Virus record (IMG/VR): IMGVR_UViG_3300043436_004340
Coordinates: 1-39,694 of that record
Length of the DNA: 39,694 bases
From: a virus
Direction: 5' to 3' (one strand)
The translations under genes and the position numbers were made by a program. The notes beneath the pieces are model-generated. The model worked only from the letters and a program-made list of their open reading frames with translations, searched no databases and was not told the DNA's origin. This document shows positions 1 to 39,694 of this stretch, piece by piece (the stretch's first letter is position 1; every line of letters begins with the position of its first letter).

Positions 1-127
1 TCTTGGTCAAGTAGATGACATTGCCGAAATCTACACTAAACTAAGAAATGGAGATGACGCTATGGCTCAAGTGTTTCGGACAGCATTAAATAACACACCC
101 TATGCTAATCTGTTTTACACAAGAACC
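1..127. repeat. Terminal overlap, left copy
   Basis: Bases 1-127 are identical to the last 127 bases of the window. An exact 127-base repeat equals a commonly used assembly k-mer, so this is most likely the overlap left when a circular or circularly permuted genome was assembled, not a biological terminal repeat. It lies inside a coding sequence, which also argues against a packaging terminus. Confidence 0.95.
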
Positions 128-259
128 GCTTTAGACTATCTTTTTCTTTATCAACTTCAGGAATCTATAAACCCTGGTTATCTCCGTAGGATGGAAGCGC
201 GAGCTGAGTCTGAAAGTGGCCAACAGTTTATGTTCCCACCAAGTCAAATTGTGCGCTAA
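2..259 (+). CDS. Large internal virion (ejection) protein, C-terminal end
   Basis: This is the last 85 codons of the gene that starts at 37313 and crosses the contig join; joined, the protein is 837 residues. The stretch NLFYTRTALDYL followed by PGYLRRMEARAE and GQQF is the typical ending of the largest ejection protein of many podoviruses. The apparent start at 62 is an internal Met. The tail fibre gene begins 3 bp after the stop, which fits the usual ejection protein to fibre order. Confidence 0.85.
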   Translation, partial: LGQVDDIAEIYTKLRNGDDAMAQVFRTALNNTPYANLFYTRTALDYLFLYQLQESINPGYLRRMEARAESESGQQFMFPPSQIVR

Positions 260-262
260 CTT

Positions 263-1654
263 ATGAGTTTAACAACTACAACAAACAAGCAGCAGTATAC
301 CGCCAATGGTAGCACTACGGCTTTTTCGTTTCCATATAAGTTTAATGCAAACTCTCATCTTGTTGTTGTACTTACTAATCTCACAACGGGAGTTAGTACT
401 ACGCAGGTAATTGTAACTGACTACACAGTTGCCGGCGCAGGCAATCCTGCTGGAGGCACAGTAACTTTTGTTACGGCTCCTGCTGATGCTCTTAGAGTTA
501 CAATTACTCGTGAAGTTCCTTATACACAGGAAGTTGATTATCAGCCTGATGATGATTTTCCGGCTGAGGTCCACGAAGCGGCTCTTGACAAGTTGACCAT
601 GATTGGTCAGCAGTTAAACACGGAGTTTGACTACGCTCTTAAGCAACCAACCACTGATGCAAATCCTATGGGGATATTGCCAGCGGCTTCTGTCCGAGCA
701 AACAAGTACTTGGTGTTTGATGCTAATGGCAATCCTCAAGCAACGGCTTCTACATCTGCAGCTTCAGACGTTGTCAATGGCTCGGTAACTCCTATAAAAC
801 TTTCTACTGGCGGACCCAGTTGGGACGCAAGCGGTACCGTAACTGCAACATCATTTGTTGCGGGAAACGTAGGCATTGGGACAAGTTCGCCTGTTTCTAA
901 CCTTGAAATTAAAGATGGAACACGATCTTTAAGAATTGACGCAAATCTTAGCCCTACTGGAAATACCTATATTTCAGCATCGGGATCAACCGATGGTCTT
1001 CTTATTGGAACAAGTGATGCAAAATCAGTTAGTTGTTATACTAACAACACTTTGCGTTTGAGCGTTGAATCAACCGGCAGAATCAACACCCAATCTAACC
1101 CGATCACAAACTGCCCAACCACGGCAAAGGCGTGGGTTAATTTTGACGGAACAACACCAGTAACAACTTCGGGTGGAACTTACAACAGAAGTCAAACCAC
1201 AGTAACGGTTACAACAAACTCAGCTCACGGTATGTCAACTGGCTCTAATGTTCTAATAACTGCCGCAACTGATAGTGGATTGGTCACACTTTTCCCAAAT
1301 TTTGTCACCATCACATTTATTTCAACTACGCAATTCTCATTTACCACGGCATCAAATGGAACACCATTTGGGGTTATAGCTGTAACCCCACAATCAATAC
1401 GGTCCGCCTACAACGTTTCGTCCATCACGAAGAACGGGACAGGCGATTACACAATCAACTTTGCAACGCCTATGGCAAATGCAAATTATTTGGTATCCGG
1501 TTGCCCAGATTCTCTGACAGGTAATTCAGTTGTATTTAGAACTGCTGATTCTAGTACGCCACGGTCTACTACATCCGTGCGAGTTCAAACACTTTCAACA
1601 ACATTTGCGCAAGTAAATTCTACGATTGTACAACTCCAAGTTTTTGGTAACTAA
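263..1654 (+). CDS. Tail fibre protein
   Basis: 463 residues. The N-terminal ~150 residues match the virion-anchoring domain of podovirus tail fibres: a YTANGSTTAFSFPYKF start, a beta-rich segment, TITREVPYTQEVDYQPDDDFPAEVHE, then a helical LDKLTMIGQQL segment. The middle carries the VGIGTSSP motif common in phage fibre and stem proteins. The C-terminal ~170 residues are Ser/Thr/Asn-rich beta structure and probably form the receptor-binding tip. No chaperone or endosialidase cleavage domain is seen. It follows the ejection protein with almost no gap and lacks a clear Shine-Dalgarno, so translation is probably coupled. Confidence 0.85.
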   Translation: MSLTTTTNKQQYTANGSTTAFSFPYKFNANSHLVVVLTNLTTGVSTTQVIVTDYTVAGAGNPAGGTVTFVTAPADALRVTITREVPYTQEVDYQPDDDFPAEVHEAALDKLTMIGQQLNTEFDYALKQPTTDANPMGILPAASVRANKYLVFDANGNPQATASTSAASDVVNGSVTPIKLSTGGPSWDASGTVTATSFVAGNVGIGTSSPVSNLEIKDGTRSLRIDANLSPTGNTYISASGSTDGLLIGTSDAKSVSCYTNNTLRLSVESTGRINTQSNPITNCPTTAKAWVNFDGTTPVTTSGGTYNRSQTTVTVTTNSAHGMSTGSNVLITAATDSGLVTLFPNFVTITFISTTQFSFTTASNGTPFGVIAVTPQSIRSAYNVSSITKNGTGDYTINFATPMANANYLVSGCPDSLTGNSVVFRTADSSTPRSTTSVRVQTLSTTFAQVNSTIVQLQVFGN

Positions 1655-1658
1655 TCTC

Positions 1659-2069
1659 ATGCCATTTATTACCTACCCCCAAGCTAACGGACAAGTTGCA
1701 GTCATCATCCCAACGGGTGACGTGCAGGACTGCATCAAAGATGTTCCAGCAGGCCTGCCCTACAAGATTGTGGAGTCGCTTAGCATAGATGACAATTACT
1801 TTAATGCCTATGACTACTCCAAGGAGTTAGGTGCAGAGGTCAATATTAACAAAGCAAAGTTGATCCACCTTGACAAGTTCCGCGAAGCTCGCAAACCCCT
1901 CCTCTTAAAGCTGGATGTTGACTACATGAAGGCTATTGAAATTGAAGACACTGTAAAAGCGTCAGAAATTGCGGTTGCCAAGCAGGCTTTGCGAGACGTT
2001 ACTAAAATCACGCTCCCTGATACTCTGCCCGAGATCAAAGCAACGTGGCCCACGATTCTTGAACCATGA
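1659..2069 (+). CDS. Putative tail-fibre-associated (assembly chaperone-like) protein
   Basis: 136 residues from the ATG at 1659, 4 bp after the fibre stop. An earlier in-frame Met at 1626 would overlap the fibre and adds an unlikely N-terminus. The ending, with TLPEIKATWPTIL after a helical region rich in Ala/Lys, resembles small proteins encoded after fibre genes in many phages and sometimes annotated as tail fibre assembly proteins. Position directly behind the fibre supports that role, but I see no diagnostic motif. It overlaps the next gene by ATGA. Confidence 0.5.
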   Translation: MPFITYPQANGQVAVIIPTGDVQDCIKDVPAGLPYKIVESLSIDDNYFNAYDYSKELGAEVNINKAKLIHLDKFREARKPLLLKLDVDYMKAIEIEDTVKASEIAVAKQALRDVTKITLPDTLPEIKATWPTILEP

Positions 2070-2314
2070 GTACTGAAGAAAAGGACGAAATCTTAGCAAG
2101 TTTATCTACACTCATTGGAATAGCTAAGTGGCTTGGTGGCGCTTCTTTCTTGGCTCTTTGCGGACTTATTCTTGTTATTGTTGCTGATCACTACGAGCAA
2201 CAAGTAATTAAAAGCGATGTTCACTGGATGAGACCCAGAGTTGAGCAGCTTTGGTATCAAAATAAAAGCAGTGTAAAAGATGTATCTGTTACATCAAAAG
2301 AACCAAGTGCTTAA
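2066..2314 (+). CDS. Small single-pass membrane protein
   Basis: 82 residues with one hydrophobic segment at about residues 18-42, an acidic N-terminus (MSTEEKDE) and a hydrophilic C-terminal half. The start overlaps the preceding stop (ATGA). Candidates are a second holin, an antiholin or an inner-membrane spanin-like protein, but it lies 2.5 kb from the holin/endolysin pair and has no long coiled coil. Function unknown. Confidence 0.6.
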   Translation: MSTEEKDEILASLSTLIGIAKWLGGASFLALCGLILVIVADHYEQQVIKSDVHWMRPRVEQLWYQNKSSVKDVSVTSKEPSA

Positions 2315-2620
2315 ATGGCCTACACTTCTGATGATCGGTTAATAACGGCATCTCAAGCATTTGATGGTGTACTTACTGTAGGAACCTTTACTAGTTTAAC
2401 TTCAGCAGTTATTAGAGACGCAAACCCTCAAAGAACAATGCTCACTGTTTTTAATCAAGGCCCTGGAGTGTTGTACGTGCTTTACGGTTCGGGGACCGTG
2501 AGCACTTCAAACTACTCTGTAAAACTTTTTAAAGACAGTACTTTAGAAATTCCTTTCTATCAAGGCGTAGTAGCTGGAAAGTATGAAGTAGCAAGTACCG
2601 CCAAAGTAACCGAACTGTAA
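2315..2620 (+). CDS. Hypothetical small beta-rich virion protein
   Basis: 101 residues, starting directly after the previous stop with no intergenic base. It is beta-rich, with a hydrophobic core strand around NPQRTMLTVFNQGPGVLYVLYG, cited here only by its first part NPQRTMLTVF. Similar short proteins occur in the fibre/decoration region of environmental phages and may decorate the head or tail. The location among structural genes supports a virion role; no enzymatic motif is visible. Confidence 0.55.
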   Translation: MAYTSDDRLITASQAFDGVLTVGTFTSLTSAVIRDANPQRTMLTVFNQGPGVLYVLYGSGTVSTSNYSVKLFKDSTLEIPFYQGVVAGKYEVASTAKVTEL

Positions 2621-2621
2621 T

Positions 2622-3044
2622 ATGCCTATTTATCCGCAATCAGCCGGTTCAGTAATATTTTCAGAGGTCGTTGTTGATAATATAACGATAACCTCTGGGC
2701 AGATAAAGTATACGCCATCTGGTGGTAGTGAGCAGACTTATCAACTTCCAGACGTTGGAGGAACTTTTGCACTTACAAGTGATAAGATAGCAAAAAGAAT
2801 ATTTCAAGGTTTTACAGTAAGTGAATACGACACTATGATACCTAGTTATTCAGGAGACACCGTAACTTCATTTACATTAAAAAGCGGCGGTACCTCAGGA
2901 ACAACAACCAATATTATTGCGTTAAACTACACCGGAGATTCTTTAACATCAAAGGTATTAAAAGCTTCAGATGGAACAACAGTGCTAAATACGTATACTT
3001 TCTCATACAGCGGTTCAACGCTAGTATCTAAAGTTTTAACTTAA
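2622..3044 (+). CDS. Hypothetical structural protein
   Basis: 140 residues, low in Cys/Trp and rich in Ser, Thr, Gly and Val. The N-terminal GSVIFSEVVVDNITI and the YTPSGGSEQTYQLPDVGGTF segment resemble short tail or baseplate appendage proteins that precede variable tips. The C-terminal half has repeated beta-strand-like YTGDSLTSKVL / YSGSTLVSKVL units. It lies in the run of appendage genes between fibre and lysis module. Function unknown. Confidence 0.5.
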   Translation: MPIYPQSAGSVIFSEVVVDNITITSGQIKYTPSGGSEQTYQLPDVGGTFALTSDKIAKRIFQGFTVSEYDTMIPSYSGDTVTSFTLKSGGTSGTTTNIIALNYTGDSLTSKVLKASDGTTVLNTYTFSYSGSTLVSKVLT

Positions 3045-3050
3045 ACCACC

Positions 3051-3266
3051 ATGAACGAACAAATCTCACTTGCATTCTCAGTTCAGCCTTTGGGCTACTC
3101 TTCCACTTCAATTAGCATCATCCCAACCAAGGAAGATGGATCGCTGAATACGGATGCCATTGCGTCTGTGAACATTGCATCTCCTGTTGCTGGATCTCCA
3201 GAGGCAGTCTTGATTGAGTCAATCTCTACAGCTCTGTCCGATTACAGGACAGCAAAAAGTATCTAA
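3051..3266 (+). CDS. Hypothetical 71-residue protein
   Basis: 71 residues, tightly spaced between two structural genes (6 bp and 2 bp gaps). It has a hydrophobic, Ser-rich N-terminal half and a C-terminal helix ending in SDYRTAKSI. Codon use resembles its neighbours. No family recognised; the packed context makes it likely real. Confidence 0.5.
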   Translation: MNEQISLAFSVQPLGYSSTSISIIPTKEDGSLNTDAIASVNIASPVAGSPEAVLIESISTALSDYRTAKSI

Positions 3267-3268
3267 TC

Positions 3269-4618
3269 ATGGCTACAAGATGGGCAGTCGCATCTGGTAA
3301 CTGGTCTTCCAATGCAACTTGGAATGGAACGTCGTCTATACCTGGCAACGGAGACACTGTTTATGCCAATGGCTTTAACGTAACAATCAACCAGAACGTA
3401 AGCATTGGTGGTGCAAACAATGTTTCTGTGAATGCAGGAAGTTTTTTAATTGGATCTCGTTATGTAATTACTTCTGTTGGTTCTACATCGTGGACTGCCA
3501 TAGGTGCTTCATCAAACAATGTTGGCGTAATATTCGTTGCAACTGGAGTTGGATCTGGAACAGGAGTTGCGTCAACAGTTGCAAGCATTAACACAGCGGC
3601 TATTGCGTCCATTCCTATTTCCGCTGGTGGATCATTTACCCTTGCTGACACTTACACACTTACCGCTGATATTTTTGCAGGGACAACCGCTGGTCTAATA
3701 TTTTCTGCAAACTCTCCTGCTGTTGCTTCAGTTGTCGGAAATGTAACGTCATCAAGCCCCGCTGGATCGCACGGAATTTCTATAACTGGAACTGGAACCC
3801 TCAATGTTACTGGGACTGTTGTAGGAACAAACGGAGGAGTAAATGCCGTGGGCATTAATAATGCTTCTTCTGGAACTTTAAATCTTACTGGCAATGCAAC
3901 TGGAGGAACGTCAACTAATACATACGGAGTTGCCAATGCCTCAACAGGAACGGTCGTTATGGTTGGGAATGCGTTTGCTATTGCTTCAACAAACACCTCT
4001 GCCGCAGTTGCTAATCTATCAACTGGTTCGGTTACAATTACTGGCAACCTAACTGCTGGAAATGTTTCAGCTGGCGTTACATCTAACTCTGCTGGAACAA
4101 TAACCATTATTGGAAATGTAACTGCTTCTACAAGTTCAGTTGGTCTCAATTCAAACAATGCTAGTGCCACAAATAGGATTTCTGGATCAACATTTGATTC
4201 AGCAAATGGATATGTTGCCATTAATTGCCAGAGATTATTTCTGAACACTTCTGTAACAAATGGCGAAATTCGAAGATCACTAAATGGAACTTCTACATTC
4301 CAGACATTCTACACAGCAGACTTTTCTGGATTTGGACAACCTTCTATTACTGATGTGCGTTCTGGCGTAAGCTATGCAGCAGGAGCATTAACAGGAACCG
4401 CTGCTATACCAGCCGCTGGTAGCGTTGCCCTTGGTGTGCCAGTAGATGCAACAACTGGAACCGCCGTCCTAACAGCCGCAAACGTGCAGACAGCACTTAC
4501 TTCGCAGGGTCTAACAACTGGTAGGGCATCAAACCTTGATAACCTTAATGCTGCCATTACAACAAGAAGCACTCTTACAAAGGCAGACATTACTAACGCG
4601 GTCATTCCACTAGTCTAA
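3269..4618 (+). CDS. Repetitive beta-solenoid-like virion adhesin
   Basis: 449 residues. The start MATRWAVASGNWSSNATWNG resembles the N-terminus of extended phage structural proteins with a parallel beta fold. Residues ~57-100 form a compact domain with the pattern SRYVITSVG...TAIGA...VGVIFVATG...GTG, which recurs as an insert in many unrelated phage structural proteins. Residues ~150-310 are degenerate units built around NASTGTLNLTGN-like strands, consistent with a solenoid. The C-terminal LTTGRASNLDNLNAAITTRS motif is also common in phage appendages. Likely a second receptor-binding or decoration protein. The antisense open frame at 3652-4248 is a by-product of the repeats. Confidence 0.65.
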   Translation: MATRWAVASGNWSSNATWNGTSSIPGNGDTVYANGFNVTINQNVSIGGANNVSVNAGSFLIGSRYVITSVGSTSWTAIGASSNNVGVIFVATGVGSGTGVASTVASINTAAIASIPISAGGSFTLADTYTLTADIFAGTTAGLIFSANSPAVASVVGNVTSSSPAGSHGISITGTGTLNVTGTVVGTNGGVNAVGINNASSGTLNLTGNATGGTSTNTYGVANASTGTVVMVGNAFAIASTNTSAAVANLSTGSVTITGNLTAGNVSAGVTSNSAGTITIIGNVTASTSSVGLNSNNASATNRISGSTFDSANGYVAINCQRLFLNTSVTNGEIRRSLNGTSTFQTFYTADFSGFGQPSITDVRSGVSYAAGALTGTAAIPAAGSVALGVPVDATTGTAVLTAANVQTALTSQGLTTGRASNLDNLNAAITTRSTLTKADITNAVIPLV

Positions 4619-4622
4619 ACTT

Positions 4623-5024
4623 ATGTACGACGTTCCTTCAATGATTGCCGCGGGCCTTAAGATTATTGACAAGGTTATTCCAGATGCTGACGCAAAAAAC
4701 CGTGCAAAAGAAGCGTGGGAACTTGAAGTAATTCAAATTGCACAAGCCGAGTCTGAGGCACAAGCTAAAACAAATACGGCAGAAGCTTTAAGCAAAGATC
4801 CGTTTACATCTCGCTGGCGTCCCTTTGTTGGTTGGGTTTGTGGGTGTGCTTTTGCTTGGATGTGCGTGGGTCAACCTGTTTTTTCTTGGGTATATACCTT
4901 GACTACAAAGCAACCAGCCCCTGTAATACCTCTTCCTACGGATCTTCTTATGACCACGCTTCTTGGTATGCTTGGTCTTGGTACACTAAGAACCTTTGAA
5001 AAACTCCGCGGAGCTTCTAAATAA
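4623..5024 (+). CDS. Holin, GTA_holin_3TM-like
   Basis: 133 residues. After a helical N-terminus rich in Ala/Glu/Lys come DPFTSRWRPFVGW, a hydrophobic segment (~residues 70-93) and a second one (~105-124) ending in TLRTFEKLRG. This is the layout of the 3-TM holin family found in gene transfer agents and many phages. It should form lethal membrane lesions that release the endolysin. Its stop overlaps the endolysin start as TAATG, forming a holin/endolysin cassette. Confidence 0.8.
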   Translation: MYDVPSMIAAGLKIIDKVIPDADAKNRAKEAWELEVIQIAQAESEAQAKTNTAEALSKDPFTSRWRPFVGWVCGCAFAWMCVGQPVFSWVYTLTTKQPAPVIPLPTDLLMTTLLGMLGLGTLRTFEKLRGASK

Positions 5025-5473
5025 TGATTACATTGGCTGCTGCTAAAAAGATTTCACTTGCAAAAATAGACACTCTTAAACCAGACTTTGCCACTCGGGT
5101 TTTTGAATGGTACAATGCAATGACAGAGGCTGGATTTAATCCATACATTTACTGCGGTCTGCGGTCCGAGGCAGAGCAAAATGAACTTTATAAAATCGGC
5201 CGTGATCTTCCTGGCCACAAGGTTACTAACGCTCGCGGCGGACAATCGTTCCATAACTACGGTAGAGCCTTTGACTGGGTGCCGCTAATCGTTAACAAAA
5301 AGAATCCGCAAATGTTTGAAGCTGCTTGGTCAAATAATTATGCTTATGAACAAGGTCAGTTTACCGCGGTCAAACATCATTTGCGCTGGCTTAGTTGGGA
5401 AACCCCCCACCTTGAAGATGCAAACTTTAAGGATTGGAAGGATCTTCAGGCGTCTTCAAAGAAGAAGAACTGA
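5024..5473 (+). CDS. Endolysin, M15 family peptidase
   Basis: 149 residues. It has the zinc-peptidase M15 signature SFHNYGRAFD (His77, Asp84), preceded by CGLRSEAEQNELY (Arg47 in the substrate-binding motif) and followed by the catalytic/zinc segment ETPHLED (Glu126, His129). Members cleave L-Ala-D-Glu or D-Ala bonds in peptidoglycan. Length and single-domain layout are typical of globular endolysins of phages of Gram-negative hosts. No signal peptide is seen, so it depends on the holin encoded just upstream. It is the last gene of the rightward block and its end overlaps a leftward frame by 47 bp. Confidence 0.85.
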   Translation: MITLAAAKKISLAKIDTLKPDFATRVFEWYNAMTEAGFNPYIYCGLRSEAEQNELYKIGRDLPGHKVTNARGGQSFHNYGRAFDWVPLIVNKKNPQMFEAAWSNNYAYEQGQFTAVKHHLRWLSWETPHLEDANFKDWKDLQASSKKKN

Positions 5474-5705
5474 GGATATAGTTGCCGACTTTTAACGTAT
5501 ACTTAAAGTCAGAAGATACGGTTACGTTGCCAACGTTAAGACTTGTAGATCCGTTGTCCCAAGCAATACAGTTGCCGACAATAAGCCCGCTGTTTTCTTC
5601 AGTTGTTGGAGCACCAAAGTCGTCAGCTAAGCAGATCGCGCCAAGTGTCAAGTAAGTTAGTAGCAAGATCGCGCTTGCCTTTAATCGCGGAGAGTATTTT
5701 TTCAT
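5427..5705 (-). CDS. Small secreted protein, overlapping both neighbours
   Basis: 92 residues from the ATG at 5705; a longer frame starts at 5759 but hides the signal peptide. The N-terminus MKKYSPRLKASAILLLTYLT is a classic Sec signal: basic start, hydrophobic core, then a polar C-region with a possible cut after CLA. No good lipobox precedes the Cys. The mature part is short, Ser/Gly/Val-rich and beta-like. It overlaps the helicase end by 83 bp and the endolysin end by 47 bp. Without a clear Shine-Dalgarno it could be spurious, but the signal sequence is convincing. A spanin-like or envelope role is only a guess. Confidence 0.45.
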   Translation of the reverse strand: MKKYSPRLKASAILLLTYLTLGAICLADDFGAPTTEENSGLIVGNCIAWDNGSTSLNVGNVTVSSDFKYTLKVGNYILSSSSLKTPEDPSNP

Positions 5706-7053
5706 CGACTGTATTTTGACACACCAGATCAATATAAAGAACAGAGTTGTTTTGACCAATTCTATGGGCTCGATCTTCAGATTGTAGTCTGGTTTCTAAA
5801 CTGTAACTGTTACTGTAGTAGATTACCGTGGTTGCTGCTGTCAGTGTAATACCAAAACCGCCGGCTGAGGGCGTACCTAAGAAGAAACGGGCGTTTCCAC
5901 CTTGAAAAGCGTCTATGGCTTTTACCCGTTCCTGTGTAGACGTACCCCCTGTGTAGCGTACCACTGACTCTTTGCCATAGACCTCTGTCAGCTTTTCATA
6001 AACCTGCCTGATGTCATCTCGGTAGTTAGCCCAAATAATAACTTTACCAGTAGTTTCTTCAACAGCATCAAGCAACTCACTAACTCGGTTGTTAGGCAAA
6101 GCCACTGTTGTACCGTCGTCCATGGTTACATGGCCGCAGACAACTTGATGAAGCCGAAGAAGTTGGGTGAGAACAATTGGCGCAGTAAGTAACTTACCCT
6201 GTAATACGGCAACGGCTTGCTCCTTAATCTTTTTGTAAGCGGAGGTTTGCTCAAGTGTCATTTCAACGTACCGAGTTGTGTACATCTTATCAGGAAGGTT
6301 AAGACATTCGGCCTTGGTAATACGATAGCCGTGCTTGCTAATTAACCCCTGTAATTCGTCCATGTTTCGATAACCCATAATCTTAGGGTAGGTCCGTGGA
6401 CCTGCGCGCATGTGGACAATCTCGGCATAGTGGTTTCTAAAAGCATAAAAGCTAGCATTGCCGATAATATAAGGATCAAGCAACTTAAACTGGCTATACA
6501 TGTCTAGTGGTGAGTTAGTTACCGGAGACCCTGTCATAATGCGCCTGTACTTTGCAAGCGTAGACATCTTAATAAGGGCCTTGGTCCGTGCTGCCGAAGG
6601 AGACTTAATGGTTGTTGACTCATCAATGGCAAGCATACACCGGCGTTTAGACAAAAACCATGTAGCAATCTTGGCTAGTCGTGCATGGCTCATGGCTTCA
6701 ACGTTCATTAGTAAAATGCTAAAGTCTTCTTGTGATTCAGAAAGGTACTGCATGTTAGCAAGGTTTTTCTTTTCTGATTCGCCGGCTTGCCACATCACTG
6801 TCCTTGGTTTTATGTGATCAGGAAGATGTGTTGGTAGTTCATTGTTCATCCAGTTGGCGTAAACGCCTTTAGGTGCAATGACAAGCAGGCCATTAATTTT
6901 CCCGTTATCGTACAAGTAAGATGCAGTATCAATAAGCACCTTGGTTTTGCCAGTGCCCATCTCCATAAATAATCCGTAGTTTTCTACGTCTTTACTTTTG
7001 TCCCAGCAATCTAGTTGATGGGCAAACGGTTTATGTTTAAAAGGATATTTCAT
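5623..7053 (-). CDS. SNF2-like superfamily 2 helicase
   Basis: 476 residues. Walker A is MEMGTGKTK (~residues 30-38), the DExx box is AIDEST (~142-147) and motif III is MTGSP (~173-177). The C-terminal RecA-like domain carries GTPSAGGFGITLTAAT and the SNF2-type motif VI SEDRAHRIGQ. Phage members of this group act in DNA replication or recombination by translocating on DNA. It is the last large gene of the leftward replication block and overlaps the UvrD-like gene by ATGA, so the two helicases are probably made together. Confidence 0.88.
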   Translation of the reverse strand: MKYPFKHKPFAHQLDCWDKSKDVENYGLFMEMGTGKTKVLIDTASYLYDNGKINGLLVIAPKGVYANWMNNELPTHLPDHIKPRTVMWQAGESEKKNLANMQYLSESQEDFSILLMNVEAMSHARLAKIATWFLSKRRCMLAIDESTTIKSPSAARTKALIKMSTLAKYRRIMTGSPVTNSPLDMYSQFKLLDPYIIGNASFYAFRNHYAEIVHMRAGPRTYPKIMGYRNMDELQGLISKHGYRITKAECLNLPDKMYTTRYVEMTLEQTSAYKKIKEQAVAVLQGKLLTAPIVLTQLLRLHQVVCGHVTMDDGTTVALPNNRVSELLDAVEETTGKVIIWANYRDDIRQVYEKLTEVYGKESVVRYTGGTSTQERVKAIDAFQGGNARFFLGTPSAGGFGITLTAATTVIYYSNSYSLETRLQSEDRAHRIGQNNSVLYIDLVCQNTVDEKILSAIKGKRDLATNLLDTWRDLLS

Positions 7054-8576
7054 AGATCTATGTATTGATTTGTTCGTGGTTTAAGTAATCCAAGACTTTG
7101 TTTTGCTCTAGTTATACCAACGTACCAGACTCGTCGTTCATCGTCGTTACAAGACGATAAAGATTCGTAAGCAATTGAAGCCATGTCAGTGATAAGAAGT
7201 ACGTGGTCTGCTTCTCCGCCTTTGGCTCCGTGGATCGTGGATAGTTTAATGTTTGGTTTACTGTTTAACTTATTTTTAACTTGCAGTGTTTTAAAGTAAT
7301 GCAACTCAATTGGTGAAATACGACTTAATGCTTCATACCAAGGAGCCGTGGTCTTAAGTCCGTAGACAGAGACTAACTGACTAAGGTTCACTGACTTATC
7401 GGGGGCCAACTTGGCAAGTGAGGCTCGTGACCCGTAAGTATAACCTTCTTTTGAAAACATCAGATCGTACGCGGTCAACGCTTCTGTAACTGTACAATAC
7501 GCCCCGTCAAGTAATTTATTCCATGCTCTAATTGCTATACCAGTTTCACCATTGACTAAGCAGTCCACTGTAGATTCATAGAGCAGTCCTTCGTTAATGC
7601 AGCGGTTTTGTATTGATTGCAACAGATACTGATTGCGCGCAAGGATTAACCAATTACCTGGACAGTCAAAGTCTACGTTGTCTAAGTCAATGTCATAACC
7701 TACATACCCCTCTGTGTTCCTAGGGTTCCAAGACTTTTCACGACGATTAGATACTTGGGTTATTTGATTGTTAGCAATCGCTGCAATCCTTGAAGGTACT
7801 CTATAACTTTGCTGAAGAATTTTTGTTTCTACTGTAGGCAATGAAATAAACTGTTCAATGTCTGCTCCTGCCCATCTAAAAATTGCCTGATCATCATCAC
7901 CGGCAATCCAAATTGATTCACTGTTTGCTGCTAACTTTTCTACTGCCTTCCATTGTAGTGCCGACAAATCTTGTGCTTCATCGATGATAAGTAATCTAAA
8001 AAAAGGAGCCTGTCCTTCAGCAGTAAAGACTGATAAAAGGTCATTGTAGTCGTAGAGGTCTTTTTCTTTTTTATATTCTTTGAGGGCTTTTTCAAGGATC
8101 TTGAGCGAGTCAAAGGAGACATTGTATCTTGCTTCATTGTCATATGTTTCGCGGAGATTGCACATCCGCATTCTTGTTAACTGTTCAAGAAACAAAAGAC
8201 GATCGCCTTCTGCTCCTCCCCAAGTTGTTGTGTGGTCTTCCCAAGATTGTTTACATTGAACATCTAAACCCAATAGATCACCAAGAGCCATATAGTCTCT
8301 AGGTCTCATTAGTTGTTTATGGTCAATGCCGAGTAATCTAAAACACAAACTGTGAAGAGTTCTAAAATACGGTAAACGATTCTCGTCAAACCCAAACTGC
8401 TTCATTGCTCTTTCTTTAGCTTCATTAGAAGCTTTACGAGTAAAAGCAATAAAGGCAATTTGTTCAGGTTCAACGCCAGAGGCTAATGCTTCACTAACTG
8501 TATTTAGTAATGTCGTTGTTTTCCCAGTCCCTGGTGGACCAAGAAGCAATCGCGTTTTACTAGATACTGACTGCAT
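7050..8576 (-). CDS. UvrD/Rep-like superfamily 1 DNA helicase
   Basis: 508 residues with a full set of SF1A motifs: Walker A LLGPPGTGKT (~11-20), motif Ia AFTRKASNEAKERA (~44-57), motif II LIIDEAQDL (~196-204), motif III GDDDQAIFRWAGAD, motif IV QQSYRVP, motif V STIHGAKGGEADHV and motif VI WYVGITRAKQSL. This is a 3'-5' DNA helicase/translocase, likely the replicative or recombination helicase since no DnaB-type helicase is present. Start and upstream stop overlap as TAATG with the primase gene. Confidence 0.92.
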   Translation of the reverse strand: MQSVSSKTRLLLGPPGTGKTTTLLNTVSEALASGVEPEQIAFIAFTRKASNEAKERAMKQFGFDENRLPYFRTLHSLCFRLLGIDHKQLMRPRDYMALGDLLGLDVQCKQSWEDHTTTWGGAEGDRLLFLEQLTRMRMCNLRETYDNEARYNVSFDSLKILEKALKEYKKEKDLYDYNDLLSVFTAEGQAPFFRLLIIDEAQDLSALQWKAVEKLAANSESIWIAGDDDQAIFRWAGADIEQFISLPTVETKILQQSYRVPSRIAAIANNQITQVSNRREKSWNPRNTEGYVGYDIDLDNVDFDCPGNWLILARNQYLLQSIQNRCINEGLLYESTVDCLVNGETGIAIRAWNKLLDGAYCTVTEALTAYDLMFSKEGYTYGSRASLAKLAPDKSVNLSQLVSVYGLKTTAPWYEALSRISPIELHYFKTLQVKNKLNSKPNIKLSTIHGAKGGEADHVLLITDMASIAYESLSSCNDDERRVWYVGITRAKQSLGLLKPRTNQYIDL

Positions 8577-10090
8577 TAGAATGGACGGTTGTGTTCGTTT
8601 TTAGGAACTTCAAACTCTCCTTTAATCTGTATAAAAGCGGGAACAGACCAACAATTAAGTCCCTTACCTTTGATATTAAAGAAGTGATGTTGTGCCCCAA
8701 ACTGTTTTAGATGAGAAGCAACCTGATGAATCTTGAAATCGTAAAACTTATGCCGGTCTAAGAAACTCATTAAATCCTGCATTCTAAAATAAGTCCTACC
8801 GTCATTACTCCAAGGTTTACCAAGCAACATCTCATCTGCTAGTTTTGCTTGAGCACGGCCTGTGCAAAACTTTTCAAGCAACTCGGTCAGTTGTCCTTTA
8901 GGTGAAGCATCGATTGGTACATCAACCACATTAACTTGCGTGAGCAACTGCTGAACCATAGACTGCCAAGCAATCCTGTTAACAACTGGCGGCATAATGT
9001 TTAAGCAATCCATGCAGCGCTTTTGGAAGCGTGTCTGGTTTTGCAAGTCATCAGTTGCTAGCTCTAATCGTCCACCGGACTCTACATCAATAAACCAAGT
9101 TGGCGGATTAGTGTTAAGTTTAGTCAGTGTACTTAGAACCGGCATTCCAGTTGCTGCGCCTATACCGTGTTTGCGTAACCTACATTGCCCTGAATTACAG
9201 TGTGGATTAATCGGCGGTTTGCTACAGCAGTAAGCATACTCTTTCCGCTTAAGACTTTTAATTACACCCTGAACCTCTGTTGAACTAAGAGGGGGATGCA
9301 TGTACTTATGATTGTACTCTTCTACTGTATTTTCCCAGTTATCAGGAAAAGCTTTACGAGCATACACTCCTAGATTAAACAAGCCGTCGTTGCGAGTACC
9401 AGAAGGAAACCCTGACTTGATTAAATGTTGAAGACAAGGTGGACCATCAGGAAGATCTTCAGATAGTTTTATATCTATTGATTGTACTTCTTTTATGGTA
9501 AGCCGGTTGTTTTCTACATAATCAAGGAACGCTGACAAAGACATGGCATTGCCGTCTGCGTCTAATGCGTATCTTGTAGCGTTGTCTCCTGCAAAGTAAG
9601 GCATGTTGATCCACTGACCAACGTCGCCTCGCTCTGCTAAAATCTCTGTTTGCTTAGGAAAGATTTCTGCTGTGCCATAGCCAAGGGCTGCGGCAATTTC
9701 TTTTAGTTTAGTTTGTATTAAAGATGCTGGTATCCAATCGACTGAAAATAAGTATAGGTGTATGCCGCCTGATTTGCTTCTGCAAGGAACAAGTTTGTAA
9801 CCAGAATCTTTTAGTTTAGTTAAAAAATTACCGATGTTGAGACTGTATTGGTCGATGTCAATGGCACCGAATTTACAACAGCTTTCGTCGTTGATAGGTA
9901 TAATACCCAAGCCTTTAGTACCTGCAAGATGTTCTTCCCACAGGGCAAGCGAAACGGGTTCGCGCACAGTGTGTGCACGACCCGCTTGCTTTGCGCCAGC
10001 TTGGGCTACCGTTACCGAGACTTCATAAACTCCATGAGCTCTTTCAAGCCCATGAAATATAGCATGAAGACGCTCTGCGTCAGTAGCCAC
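8576..10090 (-). CDS. AEP-type DNA primase (TOTE-like)
   Basis: 504 residues. The archaeo-eukaryotic primase signature is visible: acidic pair FGAIDID (Asp78, Asp80), then SKSGGIHLYLF with His111, and a third segment TAEIFPKQTE (~140-149). A PriCT-like helical region follows (GTRNDGLFNLGVYARKAFP, ~231-249), then a four-Cys cluster YCCSKPP...HCNSGQC (Cys288, 289, 298, 303) that may bind Zn or an Fe-S cluster. This domain order resembles AEP primases of TOTE conflict systems and of several podoviruses. It replaces the TOPRIM primase-helicase of T7. It lies between the ssDNA-binding candidate and two helicases. Confidence 0.8.
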   Translation of the reverse strand: MATDAERLHAIFHGLERAHGVYEVSVTVAQAGAKQAGRAHTVREPVSLALWEEHLAGTKGLGIIPINDESCCKFGAIDIDQYSLNIGNFLTKLKDSGYKLVPCRSKSGGIHLYLFSVDWIPASLIQTKLKEIAAALGYGTAEIFPKQTEILAERGDVGQWINMPYFAGDNATRYALDADGNAMSLSAFLDYVENNRLTIKEVQSIDIKLSEDLPDGPPCLQHLIKSGFPSGTRNDGLFNLGVYARKAFPDNWENTVEEYNHKYMHPPLSSTEVQGVIKSLKRKEYAYCCSKPPINPHCNSGQCRLRKHGIGAATGMPVLSTLTKLNTNPPTWFIDVESGGRLELATDDLQNQTRFQKRCMDCLNIMPPVVNRIAWQSMVQQLLTQVNVVDVPIDASPKGQLTELLEKFCTGRAQAKLADEMLLGKPWSNDGRTYFRMQDLMSFLDRHKFYDFKIHQVASHLKQFGAQHHFFNIKGKGLNCWSVPAFIQIKGEFEVPKNEHNRPF

Positions 10091-10096
10091 TGGATG

Positions 10097-10852
10097 TTAG
10101 TATGGCAGGGAGTCGGTTTCTTTTGCTGCAGTGGAAGCACCAAGCAGCTTACCAAGGTTCTTGGTTCCGTCATATGAAGCCTTAGCCTCAAGGAACAGAG
10201 CCTTGTCCTTAACCTGCTCGCCAAGTTCAACGTGCCATCCGGTCCAGGATCCCTTGGTATTCTCCTCAATAGTCGTGCTGAGGTTGTACTCAAACGCAAA
10301 CATGGGAGGTGTGAAGGAACCACTGGGTCCCTGCAGTTTGACCGTTGTCATAAGAGACAGCCATTTGCGGCTGTTCTTAAGCTGAGTACTAGTCATTGGA
10401 ATAATGACTTTTTCTGTACCACTTTCGGTGACAATGAGACCAAAGTGATAAGCAGTCGTAGCGACAGTGTTACCATTAGGCAACTCGTCTTGACCCTTGT
10501 CGTTCTTGTGGCAGTTAGTCAGGATTGCAGCATCGCCATGTGAGGCAACAATGCCGCCGCCCGAAGTACGCGGACGCCATTCAACAAACAGCTTGGTAAA
10601 GCTGCAGGGAATAAAGCGGATGGGCGACTTCTTAGTGTCGTACAACTGACCAGTCACTGAGTTGATCACCATGCCAGGCTTGGCACCGGAAATATACTCA
10701 GGCTTGTTTTCGTTAACCTCAGGACTCAACTGCTGCAGCAACTGCAGGAATGGAATAGCAAGGTCGGCTCCAGAGACGTTCTCAAGGCCTGCTCCGTTTA
10801 GTTCTGCAAGATCGTTAATATCGATCTCACCCGGTGTTTTTTTGTTTGACAT
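10097..10852 (-). CDS. Putative ssDNA-binding protein
   Basis: 251 residues from the ATG at 10852, chosen because AGAAAGGAG lies 9 nt upstream; the longer frame from 10927 is rejected. The segment RFIPCSFTKLFVEWRPR followed by GGGIVASH, and WLSLMTTVKL, are conserved in a phage family often annotated as ssDNA-binding, with a mixed beta/OB-like composition. It sits immediately upstream of the primase, where T7-like phages keep their ssDNA-binding function. Function is inferred from context and resemblance only. Confidence 0.5.
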   Translation of the reverse strand: MSNKKTPGEIDINDLAELNGAGLENVSGADLAIPFLQLLQQLSPEVNENKPEYISGAKPGMVINSVTGQLYDTKKSPIRFIPCSFTKLFVEWRPRTSGGGIVASHGDAAILTNCHKNDKGQDELPNGNTVATTAYHFGLIVTESGTEKVIIPMTSTQLKNSRKWLSLMTTVKLQGPSGSFTPPMFAFEYNLSTTIEENTKGSWTGWHVELGEQVKDKALFLEAKASYDGTKNLGKLLGASTAAKETDSLPY

Positions 10853-10856
10853 AAGT

Positions 10857-11432
10857 CTATTCTCCTTTCTTGATGTAAGTACGTTGACCGACTGTAGCAC
10901 CAAATGTATCAAGTGGAACTGGTGCACCGCTTTCCACTTGCTCTCTGATAAACGCTTTTAGTGTCATTGGGTTGACACTTTCTTTATCAGAAAATTGTAT
11001 GCCTTCGCGTTCAAGGACCGCCTTGACTGCATTAGCTTCGTTGTGTTCACCACGATTAAACTCAGTACTGATCACGTGCTTAATAATTCCACCGTGACCA
11101 TTGTTCTCTAGCCACGTAAATGCGTCGTGTTCACGGCCTGCAGGAATTTTTGCTGTGTACCAAGGTTTAACGGTAAGCTTGGCTCCGGTCTTTAGTTTGA
11201 TTTCAGATAGACCTGCTGCAGCCAAGGCATCAGGCAAGAGTTTACCGGAAACTTCATTAAGTTGAGCACTGAGTTTGCACATCTGTTCGTCAAGTGCATT
11301 GATTTCTTGTTCAAGTACAAGTTGACGTTCAGCAAGGGCTGAGACTGTTTCTAGTTTATCAGTATCAGGAACGTCTAGGTTTGACTTAACAAACTCATTT
11401 AACAACCATTGTTCATCAGTCATGTCGCTCAT
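10857..11432 (-). CDS. Conserved phage protein of unknown function
   Basis: 191 residues. Residues ~30-65 form an alpha-helical, coiled-coil-like segment. The C-terminal domain includes TGAKLTVKPWYTAKIP, GHGGIIKHVIS, HNEANAVKAVLEREGI and a PMTLKAFIREQVESGAPVP motif, a combination seen in replication regions of various podoviruses. No catalytic motif is evident. It overlaps the previous gene by 17 bp. A role in replication or recombination is an inference from position. The start could also be the Met at residue 4. Confidence 0.6.
   Translation of the reverse strand: MSDMTDEQWLLNEFVKSNLDVPDTDKLETVSALAERQLVLEQEINALDEQMCKLSAQLNEVSGKLLPDALAAAGLSEIKLKTGAKLTVKPWYTAKIPAGREHDAFTWLENNGHGGIIKHVISTEFNRGEHNEANAVKAVLEREGIQFSDKESVNPMTLKAFIREQVESGAPVPLDTFGATVGQRTYIKKGE
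10862..10870 (-). promoter_or_regulatory. Extended Shine-Dalgarno deciding the start at 10852
   Basis: On the minus strand AGAAAGGAG ends 9 nt before the ATG at 10852. It matches the extended anti-SD at the 16S rRNA 3' end, and overlaps the last codons and stop of the upstream gene. Confidence 0.75.
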
Positions 11433-11727
11433 TTAGGTTAAGGGTGATTGGAAGATAAGTTTCGTGTTGACGATCCCACTTAAGAACTTTGACAAAGCCA
11501 TTAGTCTTTTCAGCAGCAATAGCAAAAGCTAATGACATGCCTACGGGGTCTCCCATTAAAAGCAAATAATCCTCTTTTAGAAATCCACTTAGACTTTTCT
11601 TAAGACGTTTGATTGTTGGTGCCGGTGAGAGCACTAGGTTTCCAGGGGGTAGCATGACAGACATTTCGCCATATTGACGAGCAGCAGTCAAGTTACGACC
11701 CGGGGCTTCTTGAGTTACATATACCAT
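11416..11727 (-). CDS. Hypothetical phage protein
   Basis: 103 residues. Helped by a leader with AGAAAGGAG about 14 nt before the ATG. The N-terminal half contains PGRNLTAARQYGEM; the C-terminal half has DYLLLMGDPVGMSLAFAIA and a short beta segment. The composition looks like a small alpha/beta fold. It belongs to the packed replication block. No family assigned. Confidence 0.55.
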   Translation of the reverse strand: MVYVTQEAPGRNLTAARQYGEMSVMLPPGNLVLSPAPTIKRLKKSLSGFLKEDYLLLMGDPVGMSLAFAIAAEKTNGFVKVLKWDRQHETYLPITLNLNERHD

Positions 11728-11760
11728 ATTATTATTACGATCTCCTTTCTTGGTTTATTA

Positions 11761-12156
11761 TTATTCGGTTGAACTGAGGGGTAAACTGAAAAGATAATTA
11801 AAAAGTACAAGTGAGCTCTCAGCTTCAGTCACGTGATCTGATCCAATTACTTTTACGTATTTACCTTGTTCCACGGTTTTGAATGGTGGTTTCCAAAGTA
11901 CATGGACTTTTCTTTTTGGATGATATTGCCAGACATACACATTTTTCATGTGTTCACCTCTAGCGTGTATCCAAGCGTTTTGACTAGGTTGAAGTAAAAC
12001 CGTGTTGCTGCATTTTAGTTCAAGCCAGATTTCTTTTTCTTTATACGCAACATTGACATCAGGTTGACCTGCACCAACCGCATTTTCAAACCTTTGCCAG
12101 TGAGCTCCTAAAAACTTTTGTTTAAGATACCTGTACAGTTCTTTTTCTGTATTCAC
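11761..12156 (-). CDS. VRR-NUC-like endonuclease (possible Holliday junction resolvase)
   Basis: 131 residues. The PD-(D/E)XK core is visible as GAGQPDVNV (Asp33), then IWLELKC (Glu46, Lys48), with an upstream Glu24 and a downstream QPSQNAWIHA helix typical of VRR-NUC proteins. Phage members are thought to resolve branched DNA before packaging or to degrade host DNA. The start is GTG at 12156, overlapping the previous stop as TAGTG. Confidence 0.7.
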   Translation of the reverse strand: MNTEKELYRYLKQKFLGAHWQRFENAVGAGQPDVNVAYKEKEIWLELKCSNTVLLQPSQNAWIHARGEHMKNVYVWQYHPKRKVHVLWKPPFKTVEQGKYVKVIGSDHVTEAESSLVLFNYLFSLPLSSTE

Positions 12157-12407
12157 TACTTGGTAATTTTACGCCAGTTATCCTTCCACAAAACCTTAGC
12201 AATTCTATTTGCGTAACTGTTAACAAGTTTTTCAGACATATTAGGATTGAGTAAGTGCAGGGTTTCGTGAATGACCGTGTCTAACCGCTCTTTGCTAGAT
12301 TGATTAGTACAAATTTCAATTATGTTTTCTTTCTGATGAGCCATACCCAAAGCTTTTTCACGGCCAAGTTTACGTTCAACAAGTTTAATTTTGTTTGGTA
12401 ATGCCAT
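12156..12407 (-). CDS. Minimal zincin-like protein with HExxH
   Basis: 83 residues. VIHETLHLLNP carries an HExxH motif (His47, Glu48, His51), and a following helix (SEKLVNSYANRIAKVL) could supply the third ligand. This is far shorter than standard metallopeptidases but resembles small zincin-like proteins beside DNA polymerase genes in other phages. Activity is unproven. It starts 3 bp after the polymerase stop. Confidence 0.65.
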   Translation of the reverse strand: MALPNKIKLVERKLGREKALGMAHQKENIIEICTNQSSKERLDTVIHETLHLLNPNMSEKLVNSYANRIAKVLWKDNWRKITK

Positions 12408-12410
12408 ATG

Positions 12411-14279
12411 TTAGATGTCTGTCCAGCTGTTACCCAGTGTTAGATCTGCTTTGATGGGAACTTTAAGCTTGACGCAGGTTTCCATCAGTGCTTTAATTTT
12501 GTGTGCCTGCTCTTCTGACTCAACAGAATAATCAAGTTCATCGTGTACCTGAAGATGTGGCACTAAACCGGTTTCATTGTACACAGTCAACATTGCCTTC
12601 TTTGTCATGTCAGCAGATGAACCCTGAATAAGGGCATTCAAAGCTTTGTGGACCATGGCTCGTTGTATAGGTACATCGCCAAGTTCCTGCTTAATCTTTT
12701 CAAGCGGAGCAGGGGTATAATAAGATGTTCCTTTAAAACTAGGTTCATACAGATTAAAATTCCTACGTCTTCCTAGTAAAGTAGTTATGAATCCTCTAGA
12801 CATCGCTGCCCTTGACGTTTCAATAGCAAGTTCTTTAACAAAAGGAACACGGCGATGGTATTGTTCAAACAAAGTTTGCGCGTCTTCTTTATTTCGGTTA
12901 AGTTCAGCAGCTAGTTTATTAACGCCCATACCATACATCATACCAAGGTTAATGGTCTTTGCATCACGTCTAGTAATGCCAGCCATATCAGCAACTGCTT
13001 GGTGGAAATCCATATCGGGATTATTAATAAACTGATTGCCAAGTTCCTGTGCGCTTTCCATTTTGCAAGTCATTGCATAGTGGACAAGGACTCTTGGTTC
13101 TTGCTGACTATAATCTAGTTTTGCCCAGTATTTTCCTTCTTCTGGTATAAAAAGATTACGTACAAGAGGAGCATGTACTCCACGTGCAGGGATTTGCTGG
13201 AGGTTAGGGTTTTCACTACTAAATCTTCCTGTACGCGTACCTGAATCGTCTTTACGTAGTTGATTAAACTTAGCGTGGATTCTTCCGTTATGGTTGTGCT
13301 TCAAGATCAATTGATCTATGTACACTGTCCGTAGTCTATCAAGTTTGCGCCAGCTAGATAATGCCACTAAGAAAGGTGCTTGACTAGTACTGATAAACGC
13401 ATTATCAAAACTAGGATTACCTATCATAGTCCTTGGGTAGTTAATTGATTGCTTGTCACAAGCTCGAGCAAGGTCTGCGTTAGACCAGGGGTTAAACTCA
13501 AATCCAGCCAGTTTATACAAAGCACGCAACTGAACGGTGGCTGATCGTTCTAATTGCAAACTAGCCGTTGACGCTTTTTCTAGATCAATCCTTACTCCTT
13601 GAAACCGCATTTTAAGCAATAGATCTGTAATGTCAGTCTCAAGTTCAAAAATACTAGACAAGTTGTTTGCTGCAATCTTAGGCAGTTGCAAATTAAAAAT
13701 TGCAAGAGTTTGCCTTGCATCTGCTTCGGCATACGGTCCAACAAACTTGCTATGTAAGTGGTGCAATCCTCCTTTAGGATCTACGCCATAGGACTTGGCT
13801 GCTTCAATAAGAAGACTCTCATCCTTAGTTTCGTTAAGATATTCTTTTGCTAGCGCATTAAGACTATAACTAAGCTTTTCCTCGTTAAGAAGTGGTTCTG
13901 CAATTTGGATGTCGTATTTTTTACCAACAACTTCGATACCAGTAGCTTTAAGCCATTCAAGATCATACAGGAAATTGGCGCCTACTTTTTTCTGATGCGG
14001 TCGAGAAAACTCTTTACGCGCCCACTCGACCACACGATTGCGATCAAGATTCCCACCATCACCATGCTTGAAAGGAAAATAACCGTTATACCCAGTATCT
14101 GTAGCCACTGATATGCCAACAACGTAACCGTCATGACGTACTGCGCCAGGGCCTTTAGTTTTAAGACCAGGATCGCAAGTCTCGGTATCGATTGCAATGA
14201 TTTTAGCATCTGATAAATCGGGTAATACTTCTGGCGGTGCCCAGTTACTCGTAGGAGCAAACAAAGGTTGTTGTGTCAT
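12411..14279 (-). CDS. polA: Family A DNA polymerase with 3'-5' exonuclease
   Basis: 622 residues from the ATG at 14279, which overlaps the upstream stop as ATGA; the longer frame from 14348 is rejected. The exonuclease domain has IAIDTETCDP (Asp31, Glu33), GANFLYDLEW (~102-111, Exo II) and YAEADARQTL (Exo III). Polymerase motifs are A, AKLDYSQQEPR (Asp389), B, RRDAKTINLGMMYG (~437-450), and C, LQVHDELD (~576-583). The residue matching E. coli Phe762 is Leu445. There is no 5'-3' nuclease domain. It is the replicative polymerase. Confidence 0.95.
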   Translation of the reverse strand: MTQQPLFAPTSNWAPPEVLPDLSDAKIIAIDTETCDPGLKTKGPGAVRHDGYVVGISVATDTGYNGYFPFKHGDGGNLDRNRVVEWARKEFSRPHQKKVGANFLYDLEWLKATGIEVVGKKYDIQIAEPLLNEEKLSYSLNALAKEYLNETKDESLLIEAAKSYGVDPKGGLHHLHSKFVGPYAEADARQTLAIFNLQLPKIAANNLSSIFELETDITDLLLKMRFQGVRIDLEKASTASLQLERSATVQLRALYKLAGFEFNPWSNADLARACDKQSINYPRTMIGNPSFDNAFISTSQAPFLVALSSWRKLDRLRTVYIDQLILKHNHNGRIHAKFNQLRKDDSGTRTGRFSSENPNLQQIPARGVHAPLVRNLFIPEEGKYWAKLDYSQQEPRVLVHYAMTCKMESAQELGNQFINNPDMDFHQAVADMAGITRRDAKTINLGMMYGMGVNKLAAELNRNKEDAQTLFEQYHRRVPFVKELAIETSRAAMSRGFITTLLGRRRNFNLYEPSFKGTSYYTPAPLEKIKQELGDVPIQRAMVHKALNALIQGSSADMTKKAMLTVYNETGLVPHLQVHDELDYSVESEEQAHKIKALMETCVKLKVPIKADLTLGNSWTDI

Positions 14280-14647
14280 TTGTCGGTGGGATTGATCGCT
14301 TCCTTGATCTCGGCAAGTTCCTTCTCGGCTTTTTCTGCTCGCTTGCAAGCAATGCGAAACTCGGTATCTAGGAACGAATTGATGTCCTGTGATTGGAGCA
14401 AGTCGGATTCTGTCTTGAGGAGTTGGTGGTTTAGCTTTGCGACCTCGGCACTAAGAGTGCAATTTGATATTTTCCACTCCAGCAGGTCGTCACCTAATGC
14501 GGCTTGGATCTCTTTAACCTCGGCTTTGGATGCGGCGAGTTCTCGTTCCAGCATCATGCCTATGGTGTAATGCACCCAGTCTGAGGTTTTGCCGTCATAG
14601 TATCGCTCACGAGCGGCATCGGTTCGTGGTGTGTCGGTTGTTGTCAT
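14276..14647 (-). CDS. Hypothetical coiled-coil protein
   Basis: 123 residues from the ATG at 14647, overlapping the upstream stop as ATGA. The N-terminus TPRTDAARERYYDG and LERELAASKAEVKEIQAAL lead into a long helical, coiled-coil-like region up to the C-terminus (residues ~30-115). Proteins with a TPRTDA-type start and a coiled coil are frequent in environmental phages and have no known function. Codon use is like its neighbours. Confidence 0.6.
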   Translation of the reverse strand: MTTTDTPRTDAARERYYDGKTSDWVHYTIGMMLERELAASKAEVKEIQAALGDDLLEWKISNCTLSAEVAKLNHQLLKTESDLLQSQDINSFLDTEFRIACKRAEKAEKELAEIKEAINPTDK

Positions 14648-15483
14648 AGTACATGGGTGAGGAAGTCTGTGCATTTATTGTGATCATTCATCCACTCACG
14701 ATGTTTTTTATCTTTGGCTGCTCCAAGGTAGTCAACAAGCTCACTAGCATCATCAAAAAAATAATGATCAAACTCTTCGCATACACCGTCAGGAGTATTA
14801 ATACAATCCTGAGCTGCAGCTTCATTAGACACATACAAGTGCTGACTGCCGGCATTGAGAGTAAGATAACCTAGATTTCCACAAAGGAAATTATCGCTAG
14901 CCGATTTTAAAACTGTTATTACTCCGGCTGAAATCATACTAAAGTTAAACACATCATAAGGCCATCCAAGCCAAATGTCTGATGATCGCATATTAGCAAT
15001 GCAATGAAGTTCGTGGTCACGGTATAGAAACTGCAATGAAAGAGTGCAAGGAACGTCTTTAGTTTCAGGAGGGTTTTCTCTCCATATGTTAATGACTGCT
15101 TGTCTTGAGTGAGGATCTTTAAGTAACTTTTCAATGACATAAGTCATCTGATCAAAGATCTTTGGACCATAAGAACCAAAAAATGTTTCACCGTTATCAC
15201 TGAAGTTCTTAATAGCTTTACTATAGGGTTCAATAGTACTGACACGGTTATCACCGGTAAGTATCCAGTGGGCTTCGGCAGCCATAAACTTGAAACCTAG
15301 ATTGCGAGCAGGATTATTAACCACAGGCTGCGACATATTAATCCGCGTCCTATGACCAACGATCTCCCTAATTGGCATCCCTCTTGGAGACGCAATAACA
15401 GGTTGATTGATAAGGGCTTTAAGGGTTTTCTTCCATACAGAAGAAGCCGATAATGGGTTTGGATCTAGACAAATAGTGGACAT
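14644..15483 (-). CDS. ThyA-family dNMP (hydroxy)methyltransferase, probably dCMP-specific
   Basis: 279 residues with the thymidylate synthase fold: Glu70 in AAEAHWILTGD, Arg127 in DPHSRQAVINIW, catalytic Cys146 in DVPCTLSLQF, MRSSD (166-169) and the sugar-binding HLY (215-217). At the position of E. coli ThyA Asn177, which selects dUMP, this protein has Asp177 (LGWPYD). T4 dCMP hydroxymethylase has Asp at the same place within MRSND...FRND. So the likely substrate is dCMP and the product 5-hydroxymethyl- or 5-methyl-dCMP, although plain thymidylate synthesis cannot be excluded. It lies with a dNMP kinase and a dCMP deaminase. Confidence 0.75.
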   Translation of the reverse strand: MSTICLDPNPLSASSVWKKTLKALINQPVIASPRGMPIREIVGHRTRINMSQPVVNNPARNLGFKFMAAEAHWILTGDNRVSTIEPYSKAIKNFSDNGETFFGSYGPKIFDQMTYVIEKLLKDPHSRQAVINIWRENPPETKDVPCTLSLQFLYRDHELHCIANMRSSDIWLGWPYDVFNFSMISAGVITVLKSASDNFLCGNLGYLTLNAGSQHLYVSNEAAAQDCINTPDGVCEEFDHYFFDDASELVDYLGAAKDKKHREWMNDHNKCTDFLTHVL

Positions 15484-15484
15484 G

Positions 15485-16051
15485 TTAGTAAGTTAAAGAT
15501 GAAATGAATTTGTTGATGTCTTGGCCATCTGAATCAATGTCGTAATGAAACAATTTTGTTTTGGGGTGATATTGTTCCATGTGCAAGTACCATTCGTTGT
15601 ACAGCATATAGATTTTTTCCCACTCATCAAGATTATATGGGTGATCTTCATCGACGTTGTTAGTGTATCGCTTAAGAGCGTTTTTAATGCTGCCAGGAAT
15701 ACAATAAATGTGGATTGCATTAACAGCTTCTAAGCGATTGTGGTGCTCAAGATAATCTATTGTTTGCCATGGATCGTTGTCAAGTTCGACAGTGCTGTTA
15801 TAAATGTTGCCACGAACTTGGAGACCATAAATCATTTCTGAAGGATACAAGCGATCAATAACTACTGGTCCATCTTGAGCATACTCTAGCGCTTGGTTAA
15901 GAACCGTGCGATGATAATGCATTACGTCTAGTCCCTTTGTATATGAACTATGAAAATACTGCGCCTTCCAATAGTCACAAAGTTTTTTGGCAAGAGTAGT
16001 TTTGCCGCTGCAATCAGGTCCTTCAAGAAGAATAATACCGGGGGTTGTCAT
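15485..16051 (-). CDS. Deoxynucleoside monophosphate kinase (thymidylate kinase-like)
   Basis: 188 residues. The P-loop is EGPDCSGKTTLAKKL (~10-24) and the DRx segment is VVIDRLYPSEMIYG (Asp66, Arg67), as in thymidylate kinase-like phage enzymes. It phosphorylates a dNMP to a dNDP. Its place 1 bp upstream of the ThyA-family gene suggests it acts on that enzyme's product, as T4 gp1 acts on hydroxymethyl-dCMP. The C-terminal half is divergent, so the exact nucleotide cannot be read from the sequence. Confidence 0.78.
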   Translation of the reverse strand: MTTPGIILLEGPDCSGKTTLAKKLCDYWKAQYFHSSYTKGLDVMHYHRTVLNQALEYAQDGPVVIDRLYPSEMIYGLQVRGNIYNSTVELDNDPWQTIDYLEHHNRLEAVNAIHIYCIPGSIKNALKRYTNNVDEDHPYNLDEWEKIYMLYNEWYLHMEQYHPKTKLFHYDIDSDGQDINKFISSLTY

Positions 16052-16052
16052 A

Positions 16053-16484
16053 TTAGGATATTTGAATTAGTTCTACGCCGTGAAACTTAAGTATCTCAAC
16101 AGCTTCAGAGTTATAGTCGTCGTGATACAAGACATACTTTACGCCATGCGACGCAAGCAAAGTGCTACATTCATTGCAAGGCAGCGTCGTTATAGCCACG
16201 GTTTTTACGTCACCGCGTTTAAACAAGGAACAAAGGTTCTGCTCAGCATGGAACATAAACTTGCGCCGTTTATCTCTGTCTTGCCAAAAACCTGCACTAG
16301 CCTTTTTACCGGCAGCAAGGCCATTGTATGCAGTGCCAATGACTCGATTGTTTTTGTCAAGGGCAACTGCACCAACCTGCCTGAATGGATCCTCGCTGCG
16401 TCTTGATGCAACAAAGGCAAGTTCCATAGCGTACCGCTCAATAGACAAGCGGCTTGCGTTTTCTACACTAGGTTTTTTAGGCAT
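16053..16484 (-). CDS. dCMP deaminase
   Basis: 143 residues. Zinc-binding motifs are FHAEQN (His79, Glu81) and LPCNECSTLL (Cys103, Cys106), with SEDPFRQVGAV upstream, all typical of the cytidine/dCMP deaminase family. It converts dCMP to dUMP for thymidylate synthesis. It overlaps the MazG-like gene by 22 bp and precedes the kinase by 1 bp. Having it beside a dCMP-type ThyA enzyme mirrors T4, which uses both. Confidence 0.85.
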   Translation of the reverse strand: MPKKPSVENASRLSIERYAMELAFVASRRSEDPFRQVGAVALDKNNRVIGTAYNGLAAGKKASAGFWQDRDKRRKFMFHAEQNLCSLFKRGDVKTVAITTLPCNECSTLLASHGVKYVLYHDDYNSEAVEILKFHGVELIQIS

Positions 16485-16831
16485 GGTGCTTTCCAGTTTT
16501 TAGGCTTGACAACATCATATTCAGAGTTGCGCTTGCTTTCGTCCTTAGACTTAGCTCTTACTTTAGACATGTTAGCGGCATGAACCCGCCGCCACGCTTC
16601 GGCAAAGTTGTACCCTTGCATTGCAGCCGTGCCCATTGCAACATAAACCAGATCCACGAGCGCGTCAAGTTGACCCTCGTAATCCTCCAGCTGTAAAGCC
16701 CGCTCATATTCATTAAGCTCTTCATTTAGGAATTTAAGTCTAAAGACTGCGAGGTGCTTTGGCAATGGCTTTGGCTTGCTTGGCAGTGGCAACTGAAACT
16801 TCCTGTGAAATTCCAGGATGTCGTACCACAT
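16463..16831 (-). CDS. MazG-like nucleotide pyrophosphohydrolase
   Basis: 122 residues from the ATG at 16831, where homology-like sequence begins (MWYDILEFHRKF). The all-alpha NTP-PPase motif is FLNEELNEYERAL (Glu37, Glu38, Glu41) with a downstream LDALVDLVYVAMG (Asp56, Asp60), then AWRRVHAANMSKVR. It hydrolyses NTP/dNTP to NMP and pyrophosphate; in this setting a dCTPase-like role is possible. No strong Shine-Dalgarno is seen and the 5' end overlaps the preceding small gene by 92 bp in another frame. Confidence 0.75.
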   Translation of the reverse strand: MWYDILEFHRKFQLPLPSKPKPLPKHLAVFRLKFLNEELNEYERALQLEDYEGQLDALVDLVYVAMGTAAMQGYNFAEAWRRVHAANMSKVRAKSKDESKRNSEYDVVKPKNWKAPCLKNLV

Positions 16832-17006
16832 CGAGACTGGCCAGGATTTTATTGTTTTGTTGTATAAGCGTGTTGTTCTGGTCGATGATCCTGTCAAGAC
16901 CGATAGATAGCACTGTTCCGATAACGCCAAGAAGCCCAGTTTCTGTAGTAACTGTTTTATATAGTTCATGGTAGATTTTAAGTACGCTGTCTTTATCTGC
17001 AATCAT
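16740..17006 (-). CDS. Hypothetical small protein with hydrophobic segment and coil
   Basis: 88 residues, starting 1 bp after the methyltransferase stop. A hydrophobic stretch GLLGVIGTVLSIGL (~24-37) is followed by a polar helix DQNNTLIQQNNKILASLD. This looks like a small membrane-associated or oligomerising protein. It overlaps the MazG-like gene by 92 bp, more than usual here, so its 3' part could be dispensable. Function unknown. Confidence 0.5.
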   Translation of the reverse strand: MIADKDSVLKIYHELYKTVTTETGLLGVIGTVLSIGLDRIIDQNNTLIQQNNKILASLDVVRHPGISQEVSVATAKQAKAIAKAPRSL

Positions 17007-17007
17007 A

Positions 17008-17877
17008 TTAGCTGTTAAGTTCAGTCAGAAAGTCGTCCTGATTAGGAGACTGTGACCAGGGTTTAGTAATGTCGGCCAGCGGCTTAAACCGCGTGTTGAA
17101 GCCGGCAGTTAAGTGCTTGTCTTTACCAAGCACCCACAAGCAATTGCGGGATTTAGCTGGATACAAAGGAGCAAAAATCGTTGCAAGGTAGTTTGTGTCA
17201 TAATACTCCCTGAACTTGGCAAAGATGGTATCAAGACCATCAGCAGCAAGGCTGTCTTTGTAATCCTTGATCGAAGCAAAGGTGCCGTAGACATCCTTGA
17301 TTTCAAGACCAACTTTTTCTATGATAGAACCTAGGGCCTCGTAGGTCGTTTCGTTGACGTGGTTGTCAGCAGCTCCTGTCTTTTCATCATAACAAGGTGT
17401 TGATAAAAAGATGGTTGCATCTTCGCTGTCATCAAGAAGTGCCCTAAGTTTCTTAAGAAGTCGTACGCCGTGCGCAGGTTCAACGTGCTCAAATACTTCA
17501 AAGCAAGTTACAATGTTGAACTCTCCGTCGTGTTCAAACGTACAGACATCTGTGTCAGTGTGATACTCGCCGGGAAACTTGTCCGTCTTGGATAGAGTGG
17601 AAATAGCCTCTGCCTCGATTGGACCGTATTCAACACCAACGTACCTTTCAGGGATATAACGGCTGGAGTACAGTGTTTTGGCCAGTGGCAATTCACGACC
17701 ACACCCAACATCAATGATCTTCGCCGTCTTGTAACGCTGGCTCCGTGCGAGATGTTTACATACGTGCGTCCACCTAAGGCAGTGAGCAATGTAGTCGCGG
17801 TGAATAAACCCGCGAGTTTCAGCATTGTCAATACTGAGGTAGGTTTTATCGATTGATTTTCCATGTGCGTTTGGCAT
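17008..17877 (-). CDS. Class I SAM-dependent methyltransferase
   Basis: 289 residues. Motif I is IIDVGCGRELP (~54-64), followed by an acidic motif II in YVGVEYGP and the segment CFEVFEHVEP, as in class I methyltransferases of the Methyltransf_23/UbiG-like type. It has no DNA-base-flipping NPPY or ENV motif, so it is not an obvious DNA methylase. A substrate may be a nucleotide, a small molecule or a modified base. It heads the nucleotide metabolism cluster, which makes a link to base modification possible but unproven. Confidence 0.7.
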   Translation of the reverse strand: MPNAHGKSIDKTYLSIDNAETRGFIHRDYIAHCLRWTHVCKHLARSQRYKTAKIIDVGCGRELPLAKTLYSSRYIPERYVGVEYGPIEAEAISTLSKTDKFPGEYHTDTDVCTFEHDGEFNIVTCFEVFEHVEPAHGVRLLKKLRALLDDSEDATIFLSTPCYDEKTGAADNHVNETTYEALGSIIEKVGLEIKDVYGTFASIKDYKDSLAADGLDTIFAKFREYYDTNYLATIFAPLYPAKSRNCLWVLGKDKHLTAGFNTRFKPLADITKPWSQSPNQDDFLTELNS

Positions 17878-17878
17878 A

Positions 17879-18031
17879 TTAATGTTTGTTGAGGATGAAG
17901 TCGGCTAGTGGTTGAAGAAAAAGCATGACGGTGATGTGAATAAGATTTGTTCCAAGTAAGGAAAGCAAATAAACTAGAAATGCAAAGTATGCAACCTTTG
18001 CAATTGCTATCGAATGATTCCGTATACGCAT
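17879..18031 (-). CDS. Small membrane protein, 50 residues
   Basis: A 50-codon frame from the ATG at 18031 to a TAA at 17879. It begins MRIRNHSIAIAK, then has two hydrophobic stretches, AYFAFLVYLLSLLG and HITVMLFLQPLADFIL, and ends ILNKH. It fills the gap between two genes, ending 1 bp before the methyltransferase start and overlapping the end of the upstream gene by 25 bp. No clear Shine-Dalgarno; translation may be coupled. The dense hydrophobic content and gap-filling position support a real gene. Confidence 0.5.
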   Translation of the reverse strand: MRIRNHSIAIAKVAYFAFLVYLLSLLGTNLIHITVMLFLQPLADFILNKH

Positions 18032-18300
18032 AGTGAAAGTAAAATGCCTATGAGGACAGCAAGAACGACGTGGGCGCTTTGTAGATTATCATCTTTTATT
18101 GGCGTTGTTTCTTGTAATCCCAATCGTTTAAGGAGAGGACCATGCACTTGTGATTTTCTCATGCACTCAATAGATCTCCATTGTTCATAGCTACGTAGAC
18201 CGTAGTTTTTTGTTTTAACATGGTTGTAGCCGGTAAATACGTAACCGTCAGCGCGGATTTGACCGTACTTAGGCTTTGGTGTTGGTTTTGATTTTTCCAT
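18007..18300 (-). CDS. Hypothetical protein with C-terminal membrane anchor
   Basis: 97 residues. After a Lys/Pro-rich start (MEKSKPTPKPKYG) comes the motif IRADGYVFTGY with a YEQWRS segment, seen in short proteins of environmental phages and bacteria. Residues ~76-94 (VVLAVLIGILLSLCVYGII) are a membrane segment. The ATG at 18300 is preceded by AGAAAGAAG in the shared leader type. Function unknown. Confidence 0.6.
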   Translation of the reverse strand: MEKSKPTPKPKYGQIRADGYVFTGYNHVKTKNYGLRSYEQWRSIECMRKSQVHGPLLKRLGLQETTPIKDDNLQSAHVVLAVLIGILLSLCVYGIIR

Positions 18301-18386
18301 TGGTTCTTCTTTCTTGGTTTAAAAGGGTGCTCGTCTCTCCGAGCTGTCACGCCGATACGCCGACGTTACGCACATGACGACTAACC

Positions 18387-18743
18387 CTATACCGAAATCT
18401 TCTCAGACGTGATAATGCCATCGTGCTTTAGCACGACCGTGTAGAACGAGAGAACTCGCTCCGTAGGCTGACGAGTCTTAAGCAAAGGCTTAAGCTCCTC
18501 GATCAACTGCTGGCGACTAACGCCGTCATTACCATAATTGGCAATGAGTTCAATGATGCAGCGAGCCTGAGGAGAAAGCTTCTCAGGAACTTGACCAATC
18601 ACCTTGTACCGGACTTCGCGCTTTGCGGCGACCGGCTTGTCGACAATTTCAGCTGCCTTCTTAAGAGGCTTCTTCTGAACTGCCTTGACTGCGACCTTTT
18701 TAGCGGACTTAGCACCGCTGTTTGCTTTGTTTTTTGTTTTCAT
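18387..18743 (-). CDS. Histone-H1-like tail plus winged-helix-like domain
   Basis: 118 residues from the ATG at 18743, with AGAAAGAAG 5 nt upstream. The first ~45 residues are Lys/Ala-rich like a bacterial H1-type tail (NSGAKSAKKVAVKAVQKK). The C-terminal ~65 residues (KLSPQARCIIELI ... RQPTERVLSFY ... LKHDGII) look like a small winged-helix domain. The same pattern recurs in the protein at 21344-21682. Probably binds DNA, as a nucleoid-like or regulatory protein. Confidence 0.7.
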   Translation of the reverse strand: MKTKNKANSGAKSAKKVAVKAVQKKPLKKAAEIVDKPVAAKREVRYKVIGQVPEKLSPQARCIIELIANYGNDGVSRQQLIEELKPLLKTRQPTERVLSFYTVVLKHDGIITSEKISV

Positions 18744-18748
18744 TGTTT

Positions 18749-18757
18749 CTTCTTTCT
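18749..18757 (-). promoter_or_regulatory. Shine-Dalgarno deciding the start at 18743
   Basis: AGAAAGAAG on the minus strand lies 5 nt before the ATG at 18743, in a leader reading AACCCAAGAAAGAAGAAACA. The same leader type precedes the genes starting at 18300 and 21682. It supports starting at 18743 and not at the upstream Met at 18773. Confidence 0.6.
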
Positions 18758-18785
18758 TGGGTTTGAGCATCACTGCTCGGTTGAA

Positions 18786-18813
18786 GGACCCAAGGTACTT
18801 TGTCCTTGGGTCC
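18786..18813. terminator. 10-bp perfect hairpin after the DUF932 gene
   Basis: GGACCCAAGG (18786-18795) and CCTTGGGTCC (18804-18813) form a perfect 10-bp stem with an 8-nt loop. It lies 38 bp past the DUF932 stop and 43 bp before the H1-like gene on the minus strand. The strand lacks a run of T after the stem, so it may be a weak terminator, an RNA processing site or an mRNA stabiliser. Confidence 0.6.
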
Positions 18814-18850
18814 TAAGTACATAAGTTATTTTGTTGGGTTGCAGATATTT

Positions 18851-19837
18851 TTAACCGGCAATTACCAGCTTAGCATTGTTAATGGCCAGGGTCCTTGCCT
18901 TCTGCTTAAGAGCAGCGCGCGGACCAAACCATGCGGATGTCAGGGAAGTGTCGCGGTCGCGTCCCATCTCGTGGTCAACAAACCGAGTGACAGAGTTGAA
19001 TGCTCCCCACCACGTGCCATTGGCTGTCTTAAGATCAGACCCTGGGCTAAGGTGATAAAGCTCACGCAACCTAGTCACTGTCCTTGGCGATTGGTTAAGC
19101 CAGTCACCATGGTTGGCACCAGCAGCAAACAGTTCGTCATGAGTCTTCTTAGCAAACAGTTCCATAAAGAACTGAGTGACAAGCTCGCTCTCAGCGGGTG
19201 CTGACGACATAACTCTAGCTTCATCCTCGTGGCGCCGGAGTATATCGATACTCAGACCAAGGGCCGTGGCTGCGGACTGCTGAACTTCGGCCGTGAATGC
19301 CTTAGTGTGAGGCATGCGGAACCGCTCGCCGCCACTGTTAAGAGCACAAGTCAGTGTGTTGTTGCATACAACCCGGATCTCTGTGAACATGGCTGTCAAT
19401 GACTTGCCCCAGATATGAGGCGAAGACAATAGCAGATACCCTTCAACACGATCAACACCGCCAAGGGTAAAACCGCGATTGAGTTTTGCCAATGCCCAGA
19501 CATGACGGCCACCGTCCAGGGAACCGGCGGTCTCCATGTTCATCTGACCGGCCTTGGTAAACCGTTCAAAGAACTCGAACGCCTGCTCGTTCTGCGTTGG
19601 AATGTAATCCTTACCGCAAATGCCCAATACTTTGTCGTCACTGGAGCGGACAAGCCCATAGTGATCGACAAGCGGTATTGAACCGATGACAGTGTGGAGT
19701 TCTCGCTTGCTGACAGACCAATCCAAAGATGCTGCCTTAAGCATCTCCATAGGAGTGAGGTCGTCGTTAACTGCGTTACCAAGCCCGTGCCAAGGGACTT
19801 GGTTCGCATATGCCATTGTTTCTACTTTGTGTGCCAT
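18851..19837 (-). CDS. DUF932 phage/plasmid-like protein
   Basis: 328 residues. The N-terminus with NQVPWHGLGNAV, the central KDYIPTQNEQAFEFFERF and GRHVWALAKL, the VCNNTLTCAL segment and the C-terminal GTWWGAFNSVTRFVDH are hallmarks of DUF932 (TIGR03299). The family is widespread in phages and plasmids and its biochemical role is not settled; some plasmid members are called LGT-type proteins without evidence. It is an early gene here, the third of the leftward block. Confidence 0.88.
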   Translation of the reverse strand: MAHKVETMAYANQVPWHGLGNAVNDDLTPMEMLKAASLDWSVSKRELHTVIGSIPLVDHYGLVRSSDDKVLGICGKDYIPTQNEQAFEFFERFTKAGQMNMETAGSLDGGRHVWALAKLNRGFTLGGVDRVEGYLLLSSPHIWGKSLTAMFTEIRVVCNNTLTCALNSGGERFRMPHTKAFTAEVQQSAATALGLSIDILRRHEDEARVMSSAPAESELVTQFFMELFAKKTHDELFAAGANHGDWLNQSPRTVTRLRELYHLSPGSDLKTANGTWWGAFNSVTRFVDHEMGRDRDTSLTSAWFGPRAALKQKARTLAINNAKLVIAG

Positions 19838-19842
19838 AATTT

Positions 19843-20238
19843 TTAGTTCTTGAAGCTAAAGGTGATCTGAAGGTTATCGGTCAGATATTCTTTGACTATG
19901 TCGCGCACTTGGCAATTGAGTTCATCTTCAACAATGCCCTGAGCAATCTCACGGACAGCGTCTTCATTGCAAAGATCTTCTATGTCAGACTTGATATCAT
20001 CAAGATTAGACTCTAGTGAATCAATGCGATCGTCCTGGTCTTCAACGTCACACTTGACAGCGCTGACACGTTCATCAAGCCCGCAAACCTCGTCAAGGTT
20101 TGGCAACTTGCCTTCTAACTTAGTTATTGCCTTTTTGGCCGAATCCTCACTGATCTTGTCAGTGAGCTTGGCAGCCAGGATTTCTACAAGTTCACTAAAG
20201 GTTTTAGTGATGTCGTTTTGTGGTGTGTTGTTTTCCAT
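19843..20238 (-). CDS. Acidic coiled-coil protein
   Basis: 131 residues, strongly acidic. Residues ~50-90 show clear heptads (VSAVKCDVEDQDDRIDSLES and following), predicting a coiled coil; a hydrophobic C-terminus ends LQITFSFKN. The leader has AGAAAGTAG before the ATG at 20238. It is an early gene between two unknown genes. It might be a host-takeover or scaffold protein, but nothing in the sequence shows the partner. Confidence 0.65.
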   Translation of the reverse strand: MENNTPQNDITKTFSELVEILAAKLTDKISEDSAKKAITKLEGKLPNLDEVCGLDERVSAVKCDVEDQDDRIDSLESNLDDIKSDIEDLCNEDAVREIAQGIVEDELNCQVRDIVKEYLTDNLQITFSFKN

Positions 20239-20265
20239 ACTAGTTCTACTTTCTGTTTGTTGTGG

Positions 20266-20811
20266 TTACGCGACACCCAGTTTGAGTGCCTCGTTCTCGA
20301 TGAGGAGATTCTTGTAATACTTAAAAATCCGCATGGGATCTTGCTTGGTCTTAAGATCGCGGTTATTACGGACGCGCGCTTCCAGTTGCTCTTCGATCAG
20401 GGACTTGCCTTGGCAATCTTTCCAAATGATCATCGCCTGTTTAGGCAGCTTGACCGTGTGGTCATAACTGTCGAAGATGTACCGTGTACCGCAGTTCTTG
20501 CGCTTGGCCTGATTGGGATCGCGCAAAGCATTGTCACCGTCAACCAAGGTGCGGTCAGCATGCTTGATGATCAACTCCCAGATTGCCTGGGCCAGTAGTT
20601 CGTCGTCCTTGATCTTTTCGATTTTAGGATCGAAGGGCAGAGTATCAAAATACCCGAGCATCTCGCTGTGACCCCTGAAATACAGATCGTCAGGAGTTGT
20701 AAACAGGTCTTGCCTATTACCTTCGATCAACATGCAATGTGCGTGGCGAAGATCCTTATATGCCCGCCATTTGCCGGCAGGAGTCAATGCATAAACTTCA
20801 TTCTCATTCAT
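20266..20811 (-). CDS. First gene of the leftward block, unknown function
   Basis: 181 residues. No family recognised. It is charged and alpha/beta in composition, with segments KWRAYKDLRHAHCMLIEG, DRTLVDGDNALRDP and PKQAMIIWKDCQG. The leader contains AGAAAGTAG, about 26 nt before the ATG at 20811, then an A-rich stretch. As first gene behind the putative early promoter it is likely expressed first and strongly, a position typical of host-takeover proteins. That role is inference. Confidence 0.6.
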   Translation of the reverse strand: MNENEVYALTPAGKWRAYKDLRHAHCMLIEGNRQDLFTTPDDLYFRGHSEMLGYFDTLPFDPKIEKIKDDELLAQAIWELIIKHADRTLVDGDNALRDPNQAKRKNCGTRYIFDSYDHTVKLPKQAMIIWKDCQGKSLIEEQLEARVRNNRDLKTKQDPMRIFKYYKNLLIENEALKLGVA

Positions 20812-20865
20812 GTTATTTGATTTGGTTGGTTATTGGTTTCTACTTTCTTTTAACTAACAATGGAG

Positions 20866-20895
20866 ACTTTATACTGGGCTTGATTAGTTGTAAAC
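20866..20895 (-). promoter_or_regulatory. Candidate early leftward promoter
   Basis: On the minus strand GTTTACAA (20895-20888) supplies a TTTACA -35 element, followed after 17 bp by TAAAGT (20871-20866) inside TATAAAGT. Transcription would start near 20859, about 48 nt before the ATG at 20811. The -35 element matches those at 22988 and 27686. ATTGG boxes flank the site on both sides. Confidence 0.45.
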
Positions 20896-20938
20896 AGATT
20901 TAAACCGGAGCAGATTGATGGTGATCCGTGGTTGGCGG

Positions 20939-20978
20939 TTATTGGTCGGATATTGCTCCCCTATATAGGGGCCAATAA
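20939..20978. repeat. Inverted ATTGG boxes around a 14-bp palindrome
   Basis: TTATTGG (20939-20945) and its complement CCAATAA (20972-20978) bracket the perfect palindrome CCCCTATATAGGGG (20958-20971). The site lies 44 bp upstream of the candidate leftward promoter. Likely an operator or part of an origin. Another TTATTGG is at 20830-20836 in the leader. Confidence 0.7.
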
Positions 20979-21033
20979 TCTTTTCTTTGTATAAGTTGTT
21001 GCAATGCATATCCATGGGAAGAAATGGAAAGTA

Positions 21034-21175
21034 GGTTATTGGTGTTATTGGACTATTGGCCATATTACTCGAAAAAAAAAGACTCTCATTTCCTTAAAAT
21101 GCCAATAATGCCAATAGTCTAATATTTATATCTATAGGAAACCCTATTGGCCCAATACAAAGGCCAATAACTTAT
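21034..21175. repeat. ATTGG iteron module, copy 1
   Basis: The module starts with GGTTATTGGTGTTATTGG, contains an A-rich tract, the 18-mer ATGCCAATAATGCCAATA (21099-21116), an ATCTATAGGAA element and the inverted repeat TATTGGCC-9 nt-GGCCAATA (21145-21169), and ends GCCAATAACTT. About nine ATTGG/CCAAT boxes occur here. Copy 2 at 22220-22345 has the same order of elements. This half lies upstream of the leftward block. Confidence 0.8.
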
Positions 21176-21206
21176 TGGACACTCATGCAATCAAACCCGG
21201 TAAAAG

Positions 21207-21243
21207 AAAAAGGGACCAAGGAATTTATCCCTGGTCCCTTTTT
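21207..21243. terminator. Strong bidirectional intrinsic terminator
   Basis: The arms AAAAAGGGACCA and TGGTCCCTTTTT pair perfectly, with two more G-C pairs below a single A/C mismatch and a 7-nt loop (21222-21228). T runs follow on both strands. On the minus strand it ends the unit 21682-21249; on the plus strand it would stop readthrough toward that unit. It separates this unit from the leftward early block. Confidence 0.88.
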
Positions 21244-21248
21244 GTATG

Positions 21249-21347
21249 TTATTTGCGGTTGCCTGCGATAATTAACATCGTGATTACTGTCAGCCAAATA
21301 ATCGCCGCGTATTCCAGATAGTTTTCGACTTTAGCTAGGTCAATCAT
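21249..21347 (-). CDS. 32-residue membrane microprotein
   Basis: A 32-codon frame whose ATG (21347-21345) overlaps the TGA of the upstream gene as ATGA, the classic coupled start used elsewhere in this genome. It begins MIDLAKVENYLEY, has one hydrophobic segment AAIIWLTVITMLIIAG and ends NRK. The stop is 5 bp from the terminator. Position, coupling and a clean membrane segment argue for a real gene. Function unknown; it may act with the winged-helix-like protein or as a toxin- or holin-like peptide. Confidence 0.65.
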   Translation of the reverse strand: MIDLAKVENYLEYAAIIWLTVITMLIIAGNRK

Positions 21348-21682
21348 ACAACCTGGATGAGTTTCAGACCATTGAGTTGGGTCTTGTAGAACATGACCAC
21401 GCGTTCGATTGGTTGCTTGGTTACGATTTTACCCTCAACCGCGGTAACCCATTCCTTGAAGGTCAGACCCTCCGGATTCTTCAGCAATTCCGCGTGGATA
21501 ATTGCGCATTGAGGGGAGAGTTTGGTATCGACATTTTCAATACCGATAAACTTTGCTTTCTCCTTGCGAACTTTGACCTTGCAGTTGGAGACAATATAGT
21601 CTACAATCTGACCAATTTTCTCATCATTCTTTTTCTTCGAATTGATGATGGATGCGACGATCTGAGTTAGTTCTTCATTCAT
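21344..21682 (-). CDS. Winged-helix-like regulator candidate
   Basis: 112 residues. The C-terminal ~57 residues (KLSPQCAIIHAELL ... KQPIERVVMFY) parallel the C-terminal domain of the H1-like protein at 18387-18743, so the two are paralogues. The N-terminal half is different: a helical, charged segment with NSKKKNDEKIGQIVDYIV instead of a Lys/Ala tail. The ATG at 21682 is preceded by AGAAAGAAG. It stands alone between the two iteron clusters with its own promoter candidate and terminator, which suits a regulator or origin-binding protein. Confidence 0.68.
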   Translation of the reverse strand: MNEELTQIVASIINSKKKNDEKIGQIVDYIVSNCKVKVRKEKAKFIGIENVDTKLSPQCAIIHAELLKNPEGLTFKEWVTAVEGKIVTKQPIERVVMFYKTQLNGLKLIQVV

Positions 21683-21735
21683 ATACTTATTCTTCTTTCT
21701 TGTTTGGTTATGCTGATCTCATGATCAACAAAACA

Positions 21736-21764
21736 ACTCTAGTGAAGAAATGGAAGATTGTACA
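21736..21764 (-). promoter_or_regulatory. Candidate promoter of the regulator unit
   Basis: On the minus strand TGTACA (21764-21759) in GTTGTACAATC is followed after 17 bp by TAGAGT (21741-21736). Start would be near 21729, about 47 nt before the ATG at 21682, the same leader length as for the leftward block. The imperfect inverted repeat TGATC-TCAT-GATCA lies just downstream, a possible operator. Confidence 0.4.
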
Positions 21765-21802
21765 ACTATTTTTTTCATATATGTTCTGATCATATTCGGA
21801 TG

Positions 21803-21833
21803 AATGCATTTATACCTAGTGATACAATGCATT
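21803..21833. repeat. Twin AATGCATT palindromes
   Basis: Two perfect 8-bp palindromes AATGCATT (21803-21810 and 21826-21833) are centred 23 bp apart, about two helical turns, so a dimer-of-dimers protein could bind one DNA face. They lie upstream of the regulator promoter candidate. AATGCAT also occurs at 21003-21009. Confidence 0.45.
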
Positions 21834-21899
21834 GAGAATATCTGAAAAGTATCTTGTAGTATCTAAAAGCACATCATAGCTCACACATTTTTCCAATCC

Positions 21900-21988
21900 T
21901 ACAAGGTACGCCGTCGTATTACCTCGCTCCGAGGTCTGACATTGTATAGCACCTGTACTCGGTTATTCAACATAGGACCTTGTAATAC
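21900..21988. repeat. Nested inverted repeats in the control region
   Basis: TACAAGGT (21900-21907) is complementary to ACCTTGTA (21977-21984), and GTATTAC (21916-21922) to GTAATAC (21982-21988). Inside lies a short hairpin ACCTCG-CTC-CGAGGT (21921-21935). The arms overlap, so they are alternative pairings. No tRNA fold results. It may be a small structured RNA or a protein-binding site. Confidence 0.4.
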
Positions 21989-21990
21989 GG

Positions 21991-22195
21991 TATAATATTG
22001 TGTGAATCGGTAATCATCGTCACAGGATGTAGTACAATGGGCATTGTTCCTGGAAAAAAATGTAAGCTGTCATTGACCGGGCCAGGGGGGCGTCAAACCG
22101 CGGCCGCTCAAGATGCGCCTGCTAAGACGTTGGCGGAGGGAAACGGGAAGACTTTCATCTCTAGAGATGTATTGGCCAAGACCCAAGGCCAATAG
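21991..22195. other. Intergenic segment with TATAAT and a GC-rich patch
   Basis: A TATAAT hexamer lies at 21991-21996 without a good -35. Bases ~22060-22140 are clearly GC-richer than their AT-rich surroundings and include CCGCGGCCGC. A plus-strand frame from the ATG at 22036 (52 codons, ending in the 22170-22194 inverted repeat) is open but looks unlike a protein family I know. The inverted repeat ACAATG-GG-CATTGT spans its start. Coding status is doubtful. Confidence 0.3.
22157..22194. repeat. 12-bp palindrome plus TATTGGCC inverted repeat
   Basis: The perfect palindrome ATCTCTAGAGAT (22157-22168) is followed at once by TATTGGCC (22170-22177), 9 nt, and GGCCAATA (22187-22194). The second element has the same 8-bp arms and 9-nt spacing as the one at 21145-21169 in copy 1. 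Confidence 0.75.
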
Positions 22196-22219
22196 GCTTC
22201 TCTATAGATATATTATTGA

Positions 22220-22345
22220 GGTTATTGGTGTATTGGCAACTTTCAAGGTACTTTGTTGAGCACGCAAAAGTGTCCAATATGCCAATAATGCCAATACTCT
22301 ACTTATAGAACATATTGGCACACAAGCAAGAGCCAATAACTTGTT
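22220..22345. repeat. ATTGG iteron module, copy 2
   Basis: Same order as copy 1: GGTTATTGGTGTATTGG, a ~40-nt divergent stretch, ATGCCAATAATGCCAATA (22279-22296), a TTATAGAA element, TATTGGC-12 nt-GCCAATA (22312-22338) and the ending GCCAATAACTT. Both copies have the same orientation, 1186 bp apart. It lies just upstream of the rightward block. Confidence 0.8.
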
Positions 22346-22360
22346 CCCTGTTTTTAACTT

Positions 22361-22372
22361 CAGTGTACACTG
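22361..22372. promoter_or_regulatory. Perfect 12-bp palindrome CAGTGTACACTG
   Basis: It lies between iteron copy 2 and the first rightward gene and is followed by the palindrome CACGTG. It contains TGTACA, similar to the -35 elements listed here, but no good -10 follows at 17 bp. Probably an operator. Confidence 0.5.
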
Positions 22373-22449
22373 TTCACGTGCACTACTGTCTCAATGGATC
22401 GATTCCTAACCATATTTATGGTTTTGTAGATAAAAGAATCCTCTATAGT

Positions 22450-22986
22450 ATGGATGAAGCCTACGCTGGCCAGTACGAGCCATGCGTCTTGTTTGGAGTC
22501 ACTTCAATCCCAAGCCGAGCTCTGCATTTCTCTATCATGTGTGAGTCAGGAGCTCAGTGGGCACGGATCCCTATCCACATGCTAAGGCACGATACTCCTT
22601 TAGCACCTGAGCATCCCCTGTCTGATCTTCAGATGTGGGACGCGCATGGCTGGGATTTTTCAATTGTGCAGTATGAGTATCTTAGGGAAATGGGTTGCCA
22701 GTATAGAAAGCGCGACGGTTCTCTAGTCGAAGCCAGTTACTGGTTTACCCTTGACAATACCGATAACGGCTACTCTCAGTATCCGCCAGAACATAAGTGC
22801 TTCCATGTGCTTCTGTTAGAGGATGGATCAGGGCAGATTGCTGCAATGCCTAACAACCGGATTGTTTGGCGTGATGATTCATGGGTAAAACCCGGTCACA
22901 AGTTTGATTACAAGGTTATGTCTTCTGACACATGGCACGCTGAAAAAGGTCGTAATGCCCAAGACACCGCATTCACTAAAGATTAG
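22450..22986 (+). CDS. Conserved phage protein upstream of terminase
   Basis: 178 residues from the ATG at 22450. The open frame continues upstream into the iteron module to a TTG at 22315, but that part looks non-coding. Conserved-looking segments are CVLFGVTSIPSRALHFSIM, WARIPIHMLRHD, LSDLQMWDAHGWDFS and YWFTLDNTDNG. Proteins of this type occur just upstream of the small terminase in aquatic phages; the function is unknown. It opens the rightward block, but a promoter candidate follows it, so it may be expressed apart from the packaging genes. Confidence 0.65.
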   Translation: MDEAYAGQYEPCVLFGVTSIPSRALHFSIMCESGAQWARIPIHMLRHDTPLAPEHPLSDLQMWDAHGWDFSIVQYEYLREMGCQYRKRDGSLVEASYWFTLDNTDNGYSQYPPEHKCFHVLLLEDGSGQIAAMPNNRIVWRDDSWVKPGHKFDYKVMSSDTWHAEKGRNAQDTAFTKD

Positions 22987-22987
22987 T

Positions 22988-23017
22988 GTTTACAATAGAT
23001 CTCACGGAGTGTAACCT
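22988..23017 (+). promoter_or_regulatory. Candidate rightward promoter before the small terminase gene
   Basis: GTTTACAATA (22988-22997) gives TTTACA, followed after exactly 17 bp by TAACCT (23012-23017). The -35 decamer is identical to that at 27686. The start codon at 23029 is only 12 bp past the -10, so a transcript would be nearly leaderless; either that is real or the motif has another role. Confidence 0.4.
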
Positions 23018-23028
23018 TTTGTATTCGA

Positions 23029-23331
23029 ATGGCAAGCATCAAAGAAATTCGGCAGCAAGTTAATAAGCTTTGTAGAGACGAGAACTACGATCCTTTGCGC
23101 GAGATGATTCTCCTTGCTAAGGAGCCCACGACCCCTTTAGATCACCGGGTTACGCTTCACAAAGAGCTTGCCCAGTACGTTGCTCCAAAACTTAAGTCTG
23201 TTGAACTGACGGCTGAGGTTAACGGAGGTATCCAAGTTAATGTTCTCAAGTATACTGATATGATTGCCGGTGAGGTAATCAAGCAAGCAATTGAGGACGA
23301 GGATGACGATGAAACAGAGCGCGCGTACTAA
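23029..23331 (+). CDS. Terminase small subunit
   Basis: 100 residues. The segment DPLREMILLAK, then PLDHRVTLHKELAQYVAPKLKS and an acidic C-terminus ending DDDETERAY, match small terminase/DNA-binding proteins of many podoviruses. It would recognise the packaging site and recruit the large subunit. It overlaps the large subunit gene as TAATG. No Shine-Dalgarno is evident. Confidence 0.7.
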   Translation: MASIKEIRQQVNKLCRDENYDPLREMILLAKEPTTPLDHRVTLHKELAQYVAPKLKSVELTAEVNGGIQVNVLKYTDMIAGEVIKQAIEDEDDDETERAY

Positions 23332-24626
23332 TGTCTGTCATCAACATTCCGCATAACTGGAAACCGCGTCCTTATCAGGAAAAACTCTGGAACTACCTAG
23401 AGAACGGCGGTACACGGGCCGTGGCTGTCTGGCATCGACGCGCGGGCAAAGATCTTCTTTCTATTAATTGGACCTTGTCATCAATGATGCAGCGGCGAGG
23501 TCTTTATTGGCATTTGTTTCCTACATATCAGCAGGGGCGTAAGATTGTATGGGATGGATTTACTAGAGACGGTAGGGGGTTCTTAGACCACTTTCCCCCA
23601 GAACTGGTAGCAAACCGTAACAACACGGCCATGCGCGTTGAGTTGAAGACGGGTTCTATCTACCAAGTGGTTGGCACCGATAACTGTGATGCACTTGTCG
23701 GTGCCAACCCGGTGGGGGTAGTTTTCTCTGAGTACAGTCTTCAAGACCCTAAAGCCTGGGATCTTATTCGACCTATCTTGGCAGAAAATGGTGGGTGGGC
23801 ATTGTTTATCTTCACGGCTCGTGGTCGTAACCATGGATACGACTTGGTAAACATGGCTAAGAGTAACGCCAAGTGGTTTTGTGAGGTCTTGTCAGTTGAC
23901 AAGACAGGTGCCATTCCTATGTCTGTTGTTGATGATGAGCGCGCCTCTGGCATGCCTGAAGAACTAATCCAACAGGAATACTTTTGTTCTTTTGACGCGC
24001 CCCTTGTCGGAGCCTACTACGGTGATGGTATGTCTAAGGCACTTCAAGAGAAGCGCATTACCAAGGTACCTTGGGAACCAAGAATCCCCGTATCTACTGC
24101 TTGGGATTTGGGCATTGGTGATTCTACAGCTATCTGGTTTTTCCAAGTCTTTGGCCACGAGATTCGGATCATTGACTTTTATGAAAACAATGGTGAGGGT
24201 CTTCCGCACTATATTAAACATTTAAAAGAAAAAGACTACGTGTACGATAAGCACTATGCACCACACGACATCGAAGTAAGAGAGTTGACTAGTGGCAAGT
24301 CTCGTATTGAGGTTGCCCGCAGTCTTGGTATTAAATTCACGGTAGTCAAGCAACACGCCATTGAAGACGGCATTGATTGTGTACGAAATATCTTTAACCG
24401 CTGCTGGTTTGATAGTGAACGCTGTGAACGAGGAATCGAGGCACTTCGGCAGTATCGAAAAGACTTTGATGAAAAAAAGCGTGTATTTCGTGATAAACCA
24501 TTGCATGATTGGAGCAGTCACGCGGCCGACGCCTTTCGCTACCTAGCATGGGGGTTGCGTAATAAACCAACAACAACAGAAAAACGTCAGCAGCATGCAA
24601 TAGCTGATTACAACATATTCGACTAA
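23331..24626 (+). CDS. Terminase large subunit
   Basis: 431 residues. The ATPase has Walker A WHRRAGKD (~34-41), Walker B GVVFSEY (~128-134) and the coupling motif FTARGRNHG (~160-168). The nuclease domain has AWDLGIGDSTA (Asp258, Asp263) and a C-terminal DWSSHAADAFRYLAWG with the last acidic ligand. It packages DNA into the prohead and cuts it. Shorter than T7 gp19 but full-length for this branch. The gene runs directly into the next with a 1-bp gap. Confidence 0.92.
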   Translation: MSVINIPHNWKPRPYQEKLWNYLENGGTRAVAVWHRRAGKDLLSINWTLSSMMQRRGLYWHLFPTYQQGRKIVWDGFTRDGRGFLDHFPPELVANRNNTAMRVELKTGSIYQVVGTDNCDALVGANPVGVVFSEYSLQDPKAWDLIRPILAENGGWALFIFTARGRNHGYDLVNMAKSNAKWFCEVLSVDKTGAIPMSVVDDERASGMPEELIQQEYFCSFDAPLVGAYYGDGMSKALQEKRITKVPWEPRIPVSTAWDLGIGDSTAIWFFQVFGHEIRIIDFYENNGEGLPHYIKHLKEKDYVYDKHYAPHDIEVRELTSGKSRIEVARSLGIKFTVVKQHAIEDGIDCVRNIFNRCWFDSERCERGIEALRQYRKDFDEKKRVFRDKPLHDWSSHAADAFRYLAWGLRNKPTTTEKRQQHAIADYNIFD

Positions 24627-24627
24627 T

Positions 24628-24918
24628 ATGGGTGGCAAAAACTCTTTCGCAAATCAGGTGTTTAATCCAGGCAATATTTGGGGTTGGAATAAACCTGCTC
24701 CTAAACCTGCTCCTAAGCCTACTCCTAAACCTGCTTCTGCTCCTGCCCCCATGACGGCACCTGCAGTTCCTTCAGAAAAAGCTGCAGCTGACGTGGCCAT
24801 GGAGTATGAAAATAAAAAGCGCAAAGCTGCCGGTCGTGAATCTACTGTTTTGACCTCGGGTCTTGGCGGCGGTATGAATACCACGTACTCCGTTAATAAG
24901 CCAACGCTTGGAGCTTAA
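24628..24918 (+). CDS. Small Pro/Ala/Lys-rich structural protein
   Basis: 96 residues. A KPAP-type repeat region (~24-45) is followed by a conserved-looking end, KKRKAAGRESTVLTSGLGG and NKPTLGA. Small proteins with this GRxSTxLTS...KPTLGA ending lie between terminase and portal in many podoviruses. Probably a minor head protein. Overlaps the portal gene as TAATG. Confidence 0.6.
   Translation: MGGKNSFANQVFNPGNIWGWNKPAPKPAPKPTPKPASAPAPMTAPAVPSEKAAADVAMEYENKKRKAAGRESTVLTSGLGGGMNTTYSVNKPTLGA
24691..24750 (+). repeat. Imperfect tandem repeat encoding KPAP units
   Basis: Roughly 12-bp units of the form CCTGCTCCTAAA, repeated about four to five times with changes, encode the Pro-Ala-Pro-Lys stretch. 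Such a repeat can change copy number by slippage without breaking the frame. Confidence 0.6.
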
Positions 24919-26519
24919 TGGAAAACACGGCCCTAGAAAAGATTCAGCGCTTTGAAAAGCTAAAGGCTGATCGTACTGTTTTTCACGAACATTGGCAAGA
25001 ACTTCGTGAACTAGTACGCCCTTCTGCTGAAGACTTTAATAGGACCATTGTTAAAGGTGAGCGACGTCACCAAAAGATTCTTGATGGCACGGCTCTTCTT
25101 GCTTCAGAACAACTAGCCGCAGGTCTTCATAGTTTTCTTACAGGGCCTACTGAACGCTGGTTTACTCTTCAAACTTCTGATCCTAGTCTTGCTGAGGATC
25201 CAGAAGCTCTTACCTGGCTTGACAGGGTTTCAGAGATTATTTATGAAGTTTATTCTTTGCCCAAGACAAACTTCCACTCTGCAATGCACGAGTCATATCT
25301 TGATCTTGGAGCTTTTGGTACGTCTATTATTTATCAAGAATCTGACCCTGCAACTAGTTATCCTATTTTTCGCACGTATCCTCTTGCGCAGTGTTATATT
25401 CTTGAAAATTCTGAGGGAATGGTTGATACCGTCTACAGAGAAATTAAGTACACGTCTCGCCAAGTATATCAGCGTTTTGGTAAAAATACTCCTAAGAAAA
25501 TCCTTGATGAAACTAATCAAGATAAGGAGTGGACATTTATCCATTGCGTAAATCCTCGTAAAGACTACGATGAAGAAAAGTTAGATAGAGGCAACATGCC
25601 TTATGAGTCTTATTACATTTGCGTAGACCTTAAAGAAAAAGTTGAAGAAGGTGGATACCGTTCTTTCCCTTACCACGTACCTCGTTGGTCTAAACTAGCC
25701 AATGAAGTTTATGGCCGGTCACCAGCCATGTCTTGTTTGCCTGATATTAAAATGGTAAACAAAATGAGTGAGGTTGTTATCAAGGCTGCACAAAAGCAAA
25801 TTGATCCTCCTCTCATGGTCCCTGATGACGGATTTATAATGCCTATTCAAACGGCTCCGTCATCTTTAATTTTTTACACTCCAGGTTCAGATAAGATTGA
25901 ACCTCTCATTACCAACGGCCGTGTTGATATTGGTATTGAAATGATGCAGCAACGCCGCGAGCACATTCTTAAGTGTTTCTATGTTGATTATCTGCGAATG
26001 CAGAAGATGAACGTTGAAATGACGGCTTACGAAGTTGCAGATCGCCGTGAAGAGCAAATGCGCATGATGGCGCCAATGCTTGGACGTTTGCAAACCGAGC
26101 TCCTTGGACCTATGGTTCAACGGTCTTATCAAATTCTTAATGACGCAAATCTTCTTCCAGAAGCCCCTGACTTGCTTAAAAATGCGCGTCTTAAAATTCG
26201 TTATGTAAGTCCAGCAGCAAGAGCTCAAATTGCATCAAGAGCGCAGTCTGTTCAAAGATTTTTAAACGACATTCAACCTATGATTCAAGTCTCGCCAGAG
26301 ATTCTTGACACTATCGACCCAGATGCTTTGACGCAGTTTATGGCAGATATACGAGATATTCCTCGCAACATTCTGAGACCAGCTAAGCAGGTTAAGGAAA
26401 TTAGAGAATCTCGCGCCCAGCAACAGCAAGAACAACAACAAACCGCAATTGCTGAACAACAAGGAAAAGCTGCAAAATCATTTGCAGATGCGGGCGTACT
26501 TAAAAAGTTGGGTATTTAA
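24918..26519 (+). CDS. Portal (head-tail connector) protein
   Basis: 533 residues, close to T7 gp8. The N-terminal part has FHEHWQELRELVRPSAEDF, then LLASEQLAAGLHSFLTGP and ERWFTLQTSD, typical of the Head-tail connector family. The core includes VPRWSKLANEVYGRSPAM and the C-terminal helical part has a Gln-rich stretch. Forms the dodecameric ring through which DNA passes. It follows the terminase in the standard order. Confidence 0.92.
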   Translation: MENTALEKIQRFEKLKADRTVFHEHWQELRELVRPSAEDFNRTIVKGERRHQKILDGTALLASEQLAAGLHSFLTGPTERWFTLQTSDPSLAEDPEALTWLDRVSEIIYEVYSLPKTNFHSAMHESYLDLGAFGTSIIYQESDPATSYPIFRTYPLAQCYILENSEGMVDTVYREIKYTSRQVYQRFGKNTPKKILDETNQDKEWTFIHCVNPRKDYDEEKLDRGNMPYESYYICVDLKEKVEEGGYRSFPYHVPRWSKLANEVYGRSPAMSCLPDIKMVNKMSEVVIKAAQKQIDPPLMVPDDGFIMPIQTAPSSLIFYTPGSDKIEPLITNGRVDIGIEMMQQRREHILKCFYVDYLRMQKMNVEMTAYEVADRREEQMRMMAPMLGRLQTELLGPMVQRSYQILNDANLLPEAPDLLKNARLKIRYVSPAARAQIASRAQSVQRFLNDIQPMIQVSPEILDTIDPDALTQFMADIRDIPRNILRPAKQVKEIRESRAQQQQEQQQTAIAEQQGKAAKSFADAGVLKKLGI

Positions 26520-26522
26520 GTT

Positions 26523-26792
26523 ATGATACTAAAGGATAGATTCCAGCAAGTTGCTGACACCATGCGTTTAAATGACGCGTATAAAGCAGTCTTTAAAACT
26601 CCAGACGGCGACCTTGTTCTAAGACACTTGATGAAATCATTTCACGTGTATCGCCCAACATTCTCGAGCAATGCAGCAGATGCTGCCTTTAAAGAAGGAC
26701 AACGCCACGTTGTACTTTCAATATTGCGGTTTATTTGCCGAGATGCAAACCAAATAAAAAAACAACTAGAGGAAGTAATTGCTGATGAATAA
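26523..26792 (+). CDS. Bbp19-like small head protein
   Basis: 89 residues. The pattern FKTPDGDLVLRHLM near the start and EGQRHVVLSILRFI later matches Bbp19-like proteins found between portal and scaffold in podoviruses. Function is not known for the family; the position suggests head assembly. It ends inside the start of the scaffold gene. Confidence 0.7.
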   Translation: MILKDRFQQVADTMRLNDAYKAVFKTPDGDLVLRHLMKSFHVYRPTFSSNAADAAFKEGQRHVVLSILRFICRDANQIKKQLEEVIADE

Positions 26793-27681
26793 CAAAATGC
26801 TGTTTAATGCTGACATGGGAGCCGGCGGCGGTGCAGAAGTTCCTAGCACTCCTGTAACACCAACCTCAAATGCTGGTACAGTGTTGACACAGGGAGCAAA
26901 TAATACTCCTACTGACTGGAAGACTTCTTTGCCAGAAGATCTTCGAAGCAATGCATCTCTTCAAAATATTAATGACATTCCTTCTCTTGCAAAGAGCTAT
27001 GTTCACGCACAGTCGCTTGTGGGTGCTGATAAAATTGTTATTCCAAAAGAAGGCGCAACTCCTGAAGAATGGAGTAGCTTCTGGAAAAAAGTGGGTCGCC
27101 CTGATGAAGCAGCGGCTTATAACCTTAACAAGCCAGAAAACTTCCCTGATCAGGCGTTTGATCAAAAAATGCTTGAGCACATGCAAGGCATTTTTCATGA
27201 AACTGGTCTTACTAGTCGTCAAGCTGAAACCTTGTACAACAAGTACATGGATTATATTGCCGGCGAGTACAACACTTCACAGCAAGAGTTTACTAAGCAA
27301 GCTGAAGAAAGTCTTCAAAAACTTAAAGTAGATTTTGGTTCAGAGTATAGTGTAAAGCTTGCAGCAGCTCAACGTACGCTGCAGCAGTTTGGATCCCCTG
27401 AACTTGTTAGTTATCTTGATGAAACAGGTCTTGGTAATAGTCCTGAACTTATTAAGTTGTTTGCAAACATTGGTCTTAGCATGTCTGAATCAACGGCACG
27501 CGACGGAGAATCCAGAGTTTCTGGCCAAGTTACTAGTCAACAAGCCATGGCTGAGATTGATAATCTGCGTCAAGACGGCGATTTCATCAAACTAATTTCT
27601 AACAAGAGTGGTCTTGGACATCGCGAGGCTGTAAAGCGCTGGCAAAATCTTCACGCACTTGCTTATCCTGATGACGTATAA
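26785..27681 (+). CDS. Capsid scaffolding protein
   Basis: 298 residues from the ATG at 26785, with AGAGGAAG about 9 nt upstream; a TTG two codons earlier is less likely. The TDWKTSLPEDLRSNASLQNI segment, then IPSLAKSYVHAQ and the WSSFWKKVGRPDEAAAYN region, are typical of podovirus scaffolds, followed by a helical, charged C-terminus. Acts in prohead assembly and leaves before maturation. Lies directly before the major capsid gene. Confidence 0.88.
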   Translation: MNNKMLFNADMGAGGGAEVPSTPVTPTSNAGTVLTQGANNTPTDWKTSLPEDLRSNASLQNINDIPSLAKSYVHAQSLVGADKIVIPKEGATPEEWSSFWKKVGRPDEAAAYNLNKPENFPDQAFDQKMLEHMQGIFHETGLTSRQAETLYNKYMDYIAGEYNTSQQEFTKQAEESLQKLKVDFGSEYSVKLAAAQRTLQQFGSPELVSYLDETGLGNSPELIKLFANIGLSMSESTARDGESRVSGQVTSQQAMAEIDNLRQDGDFIKLISNKSGLGHREAVKRWQNLHALAYPDDV

Positions 27682-27685
27682 TTTT

Positions 27686-27715
27686 GTTTACAATAATGCG
27701 ATTCTAATCTAATCT
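27686..27715 (+). promoter_or_regulatory. Candidate late promoter for the capsid gene
   Basis: GTTTACAATA (27686-27695) contains TTTACA (27687-27692), then 17 bp and TAATCT (27710-27715). The decamer and spacing equal those at 22988. A start near 27722 gives a ~128-nt leader. Confidence 0.5.
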
Positions 27716-27849
27716 TTCACAACGGGCAACCCGAAAGGATCCGTTAAGACATCTAGGAAAGACTGGAAGCTGGCGAGCTAATTCGCAAGGAAGGGCCCAA
27801 CCCGGACAACTTTTCCGAACCAAAAAACCCCAAAAACAAACAAACAACA
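27716..27849 (+). promoter_or_regulatory. Long capsid-gene leader without Shine-Dalgarno
   Basis: The longest gap in the rightward virion region. The first ~90 nt can form several short stems (AACGG/CCGTT, CGGG/CCCG, GGGCCC). The last ~35 nt are almost only A and C, ending ACAAACAAACAACA before the ATG, with no Shine-Dalgarno. It is an unstructured, possibly enhancing, leader for the most abundant protein. Confidence 0.55.
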
Positions 27850-28743
27850 ATGTCGTTTCAAATTGACAAAGCTTTTGTGCAGACGTACAAGAGCAACATT
27901 GAAGTTCAGTTTCAGCAGATGGGATCCCGCCTTCGCCCATTGGTTCGGCAGGAGACCCAGAACGCTGAGTTTGACTTCTACGATCGTATCGGTCCTACCG
28001 ATGCAGTCGAAATCCTAAACCGCCACAGCGACACCCCGCTTGTCGAAACCACTCACGATCGTCGTAGGATCTCCCTGCGCGCTTATGATTGGGCCGATCT
28101 CATTGATCGGATGGACAAAGTGAAGATGCTTGCTGATCCAACCTCCTCGTACACTCAGAACGCAGCCTACGCCCTCGGACGTAAGGTTGACGCTACGATT
28201 ATTGAGGCAGCGTTTGGTACGGCTTACACCGGCAAGACTGGTTCGTCCACCACAACCTTCTCCGCTAACCAGACCGTTGCGTCTGATTATGTTGAGTCTG
28301 GAAGTGCTACGGCGTCCAACCTTTCCGTTGCTAAACTCCGTCGCGCACGTTTCCTCCTTGACAGCAATGAAGCTGCCATGGATGGCGAGCCGCTCTACGC
28401 AGTTGTTACCGCCTCTCAGATCCAGAGTCTTCTTTCGTCGACTCAGGTGACCAGCAGCGATTTCAACTCGATTAAGGCGCTTGTTGCTGGAGAAGTTGAT
28501 ACCTTTATGGGTTTCAAGTTCATCCGCACCGAGCTTCTTCCTAAGTCCGGTAACATTCGCAGCGCACTGTTCTTTGCTCAGCAGGGTCTCTGCCTTGCAA
28601 CTGCACAGGACATCACGGTGGACGTTGGTCCTCGTCGTGACAAGCGCAACAGTGTACAGGTCTACGTCTCTGCCTCCTTCGGTGCAAGCCGCATGTGGGA
28701 AGAGAAGGTCCTGAAAGTCAACTGCGACGAAAGCGCCGCTTAA
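27850..28743 (+). CDS. Major capsid protein
   Basis: 297 residues, with the HK97-like coat fold expected. Typical segments are RLRPLVRQETQNAEFDFYDR, RRRISLRAYDWADLIDRMDK, TQNAAYALGRKVDATIIEAA, and near the end FFAQQGLCLATAQDITVDVG and ASRMWEEKVLKV. Codon use is richer in G+C at third positions than in neighbouring genes, as often seen for very highly expressed genes. Follows the scaffold gene and has its own promoter candidate and leader. Confidence 0.93.
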   Translation: MSFQIDKAFVQTYKSNIEVQFQQMGSRLRPLVRQETQNAEFDFYDRIGPTDAVEILNRHSDTPLVETTHDRRRISLRAYDWADLIDRMDKVKMLADPTSSYTQNAAYALGRKVDATIIEAAFGTAYTGKTGSSTTTFSANQTVASDYVESGSATASNLSVAKLRRARFLLDSNEAAMDGEPLYAVVTASQIQSLLSSTQVTSSDFNSIKALVAGEVDTFMGFKFIRTELLPKSGNIRSALFFAQQGLCLATAQDITVDVGPRRDKRNSVQVYVSASFGASRMWEEKVLKVNCDESAA

Positions 28744-28761
28744 TCATAGGAGCACACTAAA

Positions 28762-29193
28762 ATGGCTACTTATTCATCCACCCAGTACGGTAACGCTACG
28801 GCTGTTCCTCCCTCATTGCTTAAACCCAATGAGCTTGGCGGTCGTCATCGCCTTGCCTACTTCAGCGTAACCACTTCGGCTTATGCCTCCACTGGTGACA
28901 TCATCAATCTTACCATCATCCCTAAGGGTGCGCGTATTATTGCTGGTCAACTTCGTTGGGCTGCAAATGCTGCTTCCACAACCCTAACCGTAGGAACTGC
29001 TGCCTCTGCAGCTAAGTACCTTGGTTCAACGGCTGTTGGAGCTTCCGCAGGAAGTGCCGCAATTGCTGCAACCCTTGCTCTTAACTTCGGTGAAGAGCTT
29101 ACTGCAGACACCGTTATCACTGCCACTCCCGGCGGTGCTACCTGGACCGCAGGAACGGTTGTTGCCGGTCATATCGAGTACGTTCTCGATTAA
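28762..29193 (+). CDS. Head decoration or minor capsid protein
   Basis: 143 residues, with AGGAG about 12 nt upstream of the ATG. Beta-rich and Ala/Thr-rich, starting MATYSSTQYGN and containing PKGARIIAGQLRW and AATLALNFGEELTADT. Proteins of this kind follow the major capsid gene in many aquatic podoviruses and probably decorate the shell. Codon use matches the capsid gene, suggesting equal expression. Confidence 0.65.
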   Translation: MATYSSTQYGNATAVPPSLLKPNELGGRHRLAYFSVTTSAYASTGDIINLTIIPKGARIIAGQLRWAANAASTTLTVGTAASAAKYLGSTAVGASAGSAAIAATLALNFGEELTADTVITATPGGATWTAGTVVAGHIEYVLD

Positions 29194-29208
29194 TAAAACT
29201 CAAAGTTG

Positions 29209-29236
29209 GGGTGAGGTCTAGAAATAGGCCTCACCC
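29209..29236 (+). terminator. Hairpin between capsid and tail genes
   Basis: GGGTGAGG (29209-29216) pairs with CCTCACCC (29229-29236); two more pairs (one G-T) leave the 8-nt loop TAGAAATA. No T run follows. Likely a partial terminator or RNA processing site that sets capsid mRNA above tail mRNA. Confidence 0.6.
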
Positions 29237-29245
29237 TTCACTTAT

Positions 29246-29857
29246 ATGCCCGCAAGTTTTGTTTCAATAGCAAACAGTGCTCTAACAAAGTTAGGTGCAC
29301 AACTCATTACCTCACTTGATGAGGAGTCTAAAGAAGCACGCTTGTGTTCAGCTCGCATTTATGATGTAAGAGATTTTATTCTTAGAACTCATTTGTGGAA
29401 TTTTGCTACAAAACGAGTTATACTTTCTCCTGAAGTTGCAACGCCTGCTTTTGAATATGACTATCAGTTTACAATCCCAGTAGACTGTCTTAGGATTGTA
29501 ACAGTTCGTCCTACATCAGAGGATTACGTTGTTGAAAATGGAAAGATTCTTTCTAATGCTTCTCAGTTAGAATTAAGTTATATCTATCAAGTAACTAACC
29601 CAACTTTGATTGATGCGCATTGCGCTGAAGTTATTGCTTGTTATTTAGCTTATGATCTTTCATACGCTTTAATTCAAACCGGACAAATACAACAACAACT
29701 TTACGAGTTGTATCAACAAAAACTTCGCCAAGCCAAGTCTATTGACGCTAAGGAAAATCCCGCACGCGAACTTAGTGCTGACTTGTTTTTAGATTCTAGA
29801 TATTACTATCCCGGTAACGGTTTACGTTCACAGAACAAAATAGATACCGGTGCGTAG
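29246..29857 (+). CDS. Tail tubular protein A (head completion adaptor)
   Basis: 203 residues. The start ASFVSIANSALTKLGAQLI, then RICSARIYDVRD-like (ARLCSARIYDVRDFILR) and LWNFATKR, are typical of T7 gp11-type adaptor proteins, as is the C-terminal helix LYQQKLRQAKSIDAKE. It joins the portal to the tail tube. It overlaps the tubular B gene by 8 bp. Confidence 0.85.
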   Translation: MPASFVSIANSALTKLGAQLITSLDEESKEARLCSARIYDVRDFILRTHLWNFATKRVILSPEVATPAFEYDYQFTIPVDCLRIVTVRPTSEDYVVENGKILSNASQLELSYIYQVTNPTLIDAHCAEVIACYLAYDLSYALIQTGQIQQQLYELYQQKLRQAKSIDAKENPARELSADLFLDSRYYYPGNGLRSQNKIDTGA

Positions 29858-31895
29858 CAATCCCATCCAAACAAACTTTACTGCGGGTGAATTAACTCCT
29901 AAACTTAAGGGGCGGGTAGATCTTTCTAAGTATGCCAACGGCGTACAAACTTTAAAAAACTTCACGGTATATCCACAAGGTGGAGCAACAAGGCGCACTG
30001 GAACTAAGTTTATTAGAGAAGTAAAAACAAGCGCTAATTTTACACGTCTTATTCCTTTTGAGTTTAGCACGGTACAATCCTACATTTTAGAATTTGGTAA
30101 TCAGTACATTAGATTTTATAAAGACGAAGGAATTATTGTTGATGGTAGTAGTGTACCTATTGAAGTAGTTACTCCCTACACAGCGGCGCAACTTTCTGCA
30201 ATACAGTTTACGCAAAGTGCAGACGTTCTTTATTTAGTTCATCCAAACCATGCACCAAGAAAGTTAAGCAGAACAAGCCATACAGCCTGGACACTTACTG
30301 AAATTGACTTTTTTGATGGTCCTTATCTTGAACAAGACAAGTCAGGAAAAACTATTTCTGCATCTCATGCTACAGGCACTGTCACATTAACAGCGTCAGC
30401 CGCTTTATTTGCGGTAACAGATGTCGGTCGTCTTGTAAGACTTCGCCACAGTACAACAACTTGGGGCTGGGTAGAAATAACAGCTTTTACAAGTGCAACA
30501 GTTGTCACTGGAACGGTAAGAGGTCAACTTGGCGGCACGGGAGTACAAAGTAAGTTTAGACTTGGTGCCTGGAGTACAACTACTGGTTGGCCATCAACAA
30601 TTACATTTTTTCAAGAAAGACTTGTATTTGGAAACACCGTAACAAATCCACAAACTATTTGGTTAAGTTATGCGGGTGACTATGAAAACTTTGCTCCTAC
30701 AGGAGATACCGTTTATCCAGCAAGTTTAACAGTTACTGATTCTAACGCAATTAGTTATGCTTTGTCTTCAAACCAAGTCAATGCAATTCAGTGGTTAGAG
30801 TCTTCTAGTGTCCTTGTTATTGGAACAGCTGGCGGTGAATGGATTGCAAGACAAGCTTCTACGGCGCAACCTTTGTCGCCAACAAACTTTGAAATTGTAA
30901 TTCAAAGTAGTTTTGGTTCTAAACTTATTCCAGCAAAACGCATTGGCCAAGCTATTTTGTTTATTCAAAGATCTGGTCGTAAAATCCGCGAAATGCAATT
31001 TGATCTTAATGCTGATAGTTACATTGCAAAAGATCTTTCAATACTCAGTGAACACCTGCTTCCAAGTAATGGATCAGCTGTAGATGTTGCATATCAAGCA
31101 GAACCCGATGGTATTTATTGGATTGCAACCTCTACCGGAAGACTTATTGGTGTTACCTATCTTAAAGATCAAGATGTTGTTGCTTTTCATCAACATGAAA
31201 TTGGCGGAGCATTTAACGGCAGTATTTCAGCTGTTGAAAGTCTTGCAACAATACCAAATCTTGCTGGTAATGCTAATTCTCTTTACATGATTGTAAAAAG
31301 AACAATCAATGGAAGCACTAAGCGCTATGTTGAAGTACTTTCAGATACTTTTAGACCAACTAACGTAGAAGATAAAAGCTTTGTTTTTCTTGATTCATCA
31401 CTAACCTACAGTGGAGCAGCCACATCTACAATTTCCGGACTTTCTCACCTTATTGGGCAAACCGTTGGCGTAGTTGCAAACGGAGCTTTAAGACCTAACG
31501 CTGTAGTTGCGGGTGACGGGACAATTACGCTTGCCAGAAGTTGCACAACAGCAACAGTGGGTTTACCATATACTTCTGTTATTAGAACTTTACCTTATGA
31601 AGTTGGCGGACAAGCAGGAACTGCTCAAGGTAAACCTACGCGGGTGCACAAGATTGGCGTTAGAGTGCTTGATAGTATAACGTTTAAAACAGGGTCATCC
31701 TTGGATAATCTATACACAAAGGAGTTTAGACAATACAATGACCCTATGGACACTTCTCCACCTTTGTTTACGGGTGATAAGTTTGTATCCCTTGATCAGT
31801 CATATACAGAAAATCCTTCATTCTATATTGTGCAAGATTCTCCTTATCCTTTGACTGTCTTGGCGTTAATGCCGGAATCAGTAGTCTATAAGTAA
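29850..31895 (+). CDS. Tail tubular protein B (nozzle)
   Basis: 681 residues from a GTG at 29850. The start NPIQTNFTAGELTPKLKGR and KYANGVQTLKNFTVYPQGG are hallmarks of podovirus tail tubular protein B (T7 gp12-like). The rest is beta-rich with FFQERLVFGNTVTNPQTIWL and the late LLPSNGSAVDVAYQ, as in nozzle proteins. It forms the lower tail tube. The gene ends 1 bp before the next. Confidence 0.9.
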   Translation: MRSNPIQTNFTAGELTPKLKGRVDLSKYANGVQTLKNFTVYPQGGATRRTGTKFIREVKTSANFTRLIPFEFSTVQSYILEFGNQYIRFYKDEGIIVDGSSVPIEVVTPYTAAQLSAIQFTQSADVLYLVHPNHAPRKLSRTSHTAWTLTEIDFFDGPYLEQDKSGKTISASHATGTVTLTASAALFAVTDVGRLVRLRHSTTTWGWVEITAFTSATVVTGTVRGQLGGTGVQSKFRLGAWSTTTGWPSTITFFQERLVFGNTVTNPQTIWLSYAGDYENFAPTGDTVYPASLTVTDSNAISYALSSNQVNAIQWLESSSVLVIGTAGGEWIARQASTAQPLSPTNFEIVIQSSFGSKLIPAKRIGQAILFIQRSGRKIREMQFDLNADSYIAKDLSILSEHLLPSNGSAVDVAYQAEPDGIYWIATSTGRLIGVTYLKDQDVVAFHQHEIGGAFNGSISAVESLATIPNLAGNANSLYMIVKRTINGSTKRYVEVLSDTFRPTNVEDKSFVFLDSSLTYSGAATSTISGLSHLIGQTVGVVANGALRPNAVVAGDGTITLARSCTTATVGLPYTSVIRTLPYEVGGQAGTAQGKPTRVHKIGVRVLDSITFKTGSSLDNLYTKEFRQYNDPMDTSPPLFTGDKFVSLDQSYTENPSFYIVQDSPYPLTVLALMPESVVYK

Positions 31896-31896
31896 T

Positions 31897-32346
31897 ATGT
31901 CATATTGCATTGTTGACTTTACAAAAGAGCATTGTGACTATTTAAGAAGTAAAACCCCCGAATTTACTTACCCAGGTTCTTCAGAAGCGTACGTTAAAAG
32001 TATAACAGAAAACTTAAGTCCAGCACGCACTGTAATTCATTTTTCAGGAGAAATACTTTTTTCCCTAGGTCAATACATTAAATGGCCAGGAGTGGCTGAG
32101 TCGTGGACAATCCTTCCAGAATCAACTAGGCTTAAGTATCCAAAAATTCTACACAAAGCTACGTTAGAACTTTTAGATTTGGGTTACAAGCAATATGGTT
32201 TTCATAGAATTGAAACAACCGTTCTTGCTGGGTTTGATGCAGGACATCGGTGGGCAAAACATTTGGGTTTCATAAATGAAGGACCTATGTATTGTTATGA
32301 TTCTAATAAACAGACTCACTACCGGTACGCTAAAATATATCCTTAA
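31897..32346 (+). CDS. Internal virion protein A-like (GNAT fold)
   Basis: 149 residues. The C-terminal half, LELLDLGYKQYGFHRIETTV, then AGHRWAKHLGFINEGPM and YRYAKI, is a GNAT-type acetyltransferase fold as found in T7 gp13-like proteins. No complete acetyl-CoA signature (RxxGxG/A) is seen, so it may be only a structural relative. Its place after tubular B and before other internal proteins matches the T7 order. Confidence 0.7.
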   Translation: MSYCIVDFTKEHCDYLRSKTPEFTYPGSSEAYVKSITENLSPARTVIHFSGEILFSLGQYIKWPGVAESWTILPESTRLKYPKILHKATLELLDLGYKQYGFHRIETTVLAGFDAGHRWAKHLGFINEGPMYCYDSNKQTHYRYAKIYP

Positions 32347-32347
32347 A

Positions 32348-32884
32348 ATGGCTATTCCCATATTTGCAATTGCTCAGTTAGGAATGATGGCATATGGGAT
32401 GTATACATCTTACCAGGGTAATAAGCAACAGCAAAATGCTGCAAACGAAGAAGCTCAGCAGCAAAAAGCAGCTTATGATTATAACTCTCGGGTAGCAGAG
32501 TTTAATGCTCAAACCTCCATTGATCAAGCAAACTTTGATGCAAGCAGGTTGCGTAGAAGAAACATGAAAGCCATGGGGACAATGAACGCGCAAGCCGCGG
32601 GTCTTGGTCTTCTTGCAGGAGGAGGTACTTACGAAGATGTCAAATTTGATAGTCTTGTCCAGGGAGAACTTGACGTTATGGCAAGACAATATCAAGGACA
32701 AATTGAAGCAAATAGATACAAACAAGAAGCACAGCTTCAGTCTTATTATGGTCAAACAACTCTTACACGTGGAGCAAATCAAGCAAGTGCTTTAAAAACG
32801 CAAGGTCAGTCAGAACTTCTTGGCAACGCTGCTAACATGACTTCCTTTTTTGTAAAATCTAAACTTAATCCTGGGTTTAACTAA
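32348..32884 (+). CDS. Internal virion protein B-like
   Basis: 178 residues from the ATG at 32348, 1 bp after the previous stop; an upstream in-frame Met at 32276 would overlap that gene. A short hydrophobic N-terminus (IPIFAIAQLGMMAYGMYTSY) precedes a long Gln/Ala-rich helix, as in T7 gp14-like ejection proteins that insert into the outer membrane. Overlaps the next gene as TAATG. Confidence 0.75.
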   Translation: MAIPIFAIAQLGMMAYGMYTSYQGNKQQQNAANEEAQQQKAAYDYNSRVAEFNAQTSIDQANFDASRLRRRNMKAMGTMNAQAAGLGLLAGGGTYEDVKFDSLVQGELDVMARQYQGQIEANRYKQEAQLQSYYGQTTLTRGANQASALKTQGQSELLGNAANMTSFFVKSKLNPGFN

Positions 32885-35103
32885 TGGCTCCTCCACTCAC
32901 ACAAATTGATTCAACAGGTTCAGTCAACACGGGGTCTGTTGGCCCACAAGCAAGTCCTGAAGGTTTTACCACGGCTTCCGGACTTCTTGGCAGAGCCCAA
33001 CAGCAAATGGGCAACGTAATAACTGAGGGTACTCTAAAAATATCTCAGTCAATACAAGATCGTCAGCAGCAAGACGAAACTCTTTGGCTTGCAAAAACTG
33101 AAGCAAACACTCGCGAATTTTGGGTTAATCGATACAATGATCTTTCTAAAGATACTTCTGAAGGTTTTTCTGAAAGAGTAAGCAACGAGTATAAAACCTA
33201 CACTAAGGATCTTATTGCGTCTGCACCTTCTAAAGAAGCCAAAGATCTTTTGGGAATTAAACTTCAAAACTTTGGATCAACTCTTTTAAGCAATGCTTTT
33301 AAAGAAGAAGCGGCAACGCGGGTAATGGCTGTCAACAACGATCTTGAGCTTATTGCAGGATCAAACGCCATGGTACTTGCTGTCCCAGGCGGTTACGACA
33401 AACTTGACGAAATTAGGACTGAAAATAAAAACCTTATTGCTTCAATGGCTGGAAGGGTTGAAAATGTTGCAGATAAAATTCAAAAAACAGATTCAATCTT
33501 GATTAAGTCGGCTCTTGAAGGTCTTATTCAAAACGGCAAGGGCGCGCAAGCATTAGCAGACATTGAGTCTGGTAGATTTTCAGGATCTTTAAACGCTAAT
33601 GAAGTTCTTACAATCCGCAATAAGGCCATGAACTCCATTGAAAATCAAGGGACTCTTAATCTATCTCAGGCCAAGGACTACGCTAAAAATACTTTGAGTG
33701 TAATGGAAACAACCGGCGGTCTTCCTCAAGGAACACCTGATATTGATACTGCAGTAAAGCAGTATGGTGAGTTTTTTGCTGGCAAACCTGAAAAGCAAAA
33801 ACTTGCACAAGACGAGTTTAAGGGTTTGCTAACTGCTGAAAGTGCAGCCTTTGGTTATTTGCAAGCGGCAAAAACAATGCCCTACAACGCCGCCGCAGTT
33901 CTTATTGAAGGATTAAAACCAAAGTCTGACGATCCTCAGTACGCTGATAAACTTGCAATTTACAATCAGACTGCTGCGTCATTTGCAAAATACGGTAAAC
34001 TTCTTGAAGAAGATCCTGCATCTGCAGTTAATAATACGGCTTCAGTTCAAAGTAGTTTAATTGAGTTTCAAAAAGCCACAGACAAGCTCCAAGCAGGATC
34101 AGGCACTCAGCAAGAACTTAATACTGCTCAAGAAAATTATTTCCAAACCGTACTTGCTGCTCAGGAAATTGCAGGTGTTCCTAAATACAGGCAAACTGTT
34201 ATTAGTAAAACAGCGGCTGAAGATCTTGTTGCTTCAATTAAAAACTCCACCATTGATTCTGTTGAAGAGGAGTTTAATCAAATGCAAAACCTTTACGGAA
34301 AGCATTTTGGTTCTGTTCTCAACTACATGACTAGACTTCCTGGTGAATCAAAACTTGATTCAAGATACCAAATGCTTGCAACGCACTTAAACAAACCGTA
34401 CACCGGTGAACTTGTAAGAGCTTTGCAAGCAGATCCTAAAGAACTTGATAAACTTATTGCAGACGACACCATTGTAAAAGATCTTACAAAAAACGTAGCG
34501 CTTAACGGAGCAACACTTCAGTTTCAAGAAGCCGTCCTAAACGCGGGATCAAACGTTGATTTTGTAAATGGCGCAGTATCCGCTGCTACAAGTTACGCAA
34601 AATATAAATACGCGTACTCAAAGACTGGAGTAAAAGATTCCTCATCAAGTTCAGCTCAAACACTTTTTGGTACAAAGTTTGATTACGGAAAAGTTAATGG
34701 ACATAGTTTTGCTATACCAAAGCAAAAACCTGACGGTTCATCTTATAGTCCTGAAGAGATTTCAAAAATTAGCAACGTTTTAAATGCGTTTCTTTCAAAA
34801 CTTCCAAATGAAATAAAACCTGAAAACCTTGATGGATTTAAAGACACCCCTGATAACAGAGTTGCTGCCCAAGACTACATTAAAAGTATGCGGACTATGG
34901 GTTTTTGGGCAAACTCAAACGACTTTAGTGGAGTTACCTTTATAATGAATCCAGACCTTAAGTACTCTCTTGAAAAAACAAAACTTGGCTTTGTTGATAA
35001 CAAAGGCAAAAAGACTGGAGCTCTTTACTATTCATTTGAAGACATTCTTAAAATGGAAGTACCAAAAGAAAGGTCTTATCCAAGTGAACTTCTAGGATTC
35101 TAA
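32884..35103 (+). CDS. Internal virion protein C-like
   Basis: 739 residues, mostly alpha-helical, close to T7 gp15 (747). It starts with a Ser/Gly-rich segment, then SGLLGRAQQQMGNVI and long helices rich in Ala, Gln, Leu and Lys with few motifs. Position and size support an ejection/core protein forming part of the trans-envelope channel. It overlaps the next gene as TAATG. Confidence 0.75.
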   Translation: MAPPLTQIDSTGSVNTGSVGPQASPEGFTTASGLLGRAQQQMGNVITEGTLKISQSIQDRQQQDETLWLAKTEANTREFWVNRYNDLSKDTSEGFSERVSNEYKTYTKDLIASAPSKEAKDLLGIKLQNFGSTLLSNAFKEEAATRVMAVNNDLELIAGSNAMVLAVPGGYDKLDEIRTENKNLIASMAGRVENVADKIQKTDSILIKSALEGLIQNGKGAQALADIESGRFSGSLNANEVLTIRNKAMNSIENQGTLNLSQAKDYAKNTLSVMETTGGLPQGTPDIDTAVKQYGEFFAGKPEKQKLAQDEFKGLLTAESAAFGYLQAAKTMPYNAAAVLIEGLKPKSDDPQYADKLAIYNQTAASFAKYGKLLEEDPASAVNNTASVQSSLIEFQKATDKLQAGSGTQQELNTAQENYFQTVLAAQEIAGVPKYRQTVISKTAAEDLVASIKNSTIDSVEEEFNQMQNLYGKHFGSVLNYMTRLPGESKLDSRYQMLATHLNKPYTGELVRALQADPKELDKLIADDTIVKDLTKNVALNGATLQFQEAVLNAGSNVDFVNGAVSAATSYAKYKYAYSKTGVKDSSSSSAQTLFGTKFDYGKVNGHSFAIPKQKPDGSSYSPEEISKISNVLNAFLSKLPNEIKPENLDGFKDTPDNRVAAQDYIKSMRTMGFWANSNDFSGVTFIMNPDLKYSLEKTKLGFVDNKGKKTGALYYSFEDILKMEVPKERSYPSELLGF

Positions 35104-37313
35104 TGTACAACGGCTTTTTTGAATCTATTTATGACAGCCAGACAACGGCTCAAAAAATACCCAGAAAACTTTCTGTTAGTAATTTAGACGCTTTTGGAGC
35201 AACGGTAGATTCTATTGGCTCGCTTACAATGGCGGCCTTTGACTTTTATAATCTTGAAGAAGCTAAGGACCCTTGGTGGAGTGATAGAGCTCCTTCAGTA
35301 AAGTTAACGGTTGATGAAGCCAATAAAAAGTACGGCATTGCTGGTAAATTATCCTTTGATTCTGAGATTCGTGAAGATGCTGCAAAGCTGATGTATGATC
35401 GTAAAAACAAGGAGATTTCTACAGAGCAAACTCTTTCGCTAAGAACTCCAGGGCAGACTCTCATGTCGATACCTCAAAGTATTGCGGCATCAATTCTTGA
35501 CCCCGTTAATCTTGCCGCTTCTTTTATTCCTATTGTCGGTGAAGCACGGTTACTTAAACTTGGACAGACTGCCTTTAATGTAGCAAAACCAACCTTGGCA
35601 GTTCGTGCTGGAGCCAAGGCAATTGCAGGCGCAGCAAACGCCGCAATAACCACGGCTCCTATTCAAATGGCAACTGCTGGTCTCCTTAGTGAGTACCAGG
35701 CTGATTACGACATGAACTCTGCCCTTGTCGATACTGCCTATGCTGCCGTTGGTGGAGCCATTCTGCACACGGGTCTTGGTCTTGCTGTAGATCAGATCCG
35801 AGGTGCAAGGTTAAAAGCGCTGACAGCAAAACCTGAAACGAAGGTAACTGTTGCTGCAAACGCCGCAGCTGAACTAGCTTCTGGTAAGCCAGTTACAAGC
35901 GCAGAGACTCTTCTTAGTCTTGATCCAAACAATGTAAAGGCCGAGGTCCAAGTTCAGAATATTGCAGACGTTGTCGTTGAACCTGGTAGAGTAGAACCTG
36001 TTGATCCTGCTAAGCCTTTTGGCGTAGGTGAAATTCCTCAGCACTACGTTGCAGATTTTAAGTTTGATCCTAATGCTCTGCCTGTAAAAACTCCGCTTCT
36101 TTTAAATAATCCAAATGCCCCAGAAGGATATGAAGTAGTTTCGTTTAATAAAAAATACTTTGGAGATCAACCAAATGTTTTTGCTCAACCAGGAGCAATA
36201 ACTCCTGACGATGTTGGTAGTTTTGTTTCTGGCCACCCTAATCTAGGTAATCTGCTTAACCCTAAAAATCAAAAAAGCCTTATTGAAGTTTGGCAGTATC
36301 TTGCAGATCTTGGACTAAAGCATGATGACATTGATTGGACAATACCTTATTATAAAAAAGTAGGAAACAGACCAAAAGATAAGTTTGGTATGCCTATTCG
36401 CGGTGTGCAAAGTCAAGTTTTCTTTTTGACGGGAGATAAATCTGGATACGTTGTAAAAATTAGTGGTCAATTTTCTGGAGAAGCTCCAATTGATCTTGAA
36501 ATTCCTGGTCTTACTACAGTTGCTGTAAATGAAAAACTTATTGATCTCCCCGGGGGTTCAAAGGTCCGAGTGCAAGTTGGTGAAAGAATCTACGACGTAA
36601 AAACCCTTGGAACAATTAAGCACATAGCCACTGAAAAAAATATTTCAGTAAAAGAAGCTATGGAGTTTTACAAAAACCTCGCTGACAATGATAGAGCTGA
36701 CGCGACTATTAGGGCTGAAAAAACCATTGAAGAAGTCAATGAGGAAGTAAGAAATGACATACGTCGCAAGTTTAAAGAAAAAAACTTTGAAATTGCTGAC
36801 GGACTTAACAACTCTGGAAACTACGGCGCTCGCCTCCCTGAAAACTTTAACAACCCTCTTACAGGACTTATTTTAGACACGGGCGGATTTCAGTGGGCAA
36901 AACCTGATCAAATAAAGCTTCTTGCTCTTCAAGAAATTCGCGCACAAAACGCTGCCGCGGTGCAGGCTGAAAGAGAAGCACAAAATTTACAAAAGCAGAT
37001 TGAAGATCTTCTTGCTCGCAGAAGCGCAGCACCTAAAGATGAAAGCACTTGGTGGCAGCCAGGCGATAACGCTCCTATCGAGGTTCCTGCTAAAGATCTT
37101 GTTGCCCAAACCGGAATACGTCCTGAAGACGCTAACCTTGATGCAAGAATGGTTGCACAAGATGCCGAAGAAATTATTGCACAATTTAGAGCCGAAATGA
37201 GTGAAACTGATTTAAATGTTCTTAAGGACTTTGATAGACTTGCTAAAGAAGCTGAGGGCGCAGAAGTCGGTTTCTTACAAGCTGCAAACTGCGTAATTAA
37301 CAATCTACTATAA
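35103..37313 (+). CDS. Ejection protein, N-terminal portion of the split large core protein
   Basis: 736 residues. The first ~235 residues resemble large core proteins: ASILDPVNLAASFIPIVGEA, then AAITTAPIQMATAGLL and AYAAVGGAILHTGLG, with glycine-rich hydrophobic helices. Residues ~300-560 form a separate region of unknown kind (FGMPIRGVQSQVFFLTGD, YVVKISGQFSG). The end, LKDFDRLAKEAEGAEVGFLQ, is helical. It overlaps the next gene as TAATG. In related phages these two frames appear to make one larger protein. I see no transglycosylase motif. Confidence 0.65.
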   Translation: MYNGFFESIYDSQTTAQKIPRKLSVSNLDAFGATVDSIGSLTMAAFDFYNLEEAKDPWWSDRAPSVKLTVDEANKKYGIAGKLSFDSEIREDAAKLMYDRKNKEISTEQTLSLRTPGQTLMSIPQSIAASILDPVNLAASFIPIVGEARLLKLGQTAFNVAKPTLAVRAGAKAIAGAANAAITTAPIQMATAGLLSEYQADYDMNSALVDTAYAAVGGAILHTGLGLAVDQIRGARLKALTAKPETKVTVAANAAAELASGKPVTSAETLLSLDPNNVKAEVQVQNIADVVVEPGRVEPVDPAKPFGVGEIPQHYVADFKFDPNALPVKTPLLLNNPNAPEGYEVVSFNKKYFGDQPNVFAQPGAITPDDVGSFVSGHPNLGNLLNPKNQKSLIEVWQYLADLGLKHDDIDWTIPYYKKVGNRPKDKFGMPIRGVQSQVFFLTGDKSGYVVKISGQFSGEAPIDLEIPGLTTVAVNEKLIDLPGGSKVRVQVGERIYDVKTLGTIKHIATEKNISVKEAMEFYKNLADNDRADATIRAEKTIEEVNEEVRNDIRRKFKEKNFEIADGLNNSGNYGARLPENFNNPLTGLILDTGGFQWAKPDQIKLLALQEIRAQNAAAVQAEREAQNLQKQIEDLLARRSAAPKDESTWWQPGDNAPIEVPAKDLVAQTGIRPEDANLDARMVAQDAEEIIAQFRAEMSETDLNVLKDFDRLAKEAEGAEVGFLQAANCVINNLL

Positions 37314-39694
37314 TGGCCGTACCAAAAGCATTCGTTAAATGCGTCAATGAAATCAAAGCCGTTGCTCCAGATGTGTTTAATGACGATCAAGCACTTGAAA
37401 TCCTCAAGCGACTCGATGAAAGATTTAAAGAGAAAAAGGCTGCTGCGCAAGGTCAAGCTGCTGAAAAGATTATTTTAGACGAGGCCAAAAAGATGGCCGG
37501 TGAGAATATCCTAGCCATTCAAATTGCCAAACGTAACCACGCCATTAACGTTGGTATAAAGTCTAAAATCAATAACTACCTGTCAAACTTTAAAGACCCT
37601 GTTGAAGGATTAGAAGCGTACCTTGCAGGAATTAACAAGGTCCGCGGCGGAGCAAGACTTTCTATTGACGCTCAGGGCAAAGGTCTAATGCTCGGGTATC
37701 TTGGTGGTATGGCAAACTCTCTTGATAAAGAGGGTTTGTGGGAAGTATTTGCTTCAGGAAAACTTGATAAAGAGATTGCTGCTGAAATGTGGGAAATCCG
37801 TGAGAACGGAAACCCTGGCGTAAGCGGATCTACTGAAGCTCAAAAGATTGCTGCCATAGTTCAAAAAACTCAGATTGATCTTGTCAATCGGCAAAACAAT
37901 GCAGGTGCTTTTATTAAAGCAAGGCCTGGTTACATTGTTCGGCAAAGCCATGACATGATTAAGATTCGAAGGGCTGGTTATGAAGCATGGAAAGAAACCA
38001 TTCTTCCATTGCTTGATAATGAAGCAACCTTTGGAACGGGCGACCCTGAAAAGATTCTTAAAGGGGCTTACGAAGCGTTAGGTTCTGGGATACACCATAG
38101 AGCTTCGGGGGCAGACCAGGGTGATAGTGGAGGTCACTTGTTTGGCTTCCATGGACCTGCCAACGTTGCTAAAAAAGCTAGTCAAAATCGAGTGCTTCAC
38201 TTTAATAGTGCCGACTCGTTTATGCAGTACAACGCCAAGTACGGAACCAAAAACCTGCGTGAGGCAATCCTTGCCGGTGTTGAACACGGTTCAAGGAACG
38301 TGGCTCTCATGGAAAACCTTGGAACAAACCCGCTTGCTTTGTTTGAGGGTATTGTATCTGACTTGCTTAAAGAGAACCGCGGTAACTTTGAAGTCCTTGA
38401 CAAACTCCGAGGTTCACGGCTCACAAACCTTTTTAAAGTAATTGACGGAACAACGCGCATTCCTGTTAATCCACACTCCGCAAGGATTGCTAACGGAGTT
38501 AGAATGCTTCAGACAATGTCAAAACTTGGCGGAGCCGTTATTTCTTCAATTTCAGATATTCCCACAATTGCCTCTGAACTTAGATACCAAGGCAAAGGTA
38601 TCTTTGAAAGTTATGGAGAAGCCTTAGGCGGACTATTCAGGGGCCGTGGTTCTGAAGAACAAAAAGAAATTGCAAGACTTATCGGCGTAGGTCTTGAAGG
38701 AATGATGGGCGACATCCATGGTCGTTTTAACACAGATGATTCTGTTGCAGGAAAAGCGGCAAGGCTAACTCAGACGTTCTTTAAGTGGAACGGTTTGTCT
38801 TGGTGGACTGACACCATGCGTACAACAACCGCCCTTGTCATGAGCAATCACTTAGGCGAACAAGCCAGCAAAGCAATTAACTTGCTAGACGCAGATACGC
38901 AACGAATCTTTGGCTTGTACAACATTGGAGAAGCTGAATGGAATTTTTTTAGAAAGACTGCGTTTGAGGGAGAAAACGGTTATAAGTACCTGACCCCTGA
39001 CAAACTTGACACAGCTGATAAAGCAGACCTTGAAAAAATAATCAAGGACCGCGGCGGTGTTGTTAATGAAAGAAATCTGCAACGTGAACTTGATCAAATC
39101 AGAACAAAGTTTCAGACGTACTTTCAAGACCGCGCTGATTATGCTGTTCCTCAACCTGGAGCCAGTGAACAAGCTACACTTATTATGGGCAGCAGACCGG
39201 GAACCGCTCTTGGTGAAGCTGCTCGGTTTATTGCTCAGTTTAAAGGATTTCCTTTGGCAGTGCTTATGCGCCCAGTTGCTCGTGAAGTTTATGGTAAAGG
39301 TGCGGATTCCATTGGTGAGGCTCTTAAAAATGGCAACGGTGAAATGGCATCTCTTGTTCACCTTATGGTAGCAACCACAGTTTTTGGTTATATGGCGGGA
39401 GTTACAAAAGACATTCTCAGGGGTAAAACGCCTCGTGATCCTAAAAACCCTAAAGTTCTTTTGGCTTCTCTTGCTCAAGGCGGTGGCTTTGGAATCTACG
39501 GAGACTTTTTGTTTGGAGAGTTTAGCAGGTACGGACGCTCTGCATTGTCAACAGCTGCAGGCCCTGTTCTTGGTCAAGTAGATGACATTGCCGAAATCTA
39601 CACTAAACTAAGAAATGGAGATGACGCTATGGCTCAAGTGTTTCGGACAGCATTAAATAACACACCCTATGCTAATCTGTTTTACACAAGAACC
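37313..39694 (+). CDS. Large internal virion (ejection) protein, truncated by the contig end
   Basis: Open to the end of the window (794 codons) and continued at 128-259, giving 837 residues. The N-terminus MAVPKAFVKCVNEIKAVAP is followed by helical, charged regions. Later come VRMLQTMSKLGGAVISSISD, TQTFFKWNGLSWWTDTMR and AARFIAQFKGFPLAVLMRP, segments typical of the largest podovirus core protein, which probably enters the host membrane during DNA ejection. Starts in a TAATG overlap with the preceding gene. Confidence 0.8.
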   Translation, partial: MAVPKAFVKCVNEIKAVAPDVFNDDQALEILKRLDERFKEKKAAAQGQAAEKIILDEAKKMAGENILAIQIAKRNHAINVGIKSKINNYLSNFKDPVEGLEAYLAGINKVRGGARLSIDAQGKGLMLGYLGGMANSLDKEGLWEVFASGKLDKEIAAEMWEIRENGNPGVSGSTEAQKIAAIVQKTQIDLVNRQNNAGAFIKARPGYIVRQSHDMIKIRRAGYEAWKETILPLLDNEATFGTGDPEKILKGAYEALGSGIHHRASGADQGDSGGHLFGFHGPANVAKKASQNRVLHFNSADSFMQYNAKYGTKNLREAILAGVEHGSRNVALMENLGTNPLALFEGIVSDLLKENRGNFEVLDKLRGSRLTNLFKVIDGTTRIPVNPHSARIANGVRMLQTMSKLGGAVISSISDIPTIASELRYQGKGIFESYGEALGGLFRGRGSEEQKEIARLIGVGLEGMMGDIHGRFNTDDSVAGKAARLTQTFFKWNGLSWWTDTMRTTTALVMSNHLGEQASKAINLLDADTQRIFGLYNIGEAEWNFFRKTAFEGENGYKYLTPDKLDTADKADLEKIIKDRGGVVNERNLQRELDQIRTKFQTYFQDRADYAVPQPGASEQATLIMGSRPGTALGEAARFIAQFKGFPLAVLMRPVAREVYGKGADSIGEALKNGNGEMASLVHLMVATTVFGYMAGVTKDILRGKTPRDPKNPKVLLASLAQGGGFGIYGDFLFGEFSRYGRSALSTAAGPVLGQVDDIAEIYTKLRNGDDAMAQVFRTALNNTPYANLFYTRT
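39568..39694. repeat. Terminal overlap, right copy
   Basis: Identical to bases 1-127. Removing one copy restores one uninterrupted reading frame across the join, consistent with a circular assembly. Confidence 0.95.

Follow-up and report, generated by a model that had tools for sequence, protein, structure and literature searches.

A putative dCMP 5-hydroxymethylase linked to a small-molecule-type methyltransferase in a small podovirus-like genome

The virus record analysed here in its entirety (39,694 bases; hereafter the window) very likely encodes a dCMP 5-hydroxymethylase in the open reading frame at 14644-15483. Judged from the sequence and the predicted fold, the gene very probably makes 5-hydroxymethyl-dCMP, which would allow the virus to replace the cytosine of its DNA with a modified base, as T4 does. 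This kind of enzyme is already known, and close relatives are already annotated 'pyrimidine hmase'; the aspect that appears to be new, on the basis of genomic linkage, is a module in which a dedicated methyltransferase stands in place of a glucosyltransferase or carbamoyltransferase.

Genome and Gene Module

The window is bounded by an exact 127-bp direct terminal repeat and is therefore probably a complete genome:
1-127, no strand: left copy of the repeat (computed)
39568-39694, no strand: right copy of the repeat (computed)

The window encodes a T7-like portal, a major head protein, and T7-like components of the tail and internal virion, which suggests a podovirus. A 13-kb portion of the window had no megablast match among phage records, so the virus is without a near named relative. 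A primase is encoded at 8576-10090, beside helicases of the UvrD and SNF2 types and Pam3 gp32/33/34-like genes; it matches PF22548, the archaeo-eukaryotic-type primase domain found in TOTE conflict systems. A protein matching phrog_3704 (annotated ferredoxin; E=2e-35) is encoded at 22315-22986, immediately upstream of the structural gene block.

The predicted hydroxymethylase is part of a minus-strand cluster in the order methyltransferase, pyrophosphohydrolase, deaminase, kinase-like protein, hydroxymethylase, small ORF, and DNA polymerase A:
17008-17877, minus: class I SAM methyltransferase (small-molecule/UbiG-like), candidate 5hmC-tailoring enzyme (PF13489, E=3e-10; fold; linkage)
16463-17002, minus: MazG/PRA-PH-type nucleotide pyrophosphohydrolase, candidate dCTPase (PF01503, E=1e-13; phrog_671, E=1e-27)
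16053-16484, minus: dCMP deaminase (PF00383, E=8e-14; phrog_174, E=2e-29)
15485-16051, minus: P-loop (d)NMP kinase-like protein, candidate hmdCMP kinase (phrog_761 thymidylate kinase, E=6e-18)
14644-15483, minus: predicted dCMP 5-hydroxymethylase of the ThyA superfamily, 279 aa (ORF; PF00303; PDB match; AlphaFold2)
12411-14348, minus: family A DNA polymerase, the next major gene of the cluster (PF00476, E=3e-66)

Homologues or analogues of four enzymes lie next to each other: a hydroxymethylase, a dCTPase, a dNMP kinase, and a dCMP deaminase. The kinase-like and hydroxymethylase genes are spaced by 1 base. A carbamoyltransferase sought in the window was not found, and no glycosyltransferase occurs among the window ORFs scanned with Pfam. 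The partners recur at 43 hydroxymethylase loci, where the kinase is present at 37, the deaminase at 31, the pyrophosphohydrolase at 31, and the methyltransferase at 30, all lower bounds as many contigs are cut. In record MW202510 the methyltransferase, NTP-PPase, kinase, hydroxymethylase, deaminase, and DNA polymerase are all present, and Stenotrophomonas phage AXL3 has all five genes of the window module; Pseudoxanthomonas phage PW916 is a further isolate with the module. Metavirome contigs that were selected for modified cytosine have thymidylate synthase genes that mostly encode Asp177 and are accompanied by PRA-PH and dCMP deaminase (PMC8670742).

The AXL3 authors read the module genes as a thymidylate pathway; its DNA is cut by only 2 of 37 restriction enzymes, both with A/T-only sites, while the 35 that it resists all have G/C in the site (PMC7504290). 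This resistance fits full cytosine modification. Use of the pattern to discriminate 5hmC from 5mC or a bulkier base was dropped, because T4gt DNA, which contains plain 5hmC, already resists 81.9% of enzymes (PMC7653180).

Family, Fold, and Active Site of the Enzyme

The initial annotation described a ThyA-family ORF but gave no strand. The ORF is real and lies on the minus strand; it has an ATG start and encodes 279 aa free of internal stops. It is the only PF00303 (Thymidylat_synt) gene of the genome (E=9e-18; score 64.8 bits, cut-off 24.3), the match ending at model position 195 of 266, and the protein is without a ThyA-like C-terminal part. Its scores lie far below the cut-offs of the NCBIfam equivalog models for thymidylate synthase (54 vs 327 bits and 52.5 vs 108 bits), and Asn177, Leu143, His147, and Trp80/Trp83 of ThyA are all absent. 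In a PDB search the best matches are chains of the CMP hydroxymethylase MilA (3e-21), thymidylate synthases following at 1e-14 or worse; for the AlphaFold2 model (pLDDT 92), the seven best fold matches are all MilA. The enzyme is accordingly filed with the cytosine-directed pyrimidine hydroxymethylases of the thymidylate synthase superfamily, a placement that draws on sequence and modelled fold.

Alignment with E. coli ThyA and T4 gp42, both taken from their genome records, agrees with the initial annotation in setting the Asp of LGWPYD opposite ThyA Asn177 and T4 Asp179, and MRSSD opposite T4 MRSND. The numbering of the window enzyme and ThyA coincides, by chance of length, at Cys146, Arg166, Ser167, Asp169, and 177. 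The codons that bear on chemistry and substrate are:
14953-14955, minus: Asp177, base-specificity residue (ThyA Asn; T4 gp42 Asp179; alignment)
14983-14985, minus: Ser167 (MilA Ala176), deoxyribose preference (alignment, PDB match, PMC5175136)
15046-15048, minus: Cys146, catalytic nucleophile (alignment)
15055-15057, minus: Asp143, hydroxymethylase signature (T4 Asp145; ThyA Leu143; alignment, role from PMC6400193)
15103-15105, minus: Arg127 (MilA Lys133, T4 Arg123), deoxyribose preference (alignment, PDB match, PMC5175136)

The catalytic core is kept (Glu70, which corresponds to ThyA Glu58, with Cys146, Arg166, and Asp169), and His215 and Tyr217 are the equivalents of ThyA His207 and Tyr209. 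Asp143 sits three residues before the catalytic Cys; in T4 the counterpart, Asp145, activates the water molecule for the last step of hydroxymethylation, the D145N exchange abolishes activity, and the site is occupied by Leu in thymidylate synthases (PMC6400193). Thr147 is the T4 state, where ThyA has His, and in MetaGPA positions 147 and 177 were the two that gave the best separation between contigs with and without modification (PMC8670742). Deoxyribose is the expected sugar because Arg127 and Ser167 replace MilA Lys133 and Ala176, and the A176S/K133R exchange moves the preference of MilA from CMP to dCMP (PMC5175136). The shift toward dCMP proposed in the initial annotation thus gains support from Asp177, Thr147, nearest homology to MilA, and Arg127/Ser167 of the dCMP type as opposed to Lys/Ala of the CMP type.

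Two positions depart from the reference enzymes and count against the hydroxymethylase reading. The Ser-x-Tyr of T4 reads Gly103-Ser104-Tyr105, with the Tyr kept and the Ser replaced by Gly; T4 S94A retains about 25% activity (PMC6400193), and the Ser is not taken as chemistry-defining because SPO1 gp29, an annotated dUMP hydroxymethylase, has Ala there. The residue matching ThyA Arg127 is Gln, as it is in SPO1.

Relatives of the Hydroxymethylase

By tblastn, Stenotrophomonas phage AXL3, Pseudoxanthomonas phage PW916, Pelagibacter phages HTVC200P/HTVC119P, and Manatee Spring phages encode proteins 44-51% identical to the window enzyme, annotated 'thymidylate synthase' or 'pyrimidine hmase'; the key residues are identical in the relatives that were aligned (AXL3, HTVC200P/HTVC119P, and Manatee Spring, with PW916 left out). 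A tree of 38 members of the thymidylate synthase family places the window enzyme in a clade of 21 enzymes, every one with Asp177 (support 97/99), apart from T4 gp42, from an Asn177 group with SPO1, and from ThyA; T4, L112, L139, and L138 form a separate group (support 100/98). Across the tree Asp177 goes with Asp143/Thr147, ThyA has Asn177/His147/Leu143, and known or presumed 5hmdU enzymes have Asn177/Asn147/Asp143. Asp177 is likewise found in 40/40 loci of a peptide-motif search, a set partly selected for it since one query peptide, WPYDVFNF, includes the Asp.

The surroundings of some relatives differ. In Lactobacillus phage ATCCB an Asp177/Asp143 'thymidylate synthase' adjoins an annotated beta-glucosyltransferase (L145, 436-1245 and 1261-1773), a T4-like pairing. 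At L037 a C-5 cytosine-specific DNA methylase (PF00145; 6538-7986) lies immediately upstream of the Asp177 hydroxymethylase. At L036, a locus without the methyltransferase, a protein that matches HMUDK_hel, the helical domain of 5-hmdU DNA kinase (1909-3027; E=3e-24), is encoded about 5 kb upstream of the Asp177 hydroxymethylase; a different tailoring route for the hydroxymethylated base is possible there.

The Linked Methyltransferase

The methyltransferase of the module (METHYLTRANSFERASE) is a class I SAM enzyme nearest to UbiG-type and other small-molecule methyltransferases, scoring 30 bits, under the cut-off, against the UbiG model. Its AlphaFold2 model (pLDDT 90) matches the folds of ToxA and of O/N-methyltransferases, and GxG, ExxEH, STP, NHxxE, and RN positions are invariant in the family. 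A classical DNA cytosine/adenine methylase is disfavoured: the protein matches Methyltransf_23 and UbiG instead of DNA methylase families, its fold matches are small-molecule enzymes, and the family median pI is about 6.

Relatives of this gene are rare. By tblastn it is found in 5 of 50,697 phage records (AXL3 under two accessions), all five of which were also found by the hydroxymethylase search; for comparison, the deaminase matches 530 phage records and the pyrophosphohydrolase 128. A search with the methyltransferase only, in which the Asp motif played no part, retrieved 90 loci from virus and genome contigs. A thymidylate-synthase-family gene is present at 65 of the 68 loci with at least 3.5 kb of downstream sequence and, after clustering at 70% identity, at 28 of 29 covered representatives. 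The best-match enzymes at these loci have Asp177 in 74/74 and Asp143 in 72/74 cases; because the 21 clade members and these 74 enzymes all share the Asp, Asp177 is no chance substitution. Two methyltransferase-linked enzymes (L053 and L069) have Asn at 143, a change that inactivates T4 gp42.

Three covered loci lack the partner gene: L052 starts within its own methyltransferase, while L051 and L134 have an Asp-type hydroxymethylase elsewhere in the record or genome (for L134 at the genome level). Counting L112 and L116 as well, each record or genome with an apparent exception to the linkage (L051, L112, L116, L134) contains at least a piece of an Asp-type hydroxymethylase. The partners fall into four lineages: the window type; the T4 type, represented by L112, which adjoins its methyltransferase, and by L139, which comes from the same 273-kb record as L051; L138; and L135, which clusters with the enzyme of phage ATCCB. 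In the other direction, the methyltransferase was not detected near the hydroxymethylase in HTVC200P, HTVC119P, L001, L009, L011, L025, L036, or L037.

The association thus runs one way, from methyltransferase to hydroxymethylase and not the reverse, the pattern expected of an enzyme that tailors the hydroxymethylase product. Inheritance of the genes as one block accounts for some of the link; as the methyltransferase pairs with four hydroxymethylase lineages, descent alone is argued against. The linkage suggests that 5hmC is tailored further, possibly by O-methylation. Tentatively, and with less than even likelihood, the enzyme may methylate the oxygen of the 5hmC hydroxymethyl group, in the nucleotide or in DNA, such that the phages would carry 5-methoxymethylcytosine or another methylated 5hmC; this would be a simple one-step tailoring. 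Methylation at other sites, action on nucleotides instead of DNA, or a role away from the base are possible alternatives. A literature search, not exhaustive, found no report of '5-methoxymethyl' together with cytosine and bacteriophage.

Alternative Readings of the Enzyme

An enzyme in which Asp177 selects dCMP could also complete hydride transfer and yield 5-methyl-dCMP, as inferred for phage Xp12, whose DNA contains 100% 5mC (PMC7653180), and an Asn-to-Asp exchange at the 177 site turns Lactobacillus casei thymidylate synthase into a dCMP methylase (Liu and Santi 1992, as cited in PMC8670742). Against this, Asp143 occupies the place of the Leu of methylating enzymes, Trp80/Trp83 are missing, the Pfam match stops short, and the nearest solved relatives hydroxymethylate; a methylase is very unlikely. 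The initial annotation had left the product as either hydroxymethyl- or methyl-dCMP: the former is favoured, and the latter fits poorly with the Asp143 signature and with a protein that lacks Trp80/Trp83 and the ThyA-like C-terminal part. As MilA is the nearest solved relative in both sequence and fold, the substrate might instead be the ribonucleotide CMP, but Arg127/Ser167 are the states of dCMP and dUMP enzymes rather than of MilA, and the neighbours are deoxynucleotide and DNA-replication genes, which makes this reading highly improbable.

Least probable of all is a dUMP enzyme, either a divergent thymidylate synthase or a dUMP hydroxymethylase, supplied by the dCMP deaminase encoded two genes away. 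The AXL3 and PW916 homologues were annotated as dUMP-type enzymes, and neither a second thymidylate synthase nor, when searched for, a ThyX was found in the window. The residues are nevertheless Asp177 with Thr147, not Asn177 with His or Asn147, and relatives carry ThyA or ThyX in addition: contigs L113 and L131 encode a genuine ThyA (Leu143, His147, Asn177) besides the window-type enzyme, and ThyX accompanies the latter in AXL3 and in 2 of 10 related virus records. A further point against a dUMP enzyme is that T4, too, has a dCMP deaminase as well as its dCMP hydroxymethylase.

Proposed Pathway and Implications

For the dCMP 5-hydroxymethylase, the preferred reading, catalysis would begin with attack of Cys146 on C6 of dCMP while Asp177 holds and protonates cytosine N3; methylene-THF would donate the one-carbon unit, and water activated by Asp143 would quench the exocyclic methylene, giving 5-hydroxymethyl-dCMP and THF. 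The MazG-type pyrophosphohydrolase would probably supply dCMP from dCTP, and the deaminase would convert dCMP to dUMP and so feed the host thymidylate synthase. The kinase-like protein may phosphorylate hmdCMP, and hydroxymethyl-dCTP would enter phage DNA through the polymerase encoded alongside, conferring protection from restriction. The SAM methyltransferase would probably modify the 5hmC nucleotide or base further.

The 'thymidylate synthase' label given to enzymes of pelagiphages, Stenotrophomonas phages, and many uncultivated viruses probably hides dCMP hydroxymethylases, so that cytosine replacement would be common far outside the T4-like phages, small 40-kb phages included. The methyltransferase is a candidate for a new type of 5hmC tailoring beside the known glucosyl-, arabinosyl-, and carbamoyl- types, with relevance to phage escape from restriction and CRISPR and to enzymes for base-resolution sequencing.

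Comparison with Known Systems

The window enzyme and T4 gp42 have in common the superfamily, the Asp at the specificity site, the Asp three residues before the catalytic Cys, the Thr after it, the MRS(S/N)D motif, and a setting among phage replication genes. Membership of the gp42 subfamily is nonetheless rejected: the residue two before the Tyr of Ser-x-Tyr is Gly103 in place of Ser, and the enzyme falls in its own well-supported clade instead of grouping with T4 gp42. The window also differs from T4 in its small podovirus-like genome and in having no glucosyltransferase neighbour. Of the solved proteins, MilA, from mildiomycin biosynthesis, comes closest both in sequence and in fold (28% identical across the region of the fold match) and has the same Asp pair, but belongs to an antibiotic cluster and not a phage genome; Lys133 and Ala176, which mark the MilA/BcmA CMP hydroxymethylases, are here Arg127 and Ser167, and membership of that group is rejected too.

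Among the named relatives, whose gene order is slightly different, AXL3 is a siphovirus and has ThyX in addition, and the HTVC phages have the kinase-like gene without a detected methyltransferase. The 5hmC carbamoyltransferase module of MetaGPA resembles the window in combining PRA-PH and dCMP deaminase with a thymidylate synthase homologue that has Asp177, there on cytosine-modified contigs (PMC8670742); the word 'methyltransferase' is absent from the main text of that paper. The two modules differ in the tailoring gene, which encodes a carbamoyltransferase in the MetaGPA module and a SAM methyltransferase in the window.
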